In this document: positions 1 through 64,000 of the stretch, piece by piece
Layout of the letters: each line of letters opens with the position of its first letter
How positions within the stretch are numbered: position 1 is the first letter of the stretch
From: Tagaea sp. CACIAM 22H2
Lineage (GTDB): Bacteria; Pseudomonadota; Alphaproteobacteria; CACIAM-22H2
Assembly (NCBI GenBank): GCA_014444615.1
Contig: PVXE01000016.1
Location: forward strand, 1-64,000
Reading direction: 5' to 3'
DNA: 64,000 bases
Notes under the pieces: generated by a model
What the model saw: only the letters and a program-made list of their open reading frames with translations
The model's database searches: none
What the model was told of the DNA's origin: nothing
Translations under genes and position numbers: made by a program

Positions 1-276
1 GCGGCGCGCGCGCGGACCCCAGCCTTCGTCGGCAAGCGGATAACTCGCCGCACAGCCGATGGCGAAGGTCGGCATCCGGTCGAGGAAGAACGCGTTGCCG
101 TGATCGTTGAAGATCACCACGGCGACGTCGGGACGGTTGGCTTCGACCCATTCGCGGCCCGGTACGGTGCCGTCGAAAAACGGTTTCCAATCGGGCGTGC
201 CGGAAAGCCCCTTGTCGATCGCCATCGCGATCGAGGGGACATGCGAACAGCCCAATCCGCCGATCAGCTTGGCCAT
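1..276 (-). CDS. ligB: Protocatechuate 4,5-dioxygenase beta subunit (LigB), partial
   Basis: This is the N-terminal part of a class III extradiol dioxygenase catalytic subunit; the rest runs off the left edge. The protein opens MAKLIGGLGCSHVPSIAMAI. His12 and the His of FNDH (residue 59) match the two iron-binding histidines of LigB. The start ATG overlaps the TAA of ligA (TAATG), the usual LigAB arrangement. LigAB opens protocatechuate between C4 and C5 to give 4-carboxy-2-hydroxymuconate semialdehyde; the substrate could instead be gallate or a related catechol acid, because the rest of the active site is not visible. The similar N-terminus of galA at 4744 shows the two are paralogues. Confidence 0.85.
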   Translation of the reverse strand, partial: MAKLIGGLGCSHVPSIAMAIDKGLSGTPDWKPFFDGTVPGREWVEANRPDVAVVIFNDHGNAFFLDRMPTFAIGCAASYPLADEGWGPRARR

Positions 277-614
277 TAGCGTTTCCCCAGGCGGTCGCGC
301 AGGAAGGTCGCGTGTTCGATCCCGGCTTGATGCGCGCCGATCTCGGTCATCGTCGCGGGCTGGATGGCGCCGAGCTTCAGGATGTAGAAGACATTGGCGC
401 CCAGCCGGACCATCTCGCGCCAGTCGCGCGCCAAGGCGGCGCGTTTGGCGTCCTCGGGCACGCCGTAGGAATCGAGATACGCAGCCGGATCGCGGCGATA
501 CGCCTCGCGCTTTTCCGGAATGCGCAGATCCTTCGTCGCTTTGTTGAGCGCGTAGCCGGCGCGCTGGCGCGCGCGGTCGAACAACGGCGTATCGGGAATT
601 CGGTCGGCGGTCAT
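276..614 (-). CDS. ligA: Protocatechuate 4,5-dioxygenase alpha subunit (LigA)
   Basis: A 112-residue helical protein of the LigA family, the small subunit that caps the LigB active site in the alpha2beta2 enzyme. Family-like segments include RRDPAAYLDSYGV and the RDWREMVRLGANVFYILKLG stretch near residues 64-83, which has a counterpart in the C-terminal domain of galA (RDWRGMIHYGVIFFMLEKLG). Its ATG overlaps the TGA of the upstream hydrolase (ATGA) and its TAA overlaps the start of ligB, so the three genes are probably translated as one leftward operon. Length is normal for the family. Confidence 0.88.
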   Translation of the reverse strand: MTADRIPDTPLFDRARQRAGYALNKATKDLRIPEKREAYRRDPAAYLDSYGVPEDAKRAALARDWREMVRLGANVFYILKLGAIQPATMTEIGAHQAGIEHATFLRDRLGKR

Positions 615-1315
615 GCGAAACCCAGAAATTCGAGCAGCGCCTTGTTGACCGCTTCGGGGCGCTCGAAACAGGCGAAATGCCCGGCGTCTTCGATCACGGC
701 GAGGCGCGAACCCGGAATGGCGGCGACGAGCGCTTCGTGCTGCGCGAGCGTCGCCCAGCGATCCTGGCGCCCGACCATCACCAAGGTCGGGCAGGCGATC
801 TTGGACAGCAGCGGTCGCGCATCAGGCCGGCCCATCAACGCGCGGATCTGGCGCTCGTGCATTTCGGGCGTCATATCCATCACCATTTCGGTGAGCGGGT
901 CGATCACCGCGGGATCGGTTTCGCGCGCCGGATGCAGCATCGGCGGCAGCCATTTGGCGGCGAGCGCTTTCATCCCTTCTTTGTGGGCGAGTTCGATCAC
1001 CGCCAGGCGGCCCGGCATTTCCTTGTCGCTGCCGGGATGGGCGCCGGTATCCATCAGCACCAAACGCTCGACGCGCTGCGGCGCCAAGCGCATGGCTTCC
1101 AACGCCGCGCGCCCGCCCATCGAAAAGCCGACGATCGTGACCTTGCCGTCGAACGCGGCCAAAGCGATCTCGCCCATTTCGGTGATCGAGGCGGCCTTCG
1201 TAAAATCGGCGACCTTCGTATCGGCGAACGGCGCCAACGCACGGGTCTGCGCCGCGAAAACCCGCGCGTCGCACAACAAACCCGGCAGAAATACGATTTG
1301 CGCGCGCGGCGCCAT
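611..1315 (-). CDS. Alpha/beta-fold hydrolase in the ligAB operon
   Basis: A 234-residue single-domain alpha/beta hydrolase. The oxyanion region is FLPGLLCDARVF near the N-terminus, the nucleophile elbow is GFSMGG (residues about 88-93), and the acid/His end is represented by VMVGRQDRWATL and EDAGHFACFERPE near the C-terminus. No signal peptide is seen, so it should be cytoplasmic. It overlaps ligA by four bases. In this setting it may cleave an ester or lactone of an aromatic acid to feed the dioxygenase; 3-oxoadipate enol-lactonase-like sequences have the same fold, but that pathway is not otherwise present. Exact substrate unknown. Confidence 0.75.
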   Translation of the reverse strand: MAPRAQIVFLPGLLCDARVFAAQTRALAPFADTKVADFTKAASITEMGEIALAAFDGKVTIVGFSMGGRAALEAMRLAPQRVERLVLMDTGAHPGSDKEMPGRLAVIELAHKEGMKALAAKWLPPMLHPARETDPAVIDPLTEMVMDMTPEMHERQIRALMGRPDARPLLSKIACPTLVMVGRQDRWATLAQHEALVAAIPGSRLAVIEDAGHFACFERPEAVNKALLEFLGFA

Positions 1316-1394
1316 GGCGTTGTCCCGAGATTCTCGTTGGCGCCTGTCTAAGGGGCAGGCCCGATTTCCGAAAATGGATTGATTTGCTGGTTAT

Positions 1395-1407
1395 ATGAAT
1401 TTCATGC
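1395..1407. promoter_or_regulatory. Candidate operator for the LysR regulator, copy 1
   Basis: The 132-base gap between the divergent hydrolase and LysR genes carries ATGAATTTCATGC. It contains a perfect ATGAA-T-TTCAT dyad. It also matches, in inverted orientation, two copies of GCATNNNATTCA found before galB at 2359 and 2389. Position and repetition suggest binding by the adjacent LysR protein; this is inference. Confidence 0.4.
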
Positions 1408-1447
1408 ATCATTAGCCGAATTCGGGAATTTCGGGAAGAAAAGCCAC

Positions 1448-2356
1448 ATGCGTATCGATTTTCTGGGCCTTCACGCTTTCGTCGCCATCGCCGAGCGCGG
1501 CAGTTTCCAGAAGGCGGCCGCGCATCTGAATTTGTCGCAAACGGCGCTGAGCCACCGAATCCGCAAGATCGAGGACGATCTGGGTGTGCGGTTGCTGGCG
1601 CGCACGACACGCGAGGTCTCGTTAACCTCGGCCGGGTTGCAATTGCTGCCGCGCGTCAAATCGATGATCGACGATCTGGGCGCGTCGTTGGAGGATTTGC
1701 GCGGTCTGGCGCGCGTGCGCCAAGAACGGCTGTCGATCGCCTGCTTACCGACGATCGCGGCAGGCTTCATGCCGCGCGTGCTGCCGCTGTTCCGTCAGGC
1801 GCACCCCGAAACCTTGCTGCGTATTCACGACAACGCCGCGACGGAGATCGCGGAGCTTGTACAGAACGGCACGGTCGAATTCGCCGTCACGCTCGTTTCG
1901 GCGCATCGCTGGGATTTCGAGATTCAAACGCTGGCGCGCGATCCGTTCGTGTTGCTCTGTCACAAAAAAGCGTGGCCGGCCGAGCGTACGGTCGCATCCT
2001 GGGCGGACGTCGCCGAGCAGCCGCTGGTGCGTATTTCCACCCAGACAGGCAATCGCATGATGATCGACGACGCGCTGGGCAGCCGGCGCGAAAACGTCAA
2101 ATGGCGCTACGAAGTGCAACATATCGGTACGGCGATCGGCATGGTGCGATCCGGCGTGGCGATGGCTGTGGTGCCGCGCCTGTCGCTGGATTCGACCGAT
2201 ATCTCGGCGCTGCGCGTCGTCGAATTGCGCAATCCCAGCGTCAATCGGCAGATCGGCATCGTGTCGAAGCGCGAGACGCCGTTGTCGCAGCCGGCAGCCG
2301 ATTTGCGCCGGTTGATCGTGCGCGAACTCTCCGGCAAACGGCGCAAAACCGCCTAG
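1448..2356 (+). CDS. LysR-family transcriptional regulator of the gallate/protocatechuate cluster
   Basis: A 302-residue LysR regulator. The winged HTH is at residues about 5-62, with the recognition segment LSQTALSHRIRKIE, followed by a periplasmic-binding-like effector domain. The ATG at 1448 was chosen because it places the HTH at the usual distance from the N-terminus; an upstream in-frame ATG at 1379 would add 23 unlikely residues. It is divergent from the hydrolase-ligAB operon and lies just upstream of galB in the same direction, as a pathway activator such as GalR would. The effector is probably gallate, protocatechuate or a ring-cleavage intermediate; that is inferred from position only. 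Confidence 0.88.
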   Translation: MRIDFLGLHAFVAIAERGSFQKAAAHLNLSQTALSHRIRKIEDDLGVRLLARTTREVSLTSAGLQLLPRVKSMIDDLGASLEDLRGLARVRQERLSIACLPTIAAGFMPRVLPLFRQAHPETLLRIHDNAATEIAELVQNGTVEFAVTLVSAHRWDFEIQTLARDPFVLLCHKKAWPAERTVASWADVAEQPLVRISTQTGNRMMIDDALGSRRENVKWRYEVQHIGTAIGMVRSGVAMAVVPRLSLDSTDISALRVVELRNPSVNRQIGIVSKRETPLSQPAADLRRLIVRELSGKRRKTA

Positions 2357-2358
2357 AT

Positions 2359-2400
2359 GCATTCGATTCATTAAATAGCGCGAAGTACGCATTTGATTCA
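2359..2400 (+). promoter_or_regulatory. Two direct repeats upstream of galB, candidate LysR sites
   Basis: GCATTCGATTCA (2359-2370) and GCATTTGATTCA (2389-2400) differ at one base and start exactly 30 bp apart, close to three helical turns, so both would face the same side of DNA. They lie about 100-140 bases before galB. The inverted relative at 1395 supports a shared regulator. A GGAG six bases before the galB ATG is the ribosome binding site. Confidence 0.45.
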
Positions 2401-2495
2401 CGCATGACCGGCTCCGATAAGTTTCGCCCAACGCAAGGGAGAAACGCCGTCGCAACGCCACCATCGGGGCGGCTTGCGAAGTATCGGAGCCAAGC

Positions 2496-3218
2496 ATGTC
2501 CACGCAGAAATCGGGTCTCGTCGTGTCCGCCCATCCGGGCGATTTCGTCTGGCGCGCGGGCGGCGCCATCGCGCTGCACGCCAAGCGCGGCTATCGGATG
2601 AAGATCGTCTGCTTCGCCTATGGCGAGCGCGGCGAAAGCCAATGGGCATGGAAAAAGGCGGGCGTCGATATCAAGGACGTGAAGGCCCAGCGCCACGAGG
2701 AATCCGAGCGTGCGGCCAAGCTGCTGGGCGCCGAGATCGAGTTCTTCGACGCGGGCGACTATCCGCTGCGCACGACCGACGCGATGCTCGATCGCCTCGT
2801 CGACATCTATCGCGAATTGAAGCCGAGCTTCGTGCTGACCCACGCGCTCGAAGATCCCTATAATTTCGATCACCCGCACGCGGCGCATGTGGCGCAGGAA
2901 GCGCGCATCATCGCGCAAGCCGCCGGCCACAAGCCCGATCCGTCGCGCAGCTATTTGGCGCCGCCCGTGTTCCTGTTCGAGCCGCACCAGCCCGAACAGT
3001 GCAACTACAAGCCCAATCTGCTGCTGAAGATCGACGAAGTGTGGGAGACGAAGCGCCAAGCCTTCGAGATCCTCGCGGCGCAAAAGCATCTTTGGGAGTA
3101 CTACACCCGCGTGGCGCTGAACCGCGGCGTGCAAGGCAGCCGCAATTCCGGCAAGCCGATGACCTACGCCGAAGCCTATCAGCGCATCTTCCCCGACGTG
3201 GTCGAGGTATTGGCCTGA
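2496..3218 (+). CDS. galB: 4-oxalomesaconate hydratase, PIG-L-family (GalB)
   Basis: A 240-residue LmbE/PIG-L-family protein resembling GalB of the Pseudomonas putida gallate pathway, a zinc-dependent hydratase that converts 4-oxalomesaconate to 4-carboxy-4-hydroxy-2-oxoadipate. The N-terminal metal loop reads [13 protein letters not shown] rather than the AHPDDE of PIG-L deacetylases, which fits hydratase rather than deacetylase use. [12 protein letters not shown] (residues about 127-138) supplies the C-terminal histidines. GGAG precedes the ATG by six bases. It is followed by galC with a TGATG overlap, and galA lies in the same operon, so the context strongly supports the call. The unrelated hydratase LigJ is not seen here. 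Confidence 0.85.
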
Positions 3219-3916
3219 TGAAGCCGGTCGTCGTCACGGGCGTGCCGCGCGTGCCCGCCGACAAGCTCGCGCGCCTCGCGACGTTGGGTGTATCGACGGC
3301 GCACGAGGCGATGGGACGCTCGGGCTTGATGAAGCCCTATATGCGGTCGATTGATCCGGGTTCCGCCGTTGCGGGTTCGGCCGTGACGGTGCTGGCGCAG
3401 CCCGGCGACAATTGGATGATCCATGTCGCCATCGAACAATGCGGACCGGGCGATGTGCTGGTCGTCGGCGTCACGGCCGACAACACCGACGGCATGTTCG
3501 GCGATCTGCTCGCGACTTCGGCCAAGGCGCGCGGCGTCGTCGGTTTGGTGATCGATGCGGGCGTGCGCGATGTGGCGACGCTCAACGAAATGGGCTTTCC
3601 GGTCTGGTCGCGCGCGATTTCCGCCAAGGGCACGGTCAAGGCGACCTTGGGATCGGTCAACGTGCCGGTCGTTTGCGCGGGCGCTTTGGTGAAGCCGGGT
3701 GACGCGATCGTTGCGGACGACGACGGCGTTCTGGTCGTGCCCAAATCCCAAATCGACGCGACACTGAAGGCGGGCGAAGCGCGTCTTGCCAACGAAACCG
3801 ACAAGCGCGCAAAGCTCGCATCGGGCGTGCTCGGGCTCGATCTCTATTCGATGCGCAAGCCTTTGGCGGATGCGGGCCTCGTCTATCGCCCGTGGAACGA
3901 AAGCGAGGATCGGTGA
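3218..3916 (+). CDS. galC: 4-carboxy-4-hydroxy-2-oxoadipate aldolase (GalC/LigK type)
   Basis: A 232-residue RraA-fold class II aldolase. The core motif [12 protein letters not shown] supplies the catalytic arginine and the metal-site aspartate, with [17 protein letters not shown] as the phosphate/metal loop before it. The enzyme splits 4-carboxy-4-hydroxy-2-oxoadipate into pyruvate and oxaloacetate, the last step of the gallate and protocatechuate 4,5-cleavage routes, and homologues also decarboxylate oxaloacetate. The ATG at 3218 overlaps the galB stop (TGATG); an upstream extension of this frame exists but lies inside galB. The stop overlaps the next gene by four bases. Confidence 0.88.
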
Positions 3917-4737
3917 CCCTTACCGTCGCATTCATCGGCTTCGGCGAAGTCGGGCAGCTTTTCGGCAAGCAACTCGCCGCGCAAGACGGCATCGCCGTGC
4001 GCGCGCACGATGTGCTGTTCGACGATGCCGCGAAAGGCCCCGGCCTTAAATCCATCGCCGCCGATACGGGCGTGGCCGTTTGCGGTTCGCATGTCGAGGC
4101 GTGCCGCGAGGCATCGCTCGTGATCTCGGCCGTCACCGCCGATCGTGCGGTCGATGCCGCGCGCCAATGCGCCAACGCGCTAACGCCCGATCAGATCTAT
4201 GTCGATCTGAACTCGATCTCACCCACGACCAAGGGCCAAGTCGCGGATGCGTTGCAGCGCGACACCGCCGGCTTCGTCGAATTCGCCGTCATGGCACCGG
4301 TTGCAGGGCCGGGGATCGCGGTGCCGATCCTCGCGGGTGGCGCCAAGGCGAAGATCGTCGCCGAAATGCTCAATCCGTTCGGCATGAAGATCGACGCGGT
4401 CGCCGAGAAGATCGGTGTCGCGTCTGCGACCAAGCTTTGCCGCTCCATCGTCATCAAGGGGATGGAAGCGATCATGGTCGACCTCAAAGCCGCGACCGAG
4501 GCGACCGGCGTGTGGCCCGCCGTTTTGGCGAGCCTGACCGCGTCCTATCCCGGCATGGATTGGGCGAAGATCATCGACTACATGCCGCCGCGCGTGAAGC
4601 GGCACGGCATTCGCCGCGCGGCGGAAATGCGTGAAGCGGGCAGGATGCTGGACGAGGCGGGTGCGAACGGCGATTTCGCCCGCGCCATCGCCGATGCGCA
4701 CGAGCGCTACGCGCGCGCGAACGCGAAGCAAGGATAG
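3913..4737 (+). CDS. NAD(P)-dependent dehydrogenase, 6-phosphogluconate-dehydrogenase-like with DUF1932 C-terminus
   Basis: A 274-residue beta-hydroxyacid-dehydrogenase-like protein. The Rossmann motif AFIGFGEVG sits at the extreme N-terminus and the C-terminal half resembles the DUF1932 helical domain ([17 protein letters not shown], residues about 173-189, includes the likely catalytic Lys). The GTG at 3913 was chosen because it overlaps the galC TGA (GTGA) and puts the Rossmann strand at the start; an ATG at 3892 is the alternative. It sits between galC and galA in the gallate operon, where the tautomerase GalD is often found, so it may act on a pathway intermediate or side product. The reaction is unknown. 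Confidence 0.78.
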
Positions 4738-4743
4738 GGCGTC

Positions 4744-6036
4744 ATGGCGCGGATCATCGGCGGCTTGGCCGCATCGCATACGCCGACGATCGGCTTCGCC
4801 TTCGACAAGGACAAAGCGTCCGATCCCGTTTGGGCGCCGATCTTCAAGGATTTCGCGCCGCTGAAAGCGTGGATCGAGGCAAAGAAGCCCGACGCGCTGG
4901 TCGTAATCTACAACGACCACATCACGTCGTTCTTCTTCGATCATTATTCGGCCTTCGCGTTGGGTATCGGGCCGGAGTGGCGTGTGGCCGACGAAGGCGG
5001 CGGTGCACGCGATCTGCCGCCGTTGCCGGGGCACCCCGAACTCGCGCGCCATATCGGCGCGTCGCTGGTCGCCGACGAATTCGACATGTCCTTCTTTCAG
5101 GACAAGACGATCGATCACGGCGTGTTCTCGCCGATGTGCATGATGATGAACCACAAGCCCGCATGGCCCGTGCCTGTGGTGCCGTTGCAGATCGGCGTGC
5201 TGCAAGCGCCCGTTCCTTCGGGCGCGCGCTGCTTCAAGCTCGGCAAGGCGTTGCGCCGCGCGATCGAGAGCTATCCTGCCGATATTTCCGTCGCGGTCGT
5301 CGCGACCGGCGGCTTGTCGCACCAGGTGCACGGCGAGCGCGCGGGGTTCAACAACACCGAGTGGGATCGCCGCTTCCTCGATCTGTTCGAGCGCGATCCC
5401 GAGCGCATCGCGGGCATGACGATCGCCGAACTCGCCACGCTGGGCGGGTTCGAAGGGGCGGAAGTCATCATGTGGCTGGTGATGCGCGGTGCGTTGCCGT
5501 CATCCGTGCGCAAGAGTCACGAAAGCTATTATTTGCCGTCGATGACCGGTATCGCGACCGCGATCTACGACGTCGACGATACGGCGCCCGATGCGGCGCA
5601 AGTCGAACGTCAGCGCGCGCATATCGCCCGGCAGTTCGATGGGATCGATAAGCTGCACGGGACCTATCCCTTCACGCATGAGCGCAGCGTGAAGGCCTAT
5701 CGCATCAACAAGTTTCTGCACGGCCTGATCGAGCCCGAGGCGCGCAAGCGTTTCCTGGCCGATCCCGAGGCCGCGTTCGAGGCGGCGAAGCTTTCCGACG
5801 TCGAGCGCGATCTGATCCGCCGCCGCGATTGGCGCGGCATGATCCATTATGGCGTGATCTTCTTCATGCTGGAGAAACTCGGCGCCGTCGTCGGCGTTTC
5901 GAATTTGCACATCTACGCGGCGATGCGCGGGCAGACGCTGGAGGAATTCCAGAAGACCCGTAACGCGCCGGGCGCGCTTTATTCGGTCGCCGGCAAGGAG
6001 GGACAAGCGACAGGCTGGTCGGCGACGAAAACCTAA
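4744..6036 (+). CDS. galA: Gallate dioxygenase (GalA/DesB type, fused LigB-LigA)
   Basis: A 430-residue single-chain extradiol dioxygenase with a LigB-like catalytic domain (residues 1 to about 290) fused to a LigA-like domain (about 300-410). The expected iron ligands are visible: His12, His59 and Glu240; His125 and His193 fit the other active-site histidines. This fusion and length are characteristic of gallate dioxygenases, which open gallate to 4-oxalomesaconate. It closes the galB-galC-dehydrogenase-galA operon, seven bases after the dehydrogenase. Substrate could extend to protocatechuate or 3-O-methylgallate; the separate LigAB at the left edge makes gallate the more likely preference. 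Confidence 0.88.
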   Translation: MARIIGGLAASHTPTIGFAFDKDKASDPVWAPIFKDFAPLKAWIEAKKPDALVVIYNDHITSFFFDHYSAFALGIGPEWRVADEGGGARDLPPLPGHPELARHIGASLVADEFDMSFFQDKTIDHGVFSPMCMMMNHKPAWPVPVVPLQIGVLQAPVPSGARCFKLGKALRRAIESYPADISVAVVATGGLSHQVHGERAGFNNTEWDRRFLDLFERDPERIAGMTIAELATLGGFEGAEVIMWLVMRGALPSSVRKSHESYYLPSMTGIATAIYDVDDTAPDAAQVERQRAHIARQFDGIDKLHGTYPFTHERSVKAYRINKFLHGLIEPEARKRFLADPEAAFEAAKLSDVERDLIRRRDWRGMIHYGVIFFMLEKLGAVVGVSNLHIYAAMRGQTLEEFQKTRNAPGALYSVAGKEGQATGWSATKT

Positions 6037-6081
6037 AGTACAAAGTTAAAAAAACGACGAATAACCCCCTGGGAGGTCGAC

Positions 6082-6534
6082 ATGGCGAGTTTGAACGTCA
6101 ACGGACAGGTGCGGCAGATCGATGCTTCGCCAGATACACCCTTGCTGTGGGTGCTGCGCGAACATCTGAAGCTGACCGGCACGAAATACGGCTGCGGCGT
6201 CGCGGCTTGCGGTGCTTGCACCGTCCATCTCGACGGCGAGCCGATACGTGCCTGCATCACGCCGCTGTCGCAAGTCGAGGGCAAGCGCGTCACGACGATC
6301 GAAGGTTTGCCGGGCGGCGAGAATAATCGCCTCGTCCAGGCGTGGATCGCCGAGCAGGCGCCGCAATGCGGTTACTGCCAGTCGGGCCAGATCATGCAGG
6401 CCGCCGGTCTGTTGGCGAAAACGCCGAAACCGTCGCGTGAGCAGATCGTTGCGCATATGGACGGCAATATCTGCCGCTGCGGCAGCTATGCCCAGATCGT
6501 CGCGGCCGTCGAACGCGCCGCGGGCGGGAGGTAA
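6082..6534 (+). CDS. (2Fe-2S) subunit of a molybdenum hydroxylase
   Basis: A 150-residue small subunit of the xanthine-oxidase family. The plant-type cluster is bound by Cys38, Cys43, Cys46 and Cys58 ([10 protein letters not shown]) and the second cluster by Cys96, Cys99, Cys131 and Cys133 (CGYCQ, CRC). It passes electrons from the Mo site of the next gene product. A strong GGGAGG lies before the ATG, and the gene begins 45 bases after galA. The pair resembles IorAB/NicAB-type oxidoreductases that oxidise N-heterocycles or aldehydes and lack a separate FAD subunit. Substrate cannot be told from sequence; the position suggests an aromatic feeding into the ring-cleavage genes. Confidence 0.88.
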
Positions 6535-6539
6535 GCGCC

Positions 6540-8735
6540 ATGACCAAGAACGCGACTCAAGCCGCCGGCATCGGCCGGCGCGGGTTTTTGAAGGGTTCGG
6601 CGGGGCTCGCTTTTGCCTTCGCCCTGGTCGAAGCGGGCGATGTGATGGGGCAGGGTGCGCCCGCGCGCCTCAACGCCTATATCTCCATCGGGACCGACGG
6701 CACGATCCGCATTGCCGCGCCCGCGCCCGAAATGGGCCAGGCGACCAATACGGCGCTGCCGCTAATCATTGCCGAGGAACTCGACGCCGATTGGTCGAAA
6801 GTGGTGGTGGAGACGGCGGCCGTCGCCGCTGCGTATGACCATCCGATCTTCCGCGCCCAGTTCGTCGTCGGCAGTTTGACGACGCGCGGTTATTGGATGG
6901 CGATCCGCACGGCGGGTGCGCAAGCCCGCCGCGTCCTGATCGACGCCGCCGCCCAGCGCTGGAATGTACCGGCCGGCGAGCTATCGACCGAGCCGAGCGC
7001 CGTTGTCCACAAGGCGAGCAATCGGCGTTTGGGCTATGGCGAGATTGCGTCCTTCGCGCAAATGCCGGCGCAGTTGCCGGAAATTCGGCCGGATATGCTG
7101 AAGAAGCCCGCCAATTTCCGGTTGATCGGGCGCGACGTGCGCCGCTGGGACGTGCCCGCGAAGTCGACCGGCAAGGCGGTCTATGCGATCGACGTGCAAG
7201 TGCCCGGCATGCTCTATGCCACGCTGGCGCGCTCGCCGGTGATGGGATCGACCCCGCGCGGACATAACGGCGCGGAACTTACGCGCCGTCCCGGCATCGT
7301 CGCAGTCGTGCCGCTTGCTCAAGGTGTGGCGGTCGTCGGCGATAAGATCGAAACGGTTCTGGCCGCGCGCGCCGATTTGAAGGTCGATTGGTCGCCCGCA
7401 CCCGGATCGAATTTCGATTCCGATCGCGGGCGGAAGATGTATCTCGCCCATGTGCGCGATCCCGCTGGGCAGAAGGTCGTCGTCGGCCGGCGCACGGGCG
7501 ACGCCAACGCGGCGCTGCAATCGGCCGCGCGCGTCGTGTCGGGCGAGTTTACGACCGACTACGTTTATCACGCGCAGATGGAACCGTTGACCTGCGTTGC
7601 CTCGGTCACCGCCGACGGCGTGGAGGTGTGGACCGGCACGCAATGGCCGTCGCGCGCGCGCGACGATGCGGCCAAGGCGGCCGGCGTGCCGCCCGAAAAG
7701 GTCAAGGTCAACATGATGCCGATGGGCGGCGGCTTCGGCCGGCGCGCGCAGCTCGAATACGTCGTCGAAGCGGTCGAAGTGTCGAAGGCCGTCGGCAAGC
7801 CGGTCAAGTTGATGTCGACGCGCGAGGACGACGTCGCCAACGCCCATTGCCGGCCGATGACCGCGCACAAGATCGATGTCGGTCTGGATGCGGGCGGCAA
7901 GATCGCGGGCTGGCGCCATCGCATCGCGGCCGATCTGGTGGTGACGCAAGTCTACGGCCAGCCGCGCCTCGACGCGCAGAACGGCGTCGATCACATCGTC
8001 ATGGCGCATGCCGATGTGCCGCTCTACGACGTCGCGTCGCATTTGGCCGAACATGTCTACGAAGCGCCGGGCGTGCGTTCGGCGGCGTGGCGCGGCATCG
8101 GGGCGGGGCCCAACGCCTTCGCCATCGAATCGATGATCGACGAACTCGCGGCGCGCGCGGGCGAGGATCCCGTCGCCTATCGCATGAAGCTGCTGAAGGA
8201 CCGGCGCGCGCGCACGGCGGTCGAAGTCGCGGCCGATATGGCGGGCTGGCCCAAAGCGTCGCGCGGCGAAACGGGCTTCGGTATCGCGATGTCGCGCTTG
8301 GGCGTGCCGCAGCTGGGCGAGTCCATCGCCGTGACCATCGTCGAGGTGGCGCTGGACCGCGCACGCGGCAACATCGCCGTGCGCAACATGTGGTGTGCGG
8401 CCGATGTCGGCTTGCCGATCCAGCCGCGCAATATCCGCCATCAGGTCGAAGGCTCGCTCGTCTGGGGCTTGTCGGCCGCGCTGTCGGAACGCATCACCTT
8501 CAAGAACGGTGCCGTTCAGCAGCAGAACCTGTCGGATTACGAAGTGCTGCGTGTGTCGCGCTTGCCAAAGACCGAGATCAATATCATCCGCAGCGGGGAG
8601 ATTCCGTTGCCCGTGGGTGAGCTCGGGCTTGGCACCGTGGCGCCCGCGATCTCGAACGCGGTACGCGCGTTGACCGGCAAGCGGCTCGCCGCGTTGCCGT
8701 TCACGCCGGACCGGGTGCGCGCGACGCTCGCTTAG
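6540..8735 (+). CDS. Molybdopterin-binding large subunit of an aldehyde/isoquinoline-oxidoreductase-like enzyme, Tat-exported
   Basis: A 731-residue Mo-binding subunit. A twin-arginine signal (Arg13-Arg14, GRRGFLKGS followed by a hydrophobic stretch) predicts export to the periplasm with its folded small subunit. The cofactor region includes MGGGFGRRAQLEYV (residues about 396-409), and the C-terminal GELGLGTVAPA carries the Glu expected at the Mo site. It follows the 2Fe-2S gene by five bases. No FAD subunit or fused cytochrome domain is present, so electrons must go to an external acceptor such as a c-type cytochrome. The arrangement matches IorB-like proteins; substrate unknown. Confidence 0.87.
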   Translation: MTKNATQAAGIGRRGFLKGSAGLAFAFALVEAGDVMGQGAPARLNAYISIGTDGTIRIAAPAPEMGQATNTALPLIIAEELDADWSKVVVETAAVAAAYDHPIFRAQFVVGSLTTRGYWMAIRTAGAQARRVLIDAAAQRWNVPAGELSTEPSAVVHKASNRRLGYGEIASFAQMPAQLPEIRPDMLKKPANFRLIGRDVRRWDVPAKSTGKAVYAIDVQVPGMLYATLARSPVMGSTPRGHNGAELTRRPGIVAVVPLAQGVAVVGDKIETVLAARADLKVDWSPAPGSNFDSDRGRKMYLAHVRDPAGQKVVVGRRTGDANAALQSAARVVSGEFTTDYVYHAQMEPLTCVASVTADGVEVWTGTQWPSRARDDAAKAAGVPPEKVKVNMMPMGGGFGRRAQLEYVVEAVEVSKAVGKPVKLMSTREDDVANAHCRPMTAHKIDVGLDAGGKIAGWRHRIAADLVVTQVYGQPRLDAQNGVDHIVMAHADVPLYDVASHLAEHVYEAPGVRSAAWRGIGAGPNAFAIESMIDELAARAGEDPVAYRMKLLKDRRARTAVEVAADMAGWPKASRGETGFGIAMSRLGVPQLGESIAVTIVEVALDRARGNIAVRNMWCAADVGLPIQPRNIRHQVEGSLVWGLSAALSERITFKNGAVQQQNLSDYEVLRVSRLPKTEINIIRSGEIPLPVGELGLGTVAPAISNAVRALTGKRLAALPFTPDRVRATLA

Positions 8736-9100
8736 GAGGGGTTGCCGACCACGATCTGGATGCGATCGCAATCGCCCCGCGAGGGCGTATTGCGATCGCT
8801 CGCTCGGACGGGTTCGAGCAACATCGCGACAAGCTCGGAGGTGCCGACATCCGGATTGCGGTCGCGCACGTCACGCAGCCGCTTTTCCACGAACCTGCCG
8901 ATCGCGCGTTCGGGCAGGCCGCAATCGCGCGCCTTGGCGGCGAAGGTGCCGATCTCGCGCACTTCGACGCTCACTTCGCGATCGGGCTGGCGCAGCCAGA
9001 TGGCGCCCAGGAAAACCGCGACGAAAAGCACCAGGCCCGCGACGGTCGCCGCATCCCGGGTTTTCAGATCGCGCAGGAACATGGCCGTCACCGTCGCCAT
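8732..9100 (-). CDS. Small single-span membrane protein, unknown function
   Basis: A 122-residue protein not recognised as a known family. One membrane segment lies near residues 20-36 (VAGLVLFVAVFLGAIWL), preceded by basic residues and followed by a charged, probably periplasmic part with two cysteines (residues about 59 and 110). It overlaps the end of the upstream DUF882 gene by 13 bases; an internal ATG at 9082 would remove the overlap, so the start is uncertain. Its stop overlaps the Mo-hydroxylase stop tail to tail by four bases. Co-orientation with the DUF882 gene suggests a shared transcript. Confidence 0.55.
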   Translation of the reverse strand: MATVTAMFLRDLKTRDAATVAGLVLFVAVFLGAIWLRQPDREVSVEVREIGTFAAKARDCGLPERAIGRFVEKRLRDVRDRNPDVGTSELVAMLLEPVRASDRNTPSRGDCDRIQIVVGNPS

Positions 9101-9723
9101 ATGCGGTACGGGCCCGTATCGAGGTGGACAAAGCCGCGCTTACCGTAATTGCCGATGCCGCCGATTTTCTCGCGTCCGGCGACGGAGGCGATGGCATTGG
9201 GCGAGCGGCCGAGCATCGTTACGTCGACCGCGCGCCCGAGCATATGCATCGATCGCCGCGCGGCGGTTTTCTCGACGCGACGGATCTGGTTTTGCGAGCG
9301 CGCGGTTCGATAGGCGGAAAGGATGCGCCAAGGCTCGTCGGCATCCAGCCGGTTGCCGACGCGCCATAGCGCGTCGAGCAAGGGCACGTTGAGGCGCGCA
9401 TGCGCGCCTGTACGATGGTCGCGCAAGATGCGCGCGATCGCCTTTCCCGCTGCATCGTCGAGCTTGCCGTCGCGCCAGTAGACGCCGTTCCAGGATTCGC
9501 CGGTATTGACGTTGACGAAGGACAGGCCGCGCGTCGCGGGCAAGCGCATCGGGGCCGCTTCGGTCGCGGACGGCGCGAGTGTCAACGCGGCGAACGCCGC
9601 GCCGATTCCAGCGAGTGCTGTGCGTCGCGGCACGACAGGCTCAACTTGCGGCTGATCGCCGCAAAGCGAGCAGTCGCAACCCATATCGGCCGTGTCCGCC
9701 GGATCGAAGCACGCGAAACGCAT
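9088..9723 (-). CDS. DUF882/YcbK-like M15-type murein peptidase homologue, exported
   Basis: A 211-residue exported protein of the DUF882 (peptidase M15A-like) family. A signal with twin arginine (Arg33-Arg34, VVPRRTALAGIGAAFAAL) follows an unusually cysteine-rich N-terminus (CDCSLCG). The zinc-binding triad fits His160, Asp167 (SMHMLGRAVDV) and His200 (GFVHLDTG). The C-terminal FVHLDTGPYRIW is typical. Members are thought to act on peptidoglycan peptides. A start nearer the twin arginine is possible and would drop the cysteine-rich leader. Confidence 0.82.
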   Translation of the reverse strand: MRFACFDPADTADMGCDCSLCGDQPQVEPVVPRRTALAGIGAAFAALTLAPSATEAAPMRLPATRGLSFVNVNTGESWNGVYWRDGKLDDAAGKAIARILRDHRTGAHARLNVPLLDALWRVGNRLDADEPWRILSAYRTARSQNQIRRVEKTAARRSMHMLGRAVDVTMLGRSPNAIASVAGREKIGGIGNYGKRGFVHLDTGPYRIWRR

Positions 9724-9835
9724 ATCGCATGTCTAGGGGGCGAACGTGCTGCAACGCCATACGGAAGCACACTTATTCGCGTCGTCGGCGGACGGCCGGG
9801 TTGCTAATGCGCCCTCGCACGCCTAGCTTTGCGCG

Positions 9836-11458
9836 ATGGAAGCACAGGCGCGAATTTTGCGACTTGCCGGCTTGTCCGGGTCGGGGTTGAGCGGCGCGGC
9901 GGCGAAGCTTGCCGTCTTCGTCGCGGTCTATGTCGCGTCCGATTGGATCAGCAATATCGATCCGCAAACGCCGTTCGGCTTCACGTTGTGGAATCCGCCG
10001 GCGGCACTGGCGCTGTTCCTGGGCCTCGTCTGGCGTTGGCGCGCCTTGCCGGCCATCGCCATCTCCGCGGCGTTGTCGGGGATTTTGATTCGCGGCTATG
10101 CGCTCGATCTGCATTCGGCCTGGGTGACGCCGGCGGTGCTGTCGTTCGGCTATGCCGCACTGGGCAAAGCGCTCGCCTCGCGCAGCGATGCGGCTGCCCC
10201 CTTCGCCGAGCCGATGTCGGCTCTCGCCTTCATGCTGCTGGCGATCTTCGGGGCGGGGGGCATCGCGGTCCTGCATGTCGGCGTGTTCGCGGCGTTCGGA
10301 TTTCTCGATCCGTCGATGCTGCTTGCCTTGTCGACGCGCTCGTGGATCGGCGACGCGACCGGGATCGCGGTCATGCTGCCCGTGCTGGTGCAGTTCGGCG
10401 CCGTGCGGGCGGAGGAAGGCTGGCGCGACATCGCGACGGCCGACACGTTTGGCGCGATGGCCGCCGCCGCCACGCTGGCCGGCATCGCGATTTTGGGCCC
10501 CGGCGCCACCACCAACCTCGCATATCTCGTCATTTTGCCGGTCGTGTGGGTCGCCGTGCGGCGCGGCCTTTCGGCCACGCTCGCCACGCTGTTCGCGATC
10601 CAATGCGCGATCATTCTGTTCATCGTGCAGGACGAAGCGGCCGATACGGCCTTCTCCGAATTCCAGGTTCTGATCGTCGTCGTCGCGATGACCGGGCTGA
10701 TTTTGGGCTCGGCGGTCGGGCATATCCGCCGCTCGGCCGACGAACTTGCGCGCGCGCGGGCCGAAAGCGATCGTTTGGCGCGGCTGACGGCGGTTGGCGC
10801 GCTTGGTTCGGCCATCGCGCACGAGCTGAGTCAACCCTTGTTCGCGATCCGCACGGCAAGCCATGTCCTGATGCGAGGGATGGAACGCGACGGCGGAACC
10901 GGCGAAATGCTGCGGGCCGCGCGAACGATCGAAAGCCAGATCGAACAGGCGAGCGCCCGCATTCGCGCCTTGCGCGCGGAATTCCAAAGTGCGGGTCCGC
11001 TGCCCAGCGTATTCGATCTGGTTGTCGCGGCGCGCCAGGCTGCGCGTATCGTCGACGGCGGCGCCGCCGTTGCGCGCGGACTTTTGACCGTCGAAGACTC
11101 GCCGCCGATCCGCGTGCGCGCCGACCGCGCGCATGTCGCCTATATCCTCGACAATCTGTTCCGCAACGCGCTGGCGGCGATCCGCGTGCGCGGGGCGGGC
11201 GGGCGCGTGCGCATCGTGTTCGGCACGGCCGACGGTATCGCGCGCGTCGAAGTCGTCGACAACGGTATCGGTATTTCGGAGGATCTCGCCGGACGACTGT
11301 TCGAGCCGATGGTGACCGGCCGTCACGACGGCGTCGGCTTGGGGCTGTTCATCGGCCGGACGCTTGCCGAGCTTAACGATGGCGCCTTGTCGCATCGGGC
11401 GACGCACGGCGGCGGTGCGACATTCGTGCTGGAGCTTCCCGTGGGGGCGAATCAATGA
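9836..11458 (+). CDS. MASE1-domain sensor histidine kinase
   Basis: A 540-residue membrane histidine kinase. Residues about 20-295 form a MASE1-like sensor with roughly eight hydrophobic segments (WNPPAALALFLGLVWRWRALP is a MASE1-like core). The phosphoacceptor is His329 in AIAHELSQPL, whose ELSQPL form recalls FixL/DctB-type kinases. The ATPase part shows the N box near residues 440-446 (DNLFRNA), G1 at VDNGIGIS and G2 at GVGLGLFIG. It overlaps the response regulator gene by four bases (ATGA), so the two form a cognate pair. The signal sensed is unknown. Confidence 0.87.
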   Translation: MEAQARILRLAGLSGSGLSGAAAKLAVFVAVYVASDWISNIDPQTPFGFTLWNPPAALALFLGLVWRWRALPAIAISAALSGILIRGYALDLHSAWVTPAVLSFGYAALGKALASRSDAAAPFAEPMSALAFMLLAIFGAGGIAVLHVGVFAAFGFLDPSMLLALSTRSWIGDATGIAVMLPVLVQFGAVRAEEGWRDIATADTFGAMAAAATLAGIAILGPGATTNLAYLVILPVVWVAVRRGLSATLATLFAIQCAIILFIVQDEAADTAFSEFQVLIVVVAMTGLILGSAVGHIRRSADELARARAESDRLARLTAVGALGSAIAHELSQPLFAIRTASHVLMRGMERDGGTGEMLRAARTIESQIEQASARIRALRAEFQSAGPLPSVFDLVVAARQAARIVDGGAAVARGLLTVEDSPPIRVRADRAHVAYILDNLFRNALAAIRVRGAGGRVRIVFGTADGIARVEVVDNGIGISEDLAGRLFEPMVTGRHDGVGLGLFIGRTLAELNDGALSHRATHGGGATFVLELPVGANQ

Positions 11459-12096
11459 TCGACAATCCGACCCTCGCAAACCCAGGTGCGTCTCATGTCG
11501 CGATCGTCGACGACGATCCGGCGTTGCGCGACACGTTGACGATGCTGTTCGAAACTTCGGGCTACCGCGTGACCGCGTTTGAATCCGTCGAGGCGCTGCT
11601 CGACAATCCGGAAGCCTTGGGCGCGGCCTGTCTGGTGCTCGATCACACGCTGCCGGGCAAGCAGGGCATCGACGCCTTGACGACCTTGCGCGAGCGGGGC
11701 CCGTTACCGGCGATCGTGGTTTTGACCGGTTTCGGCACGATTCCGCTCGCGGTGCGCGCGGTACGCAGCGGCGCTTTCGAGTTTCTGGAGAAGCCGGTCG
11801 AGCCCGACGTTCTGCTCGATGTCGTCGCGCGCGCGGTAAGCCATTCCCAGGCGCGCGGCGAGGCGGCTGCCGTCGAGGCCGAGGCGCGCGAACGGCTTGC
11901 CGGTCTTACGCCGCGCGAGCGCGAAGTGCTGGCCCATATGCTGGGCGGCGCCCCCAGCAAGACGATCGCCGCGAAGCTCGATATCAGCCCGCGTACAGTT
12001 GAAATCCATCGCGGCCGGGTGATGGACAAGCTCGGCTGCCGGGGCCCCGTGGAGCTGTTCCGGCGTTACGCGGACCTAATCTCCGAGGAGGTGTAG
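11455..12096 (+). CDS. FixJ-like response regulator with LuxR-type HTH
   Basis: A 213-residue two-domain response regulator: receiver (residues about 14-130) and a C-terminal LuxR/FixJ HTH (about 150-210). Acidic residues IVDDD, phosphoacceptor Asp63 (LVLDHTLPG), Thr in VLTGFG and Lys in LEKPV are all present. HTH segments LTPREREVL and ISPRTVEIHRGRVMDKL match FixJ-type regulators. It should be phosphorylated by the overlapping MASE1 kinase and act as a DNA-binding activator. Targets are unknown; the adjacent Rrf2 gene is separated by 82 bases. Confidence 0.88.
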   Translation: MIDNPTLANPGASHVAIVDDDPALRDTLTMLFETSGYRVTAFESVEALLDNPEALGAACLVLDHTLPGKQGIDALTTLRERGPLPAIVVLTGFGTIPLAVRAVRSGAFEFLEKPVEPDVLLDVVARAVSHSQARGEAAAVEAEARERLAGLTPREREVLAHMLGGAPSKTIAAKLDISPRTVEIHRGRVMDKLGCRGPVELFRRYADLISEEV

Positions 12097-12121
12097 GTAG
12101 ACACTCGTATTGCGGGAAAAG

Positions 12122-12133
12122 CGCCGATCGGCG
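12122..12133. promoter_or_regulatory. Palindrome CGCCGATCGGCG before the Rrf2 gene
   Basis: A perfect 12-base palindrome in the 82-base gap before the Rrf2-type gene. A second, wider inverted repeat flanks it (TAGGTA at 12094-12099 and TACCTA at 12142-12147). Either could be an operator for Rrf2 autoregulation. In GC-rich DNA such short dyads also arise by chance. Confidence 0.25.
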
Positions 12134-12178
12134 GAAGTGCATACCTAGACGTCACATCACCGGTCTGGGAAAGAGAAT

Positions 12179-12676
12179 ATGCTCTATTTGAACCGCCGTG
12201 CTCTCGCTGCCATCGACGCCCTGATCGTCCTCGCGCGCGCGCCCGCTCCTGGCCGTATGCAGCGTTCGGAAATTCAAGCCCGTTTGGGGCTCACCGATCG
12301 TTCGTTCGAAAGCGCGCTGTTCGAGCTCGTGAAGGCGGGCATGGTCGAATCGCGCCGCGGCGTCGGCGGCGGTTACCGCCTGTCGCGCCCTGTTGAGGCG
12401 CTGACCGTCATGTCGGTCCTCCAGGCGCTCGGCGAGACCGGCCGTCCCGCGACCGAGGGCGGCGATGCGCCGGAAGCGGCCGCCAACGGTCCGGCGATCC
12501 GCCGTTTGCAGCGCGATTTCTGGAACGGCGTCGAAGCGAAGGTCGTCGATATGCTGTCGCGCACCACGCTGGCCGATATCCTTGAAAACGAGGACGCCCT
12601 GAAGCGGGACGGCGCACCGGAAACGGCCGAGCAGCAGCGCGTGCGCGAGCACGCGGACGCCATTCAAGGCGCCTAA
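12179..12676 (+). CDS. Rrf2-family transcriptional regulator without cysteines
   Basis: A 165-residue protein with an N-terminal winged helix of Rrf2 type: start MLYLNRRALAAIDAL, helix-turn-helix RSEIQARLGLTDRSFESAL (residues about 29-47), wing GGGYRLSR, then the EALTVMSVLQALGE dimerisation helix. IscR and NsrR bind an Fe-S cluster through three Cys, but this protein contains no cysteine at all, so cluster sensing in that manner is excluded. Its stop overlaps the converging racemase gene by four bases. Targets unknown. Confidence 0.75.
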   Translation: MLYLNRRALAAIDALIVLARAPAPGRMQRSEIQARLGLTDRSFESALFELVKAGMVESRRGVGGGYRLSRPVEALTVMSVLQALGETGRPATEGGDAPEAAANGPAIRRLQRDFWNGVEAKVVDMLSRTTLADILENEDALKRDGAPETAEQQRVREHADAIQGA

Positions 12677-13398
12677 TTCCCGAACTTGCCGTCCAGCCGG
12701 GCGGCGAGCGCGGCCGAAAGTCCGTCGCTCGCGATAGCCGGTGCCGCGCCCATCGCGGTACCGGCTATCGTTTTATGCAGGGCGTCTAGCGACGCAGCCA
12801 ACGGATCGACGATCGCGACCGCGGTGCGCGCGCGGATCGGCGTCGCAAGCCCCGCAAGCCCCGCACCGCCCAAGATCACGCATTCGGCGCCATCCTTTGC
12901 GGCGCAATCCTCGATCGCCGCGACCAGCGATGCGATTGCCGCGTCGGGATCGGCGGCGATCTCTGCGCCCGAGGGCGCCACGGTGCGGATTCCGGCCAGG
13001 TTTTTGTTCCTGCCGGACGCGGCCAAAATTTCCCGCAACATGCCGTCCCACAGCGCGCCGCCGGTGACGATCGCGTAACGCTTGCCGCCGGCCGCATCGA
13101 CTGCCGCGTCGAGCATGCCGACGACCGGTTTCGCCGAAAGCTCGCGGATCGCGCCCAGGCCGGGGTCGCCGAAACAGGCGAGCAGCGTCGCATCGGTCTG
13201 TGCGTCGTGGCGTGCCCACGCGTCCAGCGCGGCGTGTGCCGCAATCGCATAGCCCGCGCGCGTGACGATGTACTTTGCGCCGAAGGCGCCGGTCGCCGGC
13301 ACGATCTCGTCGCCAGGTGCGGCGAGTTTGCGCGCCTCGCGTGCGACAAGGTCGGTAATTGCCGGCGTCGTATTCGGATTCAGCAGCAGGATGCGCAT
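12673..13398 (-). CDS. Aspartate/glutamate/hydantoin racemase-family protein
   Basis: A 241-residue Asp/Glu racemase superfamily protein (start MRILLLNPNTTPAITD). The first catalytic position is Cys75 in LLACFGDPG, as in hydantoin and allantoin racemases. The second cysteine, normally in LGCAG, is Gly178 here, and a cysteine sits five residues earlier (Cys173 in AECVILGG). A one-base or maleate-isomerase-like activity is therefore possible. It is in the same direction as the SDR gene upstream (9-base gap), suggesting one transcript. A paralogue lies at 14278 on the other strand. Confidence 0.8.
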   Translation of the reverse strand: MRILLLNPNTTPAITDLVAREARKLAAPGDEIVPATGAFGAKYIVTRAGYAIAAHAALDAWARHDAQTDATLLACFGDPGLGAIRELSAKPVVGMLDAAVDAAGGKRYAIVTGGALWDGMLREILAASGRNKNLAGIRTVAPSGAEIAADPDAAIASLVAAIEDCAAKDGAECVILGGAGLAGLATPIRARTAVAIVDPLAASLDALHKTIAGTAMGAAPAIASDGLSAALAARLDGKFGN

Positions 13399-13407
13399 GT
13401 CGTCCCG

Positions 13408-14154
13408 TCAGGGCATGATCTCGCCGCCATTGGGATGCAGCAGCTGGCCGCAGAAATAGCGCGATTCCGCCGAAGCGAGAAATACGAAGCTCGGCGTCAT
13501 GTCGCCGGGTGTGCCCAAGCGCTTCAAGGGCAGGGCTGCGGCGTGGTCGCGCTTGGCCTTCTCAGGCAGCGGGTCGAAGCCGGTATCGACCAAGCCGGGC
13601 GATACGCCGTTCACCAGAATGCCGAACGGCGCCATTTCCTTGGCGAGTGCCCGCGTGAAGCCGATCAACCCGGCTTTGGCGGCGGAATAGGCCGTATAGT
13701 TTCCGCGCCCGATATAGCCGAGTTGCGAGCACACGGTGATGATCCGCCCCGATTTGCGCGGCTTCATCGCCTTGGCGGCCGCGCGCGCGCACAGGAAAGC
13801 GCCGCGCATATGAACGGCGATCATGCGGTCCCAATCGGCGACCGACATTTTGTCGATCGGCTGCGACTTTTGGATACCGGCATTGTTCACCAGCACGTCC
13901 AGCCGGCCGAAAAACTTCTTATGCGCGGCGAATAGCGCGTCGACCTGCTTCTCGTCGGTCACGTCGGCGCGCACCGCGATCGCCTTGCGGCCCAGTTTGA
14001 CGATCGCCTTGACGGTCGCTTCGGCGGCGCGCGGATTGTCGAACCAGGCGATCGTCACATCGGCGCCTTCGCGCGCATAAGCCAGGGCGACGGCACGGCC
14101 GATCCCCGTGTTGGCGCCCGTCACCAGTGTCTTCAAACCCGTCAAACGACCCAT
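13408..14154 (-). CDS. SDR-family oxidoreductase
   Basis: A 248-residue classical short-chain dehydrogenase/reductase. The cofactor loop is TGANTGIG, followed by NNAG; the catalytic Ser precedes the YSAAK motif. The start at 14154 is supported by AAGGAG about eight bases upstream; the open frame runs further back but lacks coding character there. Glucose 1-dehydrogenase and 3-oxoacyl-ACP-reductase-like enzymes share these features, so the substrate is open. It leads a two-gene leftward transcript with the racemase and is divergent from a second racemase gene, which suggests joint metabolism of a sugar or hydroxy-acid compound. Confidence 0.85.
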   Translation of the reverse strand: MGRLTGLKTLVTGANTGIGRAVALAYAREGADVTIAWFDNPRAAEATVKAIVKLGRKAIAVRADVTDEKQVDALFAAHKKFFGRLDVLVNNAGIQKSQPIDKMSVADWDRMIAVHMRGAFLCARAAAKAMKPRKSGRIITVCSQLGYIGRGNYTAYSAAKAGLIGFTRALAKEMAPFGILVNGVSPGLVDTGFDPLPEKAKRDHAAALPLKRLGTPGDMTPSFVFLASAESRYFCGQLLHPNGGEIMP

Positions 14155-14277
14155 CGCGCGTACTCCTTCACGACATGGAGCGATATCAGCAAAAACGGGG
14201 CCGGTTTTCATCCCCCTTGCGGGGTATCGCGATCCTCGGCACTTTGGCGCCAACTCATCCCAAGGGGCTTCGATGCC

Positions 14278-15018
14278 ATGCGCCTGCTGCTGATCAACGC
14301 GAATACGTCCGATTTCGTCACTTCCAAGGTCCGCGCGGCGGCGCAGGCTTGCGCCTCGCCCGGTACGACGATCGAGGCGGTGACCGGCACATTCGGCGGC
14401 CGTGTGATCGGCTCGCGCACCGAAAACGCGATCGGCGAGCATTCGGCCGTCGATCTGGCGGCGAAACACGCAGCCGGTATGGACGGCGTGCTGATCGCGG
14501 TGTCCTACGACACGGGCGCCAAGGCGCTGCGCGAAATGCTGGATGTGCCCGTGCTGGGCATGACCGAAGCCGCGTTGCACGCCGCGACGATTTTGGGCGG
14601 GCGCGTGGGCATGATCGTTTTCGGGCCGCGCGTGCTAGGGCTATATCGCGACGTGATCGACGCGACGGGCCTTGCGGGCAAGGTCGGCGGCTGGCGCGCG
14701 ATCGACAACTCCAAGCCCTATGCGCCCGGCGATCAGAGCGAGGTCGAGGAGCAGATCGTCGCCGCCTGCGACGATTTGATCGCCAAGGATTGGGTCGAAT
14801 CGATCGTGCTGACCGGTGCGGTGATGGCGGGGGTGCCCGCGCGTATCCAGCATCGCGTCGCCGTGCCCGTGCTCGACGGCATCACCACGGGCGTGCCGAT
14901 GCTCGAAGCGTTCGTCAAATTCAAACCTGCCAAGCCGCGCACCGGCAGCTTCGCGCCGATCACGGGGCGCGAGGCGGTGAATGTCGATCCGGCGCTGATC
15001 GCCAAGCTGAAAGGCTGA
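14278..15018 (+). CDS. Asp/Glu racemase-superfamily protein lacking both catalytic cysteines
   Basis: A 246-residue paralogue of the 12673 gene product (start MRLLLINANTSDFVTS). The position of the first catalytic Cys is Val75, next to Ser76 (LIAVSYDTG). The second is Gly in VLTGAVMAG. The only cysteines, at about residue 25 and in VAACDDL, are elsewhere. A two-cysteine racemase mechanism is thus not possible. It could be a decarboxylase, an isomerase using other groups, or a binding protein. The ribokinase start follows its stop by four bases, so the two are an operon. Confidence 0.75.
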   Translation: MRLLLINANTSDFVTSKVRAAAQACASPGTTIEAVTGTFGGRVIGSRTENAIGEHSAVDLAAKHAAGMDGVLIAVSYDTGAKALREMLDVPVLGMTEAALHAATILGGRVGMIVFGPRVLGLYRDVIDATGLAGKVGGWRAIDNSKPYAPGDQSEVEEQIVAACDDLIAKDWVESIVLTGAVMAGVPARIQHRVAVPVLDGITTGVPMLEAFVKFKPAKPRTGSFAPITGREAVNVDPALIAKLKG

Positions 15019-15022
15019 CCGT

Positions 15023-15889
15023 TTGATCGTCGTTTTCGGTTCGATCAATATCGACTTTCTGCTGCGTGTCGCGCGTCTGCCGGGCGAAGGCGAAACCGTC
15101 GCGGGCCAGGACGTCGCCTTGGCGCCGGGCGGGAAAGGAGCGAACCAAGCGCTCGCCGCACGCAGGGCGGGCGCTTTGGTCAAGCTGGTCGGCGCCGTCG
15201 GCAATGATGCGTTCGCGGATTTGGCGCTCGTCAATCTCGTCGCATCGGGCGTCGATCTGTCGGGCTTGCGCCGCGTCACGCGGCCCACCGGGGCGGCATT
15301 CATCACCATCGACGACGCAGGCCGCAATCACATCGTGCTGTCGCCGGGCGCCAATCAGGATGTGAAGGCGGCCGACTTCGTGCCCGTCGCGGGAGGGATC
15401 CTGTTGGTGCAGCGCGAATTGCCGGGGGGCGAAACGCGCGCCGTCCTGCGCAAAGCGAAGGATGCGGGCATGACGACGATCGTCAATACGGCCCCATCGG
15501 CCGGGTTCGCGGCCGAAATGCGCGACCTTGCCGATATCGTCATCGCCAACGAACACGAAATCGCCGACGTGGCGGGTCGCGTCGATGCACCAGAAGCGCT
15601 GGCCGTCGATCTCGCCAAGACCGGTAAGACGATCGTGCTCACGCTCGGCGCCGAGGGCGCTCTTGCCGCCAAGGGTGGTCAGGTGTGGCGTGCACCCGCC
15701 AGCAAAGTGAACGTGGTCGATACGACCGGGGCGGGCGACACGTTCTGCGGCGCTTTTGCGGCGGCCTTGGACGAGGGCAAGGATATCGGTTCGGCTTTGG
15801 CTTTCGCTGCCGCCGCGGGATCGCTTGCCTGCACGGGGCTGGGCGCGCAGAGCGCCACGCCCGATCGCGCCGCTATTTTGAAAGCGTGA
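15023..15889 (+). CDS. Ribokinase/PfkB-family carbohydrate kinase
   Basis: A 288-residue PfkB-family kinase. The N-terminal GSINIDF and the GGKGANQALAARRAG substrate signature (about residues 36-50) are ribokinase-like; the C-terminal signature DTTGAGDTFCGAF includes the catalytic Asp. The start is a TTG at 15023, the only in-frame initiation codon that keeps the first strand intact. It is coupled to the cysteine-less racemase paralogue. A sugar or nucleoside substrate is likely but not identifiable. It ends by overlapping the converging gene by 17 bases. Confidence 0.85.
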   Translation: MIVVFGSINIDFLLRVARLPGEGETVAGQDVALAPGGKGANQALAARRAGALVKLVGAVGNDAFADLALVNLVASGVDLSGLRRVTRPTGAAFITIDDAGRNHIVLSPGANQDVKAADFVPVAGGILLVQRELPGGETRAVLRKAKDAGMTTIVNTAPSAGFAAEMRDLADIVIANEHEIADVAGRVDAPEALAVDLAKTGKTIVLTLGAEGALAAKGGQVWRAPASKVNVVDTTGAGDTFCGAFAAALDEGKDIGSALAFAAAAGSLACTGLGAQSATPDRAAILKA

Positions 15890-16550
15890 TCTGGTGGCGA
15901 TAGATGCCGGCCGGTCCCACTCCGACGGCGCCCAGTTTCGTCAGCGCCTCGGGCGATAGGATATCGCGCACGGTCGCGGCGAAATCCGGCATATCGCCCC
16001 AGCCTTCGATCAACAGTGCCACGCGCGGGCGCGCGTTCGACGTGCCGCGCGCTTTCTCCTCCGCGTTGACTTCGCCGCTCGCGACTTCGTCGGCGACGAT
16101 GGCCGCGAGCGCGGCGATGCCGGGCGTCGCCATCAGCTTGTCGAACAAGGGCGCGAGGGCGGCGACATGCGCCGTTTCGCCGCCAGCCGCCGTGTTGTAG
16201 CGCAACGTCGCCAGCAAGCCGCCATCGGCCGCCCCGCGATTGACCGCCACGCCGCACAAGGATCGCGCGACGTTGCGGAAATGCTGCACGGCCTTCAGCG
16301 TCCACGGCGTGGGCGAATTCAACCGCGCGCGATACTCAGGGCCGGCCACGACGGCGGCGTCGCGCGTTTCGTAGATGTTGAAAAAGCCGAGATCGGCGTC
16401 GAGCGCCACAAAACGGCGCCCGCGCACGAAACCCGGGATCGCGACGCGCTCGGGCATATGTTCGCCGCCATGCCAGGCGTAGAAATCCGCGAGACCGTCG
16501 GGAACGATATCGTGCCAGATCGCAACCGCGCCGTTGCCCTGCAAGCTCAT
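15873..16550 (-). CDS. Conserved protein, possible dimeric alpha/beta-barrel (DUF4286-like)
   Basis: A 225-residue cytoplasmic protein. The first half contains WHDIVPDGLADFYAWHGGEH and MPERVAIPGFVRGRRF, resembling dimeric alpha/beta-barrel proteins of the DUF4286/EthD type; the second half looks like a diverged repeat of the same fold. Its ATG overlaps the TGA of the DapA-like gene (ATGA), placing it last in the IclR-cupin-ABC-DapA operon. It probably acts on the imported compound or its breakdown product. No catalytic residue can be named; family assignment is tentative. Confidence 0.55.
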   Translation of the reverse strand: MSLQGNGAVAIWHDIVPDGLADFYAWHGGEHMPERVAIPGFVRGRRFVALDADLGFFNIYETRDAAVVAGPEYRARLNSPTPWTLKAVQHFRNVARSLCGVAVNRGAADGGLLATLRYNTAAGGETAHVAALAPLFDKLMATPGIAALAAIVADEVASGEVNAEEKARGTSNARPRVALLIEGWGDMPDFAATVRDILSPEALTKLGAVGVGPAGIYRHQITLSK

Positions 16551-17470
16551 CCGATCAGTCCTTGTTGGCGGCACAACGCCGCGATCTCGGCGCGCTCGGC
16601 GCCGGAAATTCCCAATTGAGGTTCGCGCACGGCCGCGCTGGGGAAGATGCCTTGCAAGCGCAGCACTTCCTTCATCCGCGGGCGGAAATCGCGGATGGGT
16701 GCGCGCCAGCAATAGCGCGCAATGGGGCCGAGCTTGTCCCAAATCGCCTGCGCTGTAGTAAGATCGCGGTCGCGGCAGGCATGGATCATCGTCCGAAGTT
16801 CGGCGGTCGCCGTGCCCGCAAAACCGATCAATGCGCCGTCGCAGCCCATCAATTGCGCTTCGAAGATGAACGTGTCGCTGCCGGTCAGCACGCCGATCGG
16901 TCGCTGCAATCGCTTCACCGCTTCGACCGCTTGGATCGTTTGCGTCGCGTCGAAGGACGATTCCTTCATCGCGATCAGTTGCGGGATTTCCGCCATCGCC
17001 TGAAGAATGTCCGGCGTGTAATCCGGGCCCCAGCCCTTGGGGAATTGGAAGCAAATGATCGGCAAGCCCGCCGCATCGGCGATCGCGCGGTGATAGCGCA
17101 CGATCATGTCGGCCGGGACGGGGGCGCCCGAAAAGGTCGGGAAGGCCGGGAACACCGCGAAGCCTTCCGCGCCGTTCTTGGCGAGTTTCTCGGCCTTTTT
17201 GGCCGCTGCCTTCGTCGATCCGCCGCCCGCCCCGGACAGGAACGGCACGCGCTTTGCGATGGCACGCGAACACACGCGCGCGACCTCGTAGATCTCGTCG
17301 TCGTCGAGCGAGACGACCTCGGACGCATCCATGTTCATGACGACCGCGTCGGGCTTTTGCCCGGCGATCCAATCCATGTAGCGTTCGAGCGTCGCCCAAT
17401 CGATCGACTGGTCGTCTTTCATCGGCAGGAATGGCGCGGCGATCAAGCCGGAGAAGGGCCGGGGCAGCAT
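16547..17470 (-). CDS. Dihydrodipicolinate-synthase/N-acetylneuraminate-lyase-family aldolase
   Basis: A 307-residue class I aldolase-fold protein. The Schiff-base lysine is Lys169 (LIAMKESS), and LTGSDTF is the family's later GxD signature. The catalytic tyrosine of the YNxPGR motif appears to be Phe141 (ICFQFPKGWGPDY), an unusual change that argues against ordinary DapA activity. It sits 11 bases after the ABC ATPase gene. Members of the family catabolise sugar acids, hydroxyproline derivatives or aromatic pyruvate adducts, so a pyruvate-releasing or hydrating step on the imported substrate is plausible. Confidence 0.8.
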   Translation of the reverse strand: MLPRPFSGLIAAPFLPMKDDQSIDWATLERYMDWIAGQKPDAVVMNMDASEVVSLDDDEIYEVARVCSRAIAKRVPFLSGAGGGSTKAAAKKAEKLAKNGAEGFAVFPAFPTFSGAPVPADMIVRYHRAIADAAGLPIICFQFPKGWGPDYTPDILQAMAEIPQLIAMKESSFDATQTIQAVEAVKRLQRPIGVLTGSDTFIFEAQLMGCDGALIGFAGTATAELRTMIHACRDRDLTTAQAIWDKLGPIARYCWRAPIRDFRPRMKEVLRLQGIFPSAAVREPQLGISGAERAEIAALCRQQGLIG

Positions 17471-17481
17471 GATGCGGGGCC

Positions 17482-18276
17482 TCAATATTGGATGACGCCG
17501 CGGCGCATGAAGCACTCGGTGATTTCTTCGCAGTATTCCGAGAACTTCGCGCTGGCGATGATTTCCTTGTTGCGGGGGCGCGGCAGATCGATGTCGATGA
17601 TGCGGTCGATCTTGCCGGGGCGCGGCGTCATGACGATCACGCGATCGGCCAGCGCCACGGCTTCCGAAATCCCATGCGTCACGAACAGCGTCGTATGGCG
17701 CCGGTCGAGCCATAGTTTTTCCAGATCGATGCGCATCTGTTCGCGCGTCAACGCATCCAGCGCGCCGAACGGCTCGTCCATCAGCAGCAGCGGCGGATCG
17801 TGGATCAGGCCGCGCACGATGGCGCAGCGCTGGCGCATGCCGCCGGACAACTCGCGCGGCATACGATCGGTGAAATCGCCCAAGCCGACTTTGCCGAGCA
17901 GCCGAAGCGCTTCGTCGCGATACTTTGCCGGGTCGAGCCCGCGCAGTTCCAGCTGCACCAGCACGTTGTCCAGCACATTGCGCCAATCGAGCAGAACCGG
18001 CGATTGGAACACGATGCCGATTTCGGTCTGCGGGCCGGTCACGTCCCGGCCCGCGACTTTCACGTTCCCCGCGCTGTTGCGCAGCAGCCCCGCGACGATC
18101 CGCAGCAACGTGCTTTTGCCGCAGCCCGAGGGCCCGACGATCGCGACGAATTCCCCCGCCGCGATCGTCAGGTCGACATGCTCGATCGCGTGCGTGACCA
18201 TATCTCCGCGCCGGAAGACATGCGCCACGCCCGCGATATCGACGGACGAACCGATTTTGTCGACGCCGTTATGCAC
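17482..18276 (-). CDS. ABC transporter ATP-binding protein, SsuB/TauB type (system A)
   Basis: A 264-residue ATPase with Walker A GPSGCGKST (residues 48-56), signature LSGGMRQR, Walker B LLLMDEPFGALD and switch HGISEAVALAD. The sequence is typical of nitrate/sulfonate/taurine/pyrimidine importers. The start is a GTG at 18276 that overlaps the end of the binding-protein gene by eight bases; the next ATG would cut into the domain. It powers the permease at 19305 with the binding protein at 18269. Confidence 0.88.
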   Translation of the reverse strand: MHNGVDKIGSSVDIAGVAHVFRRGDMVTHAIEHVDLTIAAGEFVAIVGPSGCGKSTLLRIVAGLLRNSAGNVKVAGRDVTGPQTEIGIVFQSPVLLDWRNVLDNVLVQLELRGLDPAKYRDEALRLLGKVGLGDFTDRMPRELSGGMRQRCAIVRGLIHDPPLLLMDEPFGALDALTREQMRIDLEKLWLDRRHTTLFVTHGISEAVALADRVIVMTPRPGKIDRIIDIDLPRPRNKEIIASAKFSEYCEEITECFMRRGVIQY

Positions 18277-19255
18277 TCGGGATGAACTCGTTGGTGTGGA
18301 ACGCGGTCCAGGGCTGGTTCGTTTGCAGTTCGCGATACTGCTTCAGCAGATCGATCGTCTGTTCCCAGTCTTTCTGGGCGCCGAAGCCGATGCGGCCCTT
18401 CGAATTCGCGGAATCGAGCAATTCGAAATCGACTAGCATCTGGTCGAGGGTCGAGGCGGCGTTGAGATCGGGTTTGACCTTCAACGCGGCTTCGACGGCG
18501 GCCTTCGGATTCTTCTTCGACTCCTCCCACGAACGCACGCTGGCGCGCACGAAGCGGCGGACCATATCGGGCTTGTCGCGGATGGTCGAAAGCTGCGTGA
18601 GGATTGTCATGCCGACGATATTGGCGCCGTGGTCGGCATAGCGCAGCGCGTGCGGCTCGTGGCCCTGATACTTGATCAGGAAGTATTGGTCGTCGGCGCC
18701 GCCGAGCAAAGCGTCGGCGCGCTTCTCCAGCACCGCCGCGACCTTGGCCGCCGGATCGACCTGGACAAAGCGGATCTTGCTCATGTCCAGCTTGTTATGG
18801 GCGGCGAGTGCCCGGAACAACTGGCCCAACGGATCGCCGGGCGAAACCGCCAGTGACTTGCCTTCGAGGTCCTTGGGCGTGCGGATGCCGGCCGAGGCGA
18901 GCGACACGACCGAGAAGCCGGTCGAGTTCAGCAGCGACATGACCGACTTGATCTCCGCCCCGCGCGCGGCGAGGCCGATCAGGCTGGAGGAATCCGCCAT
19001 GCCGAATGTGTCGGAACCGGCGGCGACGACCTGCACCGTGTTGGCGGAGCCCCGGCCTTCGTTCAGCGTGATGTCGATTCCGGCGTCGCGGAAGGCGCCA
19101 ATGTCGCGGCCGTAATAGAACGGCACGTGCAGTCCGCCGAGATACCAGTTGAAGCGCAGCGAGACGGCGTCGCGCGCCTGCGCGATCGCCGGGGCGTAGG
19201 GGGCGGCGGCGAGGGCCAGCGCGCCCATGCCGAATTTGCGGCGTGTGATCTTCAT
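18269..19255 (-). CDS. NMT1/SsuA-like periplasmic substrate-binding protein, Tat signal (system A)
   Basis: A 328-residue binding protein. The signal has adjacent arginines (MKITRRKFGMGALALAAA), suggesting Tat export, with cleavage near the AQA/RDA region. The mature part begins SLRFNWYLGGLHVPFYYGRD, the standard NMT1/THI5-like opening with aromatic residues that contact the ligand. It belongs to the IclR-cupin-ABC-DapA operon. The family binds pyrimidines, sulfonates, nitrate or aromatic compounds, and the ligand cannot be inferred more closely. Confidence 0.85.
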   Translation of the reverse strand: MKITRRKFGMGALALAAAPYAPAIAQARDAVSLRFNWYLGGLHVPFYYGRDIGAFRDAGIDITLNEGRGSANTVQVVAAGSDTFGMADSSSLIGLAARGAEIKSVMSLLNSTGFSVVSLASAGIRTPKDLEGKSLAVSPGDPLGQLFRALAAHNKLDMSKIRFVQVDPAAKVAAVLEKRADALLGGADDQYFLIKYQGHEPHALRYADHGANIVGMTILTQLSTIRDKPDMVRRFVRASVRSWEESKKNPKAAVEAALKVKPDLNAASTLDQMLVDFELLDSANSKGRIGFGAQKDWEQTIDLLKQYRELQTNQPWTAFHTNEFIPSA

Positions 19256-19304
19256 GGCGTTATCTCCCTTTTGTTTGTTCGTTGGTTATGGCCGTTGTTT
19301 TCGT

Positions 19305-20093
19305 TTATGCGCCGGTCACGCCCGCGGGCCGTTGCGAGACGTGCCAGGGGATGGCGAGCCGTTCGATGAGTTCGACGGCGTAGTAGACGGCGAGGCCGAT
19401 GACGCTAAGGATGATGATGATCGCGAAGACCATCGCCGTTTCGAACTGACCGTTATATTGAAGCAGCAGATAGCCGAGGCCCCGGTCGGCGGCGACGAAT
19501 TCGGCGACGATCGCGGCCGTGGCCGACAGCGCGGCCCCGACCTTCAGCCCGGTGAAGATGTCGGGCAACGCTTGCGGCAATTGGATCGTGCGGAAGAGTT
19601 TCCATTCGGATGCGCCCGTGGTGCGCGCGAAATCGGCGATCTCCGGATCGACCGATTTGAAGCCCGCGACGCTCGCCACCACGATTGGGAAGAAGCACAG
19701 CAGGAAGACGATGATCACCTTCGGCGCGAAGCCGAAGCCCAGCCAGATGATGAACAGGGGCGCAATCGCGATCTTCGGAATTATCTGCAGGAAGACCACG
19801 ACCGGATAGATCGATTGCTCGACGAAACGGCTGCGCGCCACGACCAGCGCCAGCGGCACGCTGACGACGATCGACAGCAGATAACCCGCGAGCAATTGAC
19901 GCGACGTGACATAGGCCGCGTCCATCACGGCGGGCGCACGCTTCAGGAATTCGACCCAGACTTTGGACGGCGGCGGCAGCAGATATTCCTTGATGCCGAA
20001 CAGCTTCACGCCGAATTCCCACAGCAGCAGCAGGATCGCGAAGACGATCAGCGGCCCGGCGCGCCGCTTCGTCCAATTCAGCAACGCGGTCAT
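19305..20093 (-). CDS. ABC transporter permease, SsuC/TauC type (system A)
   Basis: A 262-residue inner-membrane permease with about six membrane segments. The cytoplasmic coupling loop is ARTTGASEWKLFRTIQLPQALP (beginning near residue 155, here shown as its EAA-like region), contacting the ATPase. Its ATG overlaps the cupin stop (ATGA). The 49-base gap to the binding-protein gene contains a purine-rich ribosome site. It is the membrane channel of importer system A. Confidence 0.85.
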   Translation of the reverse strand: MTALLNWTKRRAGPLIVFAILLLLWEFGVKLFGIKEYLLPPPSKVWVEFLKRAPAVMDAAYVTSRQLLAGYLLSIVVSVPLALVVARSRFVEQSIYPVVVFLQIIPKIAIAPLFIIWLGFGFAPKVIIVFLLCFFPIVVASVAGFKSVDPEIADFARTTGASEWKLFRTIQLPQALPDIFTGLKVGAALSATAAIVAEFVAADRGLGYLLLQYNGQFETAMVFAIIIILSVIGLAVYYAVELIERLAIPWHVSQRPAGVTGA

Positions 20094-20530
20094 GACGCCT
20101 CCGCATCGGGCAGGTCGAACGTCCCGTACGCGGCGGGCGTGTTGATCTCGATGAGTTCGAGATCGTCGGATCGCGCCAGCACGTTATGCGCCACGCCGGC
20201 GGGCTGGGACAGGCAATCGCCTGCCCGCACGGTGATCTTGCCCTCGCGCCCGCGATAGCCGAACTCGATCCAGCCTTTCATCACGAATACGAAATGGCCG
20301 GTCATGTCGTGCCAATGCCAGCCGGTTTCGCCGGGGAACGGTTTGATCGCGCGGATATGCTTCGCGCCGATTTTGCCGCCGCTGGCGGCGGCGAGCCCCA
20401 AATCGCGATACTCCACGTCGGCGCGTGGACCGTCGCGGGTGAAGGCGGCGTCGGCGGGAACAAGCGCGAGTTTGCTCAACGCTTCGGCGAGGGGCAGGGG
20501 GCCGGCATAGGTTGGGCTATCGGGCGGCAT
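20090..20530 (-). CDS. Cupin-domain protein
   Basis: A 146-residue single-cupin protein. Metal-binding motif 1 reads GWHWHDMTGHFVFVMKGWIE and motif 2 includes AGDCLSQPAGVAHNV, so a metal-binding site is likely. The ATG at 20530 has GGAG seven bases upstream and overlaps the end of the IclR gene by 14 bases; an upstream ATG at 20572 is less likely. Cupins in catabolic operons act as isomerases, dioxygenases or sensors; the role here is unknown but tied to the system A substrate. Confidence 0.75.
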   Translation of the reverse strand: MPPDSPTYAGPLPLAEALSKLALVPADAAFTRDGPRADVEYRDLGLAAASGGKIGAKHIRAIKPFPGETGWHWHDMTGHFVFVMKGWIEFGYRGREGKITVRAGDCLSQPAGVAHNVLARSDDLELIEINTPAAYGTFDLPDAEAS

Positions 20531-21395
20531 CGGCGAGCTCCGGCGGAAGAGCGGCGGGCGAGCGGCCGACAAGGCCGGCGCGCAAGGGCCAAATGGCGGA
20601 AAGTTCTTGGGCCGCGGCGGCGAGGGTGCGCGCGAATTCGGCGCGACGTTCGGCCGGGAAGCGGCTGATGGGCCCCGCGAGGCTCAGCGTACCCGCGACG
20701 GGCGCATCTGGTTGCGGCGACACGCGGAACGTGACCGCGACGGCGGCCGTGCCCAATTCCGCTTCCTCCAGCGCCAGACCGTAGCCGCGCGCGCGCGTTT
20801 CGCGCAGTTTCGCTTTCAGCGCCTCGATCGTGCGCACGACATTGGGGCCGAACAAGGCGGCACGCGGGAAACCGGCGGCGGTGACGATGCGCACCGCGTC
20901 CTTCTCCGGCAAGGTCGATAGCCAGATCGATCCCACGGCGGTCGGGTGCAAGGCGACGAGAAACCCCGTATCGGGATCGTAGCGCAGCCCATGGCGTGCC
21001 CCTTGGGCCTTCGCGACCCAGATGAGGCGCTCGTTGTCGACGATGGTCAGACGCGCAAGCTCGCCGCTATCGCGCGCGAGCCGATCGAGGATCGGCTGCG
21101 CCACATCGTTGATGCCCAGCCCCGCATATTGGCGCAGGCCCATCAGGCCCAGCTTCATCGTCAGCGCATAGTCGGCGGAGTTTGGGTCCTGCTGGACAAA
21201 ACCTTTTTCGATCAGCATCGCCAGCAAGCGATGGACGCCACTTTTCGGCAGTTTCAAACGCTCGCCGATATCGGTGATCGACAAGCCGCCCGAATTGGCC
21301 GCAAGCAATTCGAGAATATCGAGCGTGCGGCGCGCGGCGGATTTCCCGCCGGCCGCTTTGTCGCCCGCCGATTTGCGCGTGACCGCCAAACGCAT
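20517..21395 (-). CDS. IclR-family transcriptional regulator
   Basis: A 292-residue IclR regulator. The winged HTH (residues about 22-85) contains LSITDIGERLKLPKSGVHRLLAMLIE, split here between LSITDIGERLK and LPKSGVHRLL, and the C-terminal effector domain begins near 100. It is the first gene of the leftward cupin-ABC-DapA operon and lies beside a nested dyad at 21405-21450. It probably represses or activates that operon in response to the imported compound. Confidence 0.87.
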   Translation of the reverse strand: MRLAVTRKSAGDKAAGGKSAARRTLDILELLAANSGGLSITDIGERLKLPKSGVHRLLAMLIEKGFVQQDPNSADYALTMKLGLMGLRQYAGLGINDVAQPILDRLARDSGELARLTIVDNERLIWVAKAQGARHGLRYDPDTGFLVALHPTAVGSIWLSTLPEKDAVRIVTAAGFPRAALFGPNVVRTIEALKAKLRETRARGYGLALEEAELGTAAVAVTFRVSPQPDAPVAGTLSLAGPISRFPAERRAEFARTLAAAAQELSAIWPLRAGLVGRSPAALPPELADAAR

Positions 21396-21404
21396 TCCCC
21401 GTAC

Positions 21405-21450
21405 CGCTCCTGTTATAAATCGGAACGTGGTTCCAGTTTGTGTAGGAGCG
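21405..21450. promoter_or_regulatory. Nested dyad between IclR and DUF3750 genes, candidate IclR operator
   Basis: The inner palindrome GGAAC-GTG-GTTCC (21422-21434) is flanked by outer arms CGCTCCT (21405-21411) and AGGAGCG (21444-21450), all centred within half a base of 21428. IclR proteins commonly bind short palindromes in their own promoter, and this one lies 10-55 bases upstream of the IclR start. It also precedes the divergent DUF3750 gene. Confidence 0.5.
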
Positions 21451-21508
21451 AAAGGCGAGTCAAGCCGGACTCTTGCGCTGGGGATGCGTTTTGGACCACG
21501 TTCAGGGT

Positions 21509-22291
21509 ATGATGTTCCGCATGCGCCCCCTCCGCATTCTTCGCACCATGTTGCTCGTTTTGGCTGTGCTGCTTGCCGGACCCGGCATCACCGCCTTGTC
21601 GCGCGCGTCCGACAACAACGATTGGCGGCGTGCGAGCCGCGAGGCGATGGGCTTGGCGCCCGATCCCGCCGTCGCGCGCCAGGCGATGATCCGCGTCTAT
21701 GGTGCCCGCACGCGCGGCTGGCGCGGCGCGTTCGGCGTTCACACCTGGGTCGCGGTGAAGCCGGAAAACGCGGCGACGTGGACGACCTACGAGATCGTCG
21801 GCTGGCGCTCTCGCTGGGGCGGCGACGGACTGGCCGTGTCGCAAGGGGCGCCGGATCGGCGCTGGTTCGGCGCTGAGCCCGAGCTTTACGCGCATCTTGA
21901 AGGGCCGGGCACGCAGGAAGCGATTCAGCGCGCGATCGCGGCGGCCGAAGCCTATCCCTATCGCAACGAATACGGTCTGTGGCCGGGGCCGAACTCAAAC
22001 ACCTTCACGGCGATGGTCGCGCGCGCCGTGCCGGAATTGCGCCTCGATCTGCCGCCCACGGCGATCGGCAAGGATTATCTCGGCGGTGCGACGATCGCAG
22101 CTCCCGCGCTTTCAGGGACCGGTGTGCAGTTTTCGCTGTTCGGCTTGCTCGGTCTCGTCGTCGCGGCGGAAGAAGGTATCGAGATCAACGTCGCGGGCCT
22201 GACCATCGGCATCGATCCGCTGGGTCTGGGCGTCAAGCTGCCCGGCATCGGCCGCCTCGGCCCCGCGCAAGATCCGGCGCGGCAGCTTTAG
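21509..22291 (+). CDS. DUF3750-domain protein with N-terminal membrane anchor
   Basis: A 260-residue protein matching the DUF3750 family. A hydrophobic signal or anchor (ILRTMLLVLAVLLAGPGITAL) occupies the first 30 residues. The conserved core includes VHTWVAVKP, YEIVGWRS, AYPYRNEYGLWPGPNSNTF and LPPTAIGKDYLGG, in which His, Tyr and Asn are invariant-looking. The C-terminal part has glycine-rich, hydrophobic strands. Several ATGs are available (21473, 21509, 21512, 21521); 21509 gives a standard signal length. The function of the family is not established. Confidence 0.75.
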   Translation: MMFRMRPLRILRTMLLVLAVLLAGPGITALSRASDNNDWRRASREAMGLAPDPAVARQAMIRVYGARTRGWRGAFGVHTWVAVKPENAATWTTYEIVGWRSRWGGDGLAVSQGAPDRRWFGAEPELYAHLEGPGTQEAIQRAIAAAEAYPYRNEYGLWPGPNSNTFTAMVARAVPELRLDLPPTAIGKDYLGGATIAAPALSGTGVQFSLFGLLGLVVAAEEGIEINVAGLTIGIDPLGLGVKLPGIGRLGPAQDPARQL

Positions 22292-22294
22292 CGA

Positions 22295-23107
22295 TTAATG
22301 CTCGTCGATGCCCGCCGGATTGGCAGCCATGGCGTCGTCGAGAAGTTCCGAGACGCGCCGGCACGCATCGTTATAGGGCTGCGAGGTGCGGAATGCGGTG
22401 CCGCGCGGATAGCCCGCATCGACGCCGAGCTCGCCGACGATGCGGCCCGGGCGCGCGGCCATGACGACGATGCGCGTCGACAGATAGACGCTTTCGTAGA
22501 CCGAGTGCGTGACGAACACGACCGTCCAGCGCTGCTTGTTCCACAGATCCAGCAGATCGTTGTTGAGTTTGAAGCGCGTGATTTCGTCCAGCGCCGCGAA
22601 GGGCTCGTCCATCAGCAGCACTTTGGGCCGCATGACGAGCGCGCGCGCGATCGATACGCGCATTTTCATGCCGCCCGAAAGCTCGCGCGGGTAGGATTTT
22701 GCGAAACGCTCCAGCCCGACCATTTTCAACGCTTCGGCGACGCGGTCGGGCACTTCCCCTTTCGGCCGGTCCTTCAGCGTGAAGGGCAGGGCGACGTTGT
22801 CGAACACCGTCGCCCAGGGCATCAGCGTGGGCTCCTGGAACACGAAGCCGATCTCGCGCTCGGGCTTGCCCGACGCGTCGTACATCGCCGTCGGCCATTC
22901 GATCTCGCCTTCGCTGGCTTCGCCGAGCCCCGCGATCATGCGCAACGCCGTCGATTTGCCACATCCCGAAGGGCCGAGCAGCGAGATGAACTCGCCCGGC
23001 ATGATGTCGAGATCGAGGCCGCGGATCGCTTCGGTGCCGTTGGAGAAGACCTTGCGGATTCCCTTCAAACGCACGAGCGGGCGGGCGGGGACGGAACCGT
23101 CGTCCAT
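22295..23107 (-). CDS. ABC transporter ATP-binding protein, SsuB type (system B)
   Basis: A 270-residue ATPase with Walker A GPSGCGKST, signature LSGGMKMR, Walker B LLMDEPFAALDE and switch THSVYESVYLS. It ends the leftward operon that contains a binding protein, two Rieske oxygenases, a permease and a creatininase-family gene; its ATG follows the creatininase TGA directly. It energises import of the system B substrate. The converging DUF3750 gene stops four bases away. Confidence 0.87.
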   Translation of the reverse strand: MDDGSVPARPLVRLKGIRKVFSNGTEAIRGLDLDIMPGEFISLLGPSGCGKSTALRMIAGLGEASEGEIEWPTAMYDASGKPEREIGFVFQEPTLMPWATVFDNVALPFTLKDRPKGEVPDRVAEALKMVGLERFAKSYPRELSGGMKMRVSIARALVMRPKVLLMDEPFAALDEITRFKLNNDLLDLWNKQRWTVVFVTHSVYESVYLSTRIVVMAARPGRIVGELGVDAGYPRGTAFRTSQPYNDACRRVSELLDDAMAANPAGIDEH

Positions 23108-23108
23108 T

Positions 23109-23924
23109 TCAAGCGCTCCGCGTCACGAGATTGGAAAGCGGATAGCGATGGACTTCCGCGAGCAGGCGATTGAAGCCGGCGGCGGCGTGATCGATGCACG
23201 CCTTGCCGCGGGCGGCGTCGGCGTCCGTGGCGTTGCCGCAGGCGCCGGCCGGATTCAGATCCTGCGTTTGCCAGCCGAAGCCGATGCGCCCTTCGGGCAT
23301 CAGGAATTCGTATTCCTTCTCCATGGCGACGGAGATCGACACGAAATCGGCGGCGTGTTCCATCTGCACGAGATCGGGGCGCGACGCGAGCATCATCGAG
23401 GTTTCGACCGACCCGCCATGGATGCCGTGGGTGAGTTCGAGTTCGGGGAACAGACCGTCCGGCACGCCGAAGGAGAACGTGGCGCAGGTGACGACGAACA
23501 TGTCGAGCCGCACGCGCAGATCGCGCGCGACGATATCCAGCACTTGCGGCTGGCCGCCATGCGAATTGACGATCACGAGCTTGCGAATTCCGGCGCGATG
23601 CACGCATTCGCCGAGTTCCGTCCACATCCGGATCAGCGTTTCGGCCGAGAAGGACAATGTGCCCGGAAAGGCGAGATGCTCGTTCGATTTGCCGACCGGC
23701 ATCGCGGGCAGCACGGTCACCGGCAGATCGGCCGGCATGGTTTCGACCGCGCGCGCGACGACGGCTTCGTTGAGGCAGGCATCGACGTAGACCGGCAGAT
23801 GCGGCCCGTGCTGCTCGATAGCCGCGACCGGCAAGACGGCGATCGTATCCTTCGGCAGGCGCGCGAACTCGGCGGTCGTCATGTCGCGCCACCAGCGGCG
23901 CGGCAGTCGGGGGGAAGTCGTCAT
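23109..23924 (-). CDS. Creatininase-family amidohydrolase
   Basis: A 271-residue creatininase-family enzyme. Metal ligands fit Glu37 and His39 (AIEQHGPHLP), Asp48 (VYVDACL), His122 (NSHGG) and Glu174 (HGGSVETS). The start at 23924 was chosen because the open frame upstream overlaps the permease gene; GAGAAT lies a few bases upstream. Family members open cyclic amides or hydrolyse formamides and related amides. Its place between the ABC permease and ATPase genes of system B suggests that the imported molecule, or a product of the Rieske enzymes, contains an amide or lactam. Confidence 0.82.
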   Translation of the reverse strand: MTTSPRLPRRWWRDMTTAEFARLPKDTIAVLPVAAIEQHGPHLPVYVDACLNEAVVARAVETMPADLPVTVLPAMPVGKSNEHLAFPGTLSFSAETLIRMWTELGECVHRAGIRKLVIVNSHGGQPQVLDIVARDLRVRLDMFVVTCATFSFGVPDGLFPELELTHGIHGGSVETSMMLASRPDLVQMEHAADFVSISVAMEKEYEFLMPEGRIGFGWQTQDLNPAGACGNATDADAARGKACIDHAAAGFNRLLAEVHRYPLSNLVTRSA

Positions 23925-23929
23925 ATCGA

Positions 23930-24730
23930 TCAATTCTCGCGTTTCACTTCGCTCTCGTGCCAGCGATGCAGCAGCGCCCATTGCAGCCACATCGTGGCGT
24001 AGAACAGTACGATGCCGAAGGCCGAGAGCATCAACAGCGCCGCGAACATGCGCGGCACGTTCAGCATGTTGCCGCTTTCGATGATGCGCCAGGCGAGGCC
24101 CGTGGCCGAGCCCGAGCCCGCCGCGAACTCCGCCACCACGGCGCCGATCAACGCGAGGCCGCTGGAGACGCGCACGCCGCCCAGGATATAGGGCAAGGCC
24201 GAGGGAAGCTGGAGATAGCGGAACTTCTTCCAGCCCGACGCGCCGTAAAGATCGAACAGGTTTTTGAGGCCATGATCGGCGGAGCTAAGCCCGATCGTGG
24301 TGTTCGACAGGATCGGGAAGAACGCGACGATCCAGGCGAGGATGAGCAGCGCCAGCCACAGCCGGTCGAGCCCGATCCAAATGATGATCAAGGGTGCGAT
24401 GGCGACGACGGGTGTCACCTGCAACACGACCGCATAGGGCCACAGCGTGCGTTCGATCGTGCGGTTGAGCGTGAACAACACGCCCAACGTCATGCCGGTG
24501 ACGACGGCGGCGAGGAAGGCGACGACCGTGACGCGCGTGGTGAACCACAGCGAGCCAAGCAGCGAGGGTCCGTCCGACCAGAACGCCATCGCGATCAGGC
24601 TGGGGGCGGGCAGCACGAATTTCGGAATCTTCCAGGCCGTAACCGACCATTCCCAGAAGGTGAGAAAGGCAATCCCCGCCGCGACCGGCAATATCCAGCG
24701 CGAGTGTTTCGACCAGAGCGCCCCGATCAC
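23930..24730 (-). CDS. ABC transporter permease, SsuC type (system B)
   Basis: A 266-residue permease with about six membrane segments; the EAA-like cytoplasmic loop is LYGASGWKKFRYLQLPSALP. The GTG at 24730 overlaps the TGA of the first Rieske gene (GTGA); the long open frame upstream of it lies inside that gene. It forms importer system B with the ATPase at 22295 and the binding protein at 26836. Confidence 0.83.
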   Translation of the reverse strand: MIGALWSKHSRWILPVAAGIAFLTFWEWSVTAWKIPKFVLPAPSLIAMAFWSDGPSLLGSLWFTTRVTVVAFLAAVVTGMTLGVLFTLNRTIERTLWPYAVVLQVTPVVAIAPLIIIWIGLDRLWLALLILAWIVAFFPILSNTTIGLSSADHGLKNLFDLYGASGWKKFRYLQLPSALPYILGGVRVSSGLALIGAVVAEFAAGSGSATGLAWRIIESGNMLNVPRMFAALLMLSAFGIVLFYATMWLQWALLHRWHESEVKREN

Positions 24731-25758
24731 GCCGTCACCGCGCGCGATTCCGTTTCGCCATGCGCTTCCAGCAATTCGCGCAAGCGCCGGCGCATGACCA
24801 AGCCCGGCTTGTCCGACGGCATATGGAATTCCTCGCCATCGACGACCGCGAGCGGCACGTCCGGGCTGCAGCCTTCCAGGATCAGCTTGTCCTCGTCGAC
24901 GATCTTGCGGTCGAAGGCGATGACTTGTTCGGTCGAGACGTCGGCTTCCGTGTCGTTGCGGAAGCAGAACTGGATGACCATCGTGCGCGCATCCTCCATC
25001 GGCGTGGCGGCCGTGACAATGGTGTGACGCAAGCCGTTGGGATAGGTGATGCCAAGGCGCCGCGCGAAGGGCATGAACCACGTATTGGTGCGCCGGCGCG
25101 TGGTCGTACCTTCGGCGATCTTCAGCGCATCGGCGGAATCACCGCCGCGCACATCGACCTCGCTTTCGACATAGTAGTCGAAGCCGTTCGCGTGTTCGGT
25201 GACGACCGGCATTTGCTCGGGCAACGGCCGGGACGTGCTGCCGAACGTGCCGCGATGGACGAAGGCGGGATGCGCCACGTCGAAAGAATTTTCCATCAAG
25301 CGCAGCGCGCCGATCTTCCATTCCTCGTAGAACTGATCGACGCGACGGAAGCCCGGCTCGTTCGCTTCCGGAATTTCGGGCAACGGCGTCAGCGGATCGC
25401 CCATCGCCACCCAGATATGGCCGTAGCGTTCCTCGACGCGATAGCCCTCGACGGCGATCTTGCCGGTCGCGGTCGGGTTTTCGCGCTGCGGGATACGCAC
25501 GCATTTGCCCGAGCAATCGAACGTCCAGCCGTGATAGCCGCAGACGATGTTGCCCGTTTCGTCGAGATAGCCAAGCGACAGCTTGGCCGAGCGATGCGGG
25601 CAGCGATCGGCGATCGCGGCGAGGGTGCCGTCCGGCTTGCGCCAGACGACGATATCCTCGCCCAGCAGGCGGAACGGTTTCGGCCCGTCCGCGAGATGTG
25701 CGGCGCGGAACACCGGATACCAGAAGCGGCGCAAGATCGGCTGGCGGGTGGGTAGCAT
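24727..25758 (-). CDS. Rieske non-heme iron oxygenase, copy 1
   Basis: A 343-residue Rieske oxygenase alpha subunit. The 2Fe-2S ligands are Cys53, His55 (CPHRS) and Cys73, His76 (CGYHGW). The mononuclear iron site is represented by Asp160, His163 and His168 in ENSFDVAHPAFVH. Length and layout match the vanillate-demethylase/phenoxybenzoate-dioxygenase class, which work without a beta subunit. A five-base gap separates it from the second copy upstream, to which it is clearly related throughout. No ferredoxin or reductase gene is adjacent. Confidence 0.88.
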   Translation of the reverse strand: MLPTRQPILRRFWYPVFRAAHLADGPKPFRLLGEDIVVWRKPDGTLAAIADRCPHRSAKLSLGYLDETGNIVCGYHGWTFDCSGKCVRIPQRENPTATGKIAVEGYRVEERYGHIWVAMGDPLTPLPEIPEANEPGFRRVDQFYEEWKIGALRLMENSFDVAHPAFVHRGTFGSTSRPLPEQMPVVTEHANGFDYYVESEVDVRGGDSADALKIAEGTTTRRRTNTWFMPFARRLGITYPNGLRHTIVTAATPMEDARTMVIQFCFRNDTEADVSTEQVIAFDRKIVDEDKLILEGCSPDVPLAVVDGEEFHMPSDKPGLVMRRRLRELLEAHGETESRAVTA

Positions 25759-25763
25759 GTCGG

Positions 25764-26804
25764 TTACTCCGCCGCTTGAGCGGGACGCGTGTGACGCGTG
25801 ACTTCGGTTTCGCCATGCGCGGCCAGCAACTCGCGCAGCTTGCGGCGCATGACGAGGCCCGGCTTGTCCGAGGGCATATGCTGCTCGAACCGATCGTCGA
25901 GCGGCACGTCCGGATCGCAGGATTCGAGGATCACCTTGTCCTCCAATGTCACCGCGCGGTCGAAGGCGTTGACGTCGGCGGCCGGCGCTTGCTCCTCGGT
26001 GTCCGAGCGATAGCACCATTGCACCAGCATGGTCGTGTCGTCGGTCATCGGCGTCGCCGCCGTGATGATCGTGTGGCGCAGGCCGTTGGGATAGGTGATC
26101 CCCAGGCGCCGCACGAACGGCATGAACCAGGTGTTCTTGAGCTTGCGCACCGTATCGCCCGGATCGGCGCTGAGCACCTTCGAGGCGAGATCGCCGCGGA
26201 TCTTGACCGGGATTTCCGCGCGCAGATGGAAGCCGTAATCGTATTCCTCGATCTCGTTTTTCGCCGGGATCGGTTCCGACGCTTCGCCGAAGGTCTTGCG
26301 ATGCGTGAAGGCGACATGCGCGTTATCGAAGGAATTCTCCATCAAACGCAGCGCGCCGATCTTCCAGGACTCGTAGAACTGATCGATGTGGCGCAAGCCC
26401 GGCTCGTCGGCCTCCGGGATATACGGCAGATCGGCGAGCGGTTCGCCGAGCACGACCCAGATATGGCCGTAGCGTTCGGCGGCTTGGTAGCCGCCGATGC
26501 GCATTTTACCGGTCGCGGTCGGGTTCTCGCGCTGGGGAATGCGCACGCATTTACCCGTGCCGTCGAAGGTCCAGCCGTGATAACCGCAAACGACGTTGCC
26601 TTCCTGAAGGAAGCCGAGCGAGAGCTTGGCCGAGCGATGTGGGCAGCGATCCTCGATGCAGGCGACGCTTCCGTCGGCTTGACGCCACAGGACGATGTTC
26701 TGCCCCAGCAGCGTGAAGCCGAAGGGCTTGTCGGCCGTGACGTCCGCCGCGCGTGCGACGGGGTACCAGAAACGGCGCAGCACCGGTTGCTTGGTGTTCA
26801 ACAT
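25764..26804 (-). CDS. Rieske non-heme iron oxygenase, copy 2
   Basis: A 346-residue paralogue of the 24727 product. Rieske ligands are Cys54, His56, Cys73 and His76; mononuclear-site His163 and His168 follow Asp160 in ENSFDNAHVAFTH. Both copies share the opening QPxLRRFWYPV and the ending HMPSDKPGLVMRR, showing tandem duplication. Differences fall in the C-terminal catalytic domain and the substrate pocket, so the two may take different substrates or act in sequence, as in two-step demethylation. It follows the binding-protein gene by 31 bases. Confidence 0.88.
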   Translation of the reverse strand: MLNTKQPVLRRFWYPVARAADVTADKPFGFTLLGQNIVLWRQADGSVACIEDRCPHRSAKLSLGFLQEGNVVCGYHGWTFDGTGKCVRIPQRENPTATGKMRIGGYQAAERYGHIWVVLGEPLADLPYIPEADEPGLRHIDQFYESWKIGALRLMENSFDNAHVAFTHRKTFGEASEPIPAKNEIEEYDYGFHLRAEIPVKIRGDLASKVLSADPGDTVRKLKNTWFMPFVRRLGITYPNGLRHTIITAATPMTDDTTMLVQWCYRSDTEEQAPAADVNAFDRAVTLEDKVILESCDPDVPLDDRFEQHMPSDKPGLVMRRKLRELLAAHGETEVTRHTRPAQAAE

Positions 26805-26835
26805 GAGGATCGCTCCCGATCTTCGAGTTCGCGGA

Positions 26836-27813
26836 TTAAAGGCCGCGGCGCTTGTTGATGAAGTCCAGCGTGAAGCCCGAGCGCCAGTCGAAATCCGGCT
26901 TGTACAAGCCCTGGTCGCGCATCATTTCGAAATGGCCCTTGAAGCGTTCTTCCGTGATCGCGCCGATGCCGAATTTGCGCGCGTCGTCGTTCACGATCAG
27001 CTCGTATTTCTTCATCGTCTCGAGCGCGAAGGCCATCAACTCCGGCGTATTGTCAGGGTTGTCCTTCTGGATCAGCGCGTTCGCCGGCGCCGGGTCCTTC
27101 AAATAGTCGATCCAGCCGTCGATCGTGCCGTCGACGAAGCATTGCACGTTCTTCGGTTTCTCCTTGATGTATTTCGTCGGGAAGATGATCAGCGACGAGT
27201 AGGAGAGGTAGCCGAAATCCGCGAACAGGAAGACCTTCGGGTCGACATTGCCCTCGGTCTTCACCTTGAAGGGCTCGCTCGACACGAAACCCTGCTGGAT
27301 CGCGTTCTTGTCGATCAGCCACGGACCCATCTGGAACGTGTAGGGGCGGATTTGCGAGTCCGTGAAGCCGTAGCGTGCGCGCAGGAACGGCCAATAGGTC
27401 GTGCGTGCCGACTGCGCGATCAGGATCGGCTTGCCGCGCATATCCTCGATCTTCTCGATCCCATTGCCCTGATGGGTCATGAAGATCTGCGGCGATTTCT
27501 GGAACGACGCGGCGACCGCCTTCGCTTCGAAACCGGCCTCGTTCAGGCGGAACGGGTCGTCGGTGTAGGAACCCATCATCGCGTCCACCGCTCCGCCGGC
27601 CAGCAGCGCCTTGGCGTCCGTGCCGGGGCCGCCCATGCGGATCGTCACGTCCAAACCGCAAGCCTTGTAGAAGCCCTTGGCGACGGCTTGGTAGTAGCCG
27701 CCATGTTCGGCCTGGGCACGCCAACTCGACAAGAAGTTCAGTTTCTCCTGCGCCGAAACGGGGGCGGCGGCCAGCAAGCCGGCCGCCAAAAGGGTCGCCA
27801 ATCGCAGTTTCAT
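26836..27813 (-). CDS. NMT1-like periplasmic substrate-binding protein (system B)
   Basis: A 325-residue binding protein with a Sec signal (MKLRLATLLAAGLLAAAPVSAQ). The mature region starts LNFLSSWRAQAEHGGYYQAVAKGF, typical of NMT1/THI5-like proteins (quoted here only in overlapping part: WRAQAEHGGYYQA). It leads the leftward operon with the Rieske, permease, creatininase and ATPase genes. The open frame upstream of 27813 crosses the divergent promoter region and is not used. The ligand is probably the oxygenase substrate. Confidence 0.83.
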   Translation of the reverse strand: MKLRLATLLAAGLLAAAPVSAQEKLNFLSSWRAQAEHGGYYQAVAKGFYKACGLDVTIRMGGPGTDAKALLAGGAVDAMMGSYTDDPFRLNEAGFEAKAVAASFQKSPQIFMTHQGNGIEKIEDMRGKPILIAQSARTTYWPFLRARYGFTDSQIRPYTFQMGPWLIDKNAIQQGFVSSEPFKVKTEGNVDPKVFLFADFGYLSYSSLIIFPTKYIKEKPKNVQCFVDGTIDGWIDYLKDPAPANALIQKDNPDNTPELMAFALETMKKYELIVNDDARKFGIGAITEERFKGHFEMMRDQGLYKPDFDWRSGFTLDFINKRRGL

Positions 27814-27992
27814 CACCGGGCTCCATCCTCGCAAAAGAACGACGGCCGCCGCTGGGGGCGCGGCCTCTGCCCCTAAAAGGAGCAAGCGCCATGCCAGAGA
27901 CGAGTCGAGCCAAGCCTTTGGCGTTCTTGTTGCATTGGCCTTGGGGAATACGCGGCGCCGACCGGTTGAGTGCCGCTTACATAGGCAAGCCC

Positions 27993-29402
27993 ATGCGCGA
28001 CACAATCGATCCCGCCGCCCGTCTCGCCGCGTTCCGCGCGGAGATCGGCGATATTCCGCTTACCGACGATTTGCAGACGCGCAAGGCGATGAGCCGGGAC
28101 TGGTCGTCGGTTTCGCCGTTGCTGCGCAAATCGCTGCGCGGACGTATCGCCGACGCGGTTGCCGCGCCGCGCAACCGCACGCAGATCGTGACGCTGATCC
28201 GTGCGGCCGTCCGGACGGGGATGCCGCTGATCGCGCGCGGCGGCGGAACGGCGAATTACGGCCAATCGGTGCCGCTGGCGGGCGGGGTGACGATCGATTT
28301 CCGGCATTTCTCGGGCATCGTCGCGCATGACAAGACGCGCGTGCGGGCGCTGGCGGGCACGAATACGGATGCGCTCGATGCCGAGTTGCGCGCTGCCGGC
28401 ACGGAACTGCGCATTCATCCGTCGACGCGCCATGTCTCCACCCTTGCCGGATTCATCGCCGGCGGTTCGGGCGGGATCGGATCGATCCGCTGGGGTTTGC
28501 TGCGCGATCGCGGAAATATTTCGGCGATCAAGCTGCTGTCGATCGAGGAGACGCCCCGCGAGATCGAACTGCGCGGGAAGGACGTGCTGCTCGCGCATCA
28601 TGCCTATGGCACCAACGGGCTGATCGTCGAAGTCGAAATGCCGCTGGAGCCGGCCTGGGAATGGCGCGAACTCGTCTTCGCCTTTCCCGATTTCAAAGCT
28701 GCGCTCGATGCCGGATTGCGACTTGGTCACGAGGACGCGCTGCTGCTCAAGGTTCTGTCGCTGCAGGAATGGCCGATCGCGCGCTTGATGCCGGCCTTGG
28801 GAGCCGTCGTGCCCGAAGGCCATACGATGATCTCGACGATGGCCGCCGCCCAGCACCGCGACGAGGTCGTGGAACTCGCGGCCGAGTATGGCGGGCGGCT
28901 CGTTCACGACCATGCCGAGGGCCAGGGACCTTACGGCGAACCGCTCTATCGCTTCTGCTACGGCCACTCGCTGATGCAGGTGCAGAAGAAGGACATGAAG
29001 TATACGAGCGTGCAGACGATGTTCGGCGGCGACGATCTGCGCGGCCAGTTGCTGGGTCTGCATCCCGAGTTTGCGGGCACGATGCCGTTCCGCCTCGAGT
29101 TCCAGAAATCGCAAGGCAAGCTCGTCGCCGTCGGCTCGCCGTTGTTCCTTTACGAAAGCGAAGCGCAGATGGCGGATGTCGTGCGCCGGGTTCAGGCGAG
29201 CGGCGCCCACGTCGCCAATTCGCACACCACGTCGATCCGCAATGTCGGCATGAAAACGCTCACCCAAGCCGATCTCGACTTCACCCGCGCAATGGACCCG
29301 CACGGTTTGCTGAATCCCGGCAAGGTCGATCTGGCCGACGAGACCCTGGCGACCGAGCTCGACGTCAGCGGCTGGCATTTCGAGGAAGCGCAGACGCGCT
29401 GA
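27993..29402 (+). CDS. FAD-binding oxidase (FAD_binding_4/PCMH fold)
   Basis: A 469-residue flavoprotein. The PCMH FAD domain covers residues about 50-220, with IARGGGTANYGQ as the pyrophosphate loop and GGSGGIGSIRWG further on. The C-terminal part ends MDPHGLLNPGK, typical of D-lactate dehydrogenase/glycolate oxidase relatives. The ATG at 27993 follows AGGCAAG; an upstream in-frame ATG at 27891 adds 34 residues of poor character. It is divergent from the system B ABC operon across a 179-base gap and may oxidise a related substrate; this is inference. Confidence 0.8.
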   Translation: MRDTIDPAARLAAFRAEIGDIPLTDDLQTRKAMSRDWSSVSPLLRKSLRGRIADAVAAPRNRTQIVTLIRAAVRTGMPLIARGGGTANYGQSVPLAGGVTIDFRHFSGIVAHDKTRVRALAGTNTDALDAELRAAGTELRIHPSTRHVSTLAGFIAGGSGGIGSIRWGLLRDRGNISAIKLLSIEETPREIELRGKDVLLAHHAYGTNGLIVEVEMPLEPAWEWRELVFAFPDFKAALDAGLRLGHEDALLLKVLSLQEWPIARLMPALGAVVPEGHTMISTMAAAQHRDEVVELAAEYGGRLVHDHAEGQGPYGEPLYRFCYGHSLMQVQKKDMKYTSVQTMFGGDDLRGQLLGLHPEFAGTMPFRLEFQKSQGKLVAVGSPLFLYESEAQMADVVRRVQASGAHVANSHTTSIRNVGMKTLTQADLDFTRAMDPHGLLNPGKVDLADETLATELDVSGWHFEEAQTR

Positions 29403-29442
29403 GCTTGTTGCCCGGCGCGCCGCGAAAGCGTAGGGAAGGGGG

Positions 29443-30885
29443 ATGCAAGCCCCCCCGATCGCCTTCGACAACAGCTACGCCAAACTGCCCGAGCGCTTCC
29501 ACGCCAAGCTGCCGCCGACGCCGGTCGCGGCCCCCGCTTTGCTGCGCGTCAATGTCGATCTCGCGCGCGAGCTGGGTATCGATCCGCATTGGCTGGCAAG
29601 CGCGGACGGTGTCGCGACGGTCGCTGGCAACGCGCTGCCGCCGGGGGCGGAGCCGCTGGCGATGGCTTATTCCGGCCATCAATTCGGCCATTGGTCGGGG
29701 CAGCTTGGCGACGGGCGTGCGATCCTGCTGGGCGAGACGATCGGCCGCGACGGCAAGCGCTACGACATCCATCTGAAGGGCTCGGGCCGCACGCCGTTTT
29801 CACGCGGCGGCGACGGGCGCGCGGCGATCGGCCCCGTGTTGCGCGAATTGGTCGTCAGCGAGGCGATGCATCGCCTGGGCGTGCCCACAACGCGCGTCTT
29901 GTCGGCGGTGATGACGGGCGAAGCGGTGCTGCGCCAGGACGGTCCGTTGCCCGGCGCTGTATTGGCGCGTGTGGCGCGCGGCCATGTCCGGGTCGGCACG
30001 TTCGAACACTTCGCATCGCGCAACGATCGCGAAGGGCTGACGACGTTGACCGACTACGCGATCGAACGCTTCGATCCGGAATTGGCGGCATTGGGGCCCG
30101 ATCGCGTGTTGGCGTTGCTCGACGCCGTGATCGCGCGCACGGCGAAGCTGATCGCGCAATGGCAATGTCTCGGTTTCATACACGGCGTGATGAACACCGA
30201 TAACGTGGCGATCTCGGGCGAGACGATCGATTACGGCCCCTGCGCCTTTATGGACGTCTACGATCCCGATGCCGTTTTCAGCTCGATCGATCATGGCGGC
30301 CGCTATCGTTACTCGAACCAGCCGCGCATCGGCCATTGGAACATGGCGCGCTTCGCCCAGTGCTTGCTTGCCATCGTCGACGGCGACGGCAAGGCCGCGG
30401 TCGAGACGGCGCAAACGAAGCTCGACGCGTTTCCCGTTCTATTCGAGCAAGCGTGGCTTGGCGGCATGCGGCGCAAGCTTGGCCTGCTAACCGCGCAAGA
30501 CGGCGACCGGGAATTGATCGAAGCGTTCCTCGCGCTGCTTGCCGAAACGAAATCCGATTTTGCGAATACGTTCCGACTGCTTTGCGACGATCTGACGCTC
30601 GACGGTTTCGAAACGTGGCGCACCGCGTGGCTTGATCGGCGCGCGCGCGAGGATGTGCTGCCGGAAGCGCAGCGCACCGCGATGCTGGGCGCCAATCCGG
30701 CCTTCATTCCGCGCAACCATCGCGTCGAAGCGGCACTCGCGGCGGCGCAAATCGGCAATCTTGCGCCGTTCGACGAATTGATGGACGTGCTGAAGGCGCC
30801 CTACGACGACCGCCCGGAATACGCAGACTACAAAATGCCGCCCGCCGAACACGAAATCGTCCGCGCGACCTTTTGCGGAACGTAA
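29443..30885 (+). CDS. selO: Protein adenylyltransferase SelO (YdiU/UPF0061)
   Basis: A 480-residue SelO pseudokinase that AMPylates proteins. Family segments are visible: LAMAYSGHQFG, LKGSGRTPFSR, HGVMNTDNVAI and YGPCAFMD, the latter two holding the inverted active-site residues. The protein ends FCGT, with Cys478 third from the end where vertebrate SelO carries selenocysteine; this cysteine is tied to redox control. The start follows GGGGG about one spacing upstream. It stands alone between the FAD oxidase and the pseudokinase module on the other strand. Confidence 0.92.
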   Translation: MQAPPIAFDNSYAKLPERFHAKLPPTPVAAPALLRVNVDLARELGIDPHWLASADGVATVAGNALPPGAEPLAMAYSGHQFGHWSGQLGDGRAILLGETIGRDGKRYDIHLKGSGRTPFSRGGDGRAAIGPVLRELVVSEAMHRLGVPTTRVLSAVMTGEAVLRQDGPLPGAVLARVARGHVRVGTFEHFASRNDREGLTTLTDYAIERFDPELAALGPDRVLALLDAVIARTAKLIAQWQCLGFIHGVMNTDNVAISGETIDYGPCAFMDVYDPDAVFSSIDHGGRYRYSNQPRIGHWNMARFAQCLLAIVDGDGKAAVETAQTKLDAFPVLFEQAWLGGMRRKLGLLTAQDGDRELIEAFLALLAETKSDFANTFRLLCDDLTLDGFETWRTAWLDRRAREDVLPEAQRTAMLGANPAFIPRNHRVEAALAAAQIGNLAPFDELMDVLKAPYDDRPEYADYKMPPAEHEIVRATFCGT

Positions 30886-30886
30886 A

Positions 30887-31354
30887 CTAAGCGTCGTCCT
30901 TGGGCAGTGGTCGGTCGAGACGATCGCCCCAGACTTCGCGTAGTTCCTGCGCGCGGACTTCCATTCGATCGAGCGCCTTGCCCTGTTCCCTGGCTTTCGC
31001 GCGTCCGAAGATCCAAGGCAGAGTGATCGCCATGGTCGCGGCGAAGATCATGCCCGCGAATGGCACGATCCAGGAGCGCATCTCGATATGGACGTTGCGG
31101 TCGTGGTCGAGGAATCCCGCGAGCAGCACGGGGGCGGCCAGCGCCGCGCCGATCGTGGCGCAGGATGCCGACAACAATCGCGGCCGCGCCGTCTCGAACG
31201 CGTAGACGATCGCGATGGGCAGCGAGATTCCGGCGACATAAACGAGCAGGATCGGCCGGATCAGCACGATCGCGGCACAGATCGCCAGCATCCCGCCGAT
31301 GACGAGCAGCGGCCCCAACTTGCTGCCGCGTTTCGCGGGCGCTTCGTCGTTCAT
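30887..31354 (-). CDS. Four-helix membrane partner of the pseudokinase, module 1
   Basis: A 155-residue integral membrane protein of no recognised family. About four hydrophobic segments lie within residues 15-115, followed by a charged cytoplasmic-looking tail. Segments such as RPILLVYVAGISLP, VLLAGFLDHDR and ELREVWGDRLDRPLP match KPALLAYIIGVFTP, VVLSGLLDHSR and ALIAEWGETIKDPLT in the protein at 51307, so the two are paralogues. Its ATG overlaps the TGA of the pseudokinase gene (ATGA), implying equal translation and a likely complex. Confidence 0.7.
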   Translation of the reverse strand: MNDEAPAKRGSKLGPLLVIGGMLAICAAIVLIRPILLVYVAGISLPIAIVYAFETARPRLLSASCATIGAALAAPVLLAGFLDHDRNVHIEMRSWIVPFAGMIFAATMAITLPWIFGRAKAREQGKALDRMEVRAQELREVWGDRLDRPLPKDDA

Positions 31355-33366
31355 CGTCCGACCCCGATGGTCATGAATAGCATTCCCAGAAATCCGACCG
31401 AGCTCACCAGGCTCAGCAGGATATAGGCCATCGCCGTGCCGCGTTCCTGGCCCATCAACCGCGCGAGGATCAATAGGCCTTCGCGGTTGGCGAGCGCCAC
31501 GCCGATCGAATCGTATTCGCGCTTGGCTTCGGCGAAGTCGCGCTTGTCCTTGGCGATCGTCTCCTCGTCCATCACGACGTCGACCATGCCGGTGATCGAA
31601 CCGCTGCGCGCATGATGCTCGGCTTCGGCCAGCAAACGCTCGCGCGTTTTGGGGTGGTTAATTTCGTCGATCAGCTTCTCGGCGCTGCGCAAGCAAACCT
31701 GCGCAAGCTTGGGCAGCGCTTCGGCCTGCGCTTCCGATTGCAGCTTATTCGAAACCTTGAGGACTTTCGGTGCGCCCTTGGCGTCGACATCGCCGAGATT
31801 GTACCAAGGGGCGAGCATGTCGTCTGAAATGTCGGCCTTGGCGCCCAGGAAGCCGACCATATGGCGATCGATGCCGGGCTTGTCGGGGTCGGCGCAAGCC
31901 GCTTCGATGGGCTTCACCAGATCGACATGCGACACGGTCCATTGCCCGTCGAGCTTGGGCGACAGGCATGGCGCGTCGGGATTGAGCTTGTAGAGGGCGG
32001 CTTCCAGATTGTTGCCCGTGCGCTCGAAGCTGCGCTCGATCTCCTCGAGCTTTTTGGCCGCCATATCGACCAGGCCGAATTCGGCGGCGCCCTTCATCCA
32101 ATAGGAAATGAGCTTGCCCTTCAGCACTTCGCCGAACTCCGCCCAGCGCGGCGGATCGTTGGCGATCTCGCGCAGAAGGGCGCCGACGCCGGCCGGGTAG
32201 AAGGAGAGGGACTTGAAGCGGATCGGTCCGCCCGGATCGCAGCGCGCGATGGCCTTGGCGAGCGCGATATTGTCGTCCTCGCCCTGACGCCCGGCCGCGA
32301 TCGCGGCTTGGGGATTGTCGGCCTCGGCCAATTCCTTGCCCGCCATCACCGCGGCGCGCTTCGGATTGTTCTCGACCATCCATTTGTCGATCACGCCGCT
32401 GCGCACCATCGGGATGCCTTCGGCCTGATACTTGTGAAGCGCGAAAGCGACTTCCTTGGGGCCGTAGCAGGTCATCGGGCCGACGCGGATCGACATCGCG
32501 CGCTTGCCGAGCGAGCGGACTTGCTTCACCTCCGGCTTGCGGCCGGCGCACCAGTCGGAAAGCGTCTGGATGCTCCAGCGCAGCTTGACGTCGTCCTGCA
32601 TCAAGCCTTCGACCGCATCCTTGATCTCAATCGGCATGGCGCCGGTGTCGACCATGGTCGAGATCGAGCCGAATTCCAGACGGCGGCGCGTGAAGTCGGC
32701 CGGGTCCATGCCTTCGCCGGGCAGGCGCCCGGCGGCAAGGCAGTAGAACGTGACGCCCAGCGCAAACATGTCGTCGGCGGGGGCGATCGGCCCCTTCGAG
32801 ATCGGATTGGCGAGCGCGCGCTCGATCGGTTCGAAAATCGCGGGCTGGTCGTAGCCGGGCGGGCACAACGTGCATGGCCCCAAGGTGAGCAAGGAATACC
32901 GGCTGTCTTGGCCGAATAGATTGTCGGGGCGGATCGAGCCGTGGCCCTCATGCGAGTCCGACAGGCTTTGCAGCGCCGCGATCGCCGGGCGCAGGAAATT
33001 CTTGATCAGCGTCTGGACCGGGTAGTGACCCCACAACGCGCGCGGCGGCGGGCCCATCAACGGCCGTTCGTAGACGAAGGCGTAGCGGTCGCGCATGCCC
33101 TTGATGCGCAGCGGCCCGTGGTGGAACAGGCGCAGCATGCCCGCGCGCTCGATCGTCCGCACGCGACGCGCCGCATCGACGCGCGGACCCGGCAGATCGT
33201 TGCAGACATAAGCGATCAGCGGGACGTCGGCGAATTCGTTGTGCTGGGCGACATAGGCCGACGCATGGGCGCGCGAAAACATCGCCAAGGGTTGCCCCAT
33301 GTCGATGATGTGTTCGGGCCCGAAGGCGATCCGCGTTTCGGTATCTGCGTTGGCGGCGTTGGCCAA
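31351..33366 (-). CDS. Tail-anchored protein-kinase-like pseudokinase, module 1
   Basis: A 671-residue protein with a kinase-like N-terminal region and a C-terminal membrane anchor (last about 25 residues). The catalytic loop is HGSIRPDN (142-149), with the HRD aspartate replaced by Ser; the DFG position reads TLGPC (161-165); the VAIK lysine region reads AYVC (52-55). A late-lobe segment ADDMFALGVTFYCLAAG is kinase-like. Residues 300-640 form a helical domain with DAPCLSP. Catalysis by the normal mechanism is unlikely. The start is a TTG at 33366 after GGGGAC; no better codon is in frame. A paralogue with the same neighbours lies at 51756. Confidence 0.72.
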   Translation of the reverse strand: MANAANADTETRIAFGPEHIIDMGQPLAMFSRAHASAYVAQHNEFADVPLIAYVCNDLPGPRVDAARRVRTIERAGMLRLFHHGPLRIKGMRDRYAFVYERPLMGPPPRALWGHYPVQTLIKNFLRPAIAALQSLSDSHEGHGSIRPDNLFGQDSRYSLLTLGPCTLCPPGYDQPAIFEPIERALANPISKGPIAPADDMFALGVTFYCLAAGRLPGEGMDPADFTRRRLEFGSISTMVDTGAMPIEIKDAVEGLMQDDVKLRWSIQTLSDWCAGRKPEVKQVRSLGKRAMSIRVGPMTCYGPKEVAFALHKYQAEGIPMVRSGVIDKWMVENNPKRAAVMAGKELAEADNPQAAIAAGRQGEDDNIALAKAIARCDPGGPIRFKSLSFYPAGVGALLREIANDPPRWAEFGEVLKGKLISYWMKGAAEFGLVDMAAKKLEEIERSFERTGNNLEAALYKLNPDAPCLSPKLDGQWTVSHVDLVKPIEAACADPDKPGIDRHMVGFLGAKADISDDMLAPWYNLGDVDAKGAPKVLKVSNKLQSEAQAEALPKLAQVCLRSAEKLIDEINHPKTRERLLAEAEHHARSGSITGMVDVVMDEETIAKDKRDFAEAKREYDSIGVALANREGLLILARLMGQERGTAMAYILLSLVSSVGFLGMLFMTIGVGR

Positions 33367-33504
33367 AGGCTTAGGTCCCCGGAGGATTTACCGGGCTTAG
33401 CCATCGCAAATCCCGCGCCAGCAAACAAGGTTTGCGAAACGTAACGGTCGCCGGAAGTTGCGGATTAAGTTAAGGAATTTCGCATTTTGCGAATTTTGGC
33501 GCCG

Positions 33505-33738
33505 TCAGGACCGCTTCAACGACGGAAGATCCTTGTCACGGATGGTCTCTTCGGCCATCCAGCGCGCCATATCGCGGATTTCCATCCGCACATCGCGCGA
33601 CAAGCCATCGAAACCGGCCTTGGCAAGCAGCCAATCCATGCCGTCGTCGGTACGCATCGCCTTCTCGACGTCCCGGACGACCGGGTCATCCGGTCCCAGA
33701 ACGGCGGCCATCGCACGAAGGACGATTTCGTTCTGCAT
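33505..33738 (-). CDS. Small acidic protein, unknown function
   Basis: A 77-residue soluble protein, not recognised. It is rich in Asp/Glu and Arg with Trp35 and Trp60 and a predicted helical pattern (VRDVEKAMRTDDGMDWLLAK). Codon usage agrees with neighbours. It lies 138 bases upstream of the pseudokinase gene in the same direction. A palindrome 15 bases before its ATG (33753-33765) may regulate it. A longer overlapping frame on the same strand is a shadow. Confidence 0.5.
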   Translation of the reverse strand: MQNEIVLRAMAAVLGPDDPVVRDVEKAMRTDDGMDWLLAKAGFDGLSRDVRMEIRDMARWMAEETIRDKDLPSLKRS

Positions 33739-33752
33739 GAGGTTGCGAATCC

Positions 33753-33765
33753 GACTCCCTGAGTC
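33753..33765. promoter_or_regulatory. Palindrome GACTC-CCT-GAGTC
   Basis: A perfect five-base dyad with a three-base spacer in the 177-base gap between the divergent small acidic protein and pentapeptide-repeat genes, 15 bases from the former's ATG. It may be an operator. The rest of the gap shows no clear promoter to me. Confidence 0.3.
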
Positions 33766-33915
33766 ATGTATGAAATTTCTTTATCGAGTCGGTCAACAAC
33801 CCGTCGGGTAACGCTCTGACATCGTTGCATATCGCGTGCTGTTACGCCGGAATTGACCTTTCCGGCGAAACGGGGAAACTGACCGCAATTCAAGCTCCGG
33901 GGGGCGGTCGGAACG

Positions 33916-34362
33916 ATGCGTTACGTCAGTTTTGCGATTGTCGGCTTTGGGTTGGCGGCCTACGCCATGCCTGCCGTCGGTCAATCGCTGCCGCCGGGCT
34001 GTCGATTGGGGCCGGACGCGCAATGCGCGGGCGCCAATCTGGAGGGCCGCGACATGCGGGGCGCCAATCTGCGCCGCGCCAATCTGAAAGGCGCCAAGCT
34101 GCGCGGGGCGAATATGGCGGGTGCGGATCTGGGCGGCGCCGACCTGACCGAGGCGGACCTGCGCTTCGTCAATCTGGGGGGCGTCGCGCTGTTCGGCACG
34201 AAGCTGACCGGCGCCAATCTCAAAGACGCGGGCTTGCGCTACCAGGATCTGAAGTCAGACACGGAAATCAGCCGCGCGATCATGCCCGACGGCAAGATGT
34301 GCGCGGAAGGCTCCGTCGGCGATTGCCGCAATCCGACCGTTCCGCCGCCCGCGCGGCGCTGA
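33916..34362 (+). CDS. Exported pentapeptide-repeat protein
   Basis: A 148-residue protein with a Sec signal (MRYVSFAIVGFGLAAYAMPAVGQS) followed by about 14 pentapeptide repeats of A(D/N)LxG type (residues about 39-105), for example GANLRRANLKG and GADLGGADLTEADL. Repeats form a right-handed beta-helix. The tail has two cysteines (MCAEGSVGDC) that may form a disulfide. The hybrid kinase gene starts one base after its stop, so they share a transcript. The function of exported pentapeptide proteins is largely unknown. Confidence 0.8.
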   Translation: MRYVSFAIVGFGLAAYAMPAVGQSLPPGCRLGPDAQCAGANLEGRDMRGANLRRANLKGAKLRGANMAGADLGGADLTEADLRFVNLGGVALFGTKLTGANLKDAGLRYQDLKSDTEISRAIMPDGKMCAEGSVGDCRNPTVPPPARR

Positions 34363-34363
34363 A

Positions 34364-36712
34364 ATGGATTCCGACGGCACCGATCCACAACTCGAACTCG
34401 CCCGGCTGCGCAAGGAACTGGCGCGCGAGCGCGAGTTGCTGCGGGCCGTGCTCGACAACATGGACGAAGGCGTCGTCGTGTCCGATGCCGGCTTCAACGT
34501 CGTCGCCTACAATCAGCGCTTCCTCGATTTCTACGCCGTCCCCGAAGAATTGCTGGCCGGTCCCGATCCGCGCAAAGCGCTGACGCGCTTCATGGTGGCG
34601 CGCGGCGCGCTCGACGTGCAGGCCGCGTTCCGCAACTGGCGGGCGGGCGAAAGCAAATCCTCGTTCGAAGTGACGCGGCCCGACGGGCGCACGCTGGAGG
34701 TCCACTCCAACCCGATGCCCGAGGGCGGGTTCGTGTCGACCTATGTCGACGTGACCGACCGCAAGCATTTCGAACGCGACTTGCTGCTGATGGGCCAGCG
34801 CGCCGAGGCGGCGAACGAGGCGAAGTCGCGCTTCCTCGCCTCGATGAGCCACGAAATCCGCACGCCGATGAACGGCGTGCTGGCGATGCTCGAATTGCTC
34901 GGCCAGACCGATCTCGACAGCGAACAGTTCTCGATGGTCGAGGTGGTGCGCGATAGCGCGTCGTCGCTGTTGAAGATCATCGACGACATTCTCGATTTCT
35001 CGAAGATCGAAGCGGGCAAGCTCGATCTCGAAAGCGTCGACATGTCGCTCGCCTCGATCGTCGAGGGGGTGGCCGAGACGCTCATCCCGCAAGCACGGCG
35101 CAAGGATCTGGCGCTGACCACGTTCATCGATCCCGCGATCCCGCGCGCGGTGAAAGGCGACCCGGTTCGCCTGCGCCAGGTTCTGTTCAACCTCGCGGGC
35201 AACGCGATCAAATTCACCGAGGCGGGCGAAGTCTTCATCGCGGTCGAAGCCGTGGCGGGGGCGCCGCCCGGCACGATCCGCATCGGCGTGCGCGATACGG
35301 GCATCGGCCTGTCGAAGGAAGCGCAATCGCGGCTGTTCCAGCCCTTCAGCCAGGCCGATACATCGACCACGCGGCGCTTCGGCGGCACGGGGCTGGGCCT
35401 GTCGATCTCCATGCGCATCGTCGAATTGATGGGCGGGCGGATCGAGGTCGAAAGTACGGAAGGCGAGGGCTCGGTCTTCCATTTCCAGATCGCCTTGCCG
35501 CCGGGGCGCGAAATGCCGCCGCTGCCCGATCTTGCGGGCAAGCGCGTGCTGGTAGTCGAGGATAATCGCTCGATGCGCGAGGCCTTCGCGATGTATCTGC
35601 GCGCCGCGGGGGCGACGGTCGAGACCATCGCGGCGGGCAAGCCGGCTTTGCGTGCGATGGAGAACGCTGTCCGCGACGGCCACCCGTTCGACGCGGCGCT
35701 GATCGATTTTCGCCTGCCGGATATCGACGGCATCGTGCTGGGCGAGGCGATCCGCGGCACGCCCGCGCTTTACGAAACGCGCCTCGTGCTCGCGACCGCC
35801 TTCGACGAAAGCGGCCATCGCAAACGCGCGCTGGAACGCGGCTTCGACGCGTATCTGCTGAAACCCGTGCGCCGTGAATCACTGCTGCGCGCACTCGCCA
35901 ACCAATTTGGGCCCGCGCGCAAATCCGCGCCCGCCGGCGCCATCGTGACGGCACCGGGGGCCCGCATCCTGGTGGCGGAGGACAATCCGACCAATCGCGC
36001 GGTTGTGCAGCGCCAATTGGTGCGCCTGGGCTATCGCGCCGAGCTCGTGCCCGACGGCAAGCAGGCGTTCGAACTTTGGCGCGAAGGGCGCTTCGACGCG
36101 ATTCTGACCGACGTGCACATGCCCGGCATGGACGGTTTCGAGCTTGCACAGGCCGTGCGCGCGGCCGAAGCGGGCAAGGGGCGCCGCATTCCGATCGTGG
36201 CGCTGTCGGCCGCCGCGATGACGGGCGAGGCGGAACGCTGCCTTGCCGCCGGGATGGACGAATTCGTGGTCAAGCCCGCGACGCTCGGCACGCTGGGGGC
36301 GGCACTGGCGCGTGCGATGGGGATCGCCGATACGTCCGGATTGTTCGACGACGACGTGCCCGCCGAGACGGGGCCGCTGCGCGACGTCGACCTCGACGTG
36401 TTGCGCAAGCTTTACGGGGCGCAGCGCAGCGAGATGGCGGAGGTGGTGGAGATGTTCCTCGACAACGCCGCGCGTCAGATCGCGACGATCGACGAGCGCA
36501 TGCGCGCGGGCGACGCGCCCCGCGCGCAGGAAGTTGCGCATGCGCTGAAGGGCGCGTCGCATTCGGTCGGCGCGCATGCGCTGGGCGAGGCGGCGTCGAA
36601 ACTGGAAATGGAATTGCGCACGGGGGCTGCCAAGCCGGGGGCGGCCGAAACCTTGCGCGTCAAACTCGAAGCGGCGCGGCCCGTCTTGATGCGGGCGGCG
36701 GAAGGACAGTAA
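34364..36712 (+). CDS. Hybrid histidine kinase PAS-HisKA-HATPase-REC-REC-HPt
   Basis: A 782-residue soluble hybrid kinase. Domains in order: short coiled coil and PAS (about 20-135), HisKA with His163 (SMSHEIRTPMNG), ATPase with N box FNLAGNAIKF, G1 DTGIGLS and G2 GGTGLGLS, receiver 1 with Asp448 (LIDFRLPDIDG), receiver 2 with Asp583 (LTDVHMPGMDG), and HPt with His726 (AHALKGASHSVGA). All phosphotransfer residues are present, so a full internal phosphorelay is possible. No membrane segment, so a cytoplasmic signal is sensed. Its stop overlaps the lone receiver gene by one base, which may be the output or a phosphate sink. Confidence 0.9.
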   Translation: MDSDGTDPQLELARLRKELARERELLRAVLDNMDEGVVVSDAGFNVVAYNQRFLDFYAVPEELLAGPDPRKALTRFMVARGALDVQAAFRNWRAGESKSSFEVTRPDGRTLEVHSNPMPEGGFVSTYVDVTDRKHFERDLLLMGQRAEAANEAKSRFLASMSHEIRTPMNGVLAMLELLGQTDLDSEQFSMVEVVRDSASSLLKIIDDILDFSKIEAGKLDLESVDMSLASIVEGVAETLIPQARRKDLALTTFIDPAIPRAVKGDPVRLRQVLFNLAGNAIKFTEAGEVFIAVEAVAGAPPGTIRIGVRDTGIGLSKEAQSRLFQPFSQADTSTTRRFGGTGLGLSISMRIVELMGGRIEVESTEGEGSVFHFQIALPPGREMPPLPDLAGKRVLVVEDNRSMREAFAMYLRAAGATVETIAAGKPALRAMENAVRDGHPFDAALIDFRLPDIDGIVLGEAIRGTPALYETRLVLATAFDESGHRKRALERGFDAYLLKPVRRESLLRALANQFGPARKSAPAGAIVTAPGARILVAEDNPTNRAVVQRQLVRLGYRAELVPDGKQAFELWREGRFDAILTDVHMPGMDGFELAQAVRAAEAGKGRRIPIVALSAAAMTGEAERCLAAGMDEFVVKPATLGTLGAALARAMGIADTSGLFDDDVPAETGPLRDVDLDVLRKLYGAQRSEMAEVVEMFLDNAARQIATIDERMRAGDAPRAQEVAHALKGASHSVGAHALGEAASKLEMELRTGAAKPGAAETLRVKLEAARPVLMRAAEGQ

Positions 36713-37113
36713 TGGTGGCCGAGCCGAACTACGCCAAATACGGCGTGCTGGTGATCGACGATTCCCCGGTCGTGCGCGCGATGGTGTCGCGCATGCTCGA
36801 ACAGCTCGGCTTCGGCCGCATTCAAGCCGAAATCGACGGATCGGCGGCGCTTGCCTATCTCGAGACCGCCGATCCCGCGCCGAATTTGATCGTCTGCGAT
36901 ATCGGCATGAAGCCGATGGACGGGATGAAGTTCGTCGAAGCTTTGCGGGCGTCGCCGGCGCTGCATCTGTCTCGCCTGCCGGTGATCTTCCTGACCGCGA
37001 CCGTGACCGACGAACTCGTGCAACGGGCGCGCGAGCTCAACGCGAACGGCTATATCGTCAAGCCTGTGACGCCCGAAGTGTTGGCCCTGCGCGTGGAACG
37101 CGCGCTGGCCTAA
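36712..37113 (+). CDS. Single-domain CheY-like response regulator
   Basis: A 133-residue receiver with no output domain. Acidic pair IDDS, phosphoacceptor Asp63 (IVCDIGMKPMDG), Thr in FLTATV and Lys in YIVKPV are present. Its ATG overlaps the TAA of the hybrid kinase (TAATG), making it the likely acceptor from the HPt domain. It could act by protein contact, as CheY does at the flagellar motor, or drain phosphate from the relay. Confidence 0.87.
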   Translation: MVAEPNYAKYGVLVIDDSPVVRAMVSRMLEQLGFGRIQAEIDGSAALAYLETADPAPNLIVCDIGMKPMDGMKFVEALRASPALHLSRLPVIFLTATVTDELVQRARELNANGYIVKPVTPEVLALRVERALA

Positions 37114-37394
37114 GCCTCGAAATCGAGTTCGTGCTTGCTGGGCGGTTTGCGGCCGCGCTTGGCTTTGGCGCTTATGGCGTTGGCATCGTTGTCGACGCTT
37201 TCGCCGGTCTTCGTGCCGTCGCGCGATGCCTTGGTGCCGCCAGCCCCGGCGCCCTGACGCACCCCTTTGGCGGTCTGCGCATTTGCCGTTTGCGCGCCGG
37301 CCTGCATCGCGGCGAGCTGTTGCTGCTGCGCGTTCGGGGTGTGGAGTTGCGCTGGCGTCACCGCCAGCGGGGCGGAGATCGGCAAAACCGGCAT
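37110..37394 (-). CDS. Small Gln/Ala-rich basic protein, unknown function
   Basis: A 94-residue low-complexity protein, not recognised. It has a PVLPISAPLAVTPAQ start, a Gln run (QQQQ), Ala/Gly/Thr-rich middle and a basic C-terminal segment KAKRGRKPPSKHELDFEA. It is likely disordered. Its stop overlaps the lone receiver stop by four bases. No clear ribosome site is seen before the ATG, so the call is moderate. Confidence 0.45.
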   Translation of the reverse strand: MPVLPISAPLAVTPAQLHTPNAQQQQLAAMQAGAQTANAQTAKGVRQGAGAGGTKASRDGTKTGESVDNDANAISAKAKRGRKPPSKHELDFEA

Positions 37395-37453
37395 GAATTA
37401 ACAATAACACGACTTACGACGTCGCGTCAGATTTAGGCTATAAGAATATGATT

Positions 37454-38653
37454 TTATTGCTGTCTTACACCGACGGCGATATCGAAATCGAGAGTCGTGA
37501 CGGCGTTTTGGCCGAAGCTTGCGTTGATCCGAACATGGCGGCCTTGAGGTGGCACTTCGACCACGGCCGTGAAGCTGCCATCGGCGTTGAACACGACTTG
37601 GGCGTCTTCGATTTTAAGGTCGGTCAGCGTTCCGTCGCCGCGCACCCGGCCGACAAGGCTGACGAAGCCGGGATCGGAAACGGTCATCCGCCGCCCGGTA
37701 CGGCCGGGGTCCCAGGCGGGGAAGTTGATTTGGATTTCGCGCGGCGCGCGTGCGACCGACGCGGTGACCGGCGGTCGCGAGCCGATCGCGGCCGTGGGCA
37801 CGAAACCGACCACGCCGCCGCCGGTTGCGACCAAACTCCAGCCCGCGACGGTCGCTTCGCCCAGCCGGACCAGCGGACGGCCAGCGGGCAGGATTTCGAC
37901 ATTCGGGCTTTGGGTGTCTGCGGCGGCGCGAAGTTCCGTGGCGCGCGTCGTGACGACGTCGGCGACCAATCCGCGCGTGGAGATGCGCGGTGTCGCGACC
38001 AAAGGCGCTTCCGCCGCGGGGCCAGGGGCGGACGCCGTGCGCGCCGGCGCTGCCGCAGGGCGGCGCGCAAGCTCGCCTTCGACGCGCTGGATGCGCTGGA
38101 TCAGCACGATATTCTCGGCGCGCAGGCGTTCGATCTCGGCCAGCGCATAGGGGCCTTCGTATTCGTCGAGCTTGGTGCGCGCCATCGCATAAGCCTGGCG
38201 CAACGCTTCCACGGATTCAGGCGGGCGGCCGTCGATCGCCAGCTCGAAATCCGTGAAGATCAGCTTGCCGGTCAACCGTCCTTCGGCCAATCGCGCGTCG
38301 AGCTTGACGCGCTGGGCTTGGTTTGCGGGATCGACCGCGTCGCCTGTGAATTGCCCGTCGGCGAAGCGCGCGGGTTTGAAGACGATGCCGCGCGGCTGGA
38401 TTTCGATCGTCAAAGCGCCGTTCTCGCGGCGGATGTCCCACACGGCGCGCGGGTTGCCCACGCGCGCGCGCAAATTGGCGCCGAACAGCGGAATGCTGGC
38501 GAGGGTTTCGTTGACGTCCGGCCCGGTCTCCGCGACCAGCCAAAAACCCGCCGGGTCGTCGAGCGGCGAACTCTGTTCTTGCGCCGCTGCCGGCAAGGCC
38601 AGCAGCAGCGCTGCCGCGAGCAAGAATTTCGCGATTACTCGACCTGCTTGCAC
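37454..38653 (-). CDS. Exported protein with coiled coil and SH3-like domain
   Basis: A 399-residue exported protein. A Sec signal (VIAKFLLAAALLLALPAAAQ) is followed by a beta-rich part, a coiled-coil stretch near residues 155-195 (YALAEIERLRAENIVLIQRI), an Ala/Pro linker, and an SH3-like domain (about 225-295, with VEILPAGRPLVRLGE and GWSLVATGGGVVGFVPTAAIG). SH3-like repeats commonly bind cell-wall peptide. The start is a GTG at 38653 that overlaps the preceding gene by 19 bases and yields an intact signal. Specific role unknown. Confidence 0.65.
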   Translation of the reverse strand: MQAGRVIAKFLLAAALLLALPAAAQEQSSPLDDPAGFWLVAETGPDVNETLASIPLFGANLRARVGNPRAVWDIRRENGALTIEIQPRGIVFKPARFADGQFTGDAVDPANQAQRVKLDARLAEGRLTGKLIFTDFELAIDGRPPESVEALRQAYAMARTKLDEYEGPYALAEIERLRAENIVLIQRIQRVEGELARRPAAAPARTASAPGPAAEAPLVATPRISTRGLVADVVTTRATELRAAADTQSPNVEILPAGRPLVRLGEATVAGWSLVATGGGVVGFVPTAAIGSRPPVTASVARAPREIQINFPAWDPGRTGRRMTVSDPGFVSLVGRVRGDGTLTDLKIEDAQVVFNADGSFTAVVEVPPQGRHVRINASFGQNAVTTLDFDIAVGVRQQ

Positions 38654-38853
38654 GCCAAAATCACGAAGCCCTGATCCTGGGGGTAGCGCGAGCGGATCCG
38701 GGCTGTCGCGTCCTTTTCGCTATAGGCTTCGATTTCGATGAAATGCTGGTTCTGCCAATCGTCTTTGAAGAATTTATGATGCTCGCCGCGGCGCACGGCT
38801 TCGCGCACGACCTCGTTATAGATGGCGAATTCGAATTTCTGCTTCTTGATCAT
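38635..38853 (-). CDS. Small conserved-looking cytoplasmic protein
   Basis: A 72-residue protein, not recognised. Charged and aromatic throughout, with YNEVVREAVRRGEHHKFFKD and a FIEIEAYSEKDATARIRSRY strand-helix that resembles an alpha/beta fold. Start ATG at 38853 follows an in-frame GTG. It overlaps the exported-protein gene and follows the MFS gene by 27 bases, so all three may be one leftward transcript. Confidence 0.55.
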   Translation of the reverse strand: MIKKQKFEFAIYNEVVREAVRRGEHHKFFKDDWQNQHFIEIEAYSEKDATARIRSRYPQDQGFVILACKQVE

Positions 38854-38880
38854 CACGGTATCCGGCGGTGTCGAAGATCG

Positions 38881-40101
38881 TCATTGTGGCTGATTTTTCG
38901 CACGGCGCAAGACAAGCCACAACCAACCGGCCCCCTGCATCGCGATCAGTCCGAGCATCACCGCGCGATGGCCATCCGCGGGCGCGCCGGGAAAATGCGA
39001 CAGCGCCACGCCGATGCCCCATTGCACGGCGAAGGCGAGGGCGAAAACCAGCATGTTGATCGACGCGCCCACGCGGCCCGCCATTTCTTTTGGAAAGCTT
39101 TGCGTGGCGACGGCATAGCCCAGGATCGTGCCGCAGCCGGTCAAGCCGAACAGCGCCCAGAAGCCGAGCGGATTATGCGTCCAACCCGCCGCCATCGGCA
39201 TCTGCGCGATCATGAACAGCACGACGAAGGCCGCGAAGATCGCCCGTGTGGAAATTCCGCGCGCCGCCAGACGGTCGGCGAGGATGCCGAACAGCGGATA
39301 GCCAATCGCCATCGTCGCGTTGACCATGAACAGGCCTTGCGCCACGGCAAGTCTGTCGAGCCCAGCGACGTCGCGCATCCACGGACCGGCCCACAGCGCC
39401 TGATAGGAAAGATAGACCGCATGGGTCGCGGTCGTGGCCGGGGCGACGCGCCAGAAGGCCGAGGCCGATAGCACCTTGCCAATGCCGCGCAATTGCGCGC
39501 CGAACGTGATGCCGGTCGGATGCGGCGCTTCGCGCGGCGCCGCAAAGAAAATCGCCAGCGCGACGCACAGCGTCAACGCCGCCATCGCCAGCAACACGAA
39601 GCGCCAGCTTGTCGCCGCGAGCATCAACTCGACCGGCAGTGTGGCGGTGCCGGCCCCCAAACCGCCGAAGCCCATCAGCAAGCCGTTGGCGAGCGGCAAG
39701 CGTTCGATCGGCCAATAAAGCGTGTTGGCTTTCATCGCCGCGATCAGGCACGAGGCGACGCCGAAGCCGATTAATGCGCGGCCCAAGGCGAGTTCGGCCA
39801 CGCCGCCGGCGAGCGCGAAGATCACAGCCCCGGCGGTTGCGAACAGCAGCAGCGTGAATTCGACGCGGCGCGGGCCCCAGCGATCGAGCGCCACGCCCAT
39901 CGGCAATTGCGCGGCGGCGAAAGTCGCGAAATAGGCGCTGGTGATCGCGCCCAAGGCGGCGGGATCGAGCCCCAATTCGCGCGTCATATCCGGCGCGATC
40001 GCGCCGTTCACCACGCGGAAGGCATAGGACAGGAAGTACCCGGCCGCGAAGGGCAGGTAGCAGCGCGCGATGCGAAGCGCGAAGTTGTCCGGCACGCTCA
40101 C
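38881..40101 (-). CDS. MFS transporter
   Basis: A 406-residue major facilitator with about 12 membrane segments. The loop 2-3 signature GVALDRWGPRRVE is present and repeated in weaker form later (GILADRLAARGIS). The start is most likely the GTG at 40101, one base after the previous stop; the open frame extends to 40155 inside that gene. Substrate is unknown. It follows the small winged-helix-like gene at 40103, which may regulate it. Confidence 0.82.
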   Translation of the reverse strand: MSVPDNFALRIARCYLPFAAGYFLSYAFRVVNGAIAPDMTRELGLDPAALGAITSAYFATFAAAQLPMGVALDRWGPRRVEFTLLLFATAGAVIFALAGGVAELALGRALIGFGVASCLIAAMKANTLYWPIERLPLANGLLMGFGGLGAGTATLPVELMLAATSWRFVLLAMAALTLCVALAIFFAAPREAPHPTGITFGAQLRGIGKVLSASAFWRVAPATTATHAVYLSYQALWAGPWMRDVAGLDRLAVAQGLFMVNATMAIGYPLFGILADRLAARGISTRAIFAAFVVLFMIAQMPMAAGWTHNPLGFWALFGLTGCGTILGYAVATQSFPKEMAGRVGASINMLVFALAFAVQWGIGVALSHFPGAPADGHRAVMLGLIAMQGAGWLWLVLRRAKNQPQ

Positions 40102-40102
40102 G

Positions 40103-40438
40103 TCAGGCTGCGGTCTCGAACAGCGCGCGACCCTTGTCGGTGATTTTGCAGACAAGCCAATCGGGCTTCAGCGGGTTCGAGTACCAGGGCTCGCACCAGC
40201 CTTTTTCGAGGCAGGATTTGACCGTGCGCGGATCGATCTTCTGGCCGTCCTGCATGAACAGCGGCAGTTTGCCGCCGGCTTGATCGAGGGCGCGCGCAAG
40301 CCAAGCGCGTTGCAGCGCCGTGGGTTCGCCGGGTGCGGGCGGCAGGCCCTTGGGCTTCTCGGAAGCGCGGGGCGGCTGCGGCGGCTCGTCGAAACCCGAC
40401 ACGCGGCGCACCGGAAACGGAATGGGTTGTGCGGACAT
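40103..40438 (-). CDS. Small protein with winged-helix-like C-terminus
   Basis: A 111-residue protein, not firmly recognised. A Pro-rich N-terminal third precedes a domain with TALQRAWLARALDQAGGKL and a C-terminal part TVKSCLEKGWCEPWYSNP ending KITDKGRALF, the last resembling the wing of MarR/PadR-like winged helices. Two cysteines lie five residues apart. It sits immediately before the MFS gene in the same direction. A regulatory role is possible but not shown. Confidence 0.5.
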   Translation of the reverse strand: MSAQPIPFPVRRVSGFDEPPQPPRASEKPKGLPPAPGEPTALQRAWLARALDQAGGKLPLFMQDGQKIDPRTVKSCLEKGWCEPWYSNPLKPDWLVCKITDKGRALFETAA

Positions 40439-40773
40439 TGATGCTGAGAACTTTTATCTTTTTGTAAAGGCGGGATGTCGGAAAACGCAGTTTATCCCGA
40501 CTGCATCCGAAGGACCAAGAGTAAGGCATTCCTGTAGACATTTCAGACCGTTGCGCCTGCGGACTTCGTTTTTCGATGACTGCGGAATTGAAGGGACGAT
40601 CGGCTGGGACCGCGTTTCGTCGCTACTCGAGGCCGTCCTCGCGCTTGGCACGGCGATGTTTGTCGCAACGTGTCGTTAAGGAAGCTTAAGGGAGCGTTCA
40701 GGCGGCGAGCGCAATTTCCCGTCGAATCGCGCAGCGGGCGCGATTGCCCGTAAAGCGCAAAGGAATAAAGATT
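40439..40773. other. 335-base intergenic region between divergent genes
   Basis: No convincing gene is seen here. It separates the divergent MFS-linked gene and the XRE regulator gene, so it should hold both promoters. A weak dyad CGGGAT/ATCCCG spans 40471-40499. AAGGA before the ATG at 40774 is the XRE ribosome site. A small RNA cannot be excluded. Confidence 0.6.
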
Positions 40774-41208
40774 ATGGCTGCGAAAAAATCAGCTGGTCGC
40801 CGGAAGAGCGCCGATCGCGTCGCCGCCCGGCGCTCGACCCCGGTCGATGTGCAAGTCGGCCGTAACGTCCGCAAGCGTCGCATCGAACTTGGCTTGTCGC
40901 AGACCGAACTCGCGCAAGCTTGCGGCATCACCTTTCAGCAGATCCAGAAATACGAGAACGGTGCCAACCGCGTCTCGGCGTCGCGTCTGTGGCAGTTCGC
41001 GGCCGTCCTCGGTCTGCCGGTGGGCGAGTTCTTCGAAGGCCTGGGCAAGCCCAAGGTTGCGACGGCCGCCCCGATCCCCGATGCCGCCGAGCGCAAGCTC
41101 GACGATGAAACCGCGAAGCTCGCGCGCCGCTTGGCCGCGATCCGCGATGTCCGTCTGCGTCAGCGTATCAAGACGATGCTCTCGGCGATGGCCGATGGGC
41201 AGCATTAG
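40774..41208 (+). CDS. XRE-family (Cro/C1-type) transcriptional regulator
   Basis: A 144-residue regulator. A basic leader (residues 1-22) precedes an HTH_3 domain (about 27-85) containing LGLSQTELAQACGITFQQIQ and the adjacent KYENGANRVSASRL. The C-terminal part is helical and charged. ATG at 40774 has AAGGA upstream; an ATG at 40744 would add ten residues. This architecture is common in alphaproteobacteria, sometimes as a homologue of the SinR-like regulators of motility and biofilm. It overlaps the ribbon-helix-helix gene by 14 bases, suggesting joint expression. Confidence 0.85.
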   Translation: MAAKKSAGRRKSADRVAARRSTPVDVQVGRNVRKRRIELGLSQTELAQACGITFQQIQKYENGANRVSASRLWQFAAVLGLPVGEFFEGLGKPKVATAAPIPDAAERKLDDETAKLARRLAAIRDVRLRQRIKTMLSAMADGQH

Positions 41209-41488
41209 ATACATTCCGCGCGCCGTCAAAGCTGCGGAGACGAAGCGGCGGCTCGACGACGTCGTCGAGCCGCGTTTCATCCGCATCGGCGGCAAGCGCG
41301 CGGCGTTGCGCCTCGAGCCCGTATTCTGGGCGGCGCTGCAGGAGATCGCGGATTCGCGCGGTCAGGCCGTCGAAGAATTGTTGCAGGACATTGTTCCCCC
41401 GCCGCTGCCGCGCAATCTGACGTCGCGCGTGCGCGTTGCCATCCTCGCGCAATATTGGTCGGCGTCGGGCAATCCGCGCCTTGCCTAG
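41195..41488 (+). CDS. Ribbon-helix-helix-domain protein
   Basis: A 97-residue protein with an RHH_4-like domain: strand RFIRIGGKRAALRLEP, helix FWAALQEIADSRGQAVEELL (beginning about residue 45), as in small DNA-binding proteins of alphaproteobacteria. The start at 41195 lies inside the end of the XRE gene; the longer frame upstream is a shadow of that gene. Together they are two small DNA-binding proteins in one transcript. No toxin gene is adjacent, so an antitoxin role is unlikely. Confidence 0.72.
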   Translation: MGSIRYIPRAVKAAETKRRLDDVVEPRFIRIGGKRAALRLEPVFWAALQEIADSRGQAVEELLQDIVPPPLPRNLTSRVRVAILAQYWSASGNPRLA

Positions 41489-41507
41489 ACCGGACGGCGC
41501 GCGCAAA

Positions 41508-42743
41508 ATGCGCGTCGTCATGTCTCCGCATCCTCTCCCCGGTTCGCCCGCGCTCGCGCGCGGCTTTTCCAACATCGGCCATGCGTATTCGCATTTGCTG
41601 ATGATGCTGTTTCCCACCGTCGTGCTGGCGCTGGAGAAAAGCTGGGGCATGAGTTATGGCGATTTGATCGTGCTGATGCTGGCAGGCCAGATCCTGTACG
41701 GCGTCGCCGCATTGCCGGCGGGCTGGCTCGGCGACCGTTGGTCGGCCGTCGGCATGATGACGATCTTTTTCATCGGCACGGGCGCTGCGACGATCGCAAC
41801 CGGTCTTGCGCGCACGCCGATCGAAGTTGCGTTCGGCCTCGCGTCGATCGGCCTGTTTTCGTCGATCTACCATCCCGTCGGCATGGCGTGGCTGATCCGC
41901 ATGGCCGAAAATCGCGGCCGCGCGTTGGGCGAAAACGGCATCTACGGCGCCGTCGGTATCGCGCTGGCGCCGTTGGTCGCCGCCGCGCTGACCGATATGA
42001 TTTCGTGGCGCGCGGCCTTCATCGTGCCGGGCGTCACGTCGGTGTTGATCGGGTTCGGCCTGTGGGCGGCTTGGCGGATGGGCAAGGTTGTCGACGTCGA
42101 AGCCGACGCGAAGCCTGTGCCCGAACCGAGCAAAGGCGACGCGGTGCGGGCCTTTTTTCTGCTGTCGATCACGATGACCTGCGTGGGCTTCGTCGGGTCG
42201 ACGCTAAGCGTCGTGCTGCCAAAGCTGTTCGAACAGCGTTTGACGGGGCTGGGCGACGGCGTGCTGGGCACGGGCGCGATGGTCGCGCTCGTCTATATGA
42301 TCGCGTCGACGGGGCAGTTGATCGGCGGCCGCCTTGCGGATCGTTTCGCGATGAAGCGCGTCTACGTCGCCTGCTATCTCGTCGTAACGCCGTGTCTGCT
42401 GCTCGCGGCTTATGCGGAATCCTGGGCGTTGCTGGCCGTGGCGATGGCCGCCGTCTATCTCAACATCACGTCGCTGCCGTCGGAAAACGCGATGCTGGCC
42501 CATTTCACGCCGGCGAGCTGGCGCGCCACCGCCTATGGCGCGAAATTCGTGCTGGCGCTGGGCGTCGCCGCGATGGCGGTGCCGATCGCAGGCTGGGTGC
42601 AAGACACCTACGGTGATTTCTTCTGGCTGTTCGTGTTCATGGCGGCGGCTGGTGTGCTCGTGCTGTTGTTCGGGCTGATGCTGCCCGACGACAAAAAGGC
42701 GGTGAAGCCCGAACCCAAGCTCGTCGCCCAGCCGGCGGAGTAA
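41508..42743 (+). CDS. MFS transporter, fosmidomycin-resistance-like
   Basis: A 411-residue major facilitator with about 12 membrane segments. The opening GFSNIGHAYSHLLMMLFPTV (from residue about 22) resembles the Fsr/fosmidomycin-resistance branch. Loop 2-3 shows GWLGDRWSAVG, and IGGRLADRFAMKRV is the second-half equivalent. It starts 19 bases after the ribbon-helix-helix gene; ATG 41508 or 41520 are both possible. Substrate unknown. Confidence 0.83.
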   Translation: MRVVMSPHPLPGSPALARGFSNIGHAYSHLLMMLFPTVVLALEKSWGMSYGDLIVLMLAGQILYGVAALPAGWLGDRWSAVGMMTIFFIGTGAATIATGLARTPIEVAFGLASIGLFSSIYHPVGMAWLIRMAENRGRALGENGIYGAVGIALAPLVAAALTDMISWRAAFIVPGVTSVLIGFGLWAAWRMGKVVDVEADAKPVPEPSKGDAVRAFFLLSITMTCVGFVGSTLSVVLPKLFEQRLTGLGDGVLGTGAMVALVYMIASTGQLIGGRLADRFAMKRVYVACYLVVTPCLLLAAYAESWALLAVAMAAVYLNITSLPSENAMLAHFTPASWRATAYGAKFVLALGVAAMAVPIAGWVQDTYGDFFWLFVFMAAAGVLVLLFGLMLPDDKKAVKPEPKLVAQPAE

Positions 42744-43310
42744 TCAGCGCAGCGGCTTTTTCGCCCGCAGTACGATCGCGATCTGGCCGCACACGTTGTT
42801 GAAGTGGCGGATCGCGTCTTCGATCGCCGCGCGGTCGACTTCGCCGGCAGCGAGGCGCTTATGCCATTCCGGCGTCAGCTGGAAATCGACCTTTTCGATG
42901 GCGAAATCGACGTCGAGCTGAAGCCCGAGCGGCGTGTTCGCCGCGCTGGTCTTCGCCCATTCGCGATTCAGCGCGCGGTCGAACAGCGCCAGCCCATCGG
43001 GCGTGATCGCGCGGACATGCGTGGGATCGTTGAGAAACGCGTCCGAGCGCGGATGCGGCACGACGATTTCGATCCGCGCCTCGGGCGCGCACACACGCCA
43101 CAATTCGCGGATGATCCCCAAATATCCGTCCGTCGTGGCGCCCAGATGTTCGAGCGCGTGAATCAGCGCGACATCGGTGACGGATGAATCCGCCCAAGGC
43201 CAGGGCGCGCGCTCCAGGTCGACGACCTGGTCGGGCGCGCAGCCGGCGAATTTATCGACATTCACCCAGCCGGCGCGTTTGGCGTTGCCGCAGCCGAGAT
43301 TGAGCTTCAT
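42744..43310 (-). CDS. Class I SAM-dependent methyltransferase
   Basis: A 188-residue methyltransferase of the Methyltransf_11 kind. Motif I is LNLGCGN at the extreme N-terminus, followed by WVNVDKF (acidic post I) and a motif near VALIHALEHLG. The ATG overlaps the stop of the sulfhydrylase gene (ATGA). Similar short enzymes act on cell-surface sugars or small molecules; coupling to a methionine-pathway gene may only reflect SAM supply. Substrate unknown. Confidence 0.78.
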   Translation of the reverse strand: MKLNLGCGNAKRAGWVNVDKFAGCAPDQVVDLERAPWPWADSSVTDVALIHALEHLGATTDGYLGIIRELWRVCAPEARIEIVVPHPRSDAFLNDPTHVRAITPDGLALFDRALNREWAKTSAANTPLGLQLDVDFAIEKVDFQLTPEWHKRLAAGEVDRAAIEDAIRHFNNVCGQIAIVLRAKKPLR

Positions 43311-44611
43311 GTCGCGGCCAGAGCGGTGTCGAGATCGCGGATCAAATCGTCCGCGCTCTCGATGCCGATCGACAAGCGGATCACGTCGGGACCGGCACCG
43401 GCCTTCACGCGCTGTTCCTCGGTCAACTGACGATGGGTGGTGGAGGCCGGATGGATGATGAGGGAGCGCGTGTCGCCGATATTGGCGAGATGGCTGAACA
43501 ACTCGACTGTCTCCACGACCTTCATGCCGGCGTCGTAGCCGCCCTTTACGCCGAAGGTGAAAACTGAGCCCGGCCCCTTGGGCAGGTACTTCTTGGCGAG
43601 CGCGTGATAGGGGCTCGATTTCAACCCCGCATAGGACACCCAAGCGACCTTCGGATGCGCGGCCAGGAATTCCGCGACCGCCTGCGCATTGGCCACATGC
43701 GCGGCCATGCGTAAGTGCAGCGTCTCGATGCCCGAGATGGTGAGATACGCGTTGAGCGGCGCCATCGTGGGCCCAAGGTCGCGCAAGCCCACGGCACGCG
43801 TTTTCATCGTGTAGCCGAAATCGCCAAAGGTCTCGGCGAATTTGAGGCCGTGATAGGCGGGGTCAGCTTCGGTCATCGACGGGAATTTGCCGGACGCGAA
43901 CCAATCGAACTTGCCGCTTTCGACGACCGCACCGCCCATCGCGTTGCCGTGGCCCGACAGGAACTTGGTCGTCGAATGCAGGATGATGTCGGCGCCCCAA
44001 TCGAAAGGCTTGCACAGGAAGGGGGTCGCCAGCGTGTTGTCGACCATCAGCGGGATCTTCGCCTTGCGCGCGACCGCCGCGACCGCTTCAAGATCAACGA
44101 TCACGCCGCCGGGATTGGCGAGCAACTCGCAGAAAATCGCCTTGGTGTTCGGACCGATCGCCGCTTCGAAATTCTTCGGGTCCGAGGGGTCGACGAAGTC
44201 GACGCCCCAGCCGAATTTCTTGAAGGCATGGGTGAATTGCGTGACCGAGCCGCCATAGAGGTTTCGGCTGGCGACGAAGCGGTCGCCCGGCTCCATCAGC
44301 GAGAAGAAGGCGAGTAGCTGCGCCGCGTGGCCCGAACTGGTGCATACCGTACCGCGCCCGCCTTCGAGATTGGCGATGCGTTCCTCCAGCACCGCGACGG
44401 TCGGGTTGGTCAACCGCGAATAGATATAACCGAAGGTCTGCAGGTTGAAGAGCGAGGCGGCGTGGTCCGCATCCTCGAACACATAGGCCGTCGTCTGGTG
44501 GATCGGCGTCGAACGCGCGCCCGTCGTCGCGTCGGGCGTGGCCCCGGCATGCACGGCACGCGTGGCGAAACCGAATTTTTCGCGTGGAGTGCGGGCGCGT
44601 TCGTCGGGCAT
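43307..44611 (-). CDS. metY: O-acetylhomoserine sulfhydrylase (aminocarboxypropyltransferase)
   Basis: A 434-residue PLP enzyme of the Cys/Met-metabolism family. The PLP lysine is in [11 protein letters not shown], preceded by [10 protein letters not shown]; early residues include [15 protein letters not shown] and [17 protein letters not shown]. The length and the insert near residues 240-260 are typical of the MetY group, which makes homocysteine from O-acetylhomoserine and sulfide. Stop overlaps the methyltransferase start. A cystathionine-gamma-synthase-like activity is less likely given the length. Confidence 0.9.
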
Positions 44612-44676
44612 GTTTGTTTCTCCCAGGAGTCGGCGGCATGTTGCATCGCGGGGCCGGGGAAGGGAAGTTTCTCGTC

Positions 44677-45855
44677 ATGCGCGAATGGCGGTTGGTGGTC
44701 TGGCTTTCGCTCGCCCAGATGATTTCCTGGGGGACGCTGTTTTATGGCTTCGCGGTGATCGTGGGGCCGATGGAACGCGAATTGGGCTGGTCGAAAACCG
44801 AGATCTACGCCGCCGCGTCGCTCGGGTTGATGGTTTCGGGGCTGGTCGCCCTGCCCATCGGCGCGTGGATGGATCGGCACGGCGGCCTGCTGTCGATGAC
44901 GGGCGGTTCGATCGCCGGCGGCCTGTTGATGATCGCCTGGGCCTTCGTCGAGACGCCCGCGCATTTCTACGCAATCTGGATCGGCATGGGGGCGGTGCTC
45001 GCTTGCGTGCTCTATCAGCCGGGCTTCGCGGTCGTCGCGGCGAATGTGCGCGATTGGAAGCGCGGCATTCTGATCATGACGTTCTTGGGCGGGCTCGCCA
45101 GCACGGCGTTCATTCCGCTCGGTCACTACATCAACGATCTTTTCGGCTGGCGCATGACGGCGCTGATTTGGGGCGCGGTGAACCTCACGATTTGCGTCGC
45201 GATCCATTTCTATTGGCTGCGCGGGACGCGCGCGAAGGGCGAGGCGGCGGAGCAGGCGGATGCGGGCGCGTCGGATTCCGCCCTCAAGCTTGCGATGCGC
45301 CGGCCGGCGTTCTGGGGACTCGGCTTCGTCTATTTCGTCTATAATTTCTCGGTCAACGCGATCACCTTCCATCTGATCGGCTTGCTGGGCGAGCGTAACG
45401 TCGATCCCGACACGATCATGCTCGTTTGGGCGACGATCGGCCCGATGCAGGTCGCGGGCCGGATGAGCCTGTTCGCCTTCGGCTCCAAACTCGACGCGCG
45501 GCTGGTCGCGCGCGTGGCGATGGCGGGTTTGCTGCTGGGCCTCGGCACGCTGGCGACAGGTGTGGCCACGCTCGCACCGCTGCTGGTGTTCGCCTTCTTC
45601 CACGGGGCGGGGAACGGCTTGATGACGATCGTCAAAGGCACGATCGCGCCCGATATTTTCGGGCCGCGCGCCTATGCGACCGTGAATGGCGCGTTGACCG
45701 TGCCGCATCAATTCGCCGCCGCCGCCGCACCGGTCGCGGCCGCCGCGTTATGGGGTTTGTTCGGTTACGACGGCGTGTTGCTGATATTGCTGGGGCTGTT
45801 GTCGGCCGGGTTCCTCGCCATGCTCGCGGTCACGACGGTCCGGCGCGCGGAATGA
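44677..45855 (+). CDS. MFS transporter, tandem copy 1
   Basis: A 392-residue facilitator beginning MREWRLVVWLSLAQMISWG. The segment FAVIVGPMERELGWSKTEIY is characteristic of the oxalate/formate-antiporter-like MFS branch. The start at 44677 aligns with the paralogue at 45852; an upstream ATG at 44638 has a good AGGAG and would add 13 residues, so the start is not settled. It overlaps the second copy by four bases. The close match of the pair indicates tandem duplication. Confidence 0.82.
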   Translation: MREWRLVVWLSLAQMISWGTLFYGFAVIVGPMERELGWSKTEIYAAASLGLMVSGLVALPIGAWMDRHGGLLSMTGGSIAGGLLMIAWAFVETPAHFYAIWIGMGAVLACVLYQPGFAVVAANVRDWKRGILIMTFLGGLASTAFIPLGHYINDLFGWRMTALIWGAVNLTICVAIHFYWLRGTRAKGEAAEQADAGASDSALKLAMRRPAFWGLGFVYFVYNFSVNAITFHLIGLLGERNVDPDTIMLVWATIGPMQVAGRMSLFAFGSKLDARLVARVAMAGLLLGLGTLATGVATLAPLLVFAFFHGAGNGLMTIVKGTIAPDIFGPRAYATVNGALTVPHQFAAAAAPVAAAALWGLFGYDGVLLILLGLLSAGFLAMLAVTTVRRAE

Positions 45856-47024
45856 AGGAAACGCGTTTCGTCCTTTGGCTTTCCGTCGCGCAATTGCTGG
45901 CGGGCGGCGCTTTCTATTACAGCTTCGCCGTGCTGGTCGGGCCGATGGAACGCGAACTTGGCTGGTCGAAGTCCGAGCTTTACGGCGCCTTGTCGCTCGG
46001 CCTCGTCGTCTCCGGCCTGTCCGCATTGCCCGTGGGAAGATGGATGGACCGCCATGGCGGTTTCTGGCCATTGACGCTGGGGGCGGCGGCCGGCGGTCTG
46101 CTGATGATCGCTTGGGCCTTTGTCGAAACGAAACTTCAGTTTTATCTGCTGTGGGCCGCGATGGGCGTCGTATTCGCCGCGACGCTCTACGAGGCCGCCT
46201 TCGCCGTCGTCGCGGCTAATGTCGCGGATTGGCGGCGCGGCATTCTAGTGATGACGTTGATCGGCGGATTCTCGATCACGATCTTCATCCCGCTGATGCA
46301 CTACATCAGCACGGCGTTCGGCTGGCGCACGACGTTGATCGCAATGGGCCTCGCCAATCTCGTGTTTACCTTGCCGGTGAACGCCTATTGGCTGCGCGAT
46401 GCGCGCGCGAAAGGGGCGGCGGCCGAGGCCGCCGATCGCGTCGCGACGCAATCGGCGTTGGCGCTGGCGATGCGACGGCCCGCCTTTTGGGGCCTGGGTT
46501 TCTGCTATTTCGCGTTCAACATCGTCGTTGGAACGGTCACGTTCCATCTGATCGGCCTGCTGGGCGAGCGCGGCGTCGATCCGGATACGATCGTGCTGGT
46601 CTGGGCGATCATCGGGCCAATGCATGTCGTCGGCCGCATCGGCTTGATGGCGTTGGGCGCCCGCGTCGACGCGCGGGTGCTCGGCCGGTTTTCAATGGGA
46701 TGTATCTTCGTGGCGATCGTGTTGCTGGCGACGGGGATCGACACGGTCGTACCGCTCATCCTGTTCGCCATGATCTACGGCACCGGCAATGGCATACTGA
46801 CCATCGTGCGCGGCACGATCGCGCCCGATCTATTCGGGCCGCGCGATTACGCCACGATCAACGGCGCGCTGACGATCCCATTCAGCGCCGCGCGCGCCAT
46901 CGCACCGGCCCTCGGCGCATGGCTATGGCAAACGACCGGCGACTACGCGATCGTTTCGATCGCAATGGTATGCGCGATGACGGCCGCTTTCGTTGCGATC
47001 TGGTTGGCGACGATCAGGAAATGA
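45852..47024 (+). CDS. MFS transporter, tandem copy 2
   Basis: A 390-residue paralogue of copy 1: FAVLVGPMERELGWSKSELY and RRPAFWGLGFCYFAFN match FAVIVGPMERELGWSKTEIY and RRPAFWGLGFVYFVYN. The ATG at 45852 overlaps the copy 1 stop (ATGA), so both may be made in equal amounts and could work as a pair. About 12 membrane segments. Substrate unknown. Its 3' end overlaps a small gene on the other strand by 11 bases. Confidence 0.83.
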   Translation: MKETRFVLWLSVAQLLAGGAFYYSFAVLVGPMERELGWSKSELYGALSLGLVVSGLSALPVGRWMDRHGGFWPLTLGAAAGGLLMIAWAFVETKLQFYLLWAAMGVVFAATLYEAAFAVVAANVADWRRGILVMTLIGGFSITIFIPLMHYISTAFGWRTTLIAMGLANLVFTLPVNAYWLRDARAKGAAAEAADRVATQSALALAMRRPAFWGLGFCYFAFNIVVGTVTFHLIGLLGERGVDPDTIVLVWAIIGPMHVVGRIGLMALGARVDARVLGRFSMGCIFVAIVLLATGIDTVVPLILFAMIYGTGNGILTIVRGTIAPDLFGPRDYATINGALTIPFSAARAIAPALGAWLWQTTGDYAIVSIAMVCAMTAAFVAIWLATIRK

Positions 47025-47187
47025 CCGTGCGCTTGCAGGTATCGCGCAGCGCCGACGGCGCGATCTGCTCAGGCACCGCGCGGAACAGCTTCACGATCGC
47101 GGCGAAGATCGCGCCGAAAGCCTGCGCGCGCAGCCGGCGCGCATTGGCGGCGTGGAACTCGAACTCGGCGGCGGAAATGGCAGGCAT
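47014..47187 (-). CDS. 57-residue protein, possible DUF1127-like
   Basis: A short gene read from the complement. The product starts MPAISAAEFEFHAANARRLR and continues with an amphipathic, hydrophobic helix (AQAFGAIFAAIVKLFRAV) and a short tail. GGAG stands seven bases before the ATG, and it lies divergent from the LysR gene. Small basic proteins of this build, some of DUF1127 type, are common in alphaproteobacteria and linked to stress, phosphate or RNA turnover. Family is a guess from appearance; the ribosome site supports expression. Confidence 0.6.
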   Translation of the reverse strand: MPAISAAEFEFHAANARRLRAQAFGAIFAAIVKLFRAVPEQIAPSALRDTCKRTVIS

Positions 47188-47276
47188 GGGGGATCTCCAG
47201 GGCGACAGTAACGGGATTGCGTGTTTGCAGCTTGTTACGGTTCGCCGCTGGCGATAATCGCCGATATCGGCCTATC

Positions 47277-47299
47277 ATTTGTGCCGTATCGTCACAAAT
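47277..47299. promoter_or_regulatory. Inverted repeat ATTTGTG/CACAAAT, candidate LysR-type site
   Basis: Perfect seven-base arms separated by nine bases, ending ten bases before the LysR gene ATG. This resembles a LysR autoregulatory site (T-N11-A type symmetry). It lies in the 121-base gap shared with the divergent 57-residue gene, so it could control both. Confidence 0.5.
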
Positions 47300-47308
47300 A
47301 GGCGTCAG

Positions 47309-48202
47309 ATGGATCAATCGGGGGAAATGGCCGCTTTCGTCGCTGCGGTGGAGCGAGGCGGATTTTCGGCCGCCGCACGAGCGATGAAGCTGACGCCGTC
47401 GGCATTGTCGAAACTCGTCGGCCGCTTGGAAGCGCGGCTCGGCGTGCGGCTTCTGCAACGCACGACGCGCACGCTGACGCTGACGCCGGAAGGCGAAGCC
47501 TATTACGCGCGCGCACGGCGCATCGTCGCCGATATCCGCGAAGCGGAGCTGGAGGTCGCGGGCTTTCGCGCGCGGCCGCGCGGCGTGTTGAAGATCAACA
47601 CGGGCAACGCGTTCGGATACCATCAGCTGGTTCCTGCCTTGCCGGAGTTTCTGGCGCGCAATCCCGATTTGCGCGTGCAGCTTTCCTTCGTCGACAAACG
47701 CGTCGATCTGATCGAAAGCGGCGACGATGTCGGGATCCGCATCGGTGAAGTCGTCGACGATCGGCTGGTGGCGCGGCGCATCGCCGAGGTGAGCCGCACG
47801 ATTTGCGCGTCGCCCGCATATCTCGCGCGGCGCGGCGTGCCCAAGCGGCCGGAGGATCTGCGCGACCACGATTGCGTGACGATGTCGGACATCCCGCACT
47901 TGGCGCATTGGCCGTTCAAATCGGGAATCGTCGAAGTGACCGGTCCGGCGAGCGTGGACAGCGCCAACGCGATGCTCGATTTGGGAATCGCGGGCGTAGG
48001 TGTGATCCGCATGGGCGACTTCGCGCTGGTCGATGCGATCCGCGACGGCCGGCTGGTGCCGATCCTGACCGATTGGCACGCGCGCGATCCGGTGACGATC
48101 TGGGCGGTCTATCCGCAGACGCGCAACCGCGTCCCCAAAACGGCGGCGTTCGTCGAATTCATGCAGGCCCGCTTCGGCCATGCCCCATGGCGGATCGCCT
48201 GA
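47309..48202 (+). CDS. LysR-family transcriptional regulator
   Basis: A 297-residue LysR protein. The HTH (residues about 3-60) has GFSAAARAMKLTPSALSKLV, and the effector domain follows with VPALPEFLARNPDLRV. Start at 47309 follows AGGCG; an in-frame ATG at 47279 would add ten residues and remove the operator-like repeat from the noncoding part. Sequence type resembles the DNA-binding regulators near transporters (LysR of the CrgA group). It precedes the EamA pair by 43 bases and may control them. Confidence 0.87.
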   Translation: MDQSGEMAAFVAAVERGGFSAAARAMKLTPSALSKLVGRLEARLGVRLLQRTTRTLTLTPEGEAYYARARRIVADIREAELEVAGFRARPRGVLKINTGNAFGYHQLVPALPEFLARNPDLRVQLSFVDKRVDLIESGDDVGIRIGEVVDDRLVARRIAEVSRTICASPAYLARRGVPKRPEDLRDHDCVTMSDIPHLAHWPFKSGIVEVTGPASVDSANAMLDLGIAGVGVIRMGDFALVDAIRDGRLVPILTDWHARDPVTIWAVYPQTRNRVPKTAAFVEFMQARFGHAPWRIA

Positions 48203-48245
48203 CGGGCTGCTAAGAAGGCGCCGGCGTAACCGTAAGACGAGTTTG

Positions 48246-49121
48246 ATGAATCTTTCCGACAACGCGCGCGGCGCACTGCTTCTCTCCGGCGCGATGACGA
48301 TCTTCGTCGCCAACGATGCGGCGATGAAGCTCGCCTCCCAGGATATACCGATGATCCAGGCGCTGGCGCTGCGCGGTGTCGCCGCGACGGCGCTGTTCGG
48401 TCTGATCGCGTGGCGCACGGGTGCGCTTGCCGATCTTTCGCTGCTGCGCGACGGCAAGATGATGTTGCGCACGGCGGCCGAAGTCGCGGGCTCGATGTTG
48501 TTCATGCTGTCGCTCGCGCACATACCGCTGGCGACGGCGGCGGCGTTGAACCAGGCCGTTCCGCTGCTGTCGATCCCGTTTGCCATGTTGCTGCTGGGCG
48601 AAAAGGTGGGCTGGCGGCGCATCGCGGCGCTGATCGCGGGTTTCGCGGGCGTGTTGCTGATCTTGCGGCCGTCGCCGGACGGCATCGACCCGTGGCTGCT
48701 GGCGTCCTTCGCGTCGGCCTGGGTTTTCGCGCTGCGCGATTCGATCACGCGCATGCTGTCGGCGCGCATTCCGACGATTTTGGTGACGCTTCTGATGTCG
48801 GCGTCGATGACGGCGGTCGGCGCGCTGGGCACGATCGCGACCGGCTGGACGCCGATGGTGCCGGACAGCTGGTGGCTGTTGGCGATCGCCACGCTCGCCG
48901 TGGCATTCGGTTACACTTTGCAGGTCGCCGCATTTCGCGTGGGCGAATTGTCGCTGGTCGGCGGTTTCCGCTATTCGGGCCTCATCGGTTCGACCTTCGC
49001 GGGCTGGCTGCTCTGGGGTTATCTGCCCGACGCGTTGACCTGGACGGGCATGGCGTTGATCGTCGTCTCGGGACTTTACGCGCTGCACCGCAGCCGCGTG
49101 CGTTCGGGCCGCGCGCCATGA
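48246..49121 (+). CDS. EamA/DMT-family transporter, tandem copy 1
   Basis: A 291-residue membrane protein with ten predicted segments in two EamA repeats. Repeat-end motifs such as LLLGEKVGWRRIAALIAGF and FRYSGLIGSTFAGWLLWGYL are typical of drug/metabolite transporters. TTTGATG precedes the frame; no strong ribosome site. The stop overlaps copy 2 (ATGA). Probably exports or imports small metabolites; substrate unknown. Confidence 0.82.
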   Translation: MNLSDNARGALLLSGAMTIFVANDAAMKLASQDIPMIQALALRGVAATALFGLIAWRTGALADLSLLRDGKMMLRTAAEVAGSMLFMLSLAHIPLATAAALNQAVPLLSIPFAMLLLGEKVGWRRIAALIAGFAGVLLILRPSPDGIDPWLLASFASAWVFALRDSITRMLSARIPTILVTLLMSASMTAVGALGTIATGWTPMVPDSWWLLAIATLAVAFGYTLQVAAFRVGELSLVGGFRYSGLIGSTFAGWLLWGYLPDALTWTGMALIVVSGLYALHRSRVRSGRAP

Positions 49122-49984
49122 CTCACGGCAATCGCAACGGCATTCTGGCGATCATCGCCGCGATGACGCTGTTCGCCTTCTCCGACACGATCATGAAGCT
49201 GGCGCTGGCCGAGGTGCCCGCGGGCCAGTTGTTGTTCGTGCGCGGCATCATCCTGGTGGTCGCGGGTGCTGCGATCGTTTGGCGGTCGGGCGGTTTCGCG
49301 ACGCCGCGCGCGTTTATCGAGCCCCATACGCTGTTGCGTGGAGCGCTCGAAGCGGTCGCGGCGTTCTGTTTCATCGCGGCGCTGGCGCATATCCCGCTTG
49401 CGCTCAATACCACGATCAATATGGCCACACCGCTGCTGGTGCTGCCGGTCGCGGCGGCGCTGCTGGGCGAACGATTCGGCTGGCGGCGCATCGGCGCCAT
49501 TCTGGCGGGCTTCGCCGGCGTGCTGCTGATCCTGCGGCCCGGCGCCGACGGTTTCGATATCTGGCTCGTCGTTTCGTTTCTGTCGGCGGTGCTTTGCGCA
49601 TTGCGCGACGTCATCACGCGGCGCATTCCCCAATACGTGCCCTCGGCGGTCGTCACCTTGGTGACGCTGGCGGCCGTCGGCGCGTTCGGTGGGGCGGTCG
49701 CTTTTTTGCAAGGCTTCGTGCCGATGCCGGGTTTCGCGTGGTTCGTGGTGTTCGCCTCCGCGCTGATCTCGGGCACGGGGATGTATTGTATGGTTTTGTC
49801 GATGCGTCTGGGCGAGGTGACGGTCGTCTCGCCGTTCCGCTACACCGGACTGATCAGCACGACGCTGCTCGGCTGGCTGGTCTGGGGATATCTGCCGGAC
49901 TTGTATGCGTGGTGCGGGATGGCGCTGATTGTCGCGGCGGGGCTTTACGCGCTGTGGCGCGAGCGAAAGGTGAAGGCGGCATGA
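49118..49984 (+). CDS. EamA/DMT-family transporter, tandem copy 2
   Basis: A 288-residue paralogue of copy 1 with matching segments LLGERFGWRRIGAILAGFAG and FRYTGLISTTLLGWLVWGYL. Ten predicted membrane segments. It overlaps copy 1 at its start and the DUF2798 gene at its stop, each by four bases, so the three genes are likely translated together. Confidence 0.83.
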   Translation: MTHGNRNGILAIIAAMTLFAFSDTIMKLALAEVPAGQLLFVRGIILVVAGAAIVWRSGGFATPRAFIEPHTLLRGALEAVAAFCFIAALAHIPLALNTTINMATPLLVLPVAAALLGERFGWRRIGAILAGFAGVLLILRPGADGFDIWLVVSFLSAVLCALRDVITRRIPQYVPSAVVTLVTLAAVGAFGGAVAFLQGFVPMPGFAWFVVFASALISGTGMYCMVLSMRLGEVTVVSPFRYTGLISTTLLGWLVWGYLPDLYAWCGMALIVAAGLYALWRERKVKAA

Positions 49985-50226
49985 GCACTGCGTTGAAAAT
50001 TCGGCTGGCGTTTTCCGGCCTGCTGACCGTCGTGATGACGGCGATCGTTTCCGGCATTTCGACGGTCCGCGTTTTGGGCCCGGCCGACGTCGTCGCCGAC
50101 CCCGCGAGCTTCTTCAACGCCTGGGCGCATGCCTGGTTCTATTCCTGGATCGTCGCGGCCCCCACGGTTTATTTCGTGGCGCCGTGGGCGCGTGGAAAAG
50201 TCGAGGCGTGGTTCGCGCCGAAGTGA
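49981..50226 (+). CDS. DUF2798-family small membrane protein
   Basis: An 81-residue protein with two membrane segments (about residues 7-28 and 52-70). The arrangement with FFNAWAHAWFYSWIVAAPTV matches DUF2798 proteins. Its ATG overlaps the stop of EamA copy 2. It may be an accessory of the transporter; its function is unknown. It ends one base before the converging lipoprotein hydrolase gene. Confidence 0.72.
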   Translation: MSTALKIRLAFSGLLTVVMTAIVSGISTVRVLGPADVVADPASFFNAWAHAWFYSWIVAAPTVYFVAPWARGKVEAWFAPK

Positions 50227-50227
50227 G

Positions 50228-51310
50228 CTAGCGCCACAAGCCTCGGCGCATCAGCCAATCCTGAATGCGCTCGGCGACCTGGTCCGAGTTTCTATCCATC
50301 ATCGGCATATGGCCGTTGCCCGCGATGCCGCTCCGCGGCAAGTCCAGCACGTCGACCTGCGCGCCCGCGGCGCGCAAGACCTCAAAATAGCGCAGACCGT
50401 TGCCCTTGATCGCGGGCCAGCGTGTATCCTGTTCGATGTAATCGCCGTAGATCGCGAGGACGGGCACACCCTTGATCTCGGCGGCGCGGCCGGGATCGCC
50501 GAAACCAGTGGGTTCGATCGCCACGATGGCGCGCACCTTGTCCGGCCGCGCTTCGGCCGCACGGAAGGCGAATTGCCCGGCCTGGCTATGCGCCACCAGC
50601 ACGCAAGGGCAGCTGCGATCCACCAATGCGATATAGGCATCCGTGATCGCATCGTCGGTCGAGGTCCAGCGCGGCACGATCTGACGCACGAGCTGGTCGT
50701 AGGAGTCGACCGGGAATTGGCTGCCTTCGAGCGTCTCGCGTTTGGCGAAGGAGCCGGGGCCGTCGCCGATGCGGAAACGTTCGAAAGCTTCGGGCTGCGC
50801 CAGGAAGACCGGCTCGCCACGGAAGATGTCGGGAAATTGCGCCCAGCCCGCGCGGCCGCGCTCGACCGCGTCGGCGTTGTGCACGGTCCAGCCGCGCCGC
50901 AGGAAGAAATTGAGCCAGCCGTCGCGCCCATCGGGCGTGGTTTCGTATTGCACGCCCGTCATGCCGCCGCCATGCATCAGCACCAGCGGGGCGGCACCGC
51001 GCTTCCAGCGCGGTTCGAACCATTGGGCATACATGTGTTCGACCAGGAACGTGCCGTTGGGGTCGATGCGCGCGATCGGGCCGCCGGGGGTGAACTGCAC
51101 GTCGCGCACCGGCTTGCCCACGATCGTCACCGCGCGGCCGCCGACGTGATAGGACCCCATATTCGACAGCACGATGTCGCCCTTGGGCGACGGCGCGACC
51201 GTTCCGTCCGCCGCGACGGTCGTTCCGCCGCCGCCGCCGCAAGCGGCAAGGGGCAACAAGGCGGCAAGCGCGAACAGAGCGTGACGCAAACGCGGCATTT
51301 TGTTCCTCAT
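50228..51310 (-). CDS. Lipoprotein alpha/beta hydrolase (esterase-like), module 2
   Basis: A 360-residue lipoprotein. The lipobox is LAAC (signal ALFALAALLPLAAC), followed by a Gly-rich linker, so it is anchored in an outer or inner membrane. The hydrolase core shows an oxyanion segment VLMHGGGMTG, the nucleophile elbow VAHSQAGQF and a late His in GNGHMPMMD. It resembles the esterase/PHB-depolymerase-like fold. Its start overlaps the membrane-protein gene of the pseudokinase module (ATGA), suggesting joint action; module 1 lacks this gene. ATG at 51298 is an alternative start. Confidence 0.72.
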   Translation of the reverse strand: MRNKMPRLRHALFALAALLPLAACGGGGGTTVAADGTVAPSPKGDIVLSNMGSYHVGGRAVTIVGKPVRDVQFTPGGPIARIDPNGTFLVEHMYAQWFEPRWKRGAAPLVLMHGGGMTGVQYETTPDGRDGWLNFFLRRGWTVHNADAVERGRAGWAQFPDIFRGEPVFLAQPEAFERFRIGDGPGSFAKRETLEGSQFPVDSYDQLVRQIVPRWTSTDDAITDAYIALVDRSCPCVLVAHSQAGQFAFRAAEARPDKVRAIVAIEPTGFGDPGRAAEIKGVPVLAIYGDYIEQDTRWPAIKGNGLRYFEVLRAAGAQVDVLDLPRSGIAGNGHMPMMDRNSDQVAERIQDWLMRRGLWR

Positions 51311-51759
51311 CCCGGCGGTGTCAGCGGATCCTTGATCGTCTCGCCCCATTCGGCGATCAGCGCCGTTTGGCGTTGCTCGAGGATCGCGAACTGTTCCTTC
51401 TGTTCGCGCGTCGTCATCATTTCGCCGATCGCGGGCACGATCACCGCGACGGCCGTTCCGGCCATGCCGGCGGCCACGGGCACGCCCCAGGCCCAAATGT
51501 CGCCCATGATGAAGCGCGAATGGTCGAGCAGCCCCGACAGCACCACCGGCCCCGCGGCGGCCAGCGTCATCGCCGCCGAGCCGATCCACGCGAAGCGCCG
51601 TTTGCTGCCTTCCATGATGTAGACGGCGGCGCAGGGTGTGAACACGCCGATGATGTAGGCGAGCAGAGCGGGTTTCAGGATCAGCACAGCGACGGCGAGC
51701 ACCGTCGCGCCGAGAATGGCGAGGGCGATCAGAATTCCGCGGAAGCCGAGCGATCTCAT
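51307..51759 (-). CDS. Four-helix membrane partner of the pseudokinase, module 2
   Basis: A 150-residue membrane protein with about four hydrophobic segments (within residues 5-110) and a charged C-terminal tail (EQKEQFAILEQRQTALIAEW). It matches the module 1 protein at 30887 in spacing, LDH-containing loop and tail. It overlaps the pseudokinase stop (ATGA) and the lipoprotein start (ATGA). No family recognised. It probably complexes with the pseudokinase through its cytoplasmic tail. Confidence 0.7.
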   Translation of the reverse strand: MRSLGFRGILIALAILGATVLAVAVLILKPALLAYIIGVFTPCAAVYIMEGSKRRFAWIGSAAMTLAAAGPVVLSGLLDHSRFIMGDIWAWGVPVAAGMAGTAVAVIVPAIGEMMTTREQKEQFAILEQRQTALIAEWGETIKDPLTPPG

Positions 51760-53762
51760 CGCACCATCACCCAGAAATAGAGCTGCGTGAGCAGCGTGCC
51801 GATAGCCAGCGCCGACAACACCGCAAGGGCGATTTCCTGGCCTTTGTCGCGGCCGATGCGGCGCGTCGCCTCGACGATCGCTTCGCGATGGTCGAGGACG
51901 CGCTGATTGGTGTCGAACTCGTTCTTCACGGCCGTGAACTCGGCCTGATCCTGGCCGAACACATCGGGATCGGTCGCGAGATCGACCAGGCCCGGAATGT
52001 CGCCCGCATTCGCCAGCGCGTCCGATTCCGCGAGCTTGCGCTCGCGCAATTCCGGCTTCTTCAGCCGGTTGATCATCGTCTTCGCCGCGTCGTGGCAAAG
52101 CCGGGTGAGGTTCGGCAGGCTTTTGCCCTTGGCGTCGACGGCGAAACGCATCGACGCCTTCAGCACGGCCGCCGCGCGGCGCTGATCCTTGCCGTCGAAA
52201 TTCTTCAACGAGCCGATGTCGGCGGCCGAAATACCGCTGCGCGCGCCCAAAAACGCGACGACATGGCCGTCGAAATCCAGCTTGCCTTGGCCGACCGAGG
52301 CTTCGATGAAATCGAGAAGATCGCCGGGCTGATCCACCCATTTGCCTTGCACGGCGGGCGAGAGGCACGGGGCGTCGGAATTGAGCCGGTAGAGAGCCGC
52401 TTCGAGCTTATCGACCTTGTTGGAGATTCGGTCCTCGACCTCCAGCAGCTTGCGCGCTTCCTCGTCCAGCAGCCCGAATTGATTCGCGGCCTTCGACCAG
52501 ACATGCGCAAGGCGCCAGGAGAAAAACTCCTCCAGCTGCGCGCGCTTGCCGGGATCGAGCATCGCGGCATGCGCGACAGCGCCCGCACCGCCGGGGTGGA
52601 AGGCGAGATCGCGATAACGCAAGGGGCCTTGCGGATCGAGACGCACGACCATGCGCGCGAGCGCCACTTCCGGCGGCGGCGCGTTGACCTGGGTCTTATC
52701 CTCGCCCGCCAGTGCGGCAACGCGCTGCACGTCGTTGTCGCGGATCCAATTCGTGACGTCGTCGCCGGTGACCGCCGCTTGCCCTTCTTTCTGGAAGCGG
52801 TGCAGGGCGAAGGCAAGTTCCGCCGGTTCGAGGGCGCTGATCGACCCGATCTTCAGCGGTGAGCCGCGGCGTGCGACCTGCTTCTTGGTCGGCAAGGTCG
52901 GCCGCCGTCCGGCGATCCAATCGAGCAGCGTGGCGAGCGTCCAGCGCGACTTGAGATCGTCGTCGATCAGCGCCGTGATCGGATCGAAAAGCTCGGACGG
53001 AATCTGCGACGTGTCGATCAACGTGCCGATGGAGCCGTAGGCGATGCGCCGCGCCATCACGGCGTCCGCGTTCTGACCTTCGCCGGGATATTTGCCCGTG
53101 GCGAAGCAATAAAGCGTCATGCCGAGCGCGAACATGTCGTCGAGGATACCGCCGGGGCCCTTGCCGTCGGGGCTGGCGAGGGCGCGTTCGATCGGCTCGA
53201 ACACCGCAGGCTGGTCGTAGCCGACGGGGCCGAGCACGCATGGGCCGAGGGTCAGCAGCTGGCCGCGCGTATCCTGCATGAATACGTTATCGGGGCGGAT
53301 CGAGCCGTGGATCTCGTCGCGATCCGACATGTCCTTGAGGACGAGGGCGGCGGGTTTCAAGAAATTCTGGACGAGGGTGCGCGGCGCCCAACCCGACCAC
53401 ATGCGCCGCGGCGGGGGTGGGCCGACGGGCTTTTCCATCACGACGGCGTAGGCGTCACTCGCGCCCGGCCGTTGGAGAACGCCGGTTTCGAGAATGGCGA
53501 GCATGCCCGAGCGCGAAATGCCGCGTAAGCGCTGCGCCGAGCGGATGCGGACGGAACGGTCGGGCTCGCAGACGAAGGCGACGTGCTGCGTATCGGCGAA
53601 GCGCTTGTCGACGGCAGCGTAAGCTTTGGCGCCCGGCCGATCGAACGCGGGCAAGGGCGTTTCGAGATCGACCAGAACATGCTCGCCCAACGGCAAACCG
53701 CCGCCGCCGGCCCCGTCGGGCGCGCGCAGGAAGGTCGGGCGTTGCACGAGAAAGTTCACCAC
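51756..53762 (-). CDS. Tail-anchored protein-kinase-like pseudokinase, module 2
   Basis: A 668-residue paralogue of the 31351 product. The catalytic loop is HGSIRPDN (about 152-159), again with Ser for the HRD Asp; DFG is LGPC; the VAIK lysine position is Cys (AFVC). Lobe segment LDDMFALGMTLYCFATG and the helical domain with DAPCLSP are conserved with module 1, as is a C-terminal anchor. Start is a GTG at 53762 or 53759; the open frame goes back to a TTG at 53828 without support. Identity between modules is highest in the kinase C-lobe, consistent with a shared scaffold role. Confidence 0.72.
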   Translation of the reverse strand: MVNFLVQRPTFLRAPDGAGGGGLPLGEHVLVDLETPLPAFDRPGAKAYAAVDKRFADTQHVAFVCEPDRSVRIRSAQRLRGISRSGMLAILETGVLQRPGASDAYAVVMEKPVGPPPPRRMWSGWAPRTLVQNFLKPAALVLKDMSDRDEIHGSIRPDNVFMQDTRGQLLTLGPCVLGPVGYDQPAVFEPIERALASPDGKGPGGILDDMFALGMTLYCFATGKYPGEGQNADAVMARRIAYGSIGTLIDTSQIPSELFDPITALIDDDLKSRWTLATLLDWIAGRRPTLPTKKQVARRGSPLKIGSISALEPAELAFALHRFQKEGQAAVTGDDVTNWIRDNDVQRVAALAGEDKTQVNAPPPEVALARMVVRLDPQGPLRYRDLAFHPGGAGAVAHAAMLDPGKRAQLEEFFSWRLAHVWSKAANQFGLLDEEARKLLEVEDRISNKVDKLEAALYRLNSDAPCLSPAVQGKWVDQPGDLLDFIEASVGQGKLDFDGHVVAFLGARSGISAADIGSLKNFDGKDQRRAAAVLKASMRFAVDAKGKSLPNLTRLCHDAAKTMINRLKKPELRERKLAESDALANAGDIPGLVDLATDPDVFGQDQAEFTAVKNEFDTNQRVLDHREAIVEATRRIGRDKGQEIALAVLSALAIGTLLTQLYFWVMVR

Positions 53763-53850
53763 GGTGTGCCGGAAAGCTCGCGATCGTTTCGACGTTTCGA
53801 GAGTGCGCGAAAGGCGCGGCGGCCGCAACTTTCGCGGTTGCCGTCAACGA

Positions 53851-53879
53851 AACGGCCCGGTGCGGAACACCGGGCCGTT
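53851..53879 (-). terminator. Rho-independent terminator of icd
   Basis: A perfect 12-base stem (AACGGCCCGGTG and its complement) with a five-base loop lies 25 bases beyond the icd stop, read leftward and followed by a short T-containing tail (GTTTCGTT). It separates icd from the pseudokinase module. Confidence 0.85.
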
Positions 53880-53904
53880 CGCGGACGAAGCCTATGCGGC
53901 AGGC

Positions 53905-55119
53905 TCAGGCGTAGGCCTTTTTCAGGTTTTCCTCGATCTTGTCGAGGAACTTGGTCGTGGTCAGCCACGGCTGATCGGGCGAGATCAGCACCGCGAGGTC
54001 CTTGGTCATGAACCCGGATTCGACGGTGTCGACGCACACCTTCTCGAGCAGCTTGGCGAACTCGGTGACGGCGGGCGTGTTGTCGAATTGACCGCGATAG
54101 GCGAGGCCGCGCGACCAGGCGAAGATCGACGCGATCGGGTTGGTCGACGTCTCCTTGCCCTTCTGGTGCTCGCGATAGTGGCGCGTGACCGTGCCGTGGG
54201 CGGCTTCCGCCTCCACGCAGTCGCCGGTCGGCGTGGTCAGCACCGAGGTCATCAGACCCAGCGAGCCGTAGCCTTGCGCGACCGTATCGGACTGCACGTC
54301 GCCGTCGTAGTTTTTGGTGGCCCACACGAAGCCGCCCGACCACTTCATCGCCGCGGCGACCATGTCGTCGATCAGGCGGTGTTCGTAGGTCAGGCCCTTC
54401 GCCTGGTACTTCGACTTGAACTCGGCGTCGAACACTTCCTGGAACAGATCCTTGAAGCGGCCGTCATAGGCCTTGAGGATCGTGTTCTTGGTCGACAGAT
54501 AGACCGGATAGTTGCGCGCGAGGCCGTAATTGAACGAGGCGCGCGCGAAGCCGCGGATCGACTCGTCGACGTTGTACATGGCCATCGCCACGCCCGGTCC
54601 CGGGAACTCGAACACCTGGTGGCGGATATTCGTTTCGCCGTCCTTCGAGGTGAAGGTGATCGACAGCTTGCCGGCCGACGGCACGACGAAATCTGTCGCG
54701 CGGTACTGGTCGCCGAAGGAGTGGCGGCCGATGACGATGGGCTGCGTCCAGCCGGGCACGAGACGCGGCACGTTCTTGCAGATGATCGGCTCGCGGAAGA
54801 TCGTGCCGTCGAGGATGTTGCGGATCGTGCCGTTGGGCGACTTCCACATCTGCTTCAGATTGAATTCCTTCACGCGCGCTTCGTCGGGCGTGATGGTGGC
54901 GCACTTGACGCCCACCTTGTACTTCTTGATCGCGTGCGCCGCGTCGATCGTGACTTGGTCGTCGGTCTTGTCGCGGAATTCGACCCCCAGATCGTAGTAC
55001 TTGAGATCGACGTCGAGGAACGGAAGGATCAGGCGTTCGCGGATCAACTTCCAGATGATGCGGGTCATCTCGTCGCCGTCGAGCTCGACGATCGGGTTCG
55101 CGACCTTGATTTTCTTCAT
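53905..55119 (-). CDS. icd: NADP-dependent isocitrate dehydrogenase
   Basis: A 404-residue type II (eukaryote-like) NADP isocitrate dehydrogenase that makes 2-oxoglutarate in the citric acid cycle. [12 protein letters not shown] and the adjacent [16 protein letters not shown] mark the N-terminus; the family signature with [20 protein letters not shown] includes the metal-binding aspartates; [13 protein letters not shown] is the NADP region. ATG at 55119 has GGGAGAAG upstream; a longer frame to 55161 is unlikely. It is monocistronic, ended by the hairpin at 53851. Confidence 0.96.
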
Positions 55120-55218
55120 GGAAACACTTCTCCCAGCGGCAGATAGGCCCCGGAAATACACCGATGCCCCGCATGTTTCCAGCGATTTCCGGGCCGCCGG
55201 GGATTAGTCTGCCGCGGC

Positions 55219-55980
55219 ATGGAATCGGAACTTCTTCTGTTGCTTTTTGCCACAGGACTGATGGGCGGCGTGGTCACCGCGCTGGTCGGCGGCGCCACGC
55301 TCGTGACGTTTCCGATCATGTTGATGGCCGGGCTGCCGCCGGTCGCGGCGGTTGCGTCGAATTTGGTGGCGCTCGGCCCCGCGAATTTCATGGCGGCACT
55401 GGCCGATCGCGGCCGTTTGCCGCCCTTCGGCAAGCATGTGCGCCGGATTATGGCGGGCGCGTTCCTTGCCGGCGGCGCGGGGGCGGGCGTTCTGCTGGCG
55501 ATGCCGGAAAAGGCGCTGGAGGCCGTGGTGCCGGCGCTGATCGGCGCGGCGACGCTGCTGTTCGCCTTCGCCGACAGGATAAAGCGTCACGTTCAGCGCC
55601 GGCGACAGGGCGCGCCGGCGGATATGCGCGGCGTCGTGGCGCCGTCGATCGCGGTATCGATCTATGGCGGCTATTTCGGCGCCGGGCTCGGCGTGATGTA
55701 TCTGGCGCTGTTCACGCTGGGCGGCGTTTCGGATCTGCGCGCGGCCAACGCGCTTAAAAATCTCGTCAATGCGCTGAACTCCGCCGCCGCGATCGCAATC
55801 TTCATCGTCTCTGGCAGCGTCGATTGGCACGCGACGCTCGCCATGCTCGCGGGCGGCTTGATCGGTGGGTATTCCGGCGGTTTCGCGATGCGCTACGTCG
55901 CGCCGGTCGTGTTCCACCGCCTGGTGACGGCGATCGGCGCGGCGATGACGCTCGTCTACGTTTGGCGGTTCTGGTTCTAG
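55219..55980 (+). CDS. TSUP (TauE/SafE) family permease
   Basis: A 253-residue membrane protein with about eight segments in two repeats; GGATLVTFPIMLMAGLPPV and GLGVMYLALFTLGGV are TSUP-like. The family moves sulfite, sulfonates, sulfoacetate or other anions. No sulfur-metabolism gene is next to it. Its stop overlaps the LOG-family gene tail to tail by four bases. Confidence 0.85.
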   Translation: MESELLLLLFATGLMGGVVTALVGGATLVTFPIMLMAGLPPVAAVASNLVALGPANFMAALADRGRLPPFGKHVRRIMAGAFLAGGAGAGVLLAMPEKALEAVVPALIGAATLLFAFADRIKRHVQRRRQGAPADMRGVVAPSIAVSIYGGYFGAGLGVMYLALFTLGGVSDLRAANALKNLVNALNSAAAIAIFIVSGSVDWHATLAMLAGGLIGGYSGGFAMRYVAPVVFHRLVTAIGAAMTLVYVWRFWF

Positions 55981-56561
55981 AATTTCTGCGGCTGCGACGG
56001 AATCGCGGAGGGCGGTTCTTCGCGCAGCAGCGGCAGGATTTCATCGATGCCATCGACGACCTTGTAGAAGTCGCGGAAGGACGGCCGCGCGTATTTCGCG
56101 TCGATGATGCCGTCGATCAGGCCGATCAAGCCGTTCCAGTAGCCGCCGAGATTGCAGATAACCGTCGGTTTGTCGTGCAGCGCCAATTGCCGCCACGTCA
56201 GCATCTCGAACACTTCGTCGAGCGTGCCGGGACCGCCGGGCAGGGCGACGAACGCGTCCGAACGCTGGAACATCATCGCCTTGCGAACGTGCATGGATTC
56301 GACAACGTGCAATTCGGACACGCTGCCGTGACCGACTTCCGCGCGCATCAGATGTTCGGGAATGATGCCGACGACATGGCCGCCTTCCTCGATGGCGCCG
56401 TCGGCGACGGCCCCCATCAGTCCGACGCGCCCGCCGCCATAGACGAGATCGATTTTCGCCTTGGCCAAAAGCTGTCCGAAACGCCGCGCTTCGGTCCGGT
56501 GCAGGACCGGACCTTCGTTCGACGAGCCGCAATAGACGCAAACCGCACGCAATTGACGCAT
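55977..56561 (-). CDS. LOG-family protein (cytokinin-riboside-5'-monophosphate phosphoribohydrolase-like)
   Basis: A 194-residue Rossmann-fold protein of the TIGR00730 family. The signature PGGPGTLDEVFE (residues about 107-118) is present, as is VYGGGRVGLMG. Bacterial members hydrolyse nucleoside monophosphates such as AMP to base and ribose phosphate. Length is normal. It lies divergent from the cytochrome c' gene across a 173-base gap. Confidence 0.88.
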   Translation of the reverse strand: MRQLRAVCVYCGSSNEGPVLHRTEARRFGQLLAKAKIDLVYGGGRVGLMGAVADGAIEEGGHVVGIIPEHLMRAEVGHGSVSELHVVESMHVRKAMMFQRSDAFVALPGGPGTLDEVFEMLTWRQLALHDKPTVICNLGGYWNGLIGLIDGIIDAKYARPSFRDFYKVVDGIDEILPLLREEPPSAIPSQPQKF

Positions 56562-56734
56562 GGACCGGCACCGGAAAATTACCGCGAAGCGGTCTGATTA
56601 GAGCGGTTCGCGGATAGGAACAAGGGGCGCGGGAATAAACTCGGAAACGAGGTGTATATCCGGACAAGCGCGGCGTTCCCGCCGCGCGGAACGGCTCGCA
56701 ATACCCAAGCCAACGCCCAAAAAGGGGATACCGA

Positions 56735-57178
56735 ATGCGCTCGAACCTCCGTCTGGCCGCCATCGCACTGGGCCTGACCTTTGCCGCTACGGGCGTGTTC
56801 GCCCAAGCTCCCGAAGTTGCCCAACGTGTGGACCGTATGAAGGCGGTCGGCGGCGCCGTCGGCCAGATCGCGCCAGTCATCCGCAACGAGCGTCCTTGGG
56901 ACGGTGCGGCGGTTGCCCAACAGGCCCAAACGGTCGCCACCAATCTGACTGCCGCCAAGGCGCTTTTCCCGGCAGGGTCCGACGCCAATTCGCGCGCGCT
57001 GCCCGCTATCTGGGAACGCAAGGCGGAATTCGACGGCGCCATGGATCGCGCCGTCGGCGTTGCCACCAATCTCGCCCAACTTGCCGCCGCGAATAACGAG
57101 GCCGGCTTCCGCGCCGCGTTCCCGCAGCTCGGCCAGGCCTGCGGCGCCTGCCATACGCCGTTCCGTCGCCCGCAGTAA
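56735..57178 (+). CDS. Cytochrome c' (class II)
   Basis: A 147-residue exported cytochrome with a signal peptide (LRLAAIALGLTFAATGVFAQ). The haem site is CGACH (Cys136, Cys139, His140) at the C-terminus, as in the four-helix-bundle cytochrome c' family, which binds NO and aids nitrosative stress resistance. RMKAVGGAVGQIAPVIR near the N-terminus is family-like. A GC-rich hairpin separates it from the diheme cytochrome gene. Confidence 0.87.
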   Translation: MRSNLRLAAIALGLTFAATGVFAQAPEVAQRVDRMKAVGGAVGQIAPVIRNERPWDGAAVAQQAQTVATNLTAAKALFPAGSDANSRALPAIWERKAEFDGAMDRAVGVATNLAQLAAANNEAGFRAAFPQLGQACGACHTPFRRPQ

Positions 57179-57201
57179 TACCCCCCGGCGGACGCGACCC
57201 T

Positions 57202-57240
57202 ACCCCGCTCGCCGGAGGCCCTCTCCTCGGCGGGCGGGGT
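57202..57240. terminator. GC-rich hairpin between the cytochrome genes
   Basis: ACCCCGCTCGCCG (57202-57214) pairs with CGGCGGGCGGGGT (57228-57240) with one G-U pair and a 13-base loop. It lies 24 bases after the cytochrome c' stop. There is no T-run after it, so it may be a weak terminator, a processing site or a transcript-stabilising element. Confidence 0.45.
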
Positions 57241-57274
57241 GGACGCGACCGCGCGCGACGTTCACAATCGCAAG

Positions 57275-58156
57275 ATGACTCGAACCCCGATCGTCGCCGC
57301 TGTTGCGGCGTTTTTCGTTTTCGCCGCCGGCGCCGCCCAGGCCCAAGACGCCAAGCGCGGCGAGTATATTTTCGCCGCCGCGGGCTGTGCGGGCTGCCAT
57401 ACCGATACGGCGAATAACGGCCAGTTGCTCGCCGGCGGGCGCGCACTCAAAACGCCTTTCGGGAATTTCTACGGCCCCAATATCACCGCGCATCCGGAAG
57501 CCGGCATCGGCAAATGGTCGGACGCCGATTTCATCGCGGCGCTGCGCCAAGGCAGGCGCCCCGATGGCGCGCATTACTTCCCCGTCTTTCCGTACACGTC
57601 GTTCACGAAGATGACCGACGCGGATATGCGCGATCTCAAAGCCTATATCTTTTCGCTGCCGGTTTCGGATCGGCGCAACAAGCCGCACGATATTGGCTTT
57701 CCGTTCAATCTGCGCCCGCTGCAATTCGGCTGGAAGCTGCTGTTTTTCACGCCGGGCGCGTTCAAGCCCGATCCGGCGAAATCGGCCGAGGTCAATCGCG
57801 GTGCGTATCTCACGCAGGCGCTGGGCCACTGCGCCGAGTGCCATACGCCGCGCAATCAACTGGGCGGCTTGCGTACCGACATGATGTATGCGGGCGATCT
57901 CAATCATGCGGGGCAGGGCACGAAGGTGCCCAACATCACGCCGCATCCGACGACCGGTATCGGTTCGTGGACGCCGGGCGTCTACGAAGATTTGCTGGCG
58001 ACGGGTTTGACGCAGGACGGCGATTCCGTCGGCGGCGACATGGGCGAAGTAGTCGCCAATTCGACGTCGAAACTCACGCCGCAAGATCGCGCGGCGATGA
58101 TCGCGTATCTGCGCCAGTTGCCGCCGATCGATCACCGCGTCCGCGGCGGGAATTGA
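57275..58156 (+). CDS. Diheme c-type cytochrome
   Basis: A 293-residue exported cytochrome c with two haem sites, CAGCH (Cys38-His42) and CAECH (Cys186-His190), after a signal peptide (VAAVAAFFVFAAGAAQA). The start at 57275 gives a normal signal; 57239 would add 12 residues. Each haem domain ends with a methionine-ligand region. The fold resembles the membrane-anchored cytochrome subunits of alcohol or fructose dehydrogenase, so it may accept electrons from a periplasmic dehydrogenase, possibly the Tat-exported molybdenum enzyme; that link is speculative. Confidence 0.82.
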   Translation: MTRTPIVAAVAAFFVFAAGAAQAQDAKRGEYIFAAAGCAGCHTDTANNGQLLAGGRALKTPFGNFYGPNITAHPEAGIGKWSDADFIAALRQGRRPDGAHYFPVFPYTSFTKMTDADMRDLKAYIFSLPVSDRRNKPHDIGFPFNLRPLQFGWKLLFFTPGAFKPDPAKSAEVNRGAYLTQALGHCAECHTPRNQLGGLRTDMMYAGDLNHAGQGTKVPNITPHPTTGIGSWTPGVYEDLLATGLTQDGDSVGGDMGEVVANSTSKLTPQDRAAMIAYLRQLPPIDHRVRGGN

Positions 58157-58235
58157 ACGTTTTCGGGGAATTGAGTTTAGGTCCCGTTCGGGCCTACGCT
58201 ACCAAGATGAATTTCCCGAGTCCCGCGAGGGGGCA

Positions 58236-59234
58236 ATGAGCAGGACCACCATCATCGCGATCGTCGGCGCGCTGTGCGTCGTCGTCGCCCTGTTGCTGGG
58301 CTTCCGTGGCTTCTTCGTGCCCGAGCCCGCGCCCCCCAACCGCACGCTGTCGCCGCCGGTCGCTTCGGCGCCGGCTGCGCCCACACCGGCCCCGCAGGCG
58401 CCGGCCTCCACCCCCGAACCGGGGGCGGTTCGTCCGTCCTTCGACGTCGTGCGCGTTTCGCCGACGGGCGAGGCGGTGATTGCCGGTCGGGGCGCCCCGA
58501 ACGCACCGATCGTGATTTTGGACGGGGAGAAGGAAATCGGCCGGGTCACCGCCGATGGCCGCGGCGAATGGGTTTTCGTGACCGTCGATCCGCTGGCACC
58601 GGGCCCGCATGAATTGCGACTGCGGATGGACACGGATAAAGGCCCGATCTGGTCGGAACGCAATGTCGCCGTCGTCGTGCCGCCGCGCGGCACCGGGACG
58701 GGCGGCGGCCCGCTGGTCGCCTTGTTGCCCGCCGAAGGCACCGGCCCGGCGACGGTTTTGCAGGTGCCGGGCCCCGGCGTGGGCAGCCAGCGCATGTCGA
58801 TCGACGCGATCGATTACGGCGATGCGGGCAGCGTAACCGTGACCGGCAAAGGAACGGCGGGCGCCACGGTGCGCCTCTATGCCGACAACAAGCCGGTCGG
58901 CGACGCGGTGGTCGGGCCCGACGGCCAATGGCGCGTCGATATCCCGCAATTGGGCCAAGGCAATTACACGCTGCGCGCCGACGAACTGGGTGCCAATGGC
59001 CGGGGAGTCGCGGCCCGCGCGGAAACGCCGTTCCAGCGCGCGGCCGTGCCTGCACCGGGGCCCGGCGAGCAAATCGTCGTCGTCCAGCCGGGCAATTCGC
59101 TGTGGCGGATCTCGCGGCGCATCTACGGCGAAGGCCTGCGCTACACCACGATCTACGAGGCCAATCGCGAGCAGATCCGCAACCCGGACTTGATCTATCC
59201 GGGCCAAATCTTCGCGGTCCCCAAGACCAACTGA
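58236..59234 (+). CDS. Membrane-anchored LysM-domain protein
   Basis: A 332-residue protein. An N-terminal anchor (TTIIAIVGALCVVVALLLGF) is followed by an Ala/Pro linker (residues 28-65), two Ig-like beta domains (about 70-150 and 185-265) and a C-terminal LysM (about 280-330: IVVVQPGNSLWRISRRIYG, then NPDLIYPGQIFAVP). It should sit at the inner membrane and contact peptidoglycan. It precedes psd after a terminator-like hairpin. A similar layout occurs in YgaU-like proteins. Confidence 0.82.
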   Translation: MSRTTIIAIVGALCVVVALLLGFRGFFVPEPAPPNRTLSPPVASAPAAPTPAPQAPASTPEPGAVRPSFDVVRVSPTGEAVIAGRGAPNAPIVILDGEKEIGRVTADGRGEWVFVTVDPLAPGPHELRLRMDTDKGPIWSERNVAVVVPPRGTGTGGGPLVALLPAEGTGPATVLQVPGPGVGSQRMSIDAIDYGDAGSVTVTGKGTAGATVRLYADNKPVGDAVVGPDGQWRVDIPQLGQGNYTLRADELGANGRGVAARAETPFQRAAVPAPGPGEQIVVVQPGNSLWRISRRIYGEGLRYTTIYEANREQIRNPDLIYPGQIFAVPKTN

Positions 59235-59247
59235 CAGACATTGCGAT

Positions 59248-59290
59248 CCGGACGCAGCCCGGCCGGGGTAGCGGCCTGGGTCCGGCTTTG
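59248..59290 (+). terminator. Probable terminator after the LysM gene
   Basis: CCGGAC-G-CAG (59248-59257) pairs with CTG-G-GTCCGG (59276-59285) with one mismatch, plus inner GGCC/GGCC pairing; TTTGTT follows directly. It fits a Rho-independent terminator 14 bases beyond the LysM stop. Confidence 0.55.
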
Positions 59291-59342
59291 TTATGATGCG
59301 CCTCGCCATCTCGAAACAAGGTTAACAGCGGCTTCTAATCTC

Positions 59343-60038
59343 ATGAGCGATATGTGGAAATCCGTCGCGGCCCCGATCCATAAGGCGGGTGTGCCCTTCG
59401 TTGCGGCGGCGGTCGTCGTAACCTTCGTGCTGGGTTGGATCTGGGGCCCGCTGGCGGCCGTGGGTGCGCTGGTGACTTTGTGGGTCATCTATTTCTTCCG
59501 CGACCCGGAGCGCACGATCCCCACACGCGACGGGTTGATCGTTTCGCCGGGCGACGGGATGGTGCAGTTGATCGTCGACGCCGTACCGCCGCCGGAATTG
59601 GAAATGGGCGACAGCCCGCGGCCGCGCATTTCGATCTTCTTGAACGTCTTCGACGTGCATGTGAATCGCGTGCCGATCGGCGGCACGGTGCTGCGCGCGC
59701 GCTATCAGCCGGGCCGCTTCCATAACGCGGCGCTGGACAAAGCGTCGGCGGAAAACGAGCGCATGTCGATCCGCGTGGGGCTGCAAGATGGCCGTGACGT
59801 GGGCTTCGTGCAGATCGCGGGGCTCGTTGCGCGGCGCATCATTTGCGATCTGCGCGAAGGGCAAACCGTGCGCACCGGCGAACGCTACGGCCTGATCCGC
59901 TTCGGCAGCCGCTGCGATATCTACCTGCCCGAAGGCGTGTCGCCGCTCGTCGCGGTGGGCCAGCGCGCGATCGGCGGCGAATCCGTGCTTGCCGATCTGC
60001 AATCCAGCGAAGCGCCCCGCCAGGGCGAGGTGCGCTGA
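59343..60038 (+). CDS. psd: Phosphatidylserine decarboxylase
   Basis: A 231-residue short-form (type I-b, archaeal-like) decarboxylase. The self-cleavage site is FGSR with Gly188-Ser189, which yields the pyruvoyl group; LNVFDVHVNRVP and SPGDG are conserved core segments. Two hydrophobic stretches near the N-terminus anchor it. It converts phosphatidylserine to phosphatidylethanolamine, using the product of the overlapping pssA gene (TGATG). Start at 59343 avoids an unsupported 34-residue extension. Confidence 0.93.
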   Translation: MSDMWKSVAAPIHKAGVPFVAAAVVVTFVLGWIWGPLAAVGALVTLWVIYFFRDPERTIPTRDGLIVSPGDGMVQLIVDAVPPPELEMGDSPRPRISIFLNVFDVHVNRVPIGGTVLRARYQPGRFHNAALDKASAENERMSIRVGLQDGRDVGFVQIAGLVARRIICDLREGQTVRTGERYGLIRFGSRCDIYLPEGVSPLVAVGQRAIGGESVLADLQSSEAPRQGEVR

Positions 60039-60892
60039 TGTTCGGCCGCAACCGGCGCAGGGCGCGCGATCGCGCAACGCTGCCCGGCGGCGGCACGATG
60101 AACCGCTTGATCCCCAACGCGATCACCGTGGGCGCGCTGTGCGCGGGCCTGTCGGGCATACGCTTCGCGATGGACGGGCGCTGGGAATGGGCGGCGACGG
60201 CGATCGTGGTCGCGGCGATCCTCGACGGGCTCGACGGGCGCATGGCGCGGTTGCTGAACGGCACGTCGAAATTCGGCGCCGAGCTCGACTCCCTGTCCGA
60301 CTTCGTTGCCTTCGGCGTGGCGCCCGCGCTCGTGATGTATATGTGGGTGCTGAACGCCTGGGGCGCCGTCGGCTGGATGCTGTGCCTCGCCTATGCCGTG
60401 TGCATGGCGCTGCGGCTTGCGCGCTTCAACACGATGTTGTCCGACCCCAATCCGCCGAAATGGCAGGGCTATTTCTTCGTCGGCGTGCCGGCACCCGCCG
60501 GTGCGGCGCTGGCGCTGCTGCCGCTGATGATGCATTTCCAGGCGGGGCCGGGCTGGTTCGACAAGGCCGCGATCGGCGGGCTGACGATGGTCGTGGTCGC
60601 ATTCCTGATGGTCAGCCGCATTCCGACGTTCTCGGCCAAAAAGGTCCATATCCCGCGCGGCTGGATGGTGCCGTCGCTGGTCGGCGTGGGCGTCGTGTTC
60701 GCCGGGCTATTCAACGCGCCGTGGGCGACGTTGGTGATTTTGGGGCTGATCTATCTGGGCTCGATCCCGGTTTCGGTGATGATGCAAGCGCGCATGCGCG
60801 CCGCCGAACCGGCGCCGGAGCCGACGGCCGGGCATATCACCGTGACGGTGGAACCGACGGCGCCGGCCCCGCGACACGGCGAGTCCGCTTGA
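60038..60892 (+). CDS. pssA: CDP-diacylglycerol-serine O-phosphatidyltransferase
   Basis: A 284-residue CDP-alcohol phosphatidyltransferase. The full motif DG-x2-AR-x8-G-x3-D-x3-D is present from Asp66 to Asp88 (DGRMAR ... G ... DSLSD). About seven or eight hydrophobic segments. It makes phosphatidylserine for Psd; the two genes overlap by a TGATG, forming an operon for phosphatidylethanolamine synthesis. The C-terminal 30 residues are Pro/Ala-rich and probably disordered. Confidence 0.93.
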   Translation: MFGRNRRRARDRATLPGGGTMNRLIPNAITVGALCAGLSGIRFAMDGRWEWAATAIVVAAILDGLDGRMARLLNGTSKFGAELDSLSDFVAFGVAPALVMYMWVLNAWGAVGWMLCLAYAVCMALRLARFNTMLSDPNPPKWQGYFFVGVPAPAGAALALLPLMMHFQAGPGWFDKAAIGGLTMVVVAFLMVSRIPTFSAKKVHIPRGWMVPSLVGVGVVFAGLFNAPWATLVILGLIYLGSIPVSVMMQARMRAAEPAPEPTAGHITVTVEPTAPAPRHGESA

Positions 60893-60894
60893 CG

Positions 60895-60948
60895 GAACCG
60901 AAAAACGGTTCATCCTAATCGCTTGAACCGTTTCGCCTTTCGGGCGAA
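60895..60948 (+). terminator. Three hairpin arms after pssA, terminator/attenuator-like
   Basis: GAACCG-AAAAA-CGGTTC (60895-60911) is a perfect stem. Its right arm CGGTTC can pair instead with a second GAACCG (60925-60930), so the two are mutually exclusive. A third stem TTCGCC-TTTCG-GGCGAA (60932-60948) ends in TTTG. This may end the psd-pssA transcript. It lies about 90 bases before motA. Confidence 0.5.
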
Positions 60949-61010
60949 TTTGCGGATCGTTAACCATCGGGCGCATAATTTGGCCCCGAATTGGCAATGC
61001 TAGGTTCCGG

Positions 61011-61022
61011 GGTTCCGGAACC
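61011..61022. promoter_or_regulatory. Palindrome GGTTCCGGAACC before motA
   Basis: A perfect 12-base palindrome, preceded directly by a half copy (GGTTCCGG at 61003-61010), stands 14 bases before the motA ATG and just ahead of its GGAGG ribosome site. It could block ribosome access as a hairpin or bind a regulator. No sigma-54 or sigma-28 consensus is evident to me. Confidence 0.35.
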
Positions 61023-61036
61023 GGCGGAGGAAATCG

Positions 61037-61903
61037 ATGTTCGCGATCGGCGGTCTGGTTTTCGTGTTCTTGTGCGTGTTCGGGGGCTACGTGCTCGCCG
61101 GCGGCAAGCTCGGCGTGATCATGAAGGCGCTGCCTTTCGAGTTCATGATCATCGGCGGTTCGGCCGCGGGCACGTTCCTGATCGGCAACTCCGGTTCGAT
61201 CATCAGCCACGCGCTGAAGGATTTCGGCAAGGTCTTCGGCGGGCCGAAATACAAGCGCGACGATTTCATCGATCTGCTCTGCCTCATCTTCACGATCCTG
61301 AAGCTCGCACGCTCGAAGGGCACGCTCGCGGTCGAACCGCATATCGAGAAGCCCGACGAATCAAACATCTTCATGGCGTATCCGAAGATCCTCGCGAACA
61401 AATACGCGATCATGCTGATCTGCGATCACATGCGCATGTTGTCGATGGGCGTGGAAGACGCCCATCAGCTCGAAGAAATCTTCAACAAGGAACTCGAAAA
61501 ACACCATCACGAGACGTTGCGCGGCGCCCAAGCGCTCGCGACCGTCGCCGATGCGTGCCCCGCACTGGGCATCGTCGCCGCCGTCATGGGCGTCATCAAG
61601 ACCATGTCGTCGGTCGACCAGCCGCCCGTCGTTCTGGGCGGCCTGATCGCCTCGGCGCTCGTCGGCACGTTCTTGGGCGTGTTGCTGTCCTACGGCATCT
61701 TGGGCCCGATGGCCGGCCGCTTGAAGCAGTGCTACGAGGACGAGTTCAAATACTACGAGATCATCCGCGACACGTTCGTGGCGCACCTGCAGGGTAACGC
61801 GCCGCAGATCTCGACCGAGATCGGCCGCAAGAGCGTGCCGAGCGAACTCCAGCCGACCTTCTACGAGTTGGAAGAGGCGATCGCCTCCAAGCCGGCGGCG
61901 TGA
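61037..61903 (+). CDS. motA: Flagellar motor stator protein MotA
   Basis: A 288-residue MotA with four membrane segments: about 1-20, 33-52, 170-190 and 203-225 (GGLIASALVGTFLGVLLSYG). The cytoplasmic loop between segments 2 and 3 holds charged residues (ARSKGTLAVEPHIE) that contact FliG. With MotB it forms the proton channel that drives flagellar rotation. GGAGG precedes the ATG. No motB follows; a TPR/OGT-like gene overlaps its stop (GTGA) instead. Confidence 0.93.
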   Translation: MFAIGGLVFVFLCVFGGYVLAGGKLGVIMKALPFEFMIIGGSAAGTFLIGNSGSIISHALKDFGKVFGGPKYKRDDFIDLLCLIFTILKLARSKGTLAVEPHIEKPDESNIFMAYPKILANKYAIMLICDHMRMLSMGVEDAHQLEEIFNKELEKHHHETLRGAQALATVADACPALGIVAAVMGVIKTMSSVDQPPVVLGGLIASALVGTFLGVLLSYGILGPMAGRLKQCYEDEFKYYEIIRDTFVAHLQGNAPQISTEIGRKSVPSELQPTFYELEEAIASKPAA

Positions 61904-63561
61904 TTTCCGATCCGGGGCTCGCCGCTTCGGCGATCCAAGAAGGACTGGCGGCGGCGCAACGTGGCGACGCCGAAGCCGCGCTTCAGGCGTGGCGGCGCGC
62001 GCGGCAGCTCGATCCCGCCGATCAAGGCACGGTCCTGCGTTTGGGGGATTTGCTGATCCGCATCGGGCGCTATGCCGATGCGGATGCCGCCCTCGCCGAA
62101 GGAACCCCAAATCCCGCCATCGCCCGCCGGCGCGCGGTCTGCGCGCTCGCTTTCGGCAATTTCGCCGATGCCGAACGGTTCGCGCGCCACGCGACCCACG
62201 ATCCGGACGAAGGCATCTACGCGCGGCAATTCCTGGCGAGCGTGCTGATCCAGCGCGGCGACGTGCAAGGGGCCCGCGAACAACTGGCCCTCGCCAAAGC
62301 CGCCGATCCGGCCTTCGAAACCGCCTATACCGACGATCTTTTCGCCGCGAATTACGATCCGGCGATCACAGGCGCCGCACTGAAGGACCTCTACGCCGAT
62401 TGGGCGAAGCGCTTCTGCCCGCCGGAAGTGCCGCTTGCGGCGCTGGCGATCGGCGGACGACGCTTAAAGGTCGCTTACGTCTCGCCCGATCTGCGCCGCC
62501 ATTCGCTGCGCCATTTCATTTCGCCGGTGTTCGCGCATCACGACCGCGCGAAGATCGAAGTTCACGCCTATGCACTGAGCGGCACGCCGGATGCCGAAGC
62601 GCAGGCGCTGCGCAAACGCGTCGATGTTTGGCACGATTGCCAAGCGCTCGACGACGATGGGCTGGCGGCCAAAGCGCGCCAGGACGGGATCGACGTCGCC
62701 GTCGATCTGGCCGGCCACACCGCGGGCGCCAAGCTCAAAGCCTTCGCGCGGCGCTTGGCGCCCGTGCAGGTCACCTGGCTTGGTTATGGCGGCACCACGG
62801 GCGTGGATGCGATGGATTGGTATCTGGGCGATGCGCATATGGCGCCGCCGGGCAGCGAGGAGGCGTTTACCGAGCGCGTCTGGCGCTTGGATCGCGCACC
62901 CTTCGCCTTCGATTCACCGTCGGACATGCCGGCGGTGTCGCCTTTACCTGCCCAAGCCAAGGGGCATGTGACATTCGGCAGTTTCTCGCGCCTCGTGCGG
63001 ATCAACGATGCGGTGATCGCGGCGTGGGCGGCGATCCTCGCGCAAGTGCCGGGCTCGCGCTTGATGCTGAACGCGCTGCCCTTCGTCGACGGCACGGTGC
63101 GCGCGGATTACGCCGCGCGTTTCGCGCGGCATGGCATCGCGGCGGATCGCCTCGATCTCGTCTACACCTCGCCGCAGCCGGCGACCTGGGCCGCCTATGG
63201 CCAGATCGACGTGGCGCTCGATCCGTTTCCGCACAATGGCGGCGTGACGAGTTTCGAAGCGTTGTGGATGGGCGTGCCGATGGTCAGCCTGCGGGCGCGC
63301 CCGCCGCTCGGGCGTTATGGCGAGTGCTTGTTGTCGGCGTTGCAGCTCGACGATTTCCGCGTCGATACGGTCGATGCCTATATCGCGCGTGCGGCCGATG
63401 CCGCCCGCGACCTGCCGATGCTGGCGGCGTTGCGCGGTGCCTTGCGCCCGCGCATGGCGGCGAGCGAACTTTGCGACGGGAAGGGGCTTGCTGCCGCGTT
63501 GGACGCGGCCTATCTCGCGATGTTCAACGCCCGGGCGGCGTCTTCGTCCGGTAGCGTTTGA
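61900..63561 (+). CDS. TPR/O-GlcNAc-transferase-like (SPINDLY/GT41) protein
   Basis: A 553-residue protein. TPR-like helices occupy residues 1 to about 150 (EGLAAAQRGDAEAALQAWRRA, residues 14-34, is one repeat, shown partly). The rest is GT41-like: VAYVSPDLRRHSLRHFISPV, VDLAGHTAGAKL, VTWLGYGGTTGVDAMDW and DPFPHNGGVTSFEALWMG are the family donor/acceptor segments. These enzymes put sugars on Ser/Thr. Start is the GTG overlapping the motA stop. Coupling to motA suggests it may glycosylate a flagellar protein such as flagellin; this is inference. Confidence 0.83.
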   Translation: MISDPGLAASAIQEGLAAAQRGDAEAALQAWRRARQLDPADQGTVLRLGDLLIRIGRYADADAALAEGTPNPAIARRRAVCALAFGNFADAERFARHATHDPDEGIYARQFLASVLIQRGDVQGAREQLALAKAADPAFETAYTDDLFAANYDPAITGAALKDLYADWAKRFCPPEVPLAALAIGGRRLKVAYVSPDLRRHSLRHFISPVFAHHDRAKIEVHAYALSGTPDAEAQALRKRVDVWHDCQALDDDGLAAKARQDGIDVAVDLAGHTAGAKLKAFARRLAPVQVTWLGYGGTTGVDAMDWYLGDAHMAPPGSEEAFTERVWRLDRAPFAFDSPSDMPAVSPLPAQAKGHVTFGSFSRLVRINDAVIAAWAAILAQVPGSRLMLNALPFVDGTVRADYAARFARHGIAADRLDLVYTSPQPATWAAYGQIDVALDPFPHNGGVTSFEALWMGVPMVSLRARPPLGRYGECLLSALQLDDFRVDTVDAYIARAADAARDLPMLAALRGALRPRMAASELCDGKGLAAALDAAYLAMFNARAASSSGSV

Positions 63562-63808
63562 CCGGCACGGTCTGGCCCGGCAGCCATTTCTTCACCGCTT
63601 GGGGCTTCGACGCCTTTTTGCCGATCGTCGCTTCTTCCAGCTTGTCGGCGAGGCTTTTGTAGTTGTCCATCGTCTGGGCCAGCAGATCGCGCTTGGCGAT
63701 GCCCATGGCGATCGCGCTGTCGCCCTTCATCTGCGCCTGGCGCAGCAGATAGATCATCAGCCGCGCCTCGTCGGCCGAGATTTTCAGCGTGTAGATGGGG
63801 CCGCTCAT
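63524..63808 (-). CDS. Small basic protein, unknown function
   Basis: A 94-residue protein, not recognised. It begins MSGPIYTLKISADEARLMIY and has helical and coiled segments up to residue 60, then a Lys-rich, proline-containing tail. It overlaps the end of the OGT-like gene on the opposite strand by 38 bases. No clear ribosome site. The longer frame from 63848 is a shadow. Confidence 0.55.
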   Translation of the reverse strand: MSGPIYTLKISADEARLMIYLLRQAQMKGDSAIAMGIAKRDLLAQTMDNYKSLADKLEEATIGKKASKPQAVKKWLPGQTVPVKRYRTKTPPGR

Positions 63809-63860
63809 GATCGATCCTCGATTCGTCGCCGAGGACGAATTGTATCACGCGGCGCCCATC

Positions 63861-64000
63861 CTATGCCGCGACGGGCGCGATCTTGTCGCGGAAGGCTTCG
63901 AAGCCGGCAAGCACCAGCCATAGGCGGCCGACTTCGGCCGTGCGCCGGGACAGCGGGATCGACAGGCGCGAATAGCGCCACGTGCCCTGCGGCGTCTGCG
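63861..64000 (-). CDS. C-terminal end of an uncharacterised protein, possibly PAS_5-like
   Basis: The last 45 residues of a leftward gene whose start lies beyond the right edge. It reads QTPQGTWRYSRLSIPLSRRT then ends LVLAGFEAFRDKIAPVAA. The YSRLSIPLS segment recalls the end of PAS_5-type proteins of alphaproteobacteria, but too little is visible for a firm call. Confidence 0.5.
   Translation of the reverse strand, partial: QTPQGTWRYSRLSIPLSRRTAEVGRLWLVLAGFEAFRDKIAPVAA

Follow-up and report, generated by a model that had tools for sequence, protein, structure and literature searches.

Can a kinase-like protein that lacks its catalytic residues form a conserved unit with the small membrane protein whose gene it overlaps, and what would the two do together? 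The question is raised by a locus in the window, the stretch of 64,000 nucleotides analysed here (Tagaea sp. CACIAM 22H2, contig PVXE01000016.1, positions 1 to 64,000), for which a first-pass annotation made from the sequence alone had proposed a signalling scaffold or a regulated channel.

The gene pair and its predicted architecture

The coordinates of the 671-residue kinase-like gene and of the partner gene that overlaps it by ATGA were given correctly by the first-pass annotation (Table 1). It had also reported that the HRD Asp is replaced by Ser, that LGPC stands at the DFG region, that the VAIK Lys has become Cys and that the protein ends in a membrane anchor. The first two are read directly in the sequence, with Pro164 falling on the DFG Asp in the alignment to three intact relatives (below). 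The Lys is indeed lost, there being none in the β3 stretch of copy 1, but the proposed substitute, Cys55, did not hold up, as Tyr53 takes the place of the Lys in the same alignment; the substitute varies with the alignment used. Both copies in the window lack the β3 Lys, the HRD Asp and the DFG Asp. The anchor is predicted by two approaches that agree with the annotation, and its limits were drawn by eye. In a Pfam scan up to E 1, Pkinase was the only family that matched the two pseudokinase copies, in both cases below threshold (E 0.06 and 0.053), and a profile built from 112 pseudokinase sequences matched solved kinases at E 3e-11. Both copies can thus be placed in the general class of bacterial transmembrane pseudokinases, on residues read from the sequence and on a predicted fold and anchor. 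Membership of the LanL lanthionine synthetases was rejected, the NCBIfam scores being 26.5 and 25.9 bits against a curated cut-off of 650.

The partner had been described as a four-helix membrane protein of no known family, which agrees with the AlphaFold2 model of copy 1 (pLDDT 83.5; helices 13-32, 34-53, 60-82 and 92-147) and with its lack of any Pfam match. The predicted last helix is long and probably reaches into the cytosol. When 72 partner sequences were compared with Pfam, 20 families appeared at E 0.1 or better, each in at most five members and with a best E of 0.0014.

Table 1. Positions of the two gene pairs and of the parts of pseudokinase copy 1 in the window.
Feature	Position	Strand	Basis or remark
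Four-helix membrane partner, copy 1 (155 aa)	30887..31354	-	AlphaFold2; no Pfam match
Pseudokinase gene, copy 1 (671 aa)	31351..33366	-	TTG start
Kinase-fold domain, residues 12-285	32512..33333	-	predicted
HGSIRPDN catalytic-loop frame, residues 142-149, Ser144 for HRD Asp	32920..32943	-	sequence
LGPC for the DFG region, Pro164 at the Asp position	32872..32883	-	alignment to intact cousins
Alpha-helical repeat domain, residues 290-600, hairpins 293-300 and 382-389	31567..32499	-	predicted; secondary structure of the model
Long juxtamembrane helix, residues 601-644	31435..31566	-	predicted; model helix H601-670
C-terminal membrane anchor, residues 645-668	31363..31434	-	predicted; hydrophobicity scan and model helix
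ATGA stop/start overlap of pseudokinase and partner, copy 1	31351..31354	-	sequence
Pseudokinase gene, copy 2 (690-aa ORF)	51756..53828	-	sequence; dN/dS 0.067
Four-helix membrane partner, copy 2 (150 aa, from internal ATG)	51307..51759	-	sequence; dN/dS 0.085

The second pair, noted 20 kb away, is real: its genes also overlap by ATGA (51756-51759), and its proteins share 40% (pseudokinase, over 653 columns) and 32% (partner) identity with those of copy 1. The count of two copies was too low, as the source genome (4.39 Mb, 92% complete) has four pseudokinase copies, the other two lying on contigs C18 and C3. Homologues suggest that the true start of pseudokinase copy 2 lies ~20 codons later than that of the open frame, and the own-genome match of the partner profile at C16:51322-51723 corresponds to partner copy 2. 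This partner gene sits inside a 353-aa open frame (51307-52368, minus strand), and gene calling by the longest ORF would overlook it. The relatives that carry a genus name are from Tagaea sp. (73%, 39% and 40%) and, once, Sphingomonas daechungensis (51%).

Around copy 1, a convergent SelO gene (29443-30885, plus strand, 370 bits) ends one base from the partner gene, and a pentapeptide-repeat gene and a hybrid histidine-kinase gene lie upstream in divergent orientation; copy 2 sits after a gene of the isocitrate/isopropylmalate dehydrogenase family. SelO is a family of protein AMPylators that themselves have a kinase fold, and we consider its position beside copy 1 a coincidence. The pseudokinase copies themselves are not SelO proteins, since they did not match the SelO profile up to E 1, as opposed to the 370 bits of the neighbour.

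Co-occurrence, selection and neighbourhood

Among 385 alphaproteobacterial genomes, the pseudokinase profile (E 1e-20 or better) was matched in 131 and the partner profile (1e-8 or better) in 133, including all 131 with the pseudokinase. In other words, 131 genomes have both, 252 have neither and two, which are 84% and 75% complete, have the partner only. The counts leave aside 13 of 144 genomes with a pseudokinase match weaker than 1e-20 and one of 134 with a partner match weaker than 1e-8, and absences are less certain than presences because at most three pseudokinase and nine partner candidates were scored per genome. The Fisher p of 1e-102 for the co-occurrence is too strong, as the genomes share kinship.

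In the survey of gene neighbourhoods, 187 of 199 pseudokinase copies were followed immediately by a partner gene (181 of 193 distinct ones; copies below 560 aa, the three intact relatives and copies with less than 600 bases of sequence behind them were excluded), a figure that is partly circular because the partner profiles were made from downstream ORFs with at least two predicted helices. The median offset between the two genes is 9 bases (170 pairs). In a split test, a profile from separate training loci showed an adjacent partner at 67 of 75 copies and matched 69 of 3742 ORFs; some test species occur in the training set too, and removal of test proteins at least 80% or at least 50% identical to a training protein left 55 of 63 and 30 of 36, respectively. 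All 189 ORFs that match the partner profile adjoin a pseudokinase, which says little about lone partners since each locus had been chosen for its pseudokinase. Both the co-occurrence and the adjacency support the earlier proposal that the pair is a unit.

In the remaining 12 of 199 copies, the partner is not adjacent as judged by the profile. By the same measure, an adjacent partner is lacking at loci of Magnetospirillum, Phaeospirillum, a Rhodospirillaceae bin and Roseospira (L235, L237, L241, L247, L251 and L264). Four loci (L276, L277, L279 and L280) show a partner that is retained away from the pseudokinase, and a fifth (L278) lies at a contig end and is therefore uninformative on this point. 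In the genome of L276 (G324), the pseudokinase (L171) is followed by a 176-aa two-helix ORF that the partner profile does not match. Extra partner copies whose retrieved surroundings contain no pseudokinase were found in two genomes that also carry a complete pair (L273, L274 and L275 in G036; L282 and L283 in G168), and they speak against a strictly one-to-one pairing.

A scan of species genomes kept 80 of 409 relatives, including Azospirillum, Skermanella, Niveispirillum, Magnetospirillum, Nisaea, Telmatospirillum and SAR116; a further two MAGs, titled as other phyla (Stygiobacter and Mesoflavibacter), are presumably misplaced bins. The pseudokinase is kept even in a genome of 1.4 Mb that is estimated to be 100% complete (G069). 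In a sample of the phylum (299 genomes, class members included), the strongest matches outside the class, among the matches listed, were three intact Ser/Thr kinases (L184:5988-8627, L185:3502-5487 and L186:1024-3333), and the weaker ones listed mostly covered the kinase domain only, although some extend further, for example G535 (to 362). The three share with the pseudokinase the kinase domain and the same repeat region (E ~1e-32, reaching profile position 454-473), but differ from it in their intact HRDIKPGN and DFG motifs. No partner was found beside L184 or L186, and L185 is cut by the contig end. The L184 kinase gene stands beside two FGE-sulfatase-domain genes.

Both genes are under purifying selection. 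Against three orthologues, dN/dS was 0.061, 0.067 and 0.202 for pseudokinase copy 1 and 0.154, 0.178 and 0.236 for its partner (one orthologue being cut by a contig end), and the values for copy 2 are likewise low (Table 1). With dN/dS of 0.06-0.24 and co-occurrence in 131 of 131 genomes, the pair is not a product of chance. The distances of pseudokinase and partner also co-vary beyond the PurA signal (r 0.67 versus 0.52 and 0.41; partial r 0.59, 0 of 1000 permutations; 84 pairs thinned from 110 loci). Between the two proteins, mutual information (161 pairs, Neff 123) peaked at z 9.65, barely higher than in shuffled pairings (mean 7.76, the highest of 20 at 9.57). The juxtamembrane helix is not overrepresented, its 44 of 657 columns supplying 6 of the top 100 pairs, and the residue pairs 624-127, 628-127 and 632-123, which would fit two helices that meet near the membrane, are not distinct from the shuffles.

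The pair is frequently located behind purA. At 124 loci, the recurrent genes on the strand of the pair are purA (77), hisZ (56), serA (35) and serC (29), and those on the opposite strand are rpoH (59) and rluD (55); the names of the neighbour clusters (these six and ltaE) are our reading of their sequences by eye, and the record of Azospirillum thermophilum lists an ATP phosphoribosyltransferase regulatory subunit, adenylosuccinate synthase and RpoH around its pair. Among the 111 copies with room, purA is directly upstream (within 560 bases) in 65, hisZ in 49 and a facing rpoH in 53, purA and rpoH occurring together in 39 and either one in 79. Named genomes have purA directly upstream at 54 of 75 loci, two of Azospirillum brasilense included, and the spread of the purA site suggests that it is ancestral. 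The pair of Azospirillum ramasamyi is not at purA but comes after phaC and a histidine-kinase gene; in the source genome, the C18 copy is linked to purA, and the C3 copy and the two window copies are not. Two loci at the purA site (L114 and L117) carry tandem pseudokinase-partner-pseudokinase-partner arrays. In a quick tree of 52 sequences with SH-aLRT support only, the 14 included copies from the bacterial family of the window organism all form one clade (support 100), within which the two window copies and their orthologues are sisters (support 100), implying that the two arose by duplication within the genus or close to it.

Catalytic positions across the family

The window copies do not qualify as active Hanks-type Ser/Thr kinases, since the fold is there but the three catalytic residues are not. 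WNK kinases, which are active, retain the HRD and DFG Asp, unlike the window pseudokinase. For the wider family, 125 of 128 kinase-like ORFs were taken as full-length members. The HRD Asp is present in one of the 125 and a Lys at residues 51-55 in two, and the DFG Phe and Gly are exchanged across the family, mostly for C and for V, L or F, respectively. Other positions are well kept, namely the catalytic-loop Asn149 (122), R62 (118), Arg146 at HRD+2 (105), His at 142 (114) and Arg or Gly at 143 (119), so that the family motifs read H[RG]xIRPxN and G[EDPQ]C. At column 164, the counterpart of the DFG Asp in the intact relatives, 56 members have E, 44 D, 17 P and 8 Q. Most relatives (100 of 125) are therefore acidic at this metal site, unlike the window copies, which lack all three catalytic residues. 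The columns that are invariant among 112 sequences (D199, R263, W329, P381, Y459, D500 and D607) do not include the three catalytic positions. The Asn and the acidic residue that most relatives retain may still allow nucleotide binding there, and their retention would be surprising if the wider family were nothing but scaffolds.

Candidate roles and known pseudokinases

The reading that we prefer, and to which we give about even chances, is that the two genes form a conserved unit in which the catalysis-deficient pseudokinase is a membrane-anchored platform that likely binds the four-helix partner, acting as a scaffold and not as an enzyme. The kinase fold and the helical repeats would form a cytosolic platform, predicted to be anchored in the inner membrane, that may hold a client there, and binding to the partner might involve the long cytosolic helices near the membrane (residues 601-644 of the pseudokinase and ~112-147 of the partner) together with the anchors. 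In its favor are the co-occurrence and adjacency, the partners retained at a distance, the joint divergence, the lost catalytic residues, the invariant columns elsewhere and the lack of another Pkinase-type protein in most genomes searched (below); against it stand the weak covariation, the lone partner copies, the 12 copies with no adjacent partner, the retained Asn149 and acidic column 164, and the eight genomes that do have another Pkinase-type protein. The scaffold half of the original proposal is thus part of the preferred reading, and its channel half is kept as a rival.

A known parallel is EssB/YukC, which has a cytosolic kinase fold with three degraded catalytic motifs, is bound to the membrane and is called a scaffold in the texts consulted (PMC12599244, PMC9600267). 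A membrane scaffold of this kind would be the most economical reading. The likeness of the window pseudokinase, a degraded kinase domain with a transmembrane part, is one of working principle and not of family; the pseudokinase here differs by its helical-repeat domain and its dedicated four-helix partner.

Alternatively, the wider family may consist of nucleotide sensors or non-canonical enzymes, like SelO and SidJ, with only the bacterial family of the window organism having become a pure scaffold by loss of the acidic residue. We regard this as possible, though doubtful. It is favored by the retention of Asn149, R62, Arg146 and the acidic column 164 in the wider family, and by P (10) or Q (1) at that column in the 11 aligned sequences of the organism's own bacterial family. 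SelO, according to a table in PMC12599244, likewise lacks the HRD Asp (HGVMNTDN) and keeps the catalytic-loop Asn, but it also has the β3 Lys (WHLK), which is absent here, and the replaced DFG Phe and Gly and the location of the invariant columns speak against this alternative as well. A related and similarly tentative idea is an ancient alphaproteobacterial machine, whose purA-linked form would bind nucleotide or metal through Asn149, Arg146 and the acidic residue at the DFG site and signal to the partner, the duplicates in the window being pure scaffolds; the pseudokinase would then be the only Hanks-type kinase relative in most of the genomes tested.

It seems unlikely to us that the pair forms or regulates a transport or channel complex in which the pseudokinase would gate the partner, its membrane part. 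The four predicted helices, the last of them long and probably extending into the cytosol, and the existence of lone partner copies would suit such a role, but the partner matched no transporter or channel family or fold, only generic bundles and scattered weak ones, and those of the most frequent neighbour clusters that could be named include no transporter.

In eukaryotes, the regulation of active kinases is a common role of pseudokinases. We consider it improbable that the pseudokinase is an allosteric regulator of active Ser/Thr kinases, even though TYK2 JH2 is among its structural matches. Pkinase-type proteins were searched in 37 pair-bearing genomes (the source genome and 36 hand-picked genomes of 0.9 to 2.4 Mb, some of them incomplete), of which 19 had no match at 1e-5 and 10 had matches only to UbiB (Pfam ABC1) or to members of the pseudokinase family. 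UbiB aside, 29 of the 37, including the source genome, thus have no other Pkinase-type protein, implying that, within the reach of the search, there is no live Hanks-type kinase to regulate in them. The other eight do have one: it is strong in G024, G211 and G227, consists of odd frames between Pkinase and APH in G043, G091 and G174, and is weaker in G069 and G193 (L290:411-1865, 484 aa; L291:1135-2601, 488 aa), where the proteins keep the catalytic-loop Asp, have DCDG at the DFG site and carry hydrophobic stretches close to the end.

Least probable is a component of a type VII secretion system, for which the outline shared with EssB/YukC (PMC12599244) would speak, since the EssB/YukC profile was unmatched by both copies in the Pfam scan up to E 1 and the frequent neighbours, as far as they could be named by eye, are biosynthetic genes and rpoH, not secretion genes.

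Other bacterial pseudokinases described in the text of PMC12599244 offer partial likenesses. In mycobacterial ActPs3/MviN, a pseudokinase domain within the membrane protein MviN recruits another protein after phosphorylation by PknB; it resembles the present case as a membrane protein with a pseudokinase domain and differs in that the domain is part of MviN, a family absent from the Pfam matches of the pseudokinase copies up to E 1. ActPs1, ActPs2, GLW, CP1, DYD and DLHK share a Hanks-type fold with lost catalytic residues. According to the same text, Actinobacteria are the main hosts of ActPs1 and ActPs2, and a C-terminal membrane region occurs in ActPs2 and GLW. GLW is named for the motif that replaces HRD, CP1 has no membrane region, and DLHK keeps the HRD Asp and has no membrane region either. 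The present family is not GLW, given its His142 and Arg or Gly143, nor DLHK, given the near-complete loss of the HRD Asp and the predicted C-terminal anchor. Judged by that text, none of the seven families it describes (of 42 classified) has the motifs found here; its main text does not contain the word alphaproteobacteria, and among the titles found on pseudokinases of alphaproteobacteria, Azospirillum and Magnetospirillum, none concerned this pseudokinase family.

Transmembrane pseudokinases are already known in bacteria, and, compared with those described in the text consulted, an obligate partner and these motifs set this family apart. The idea of a pseudokinase that regulates a live relative is largely removed for the 29 hosts without one, and the purA-linked pair in Azospirillum brasilense (L196 and L204) makes the role of the family testable.
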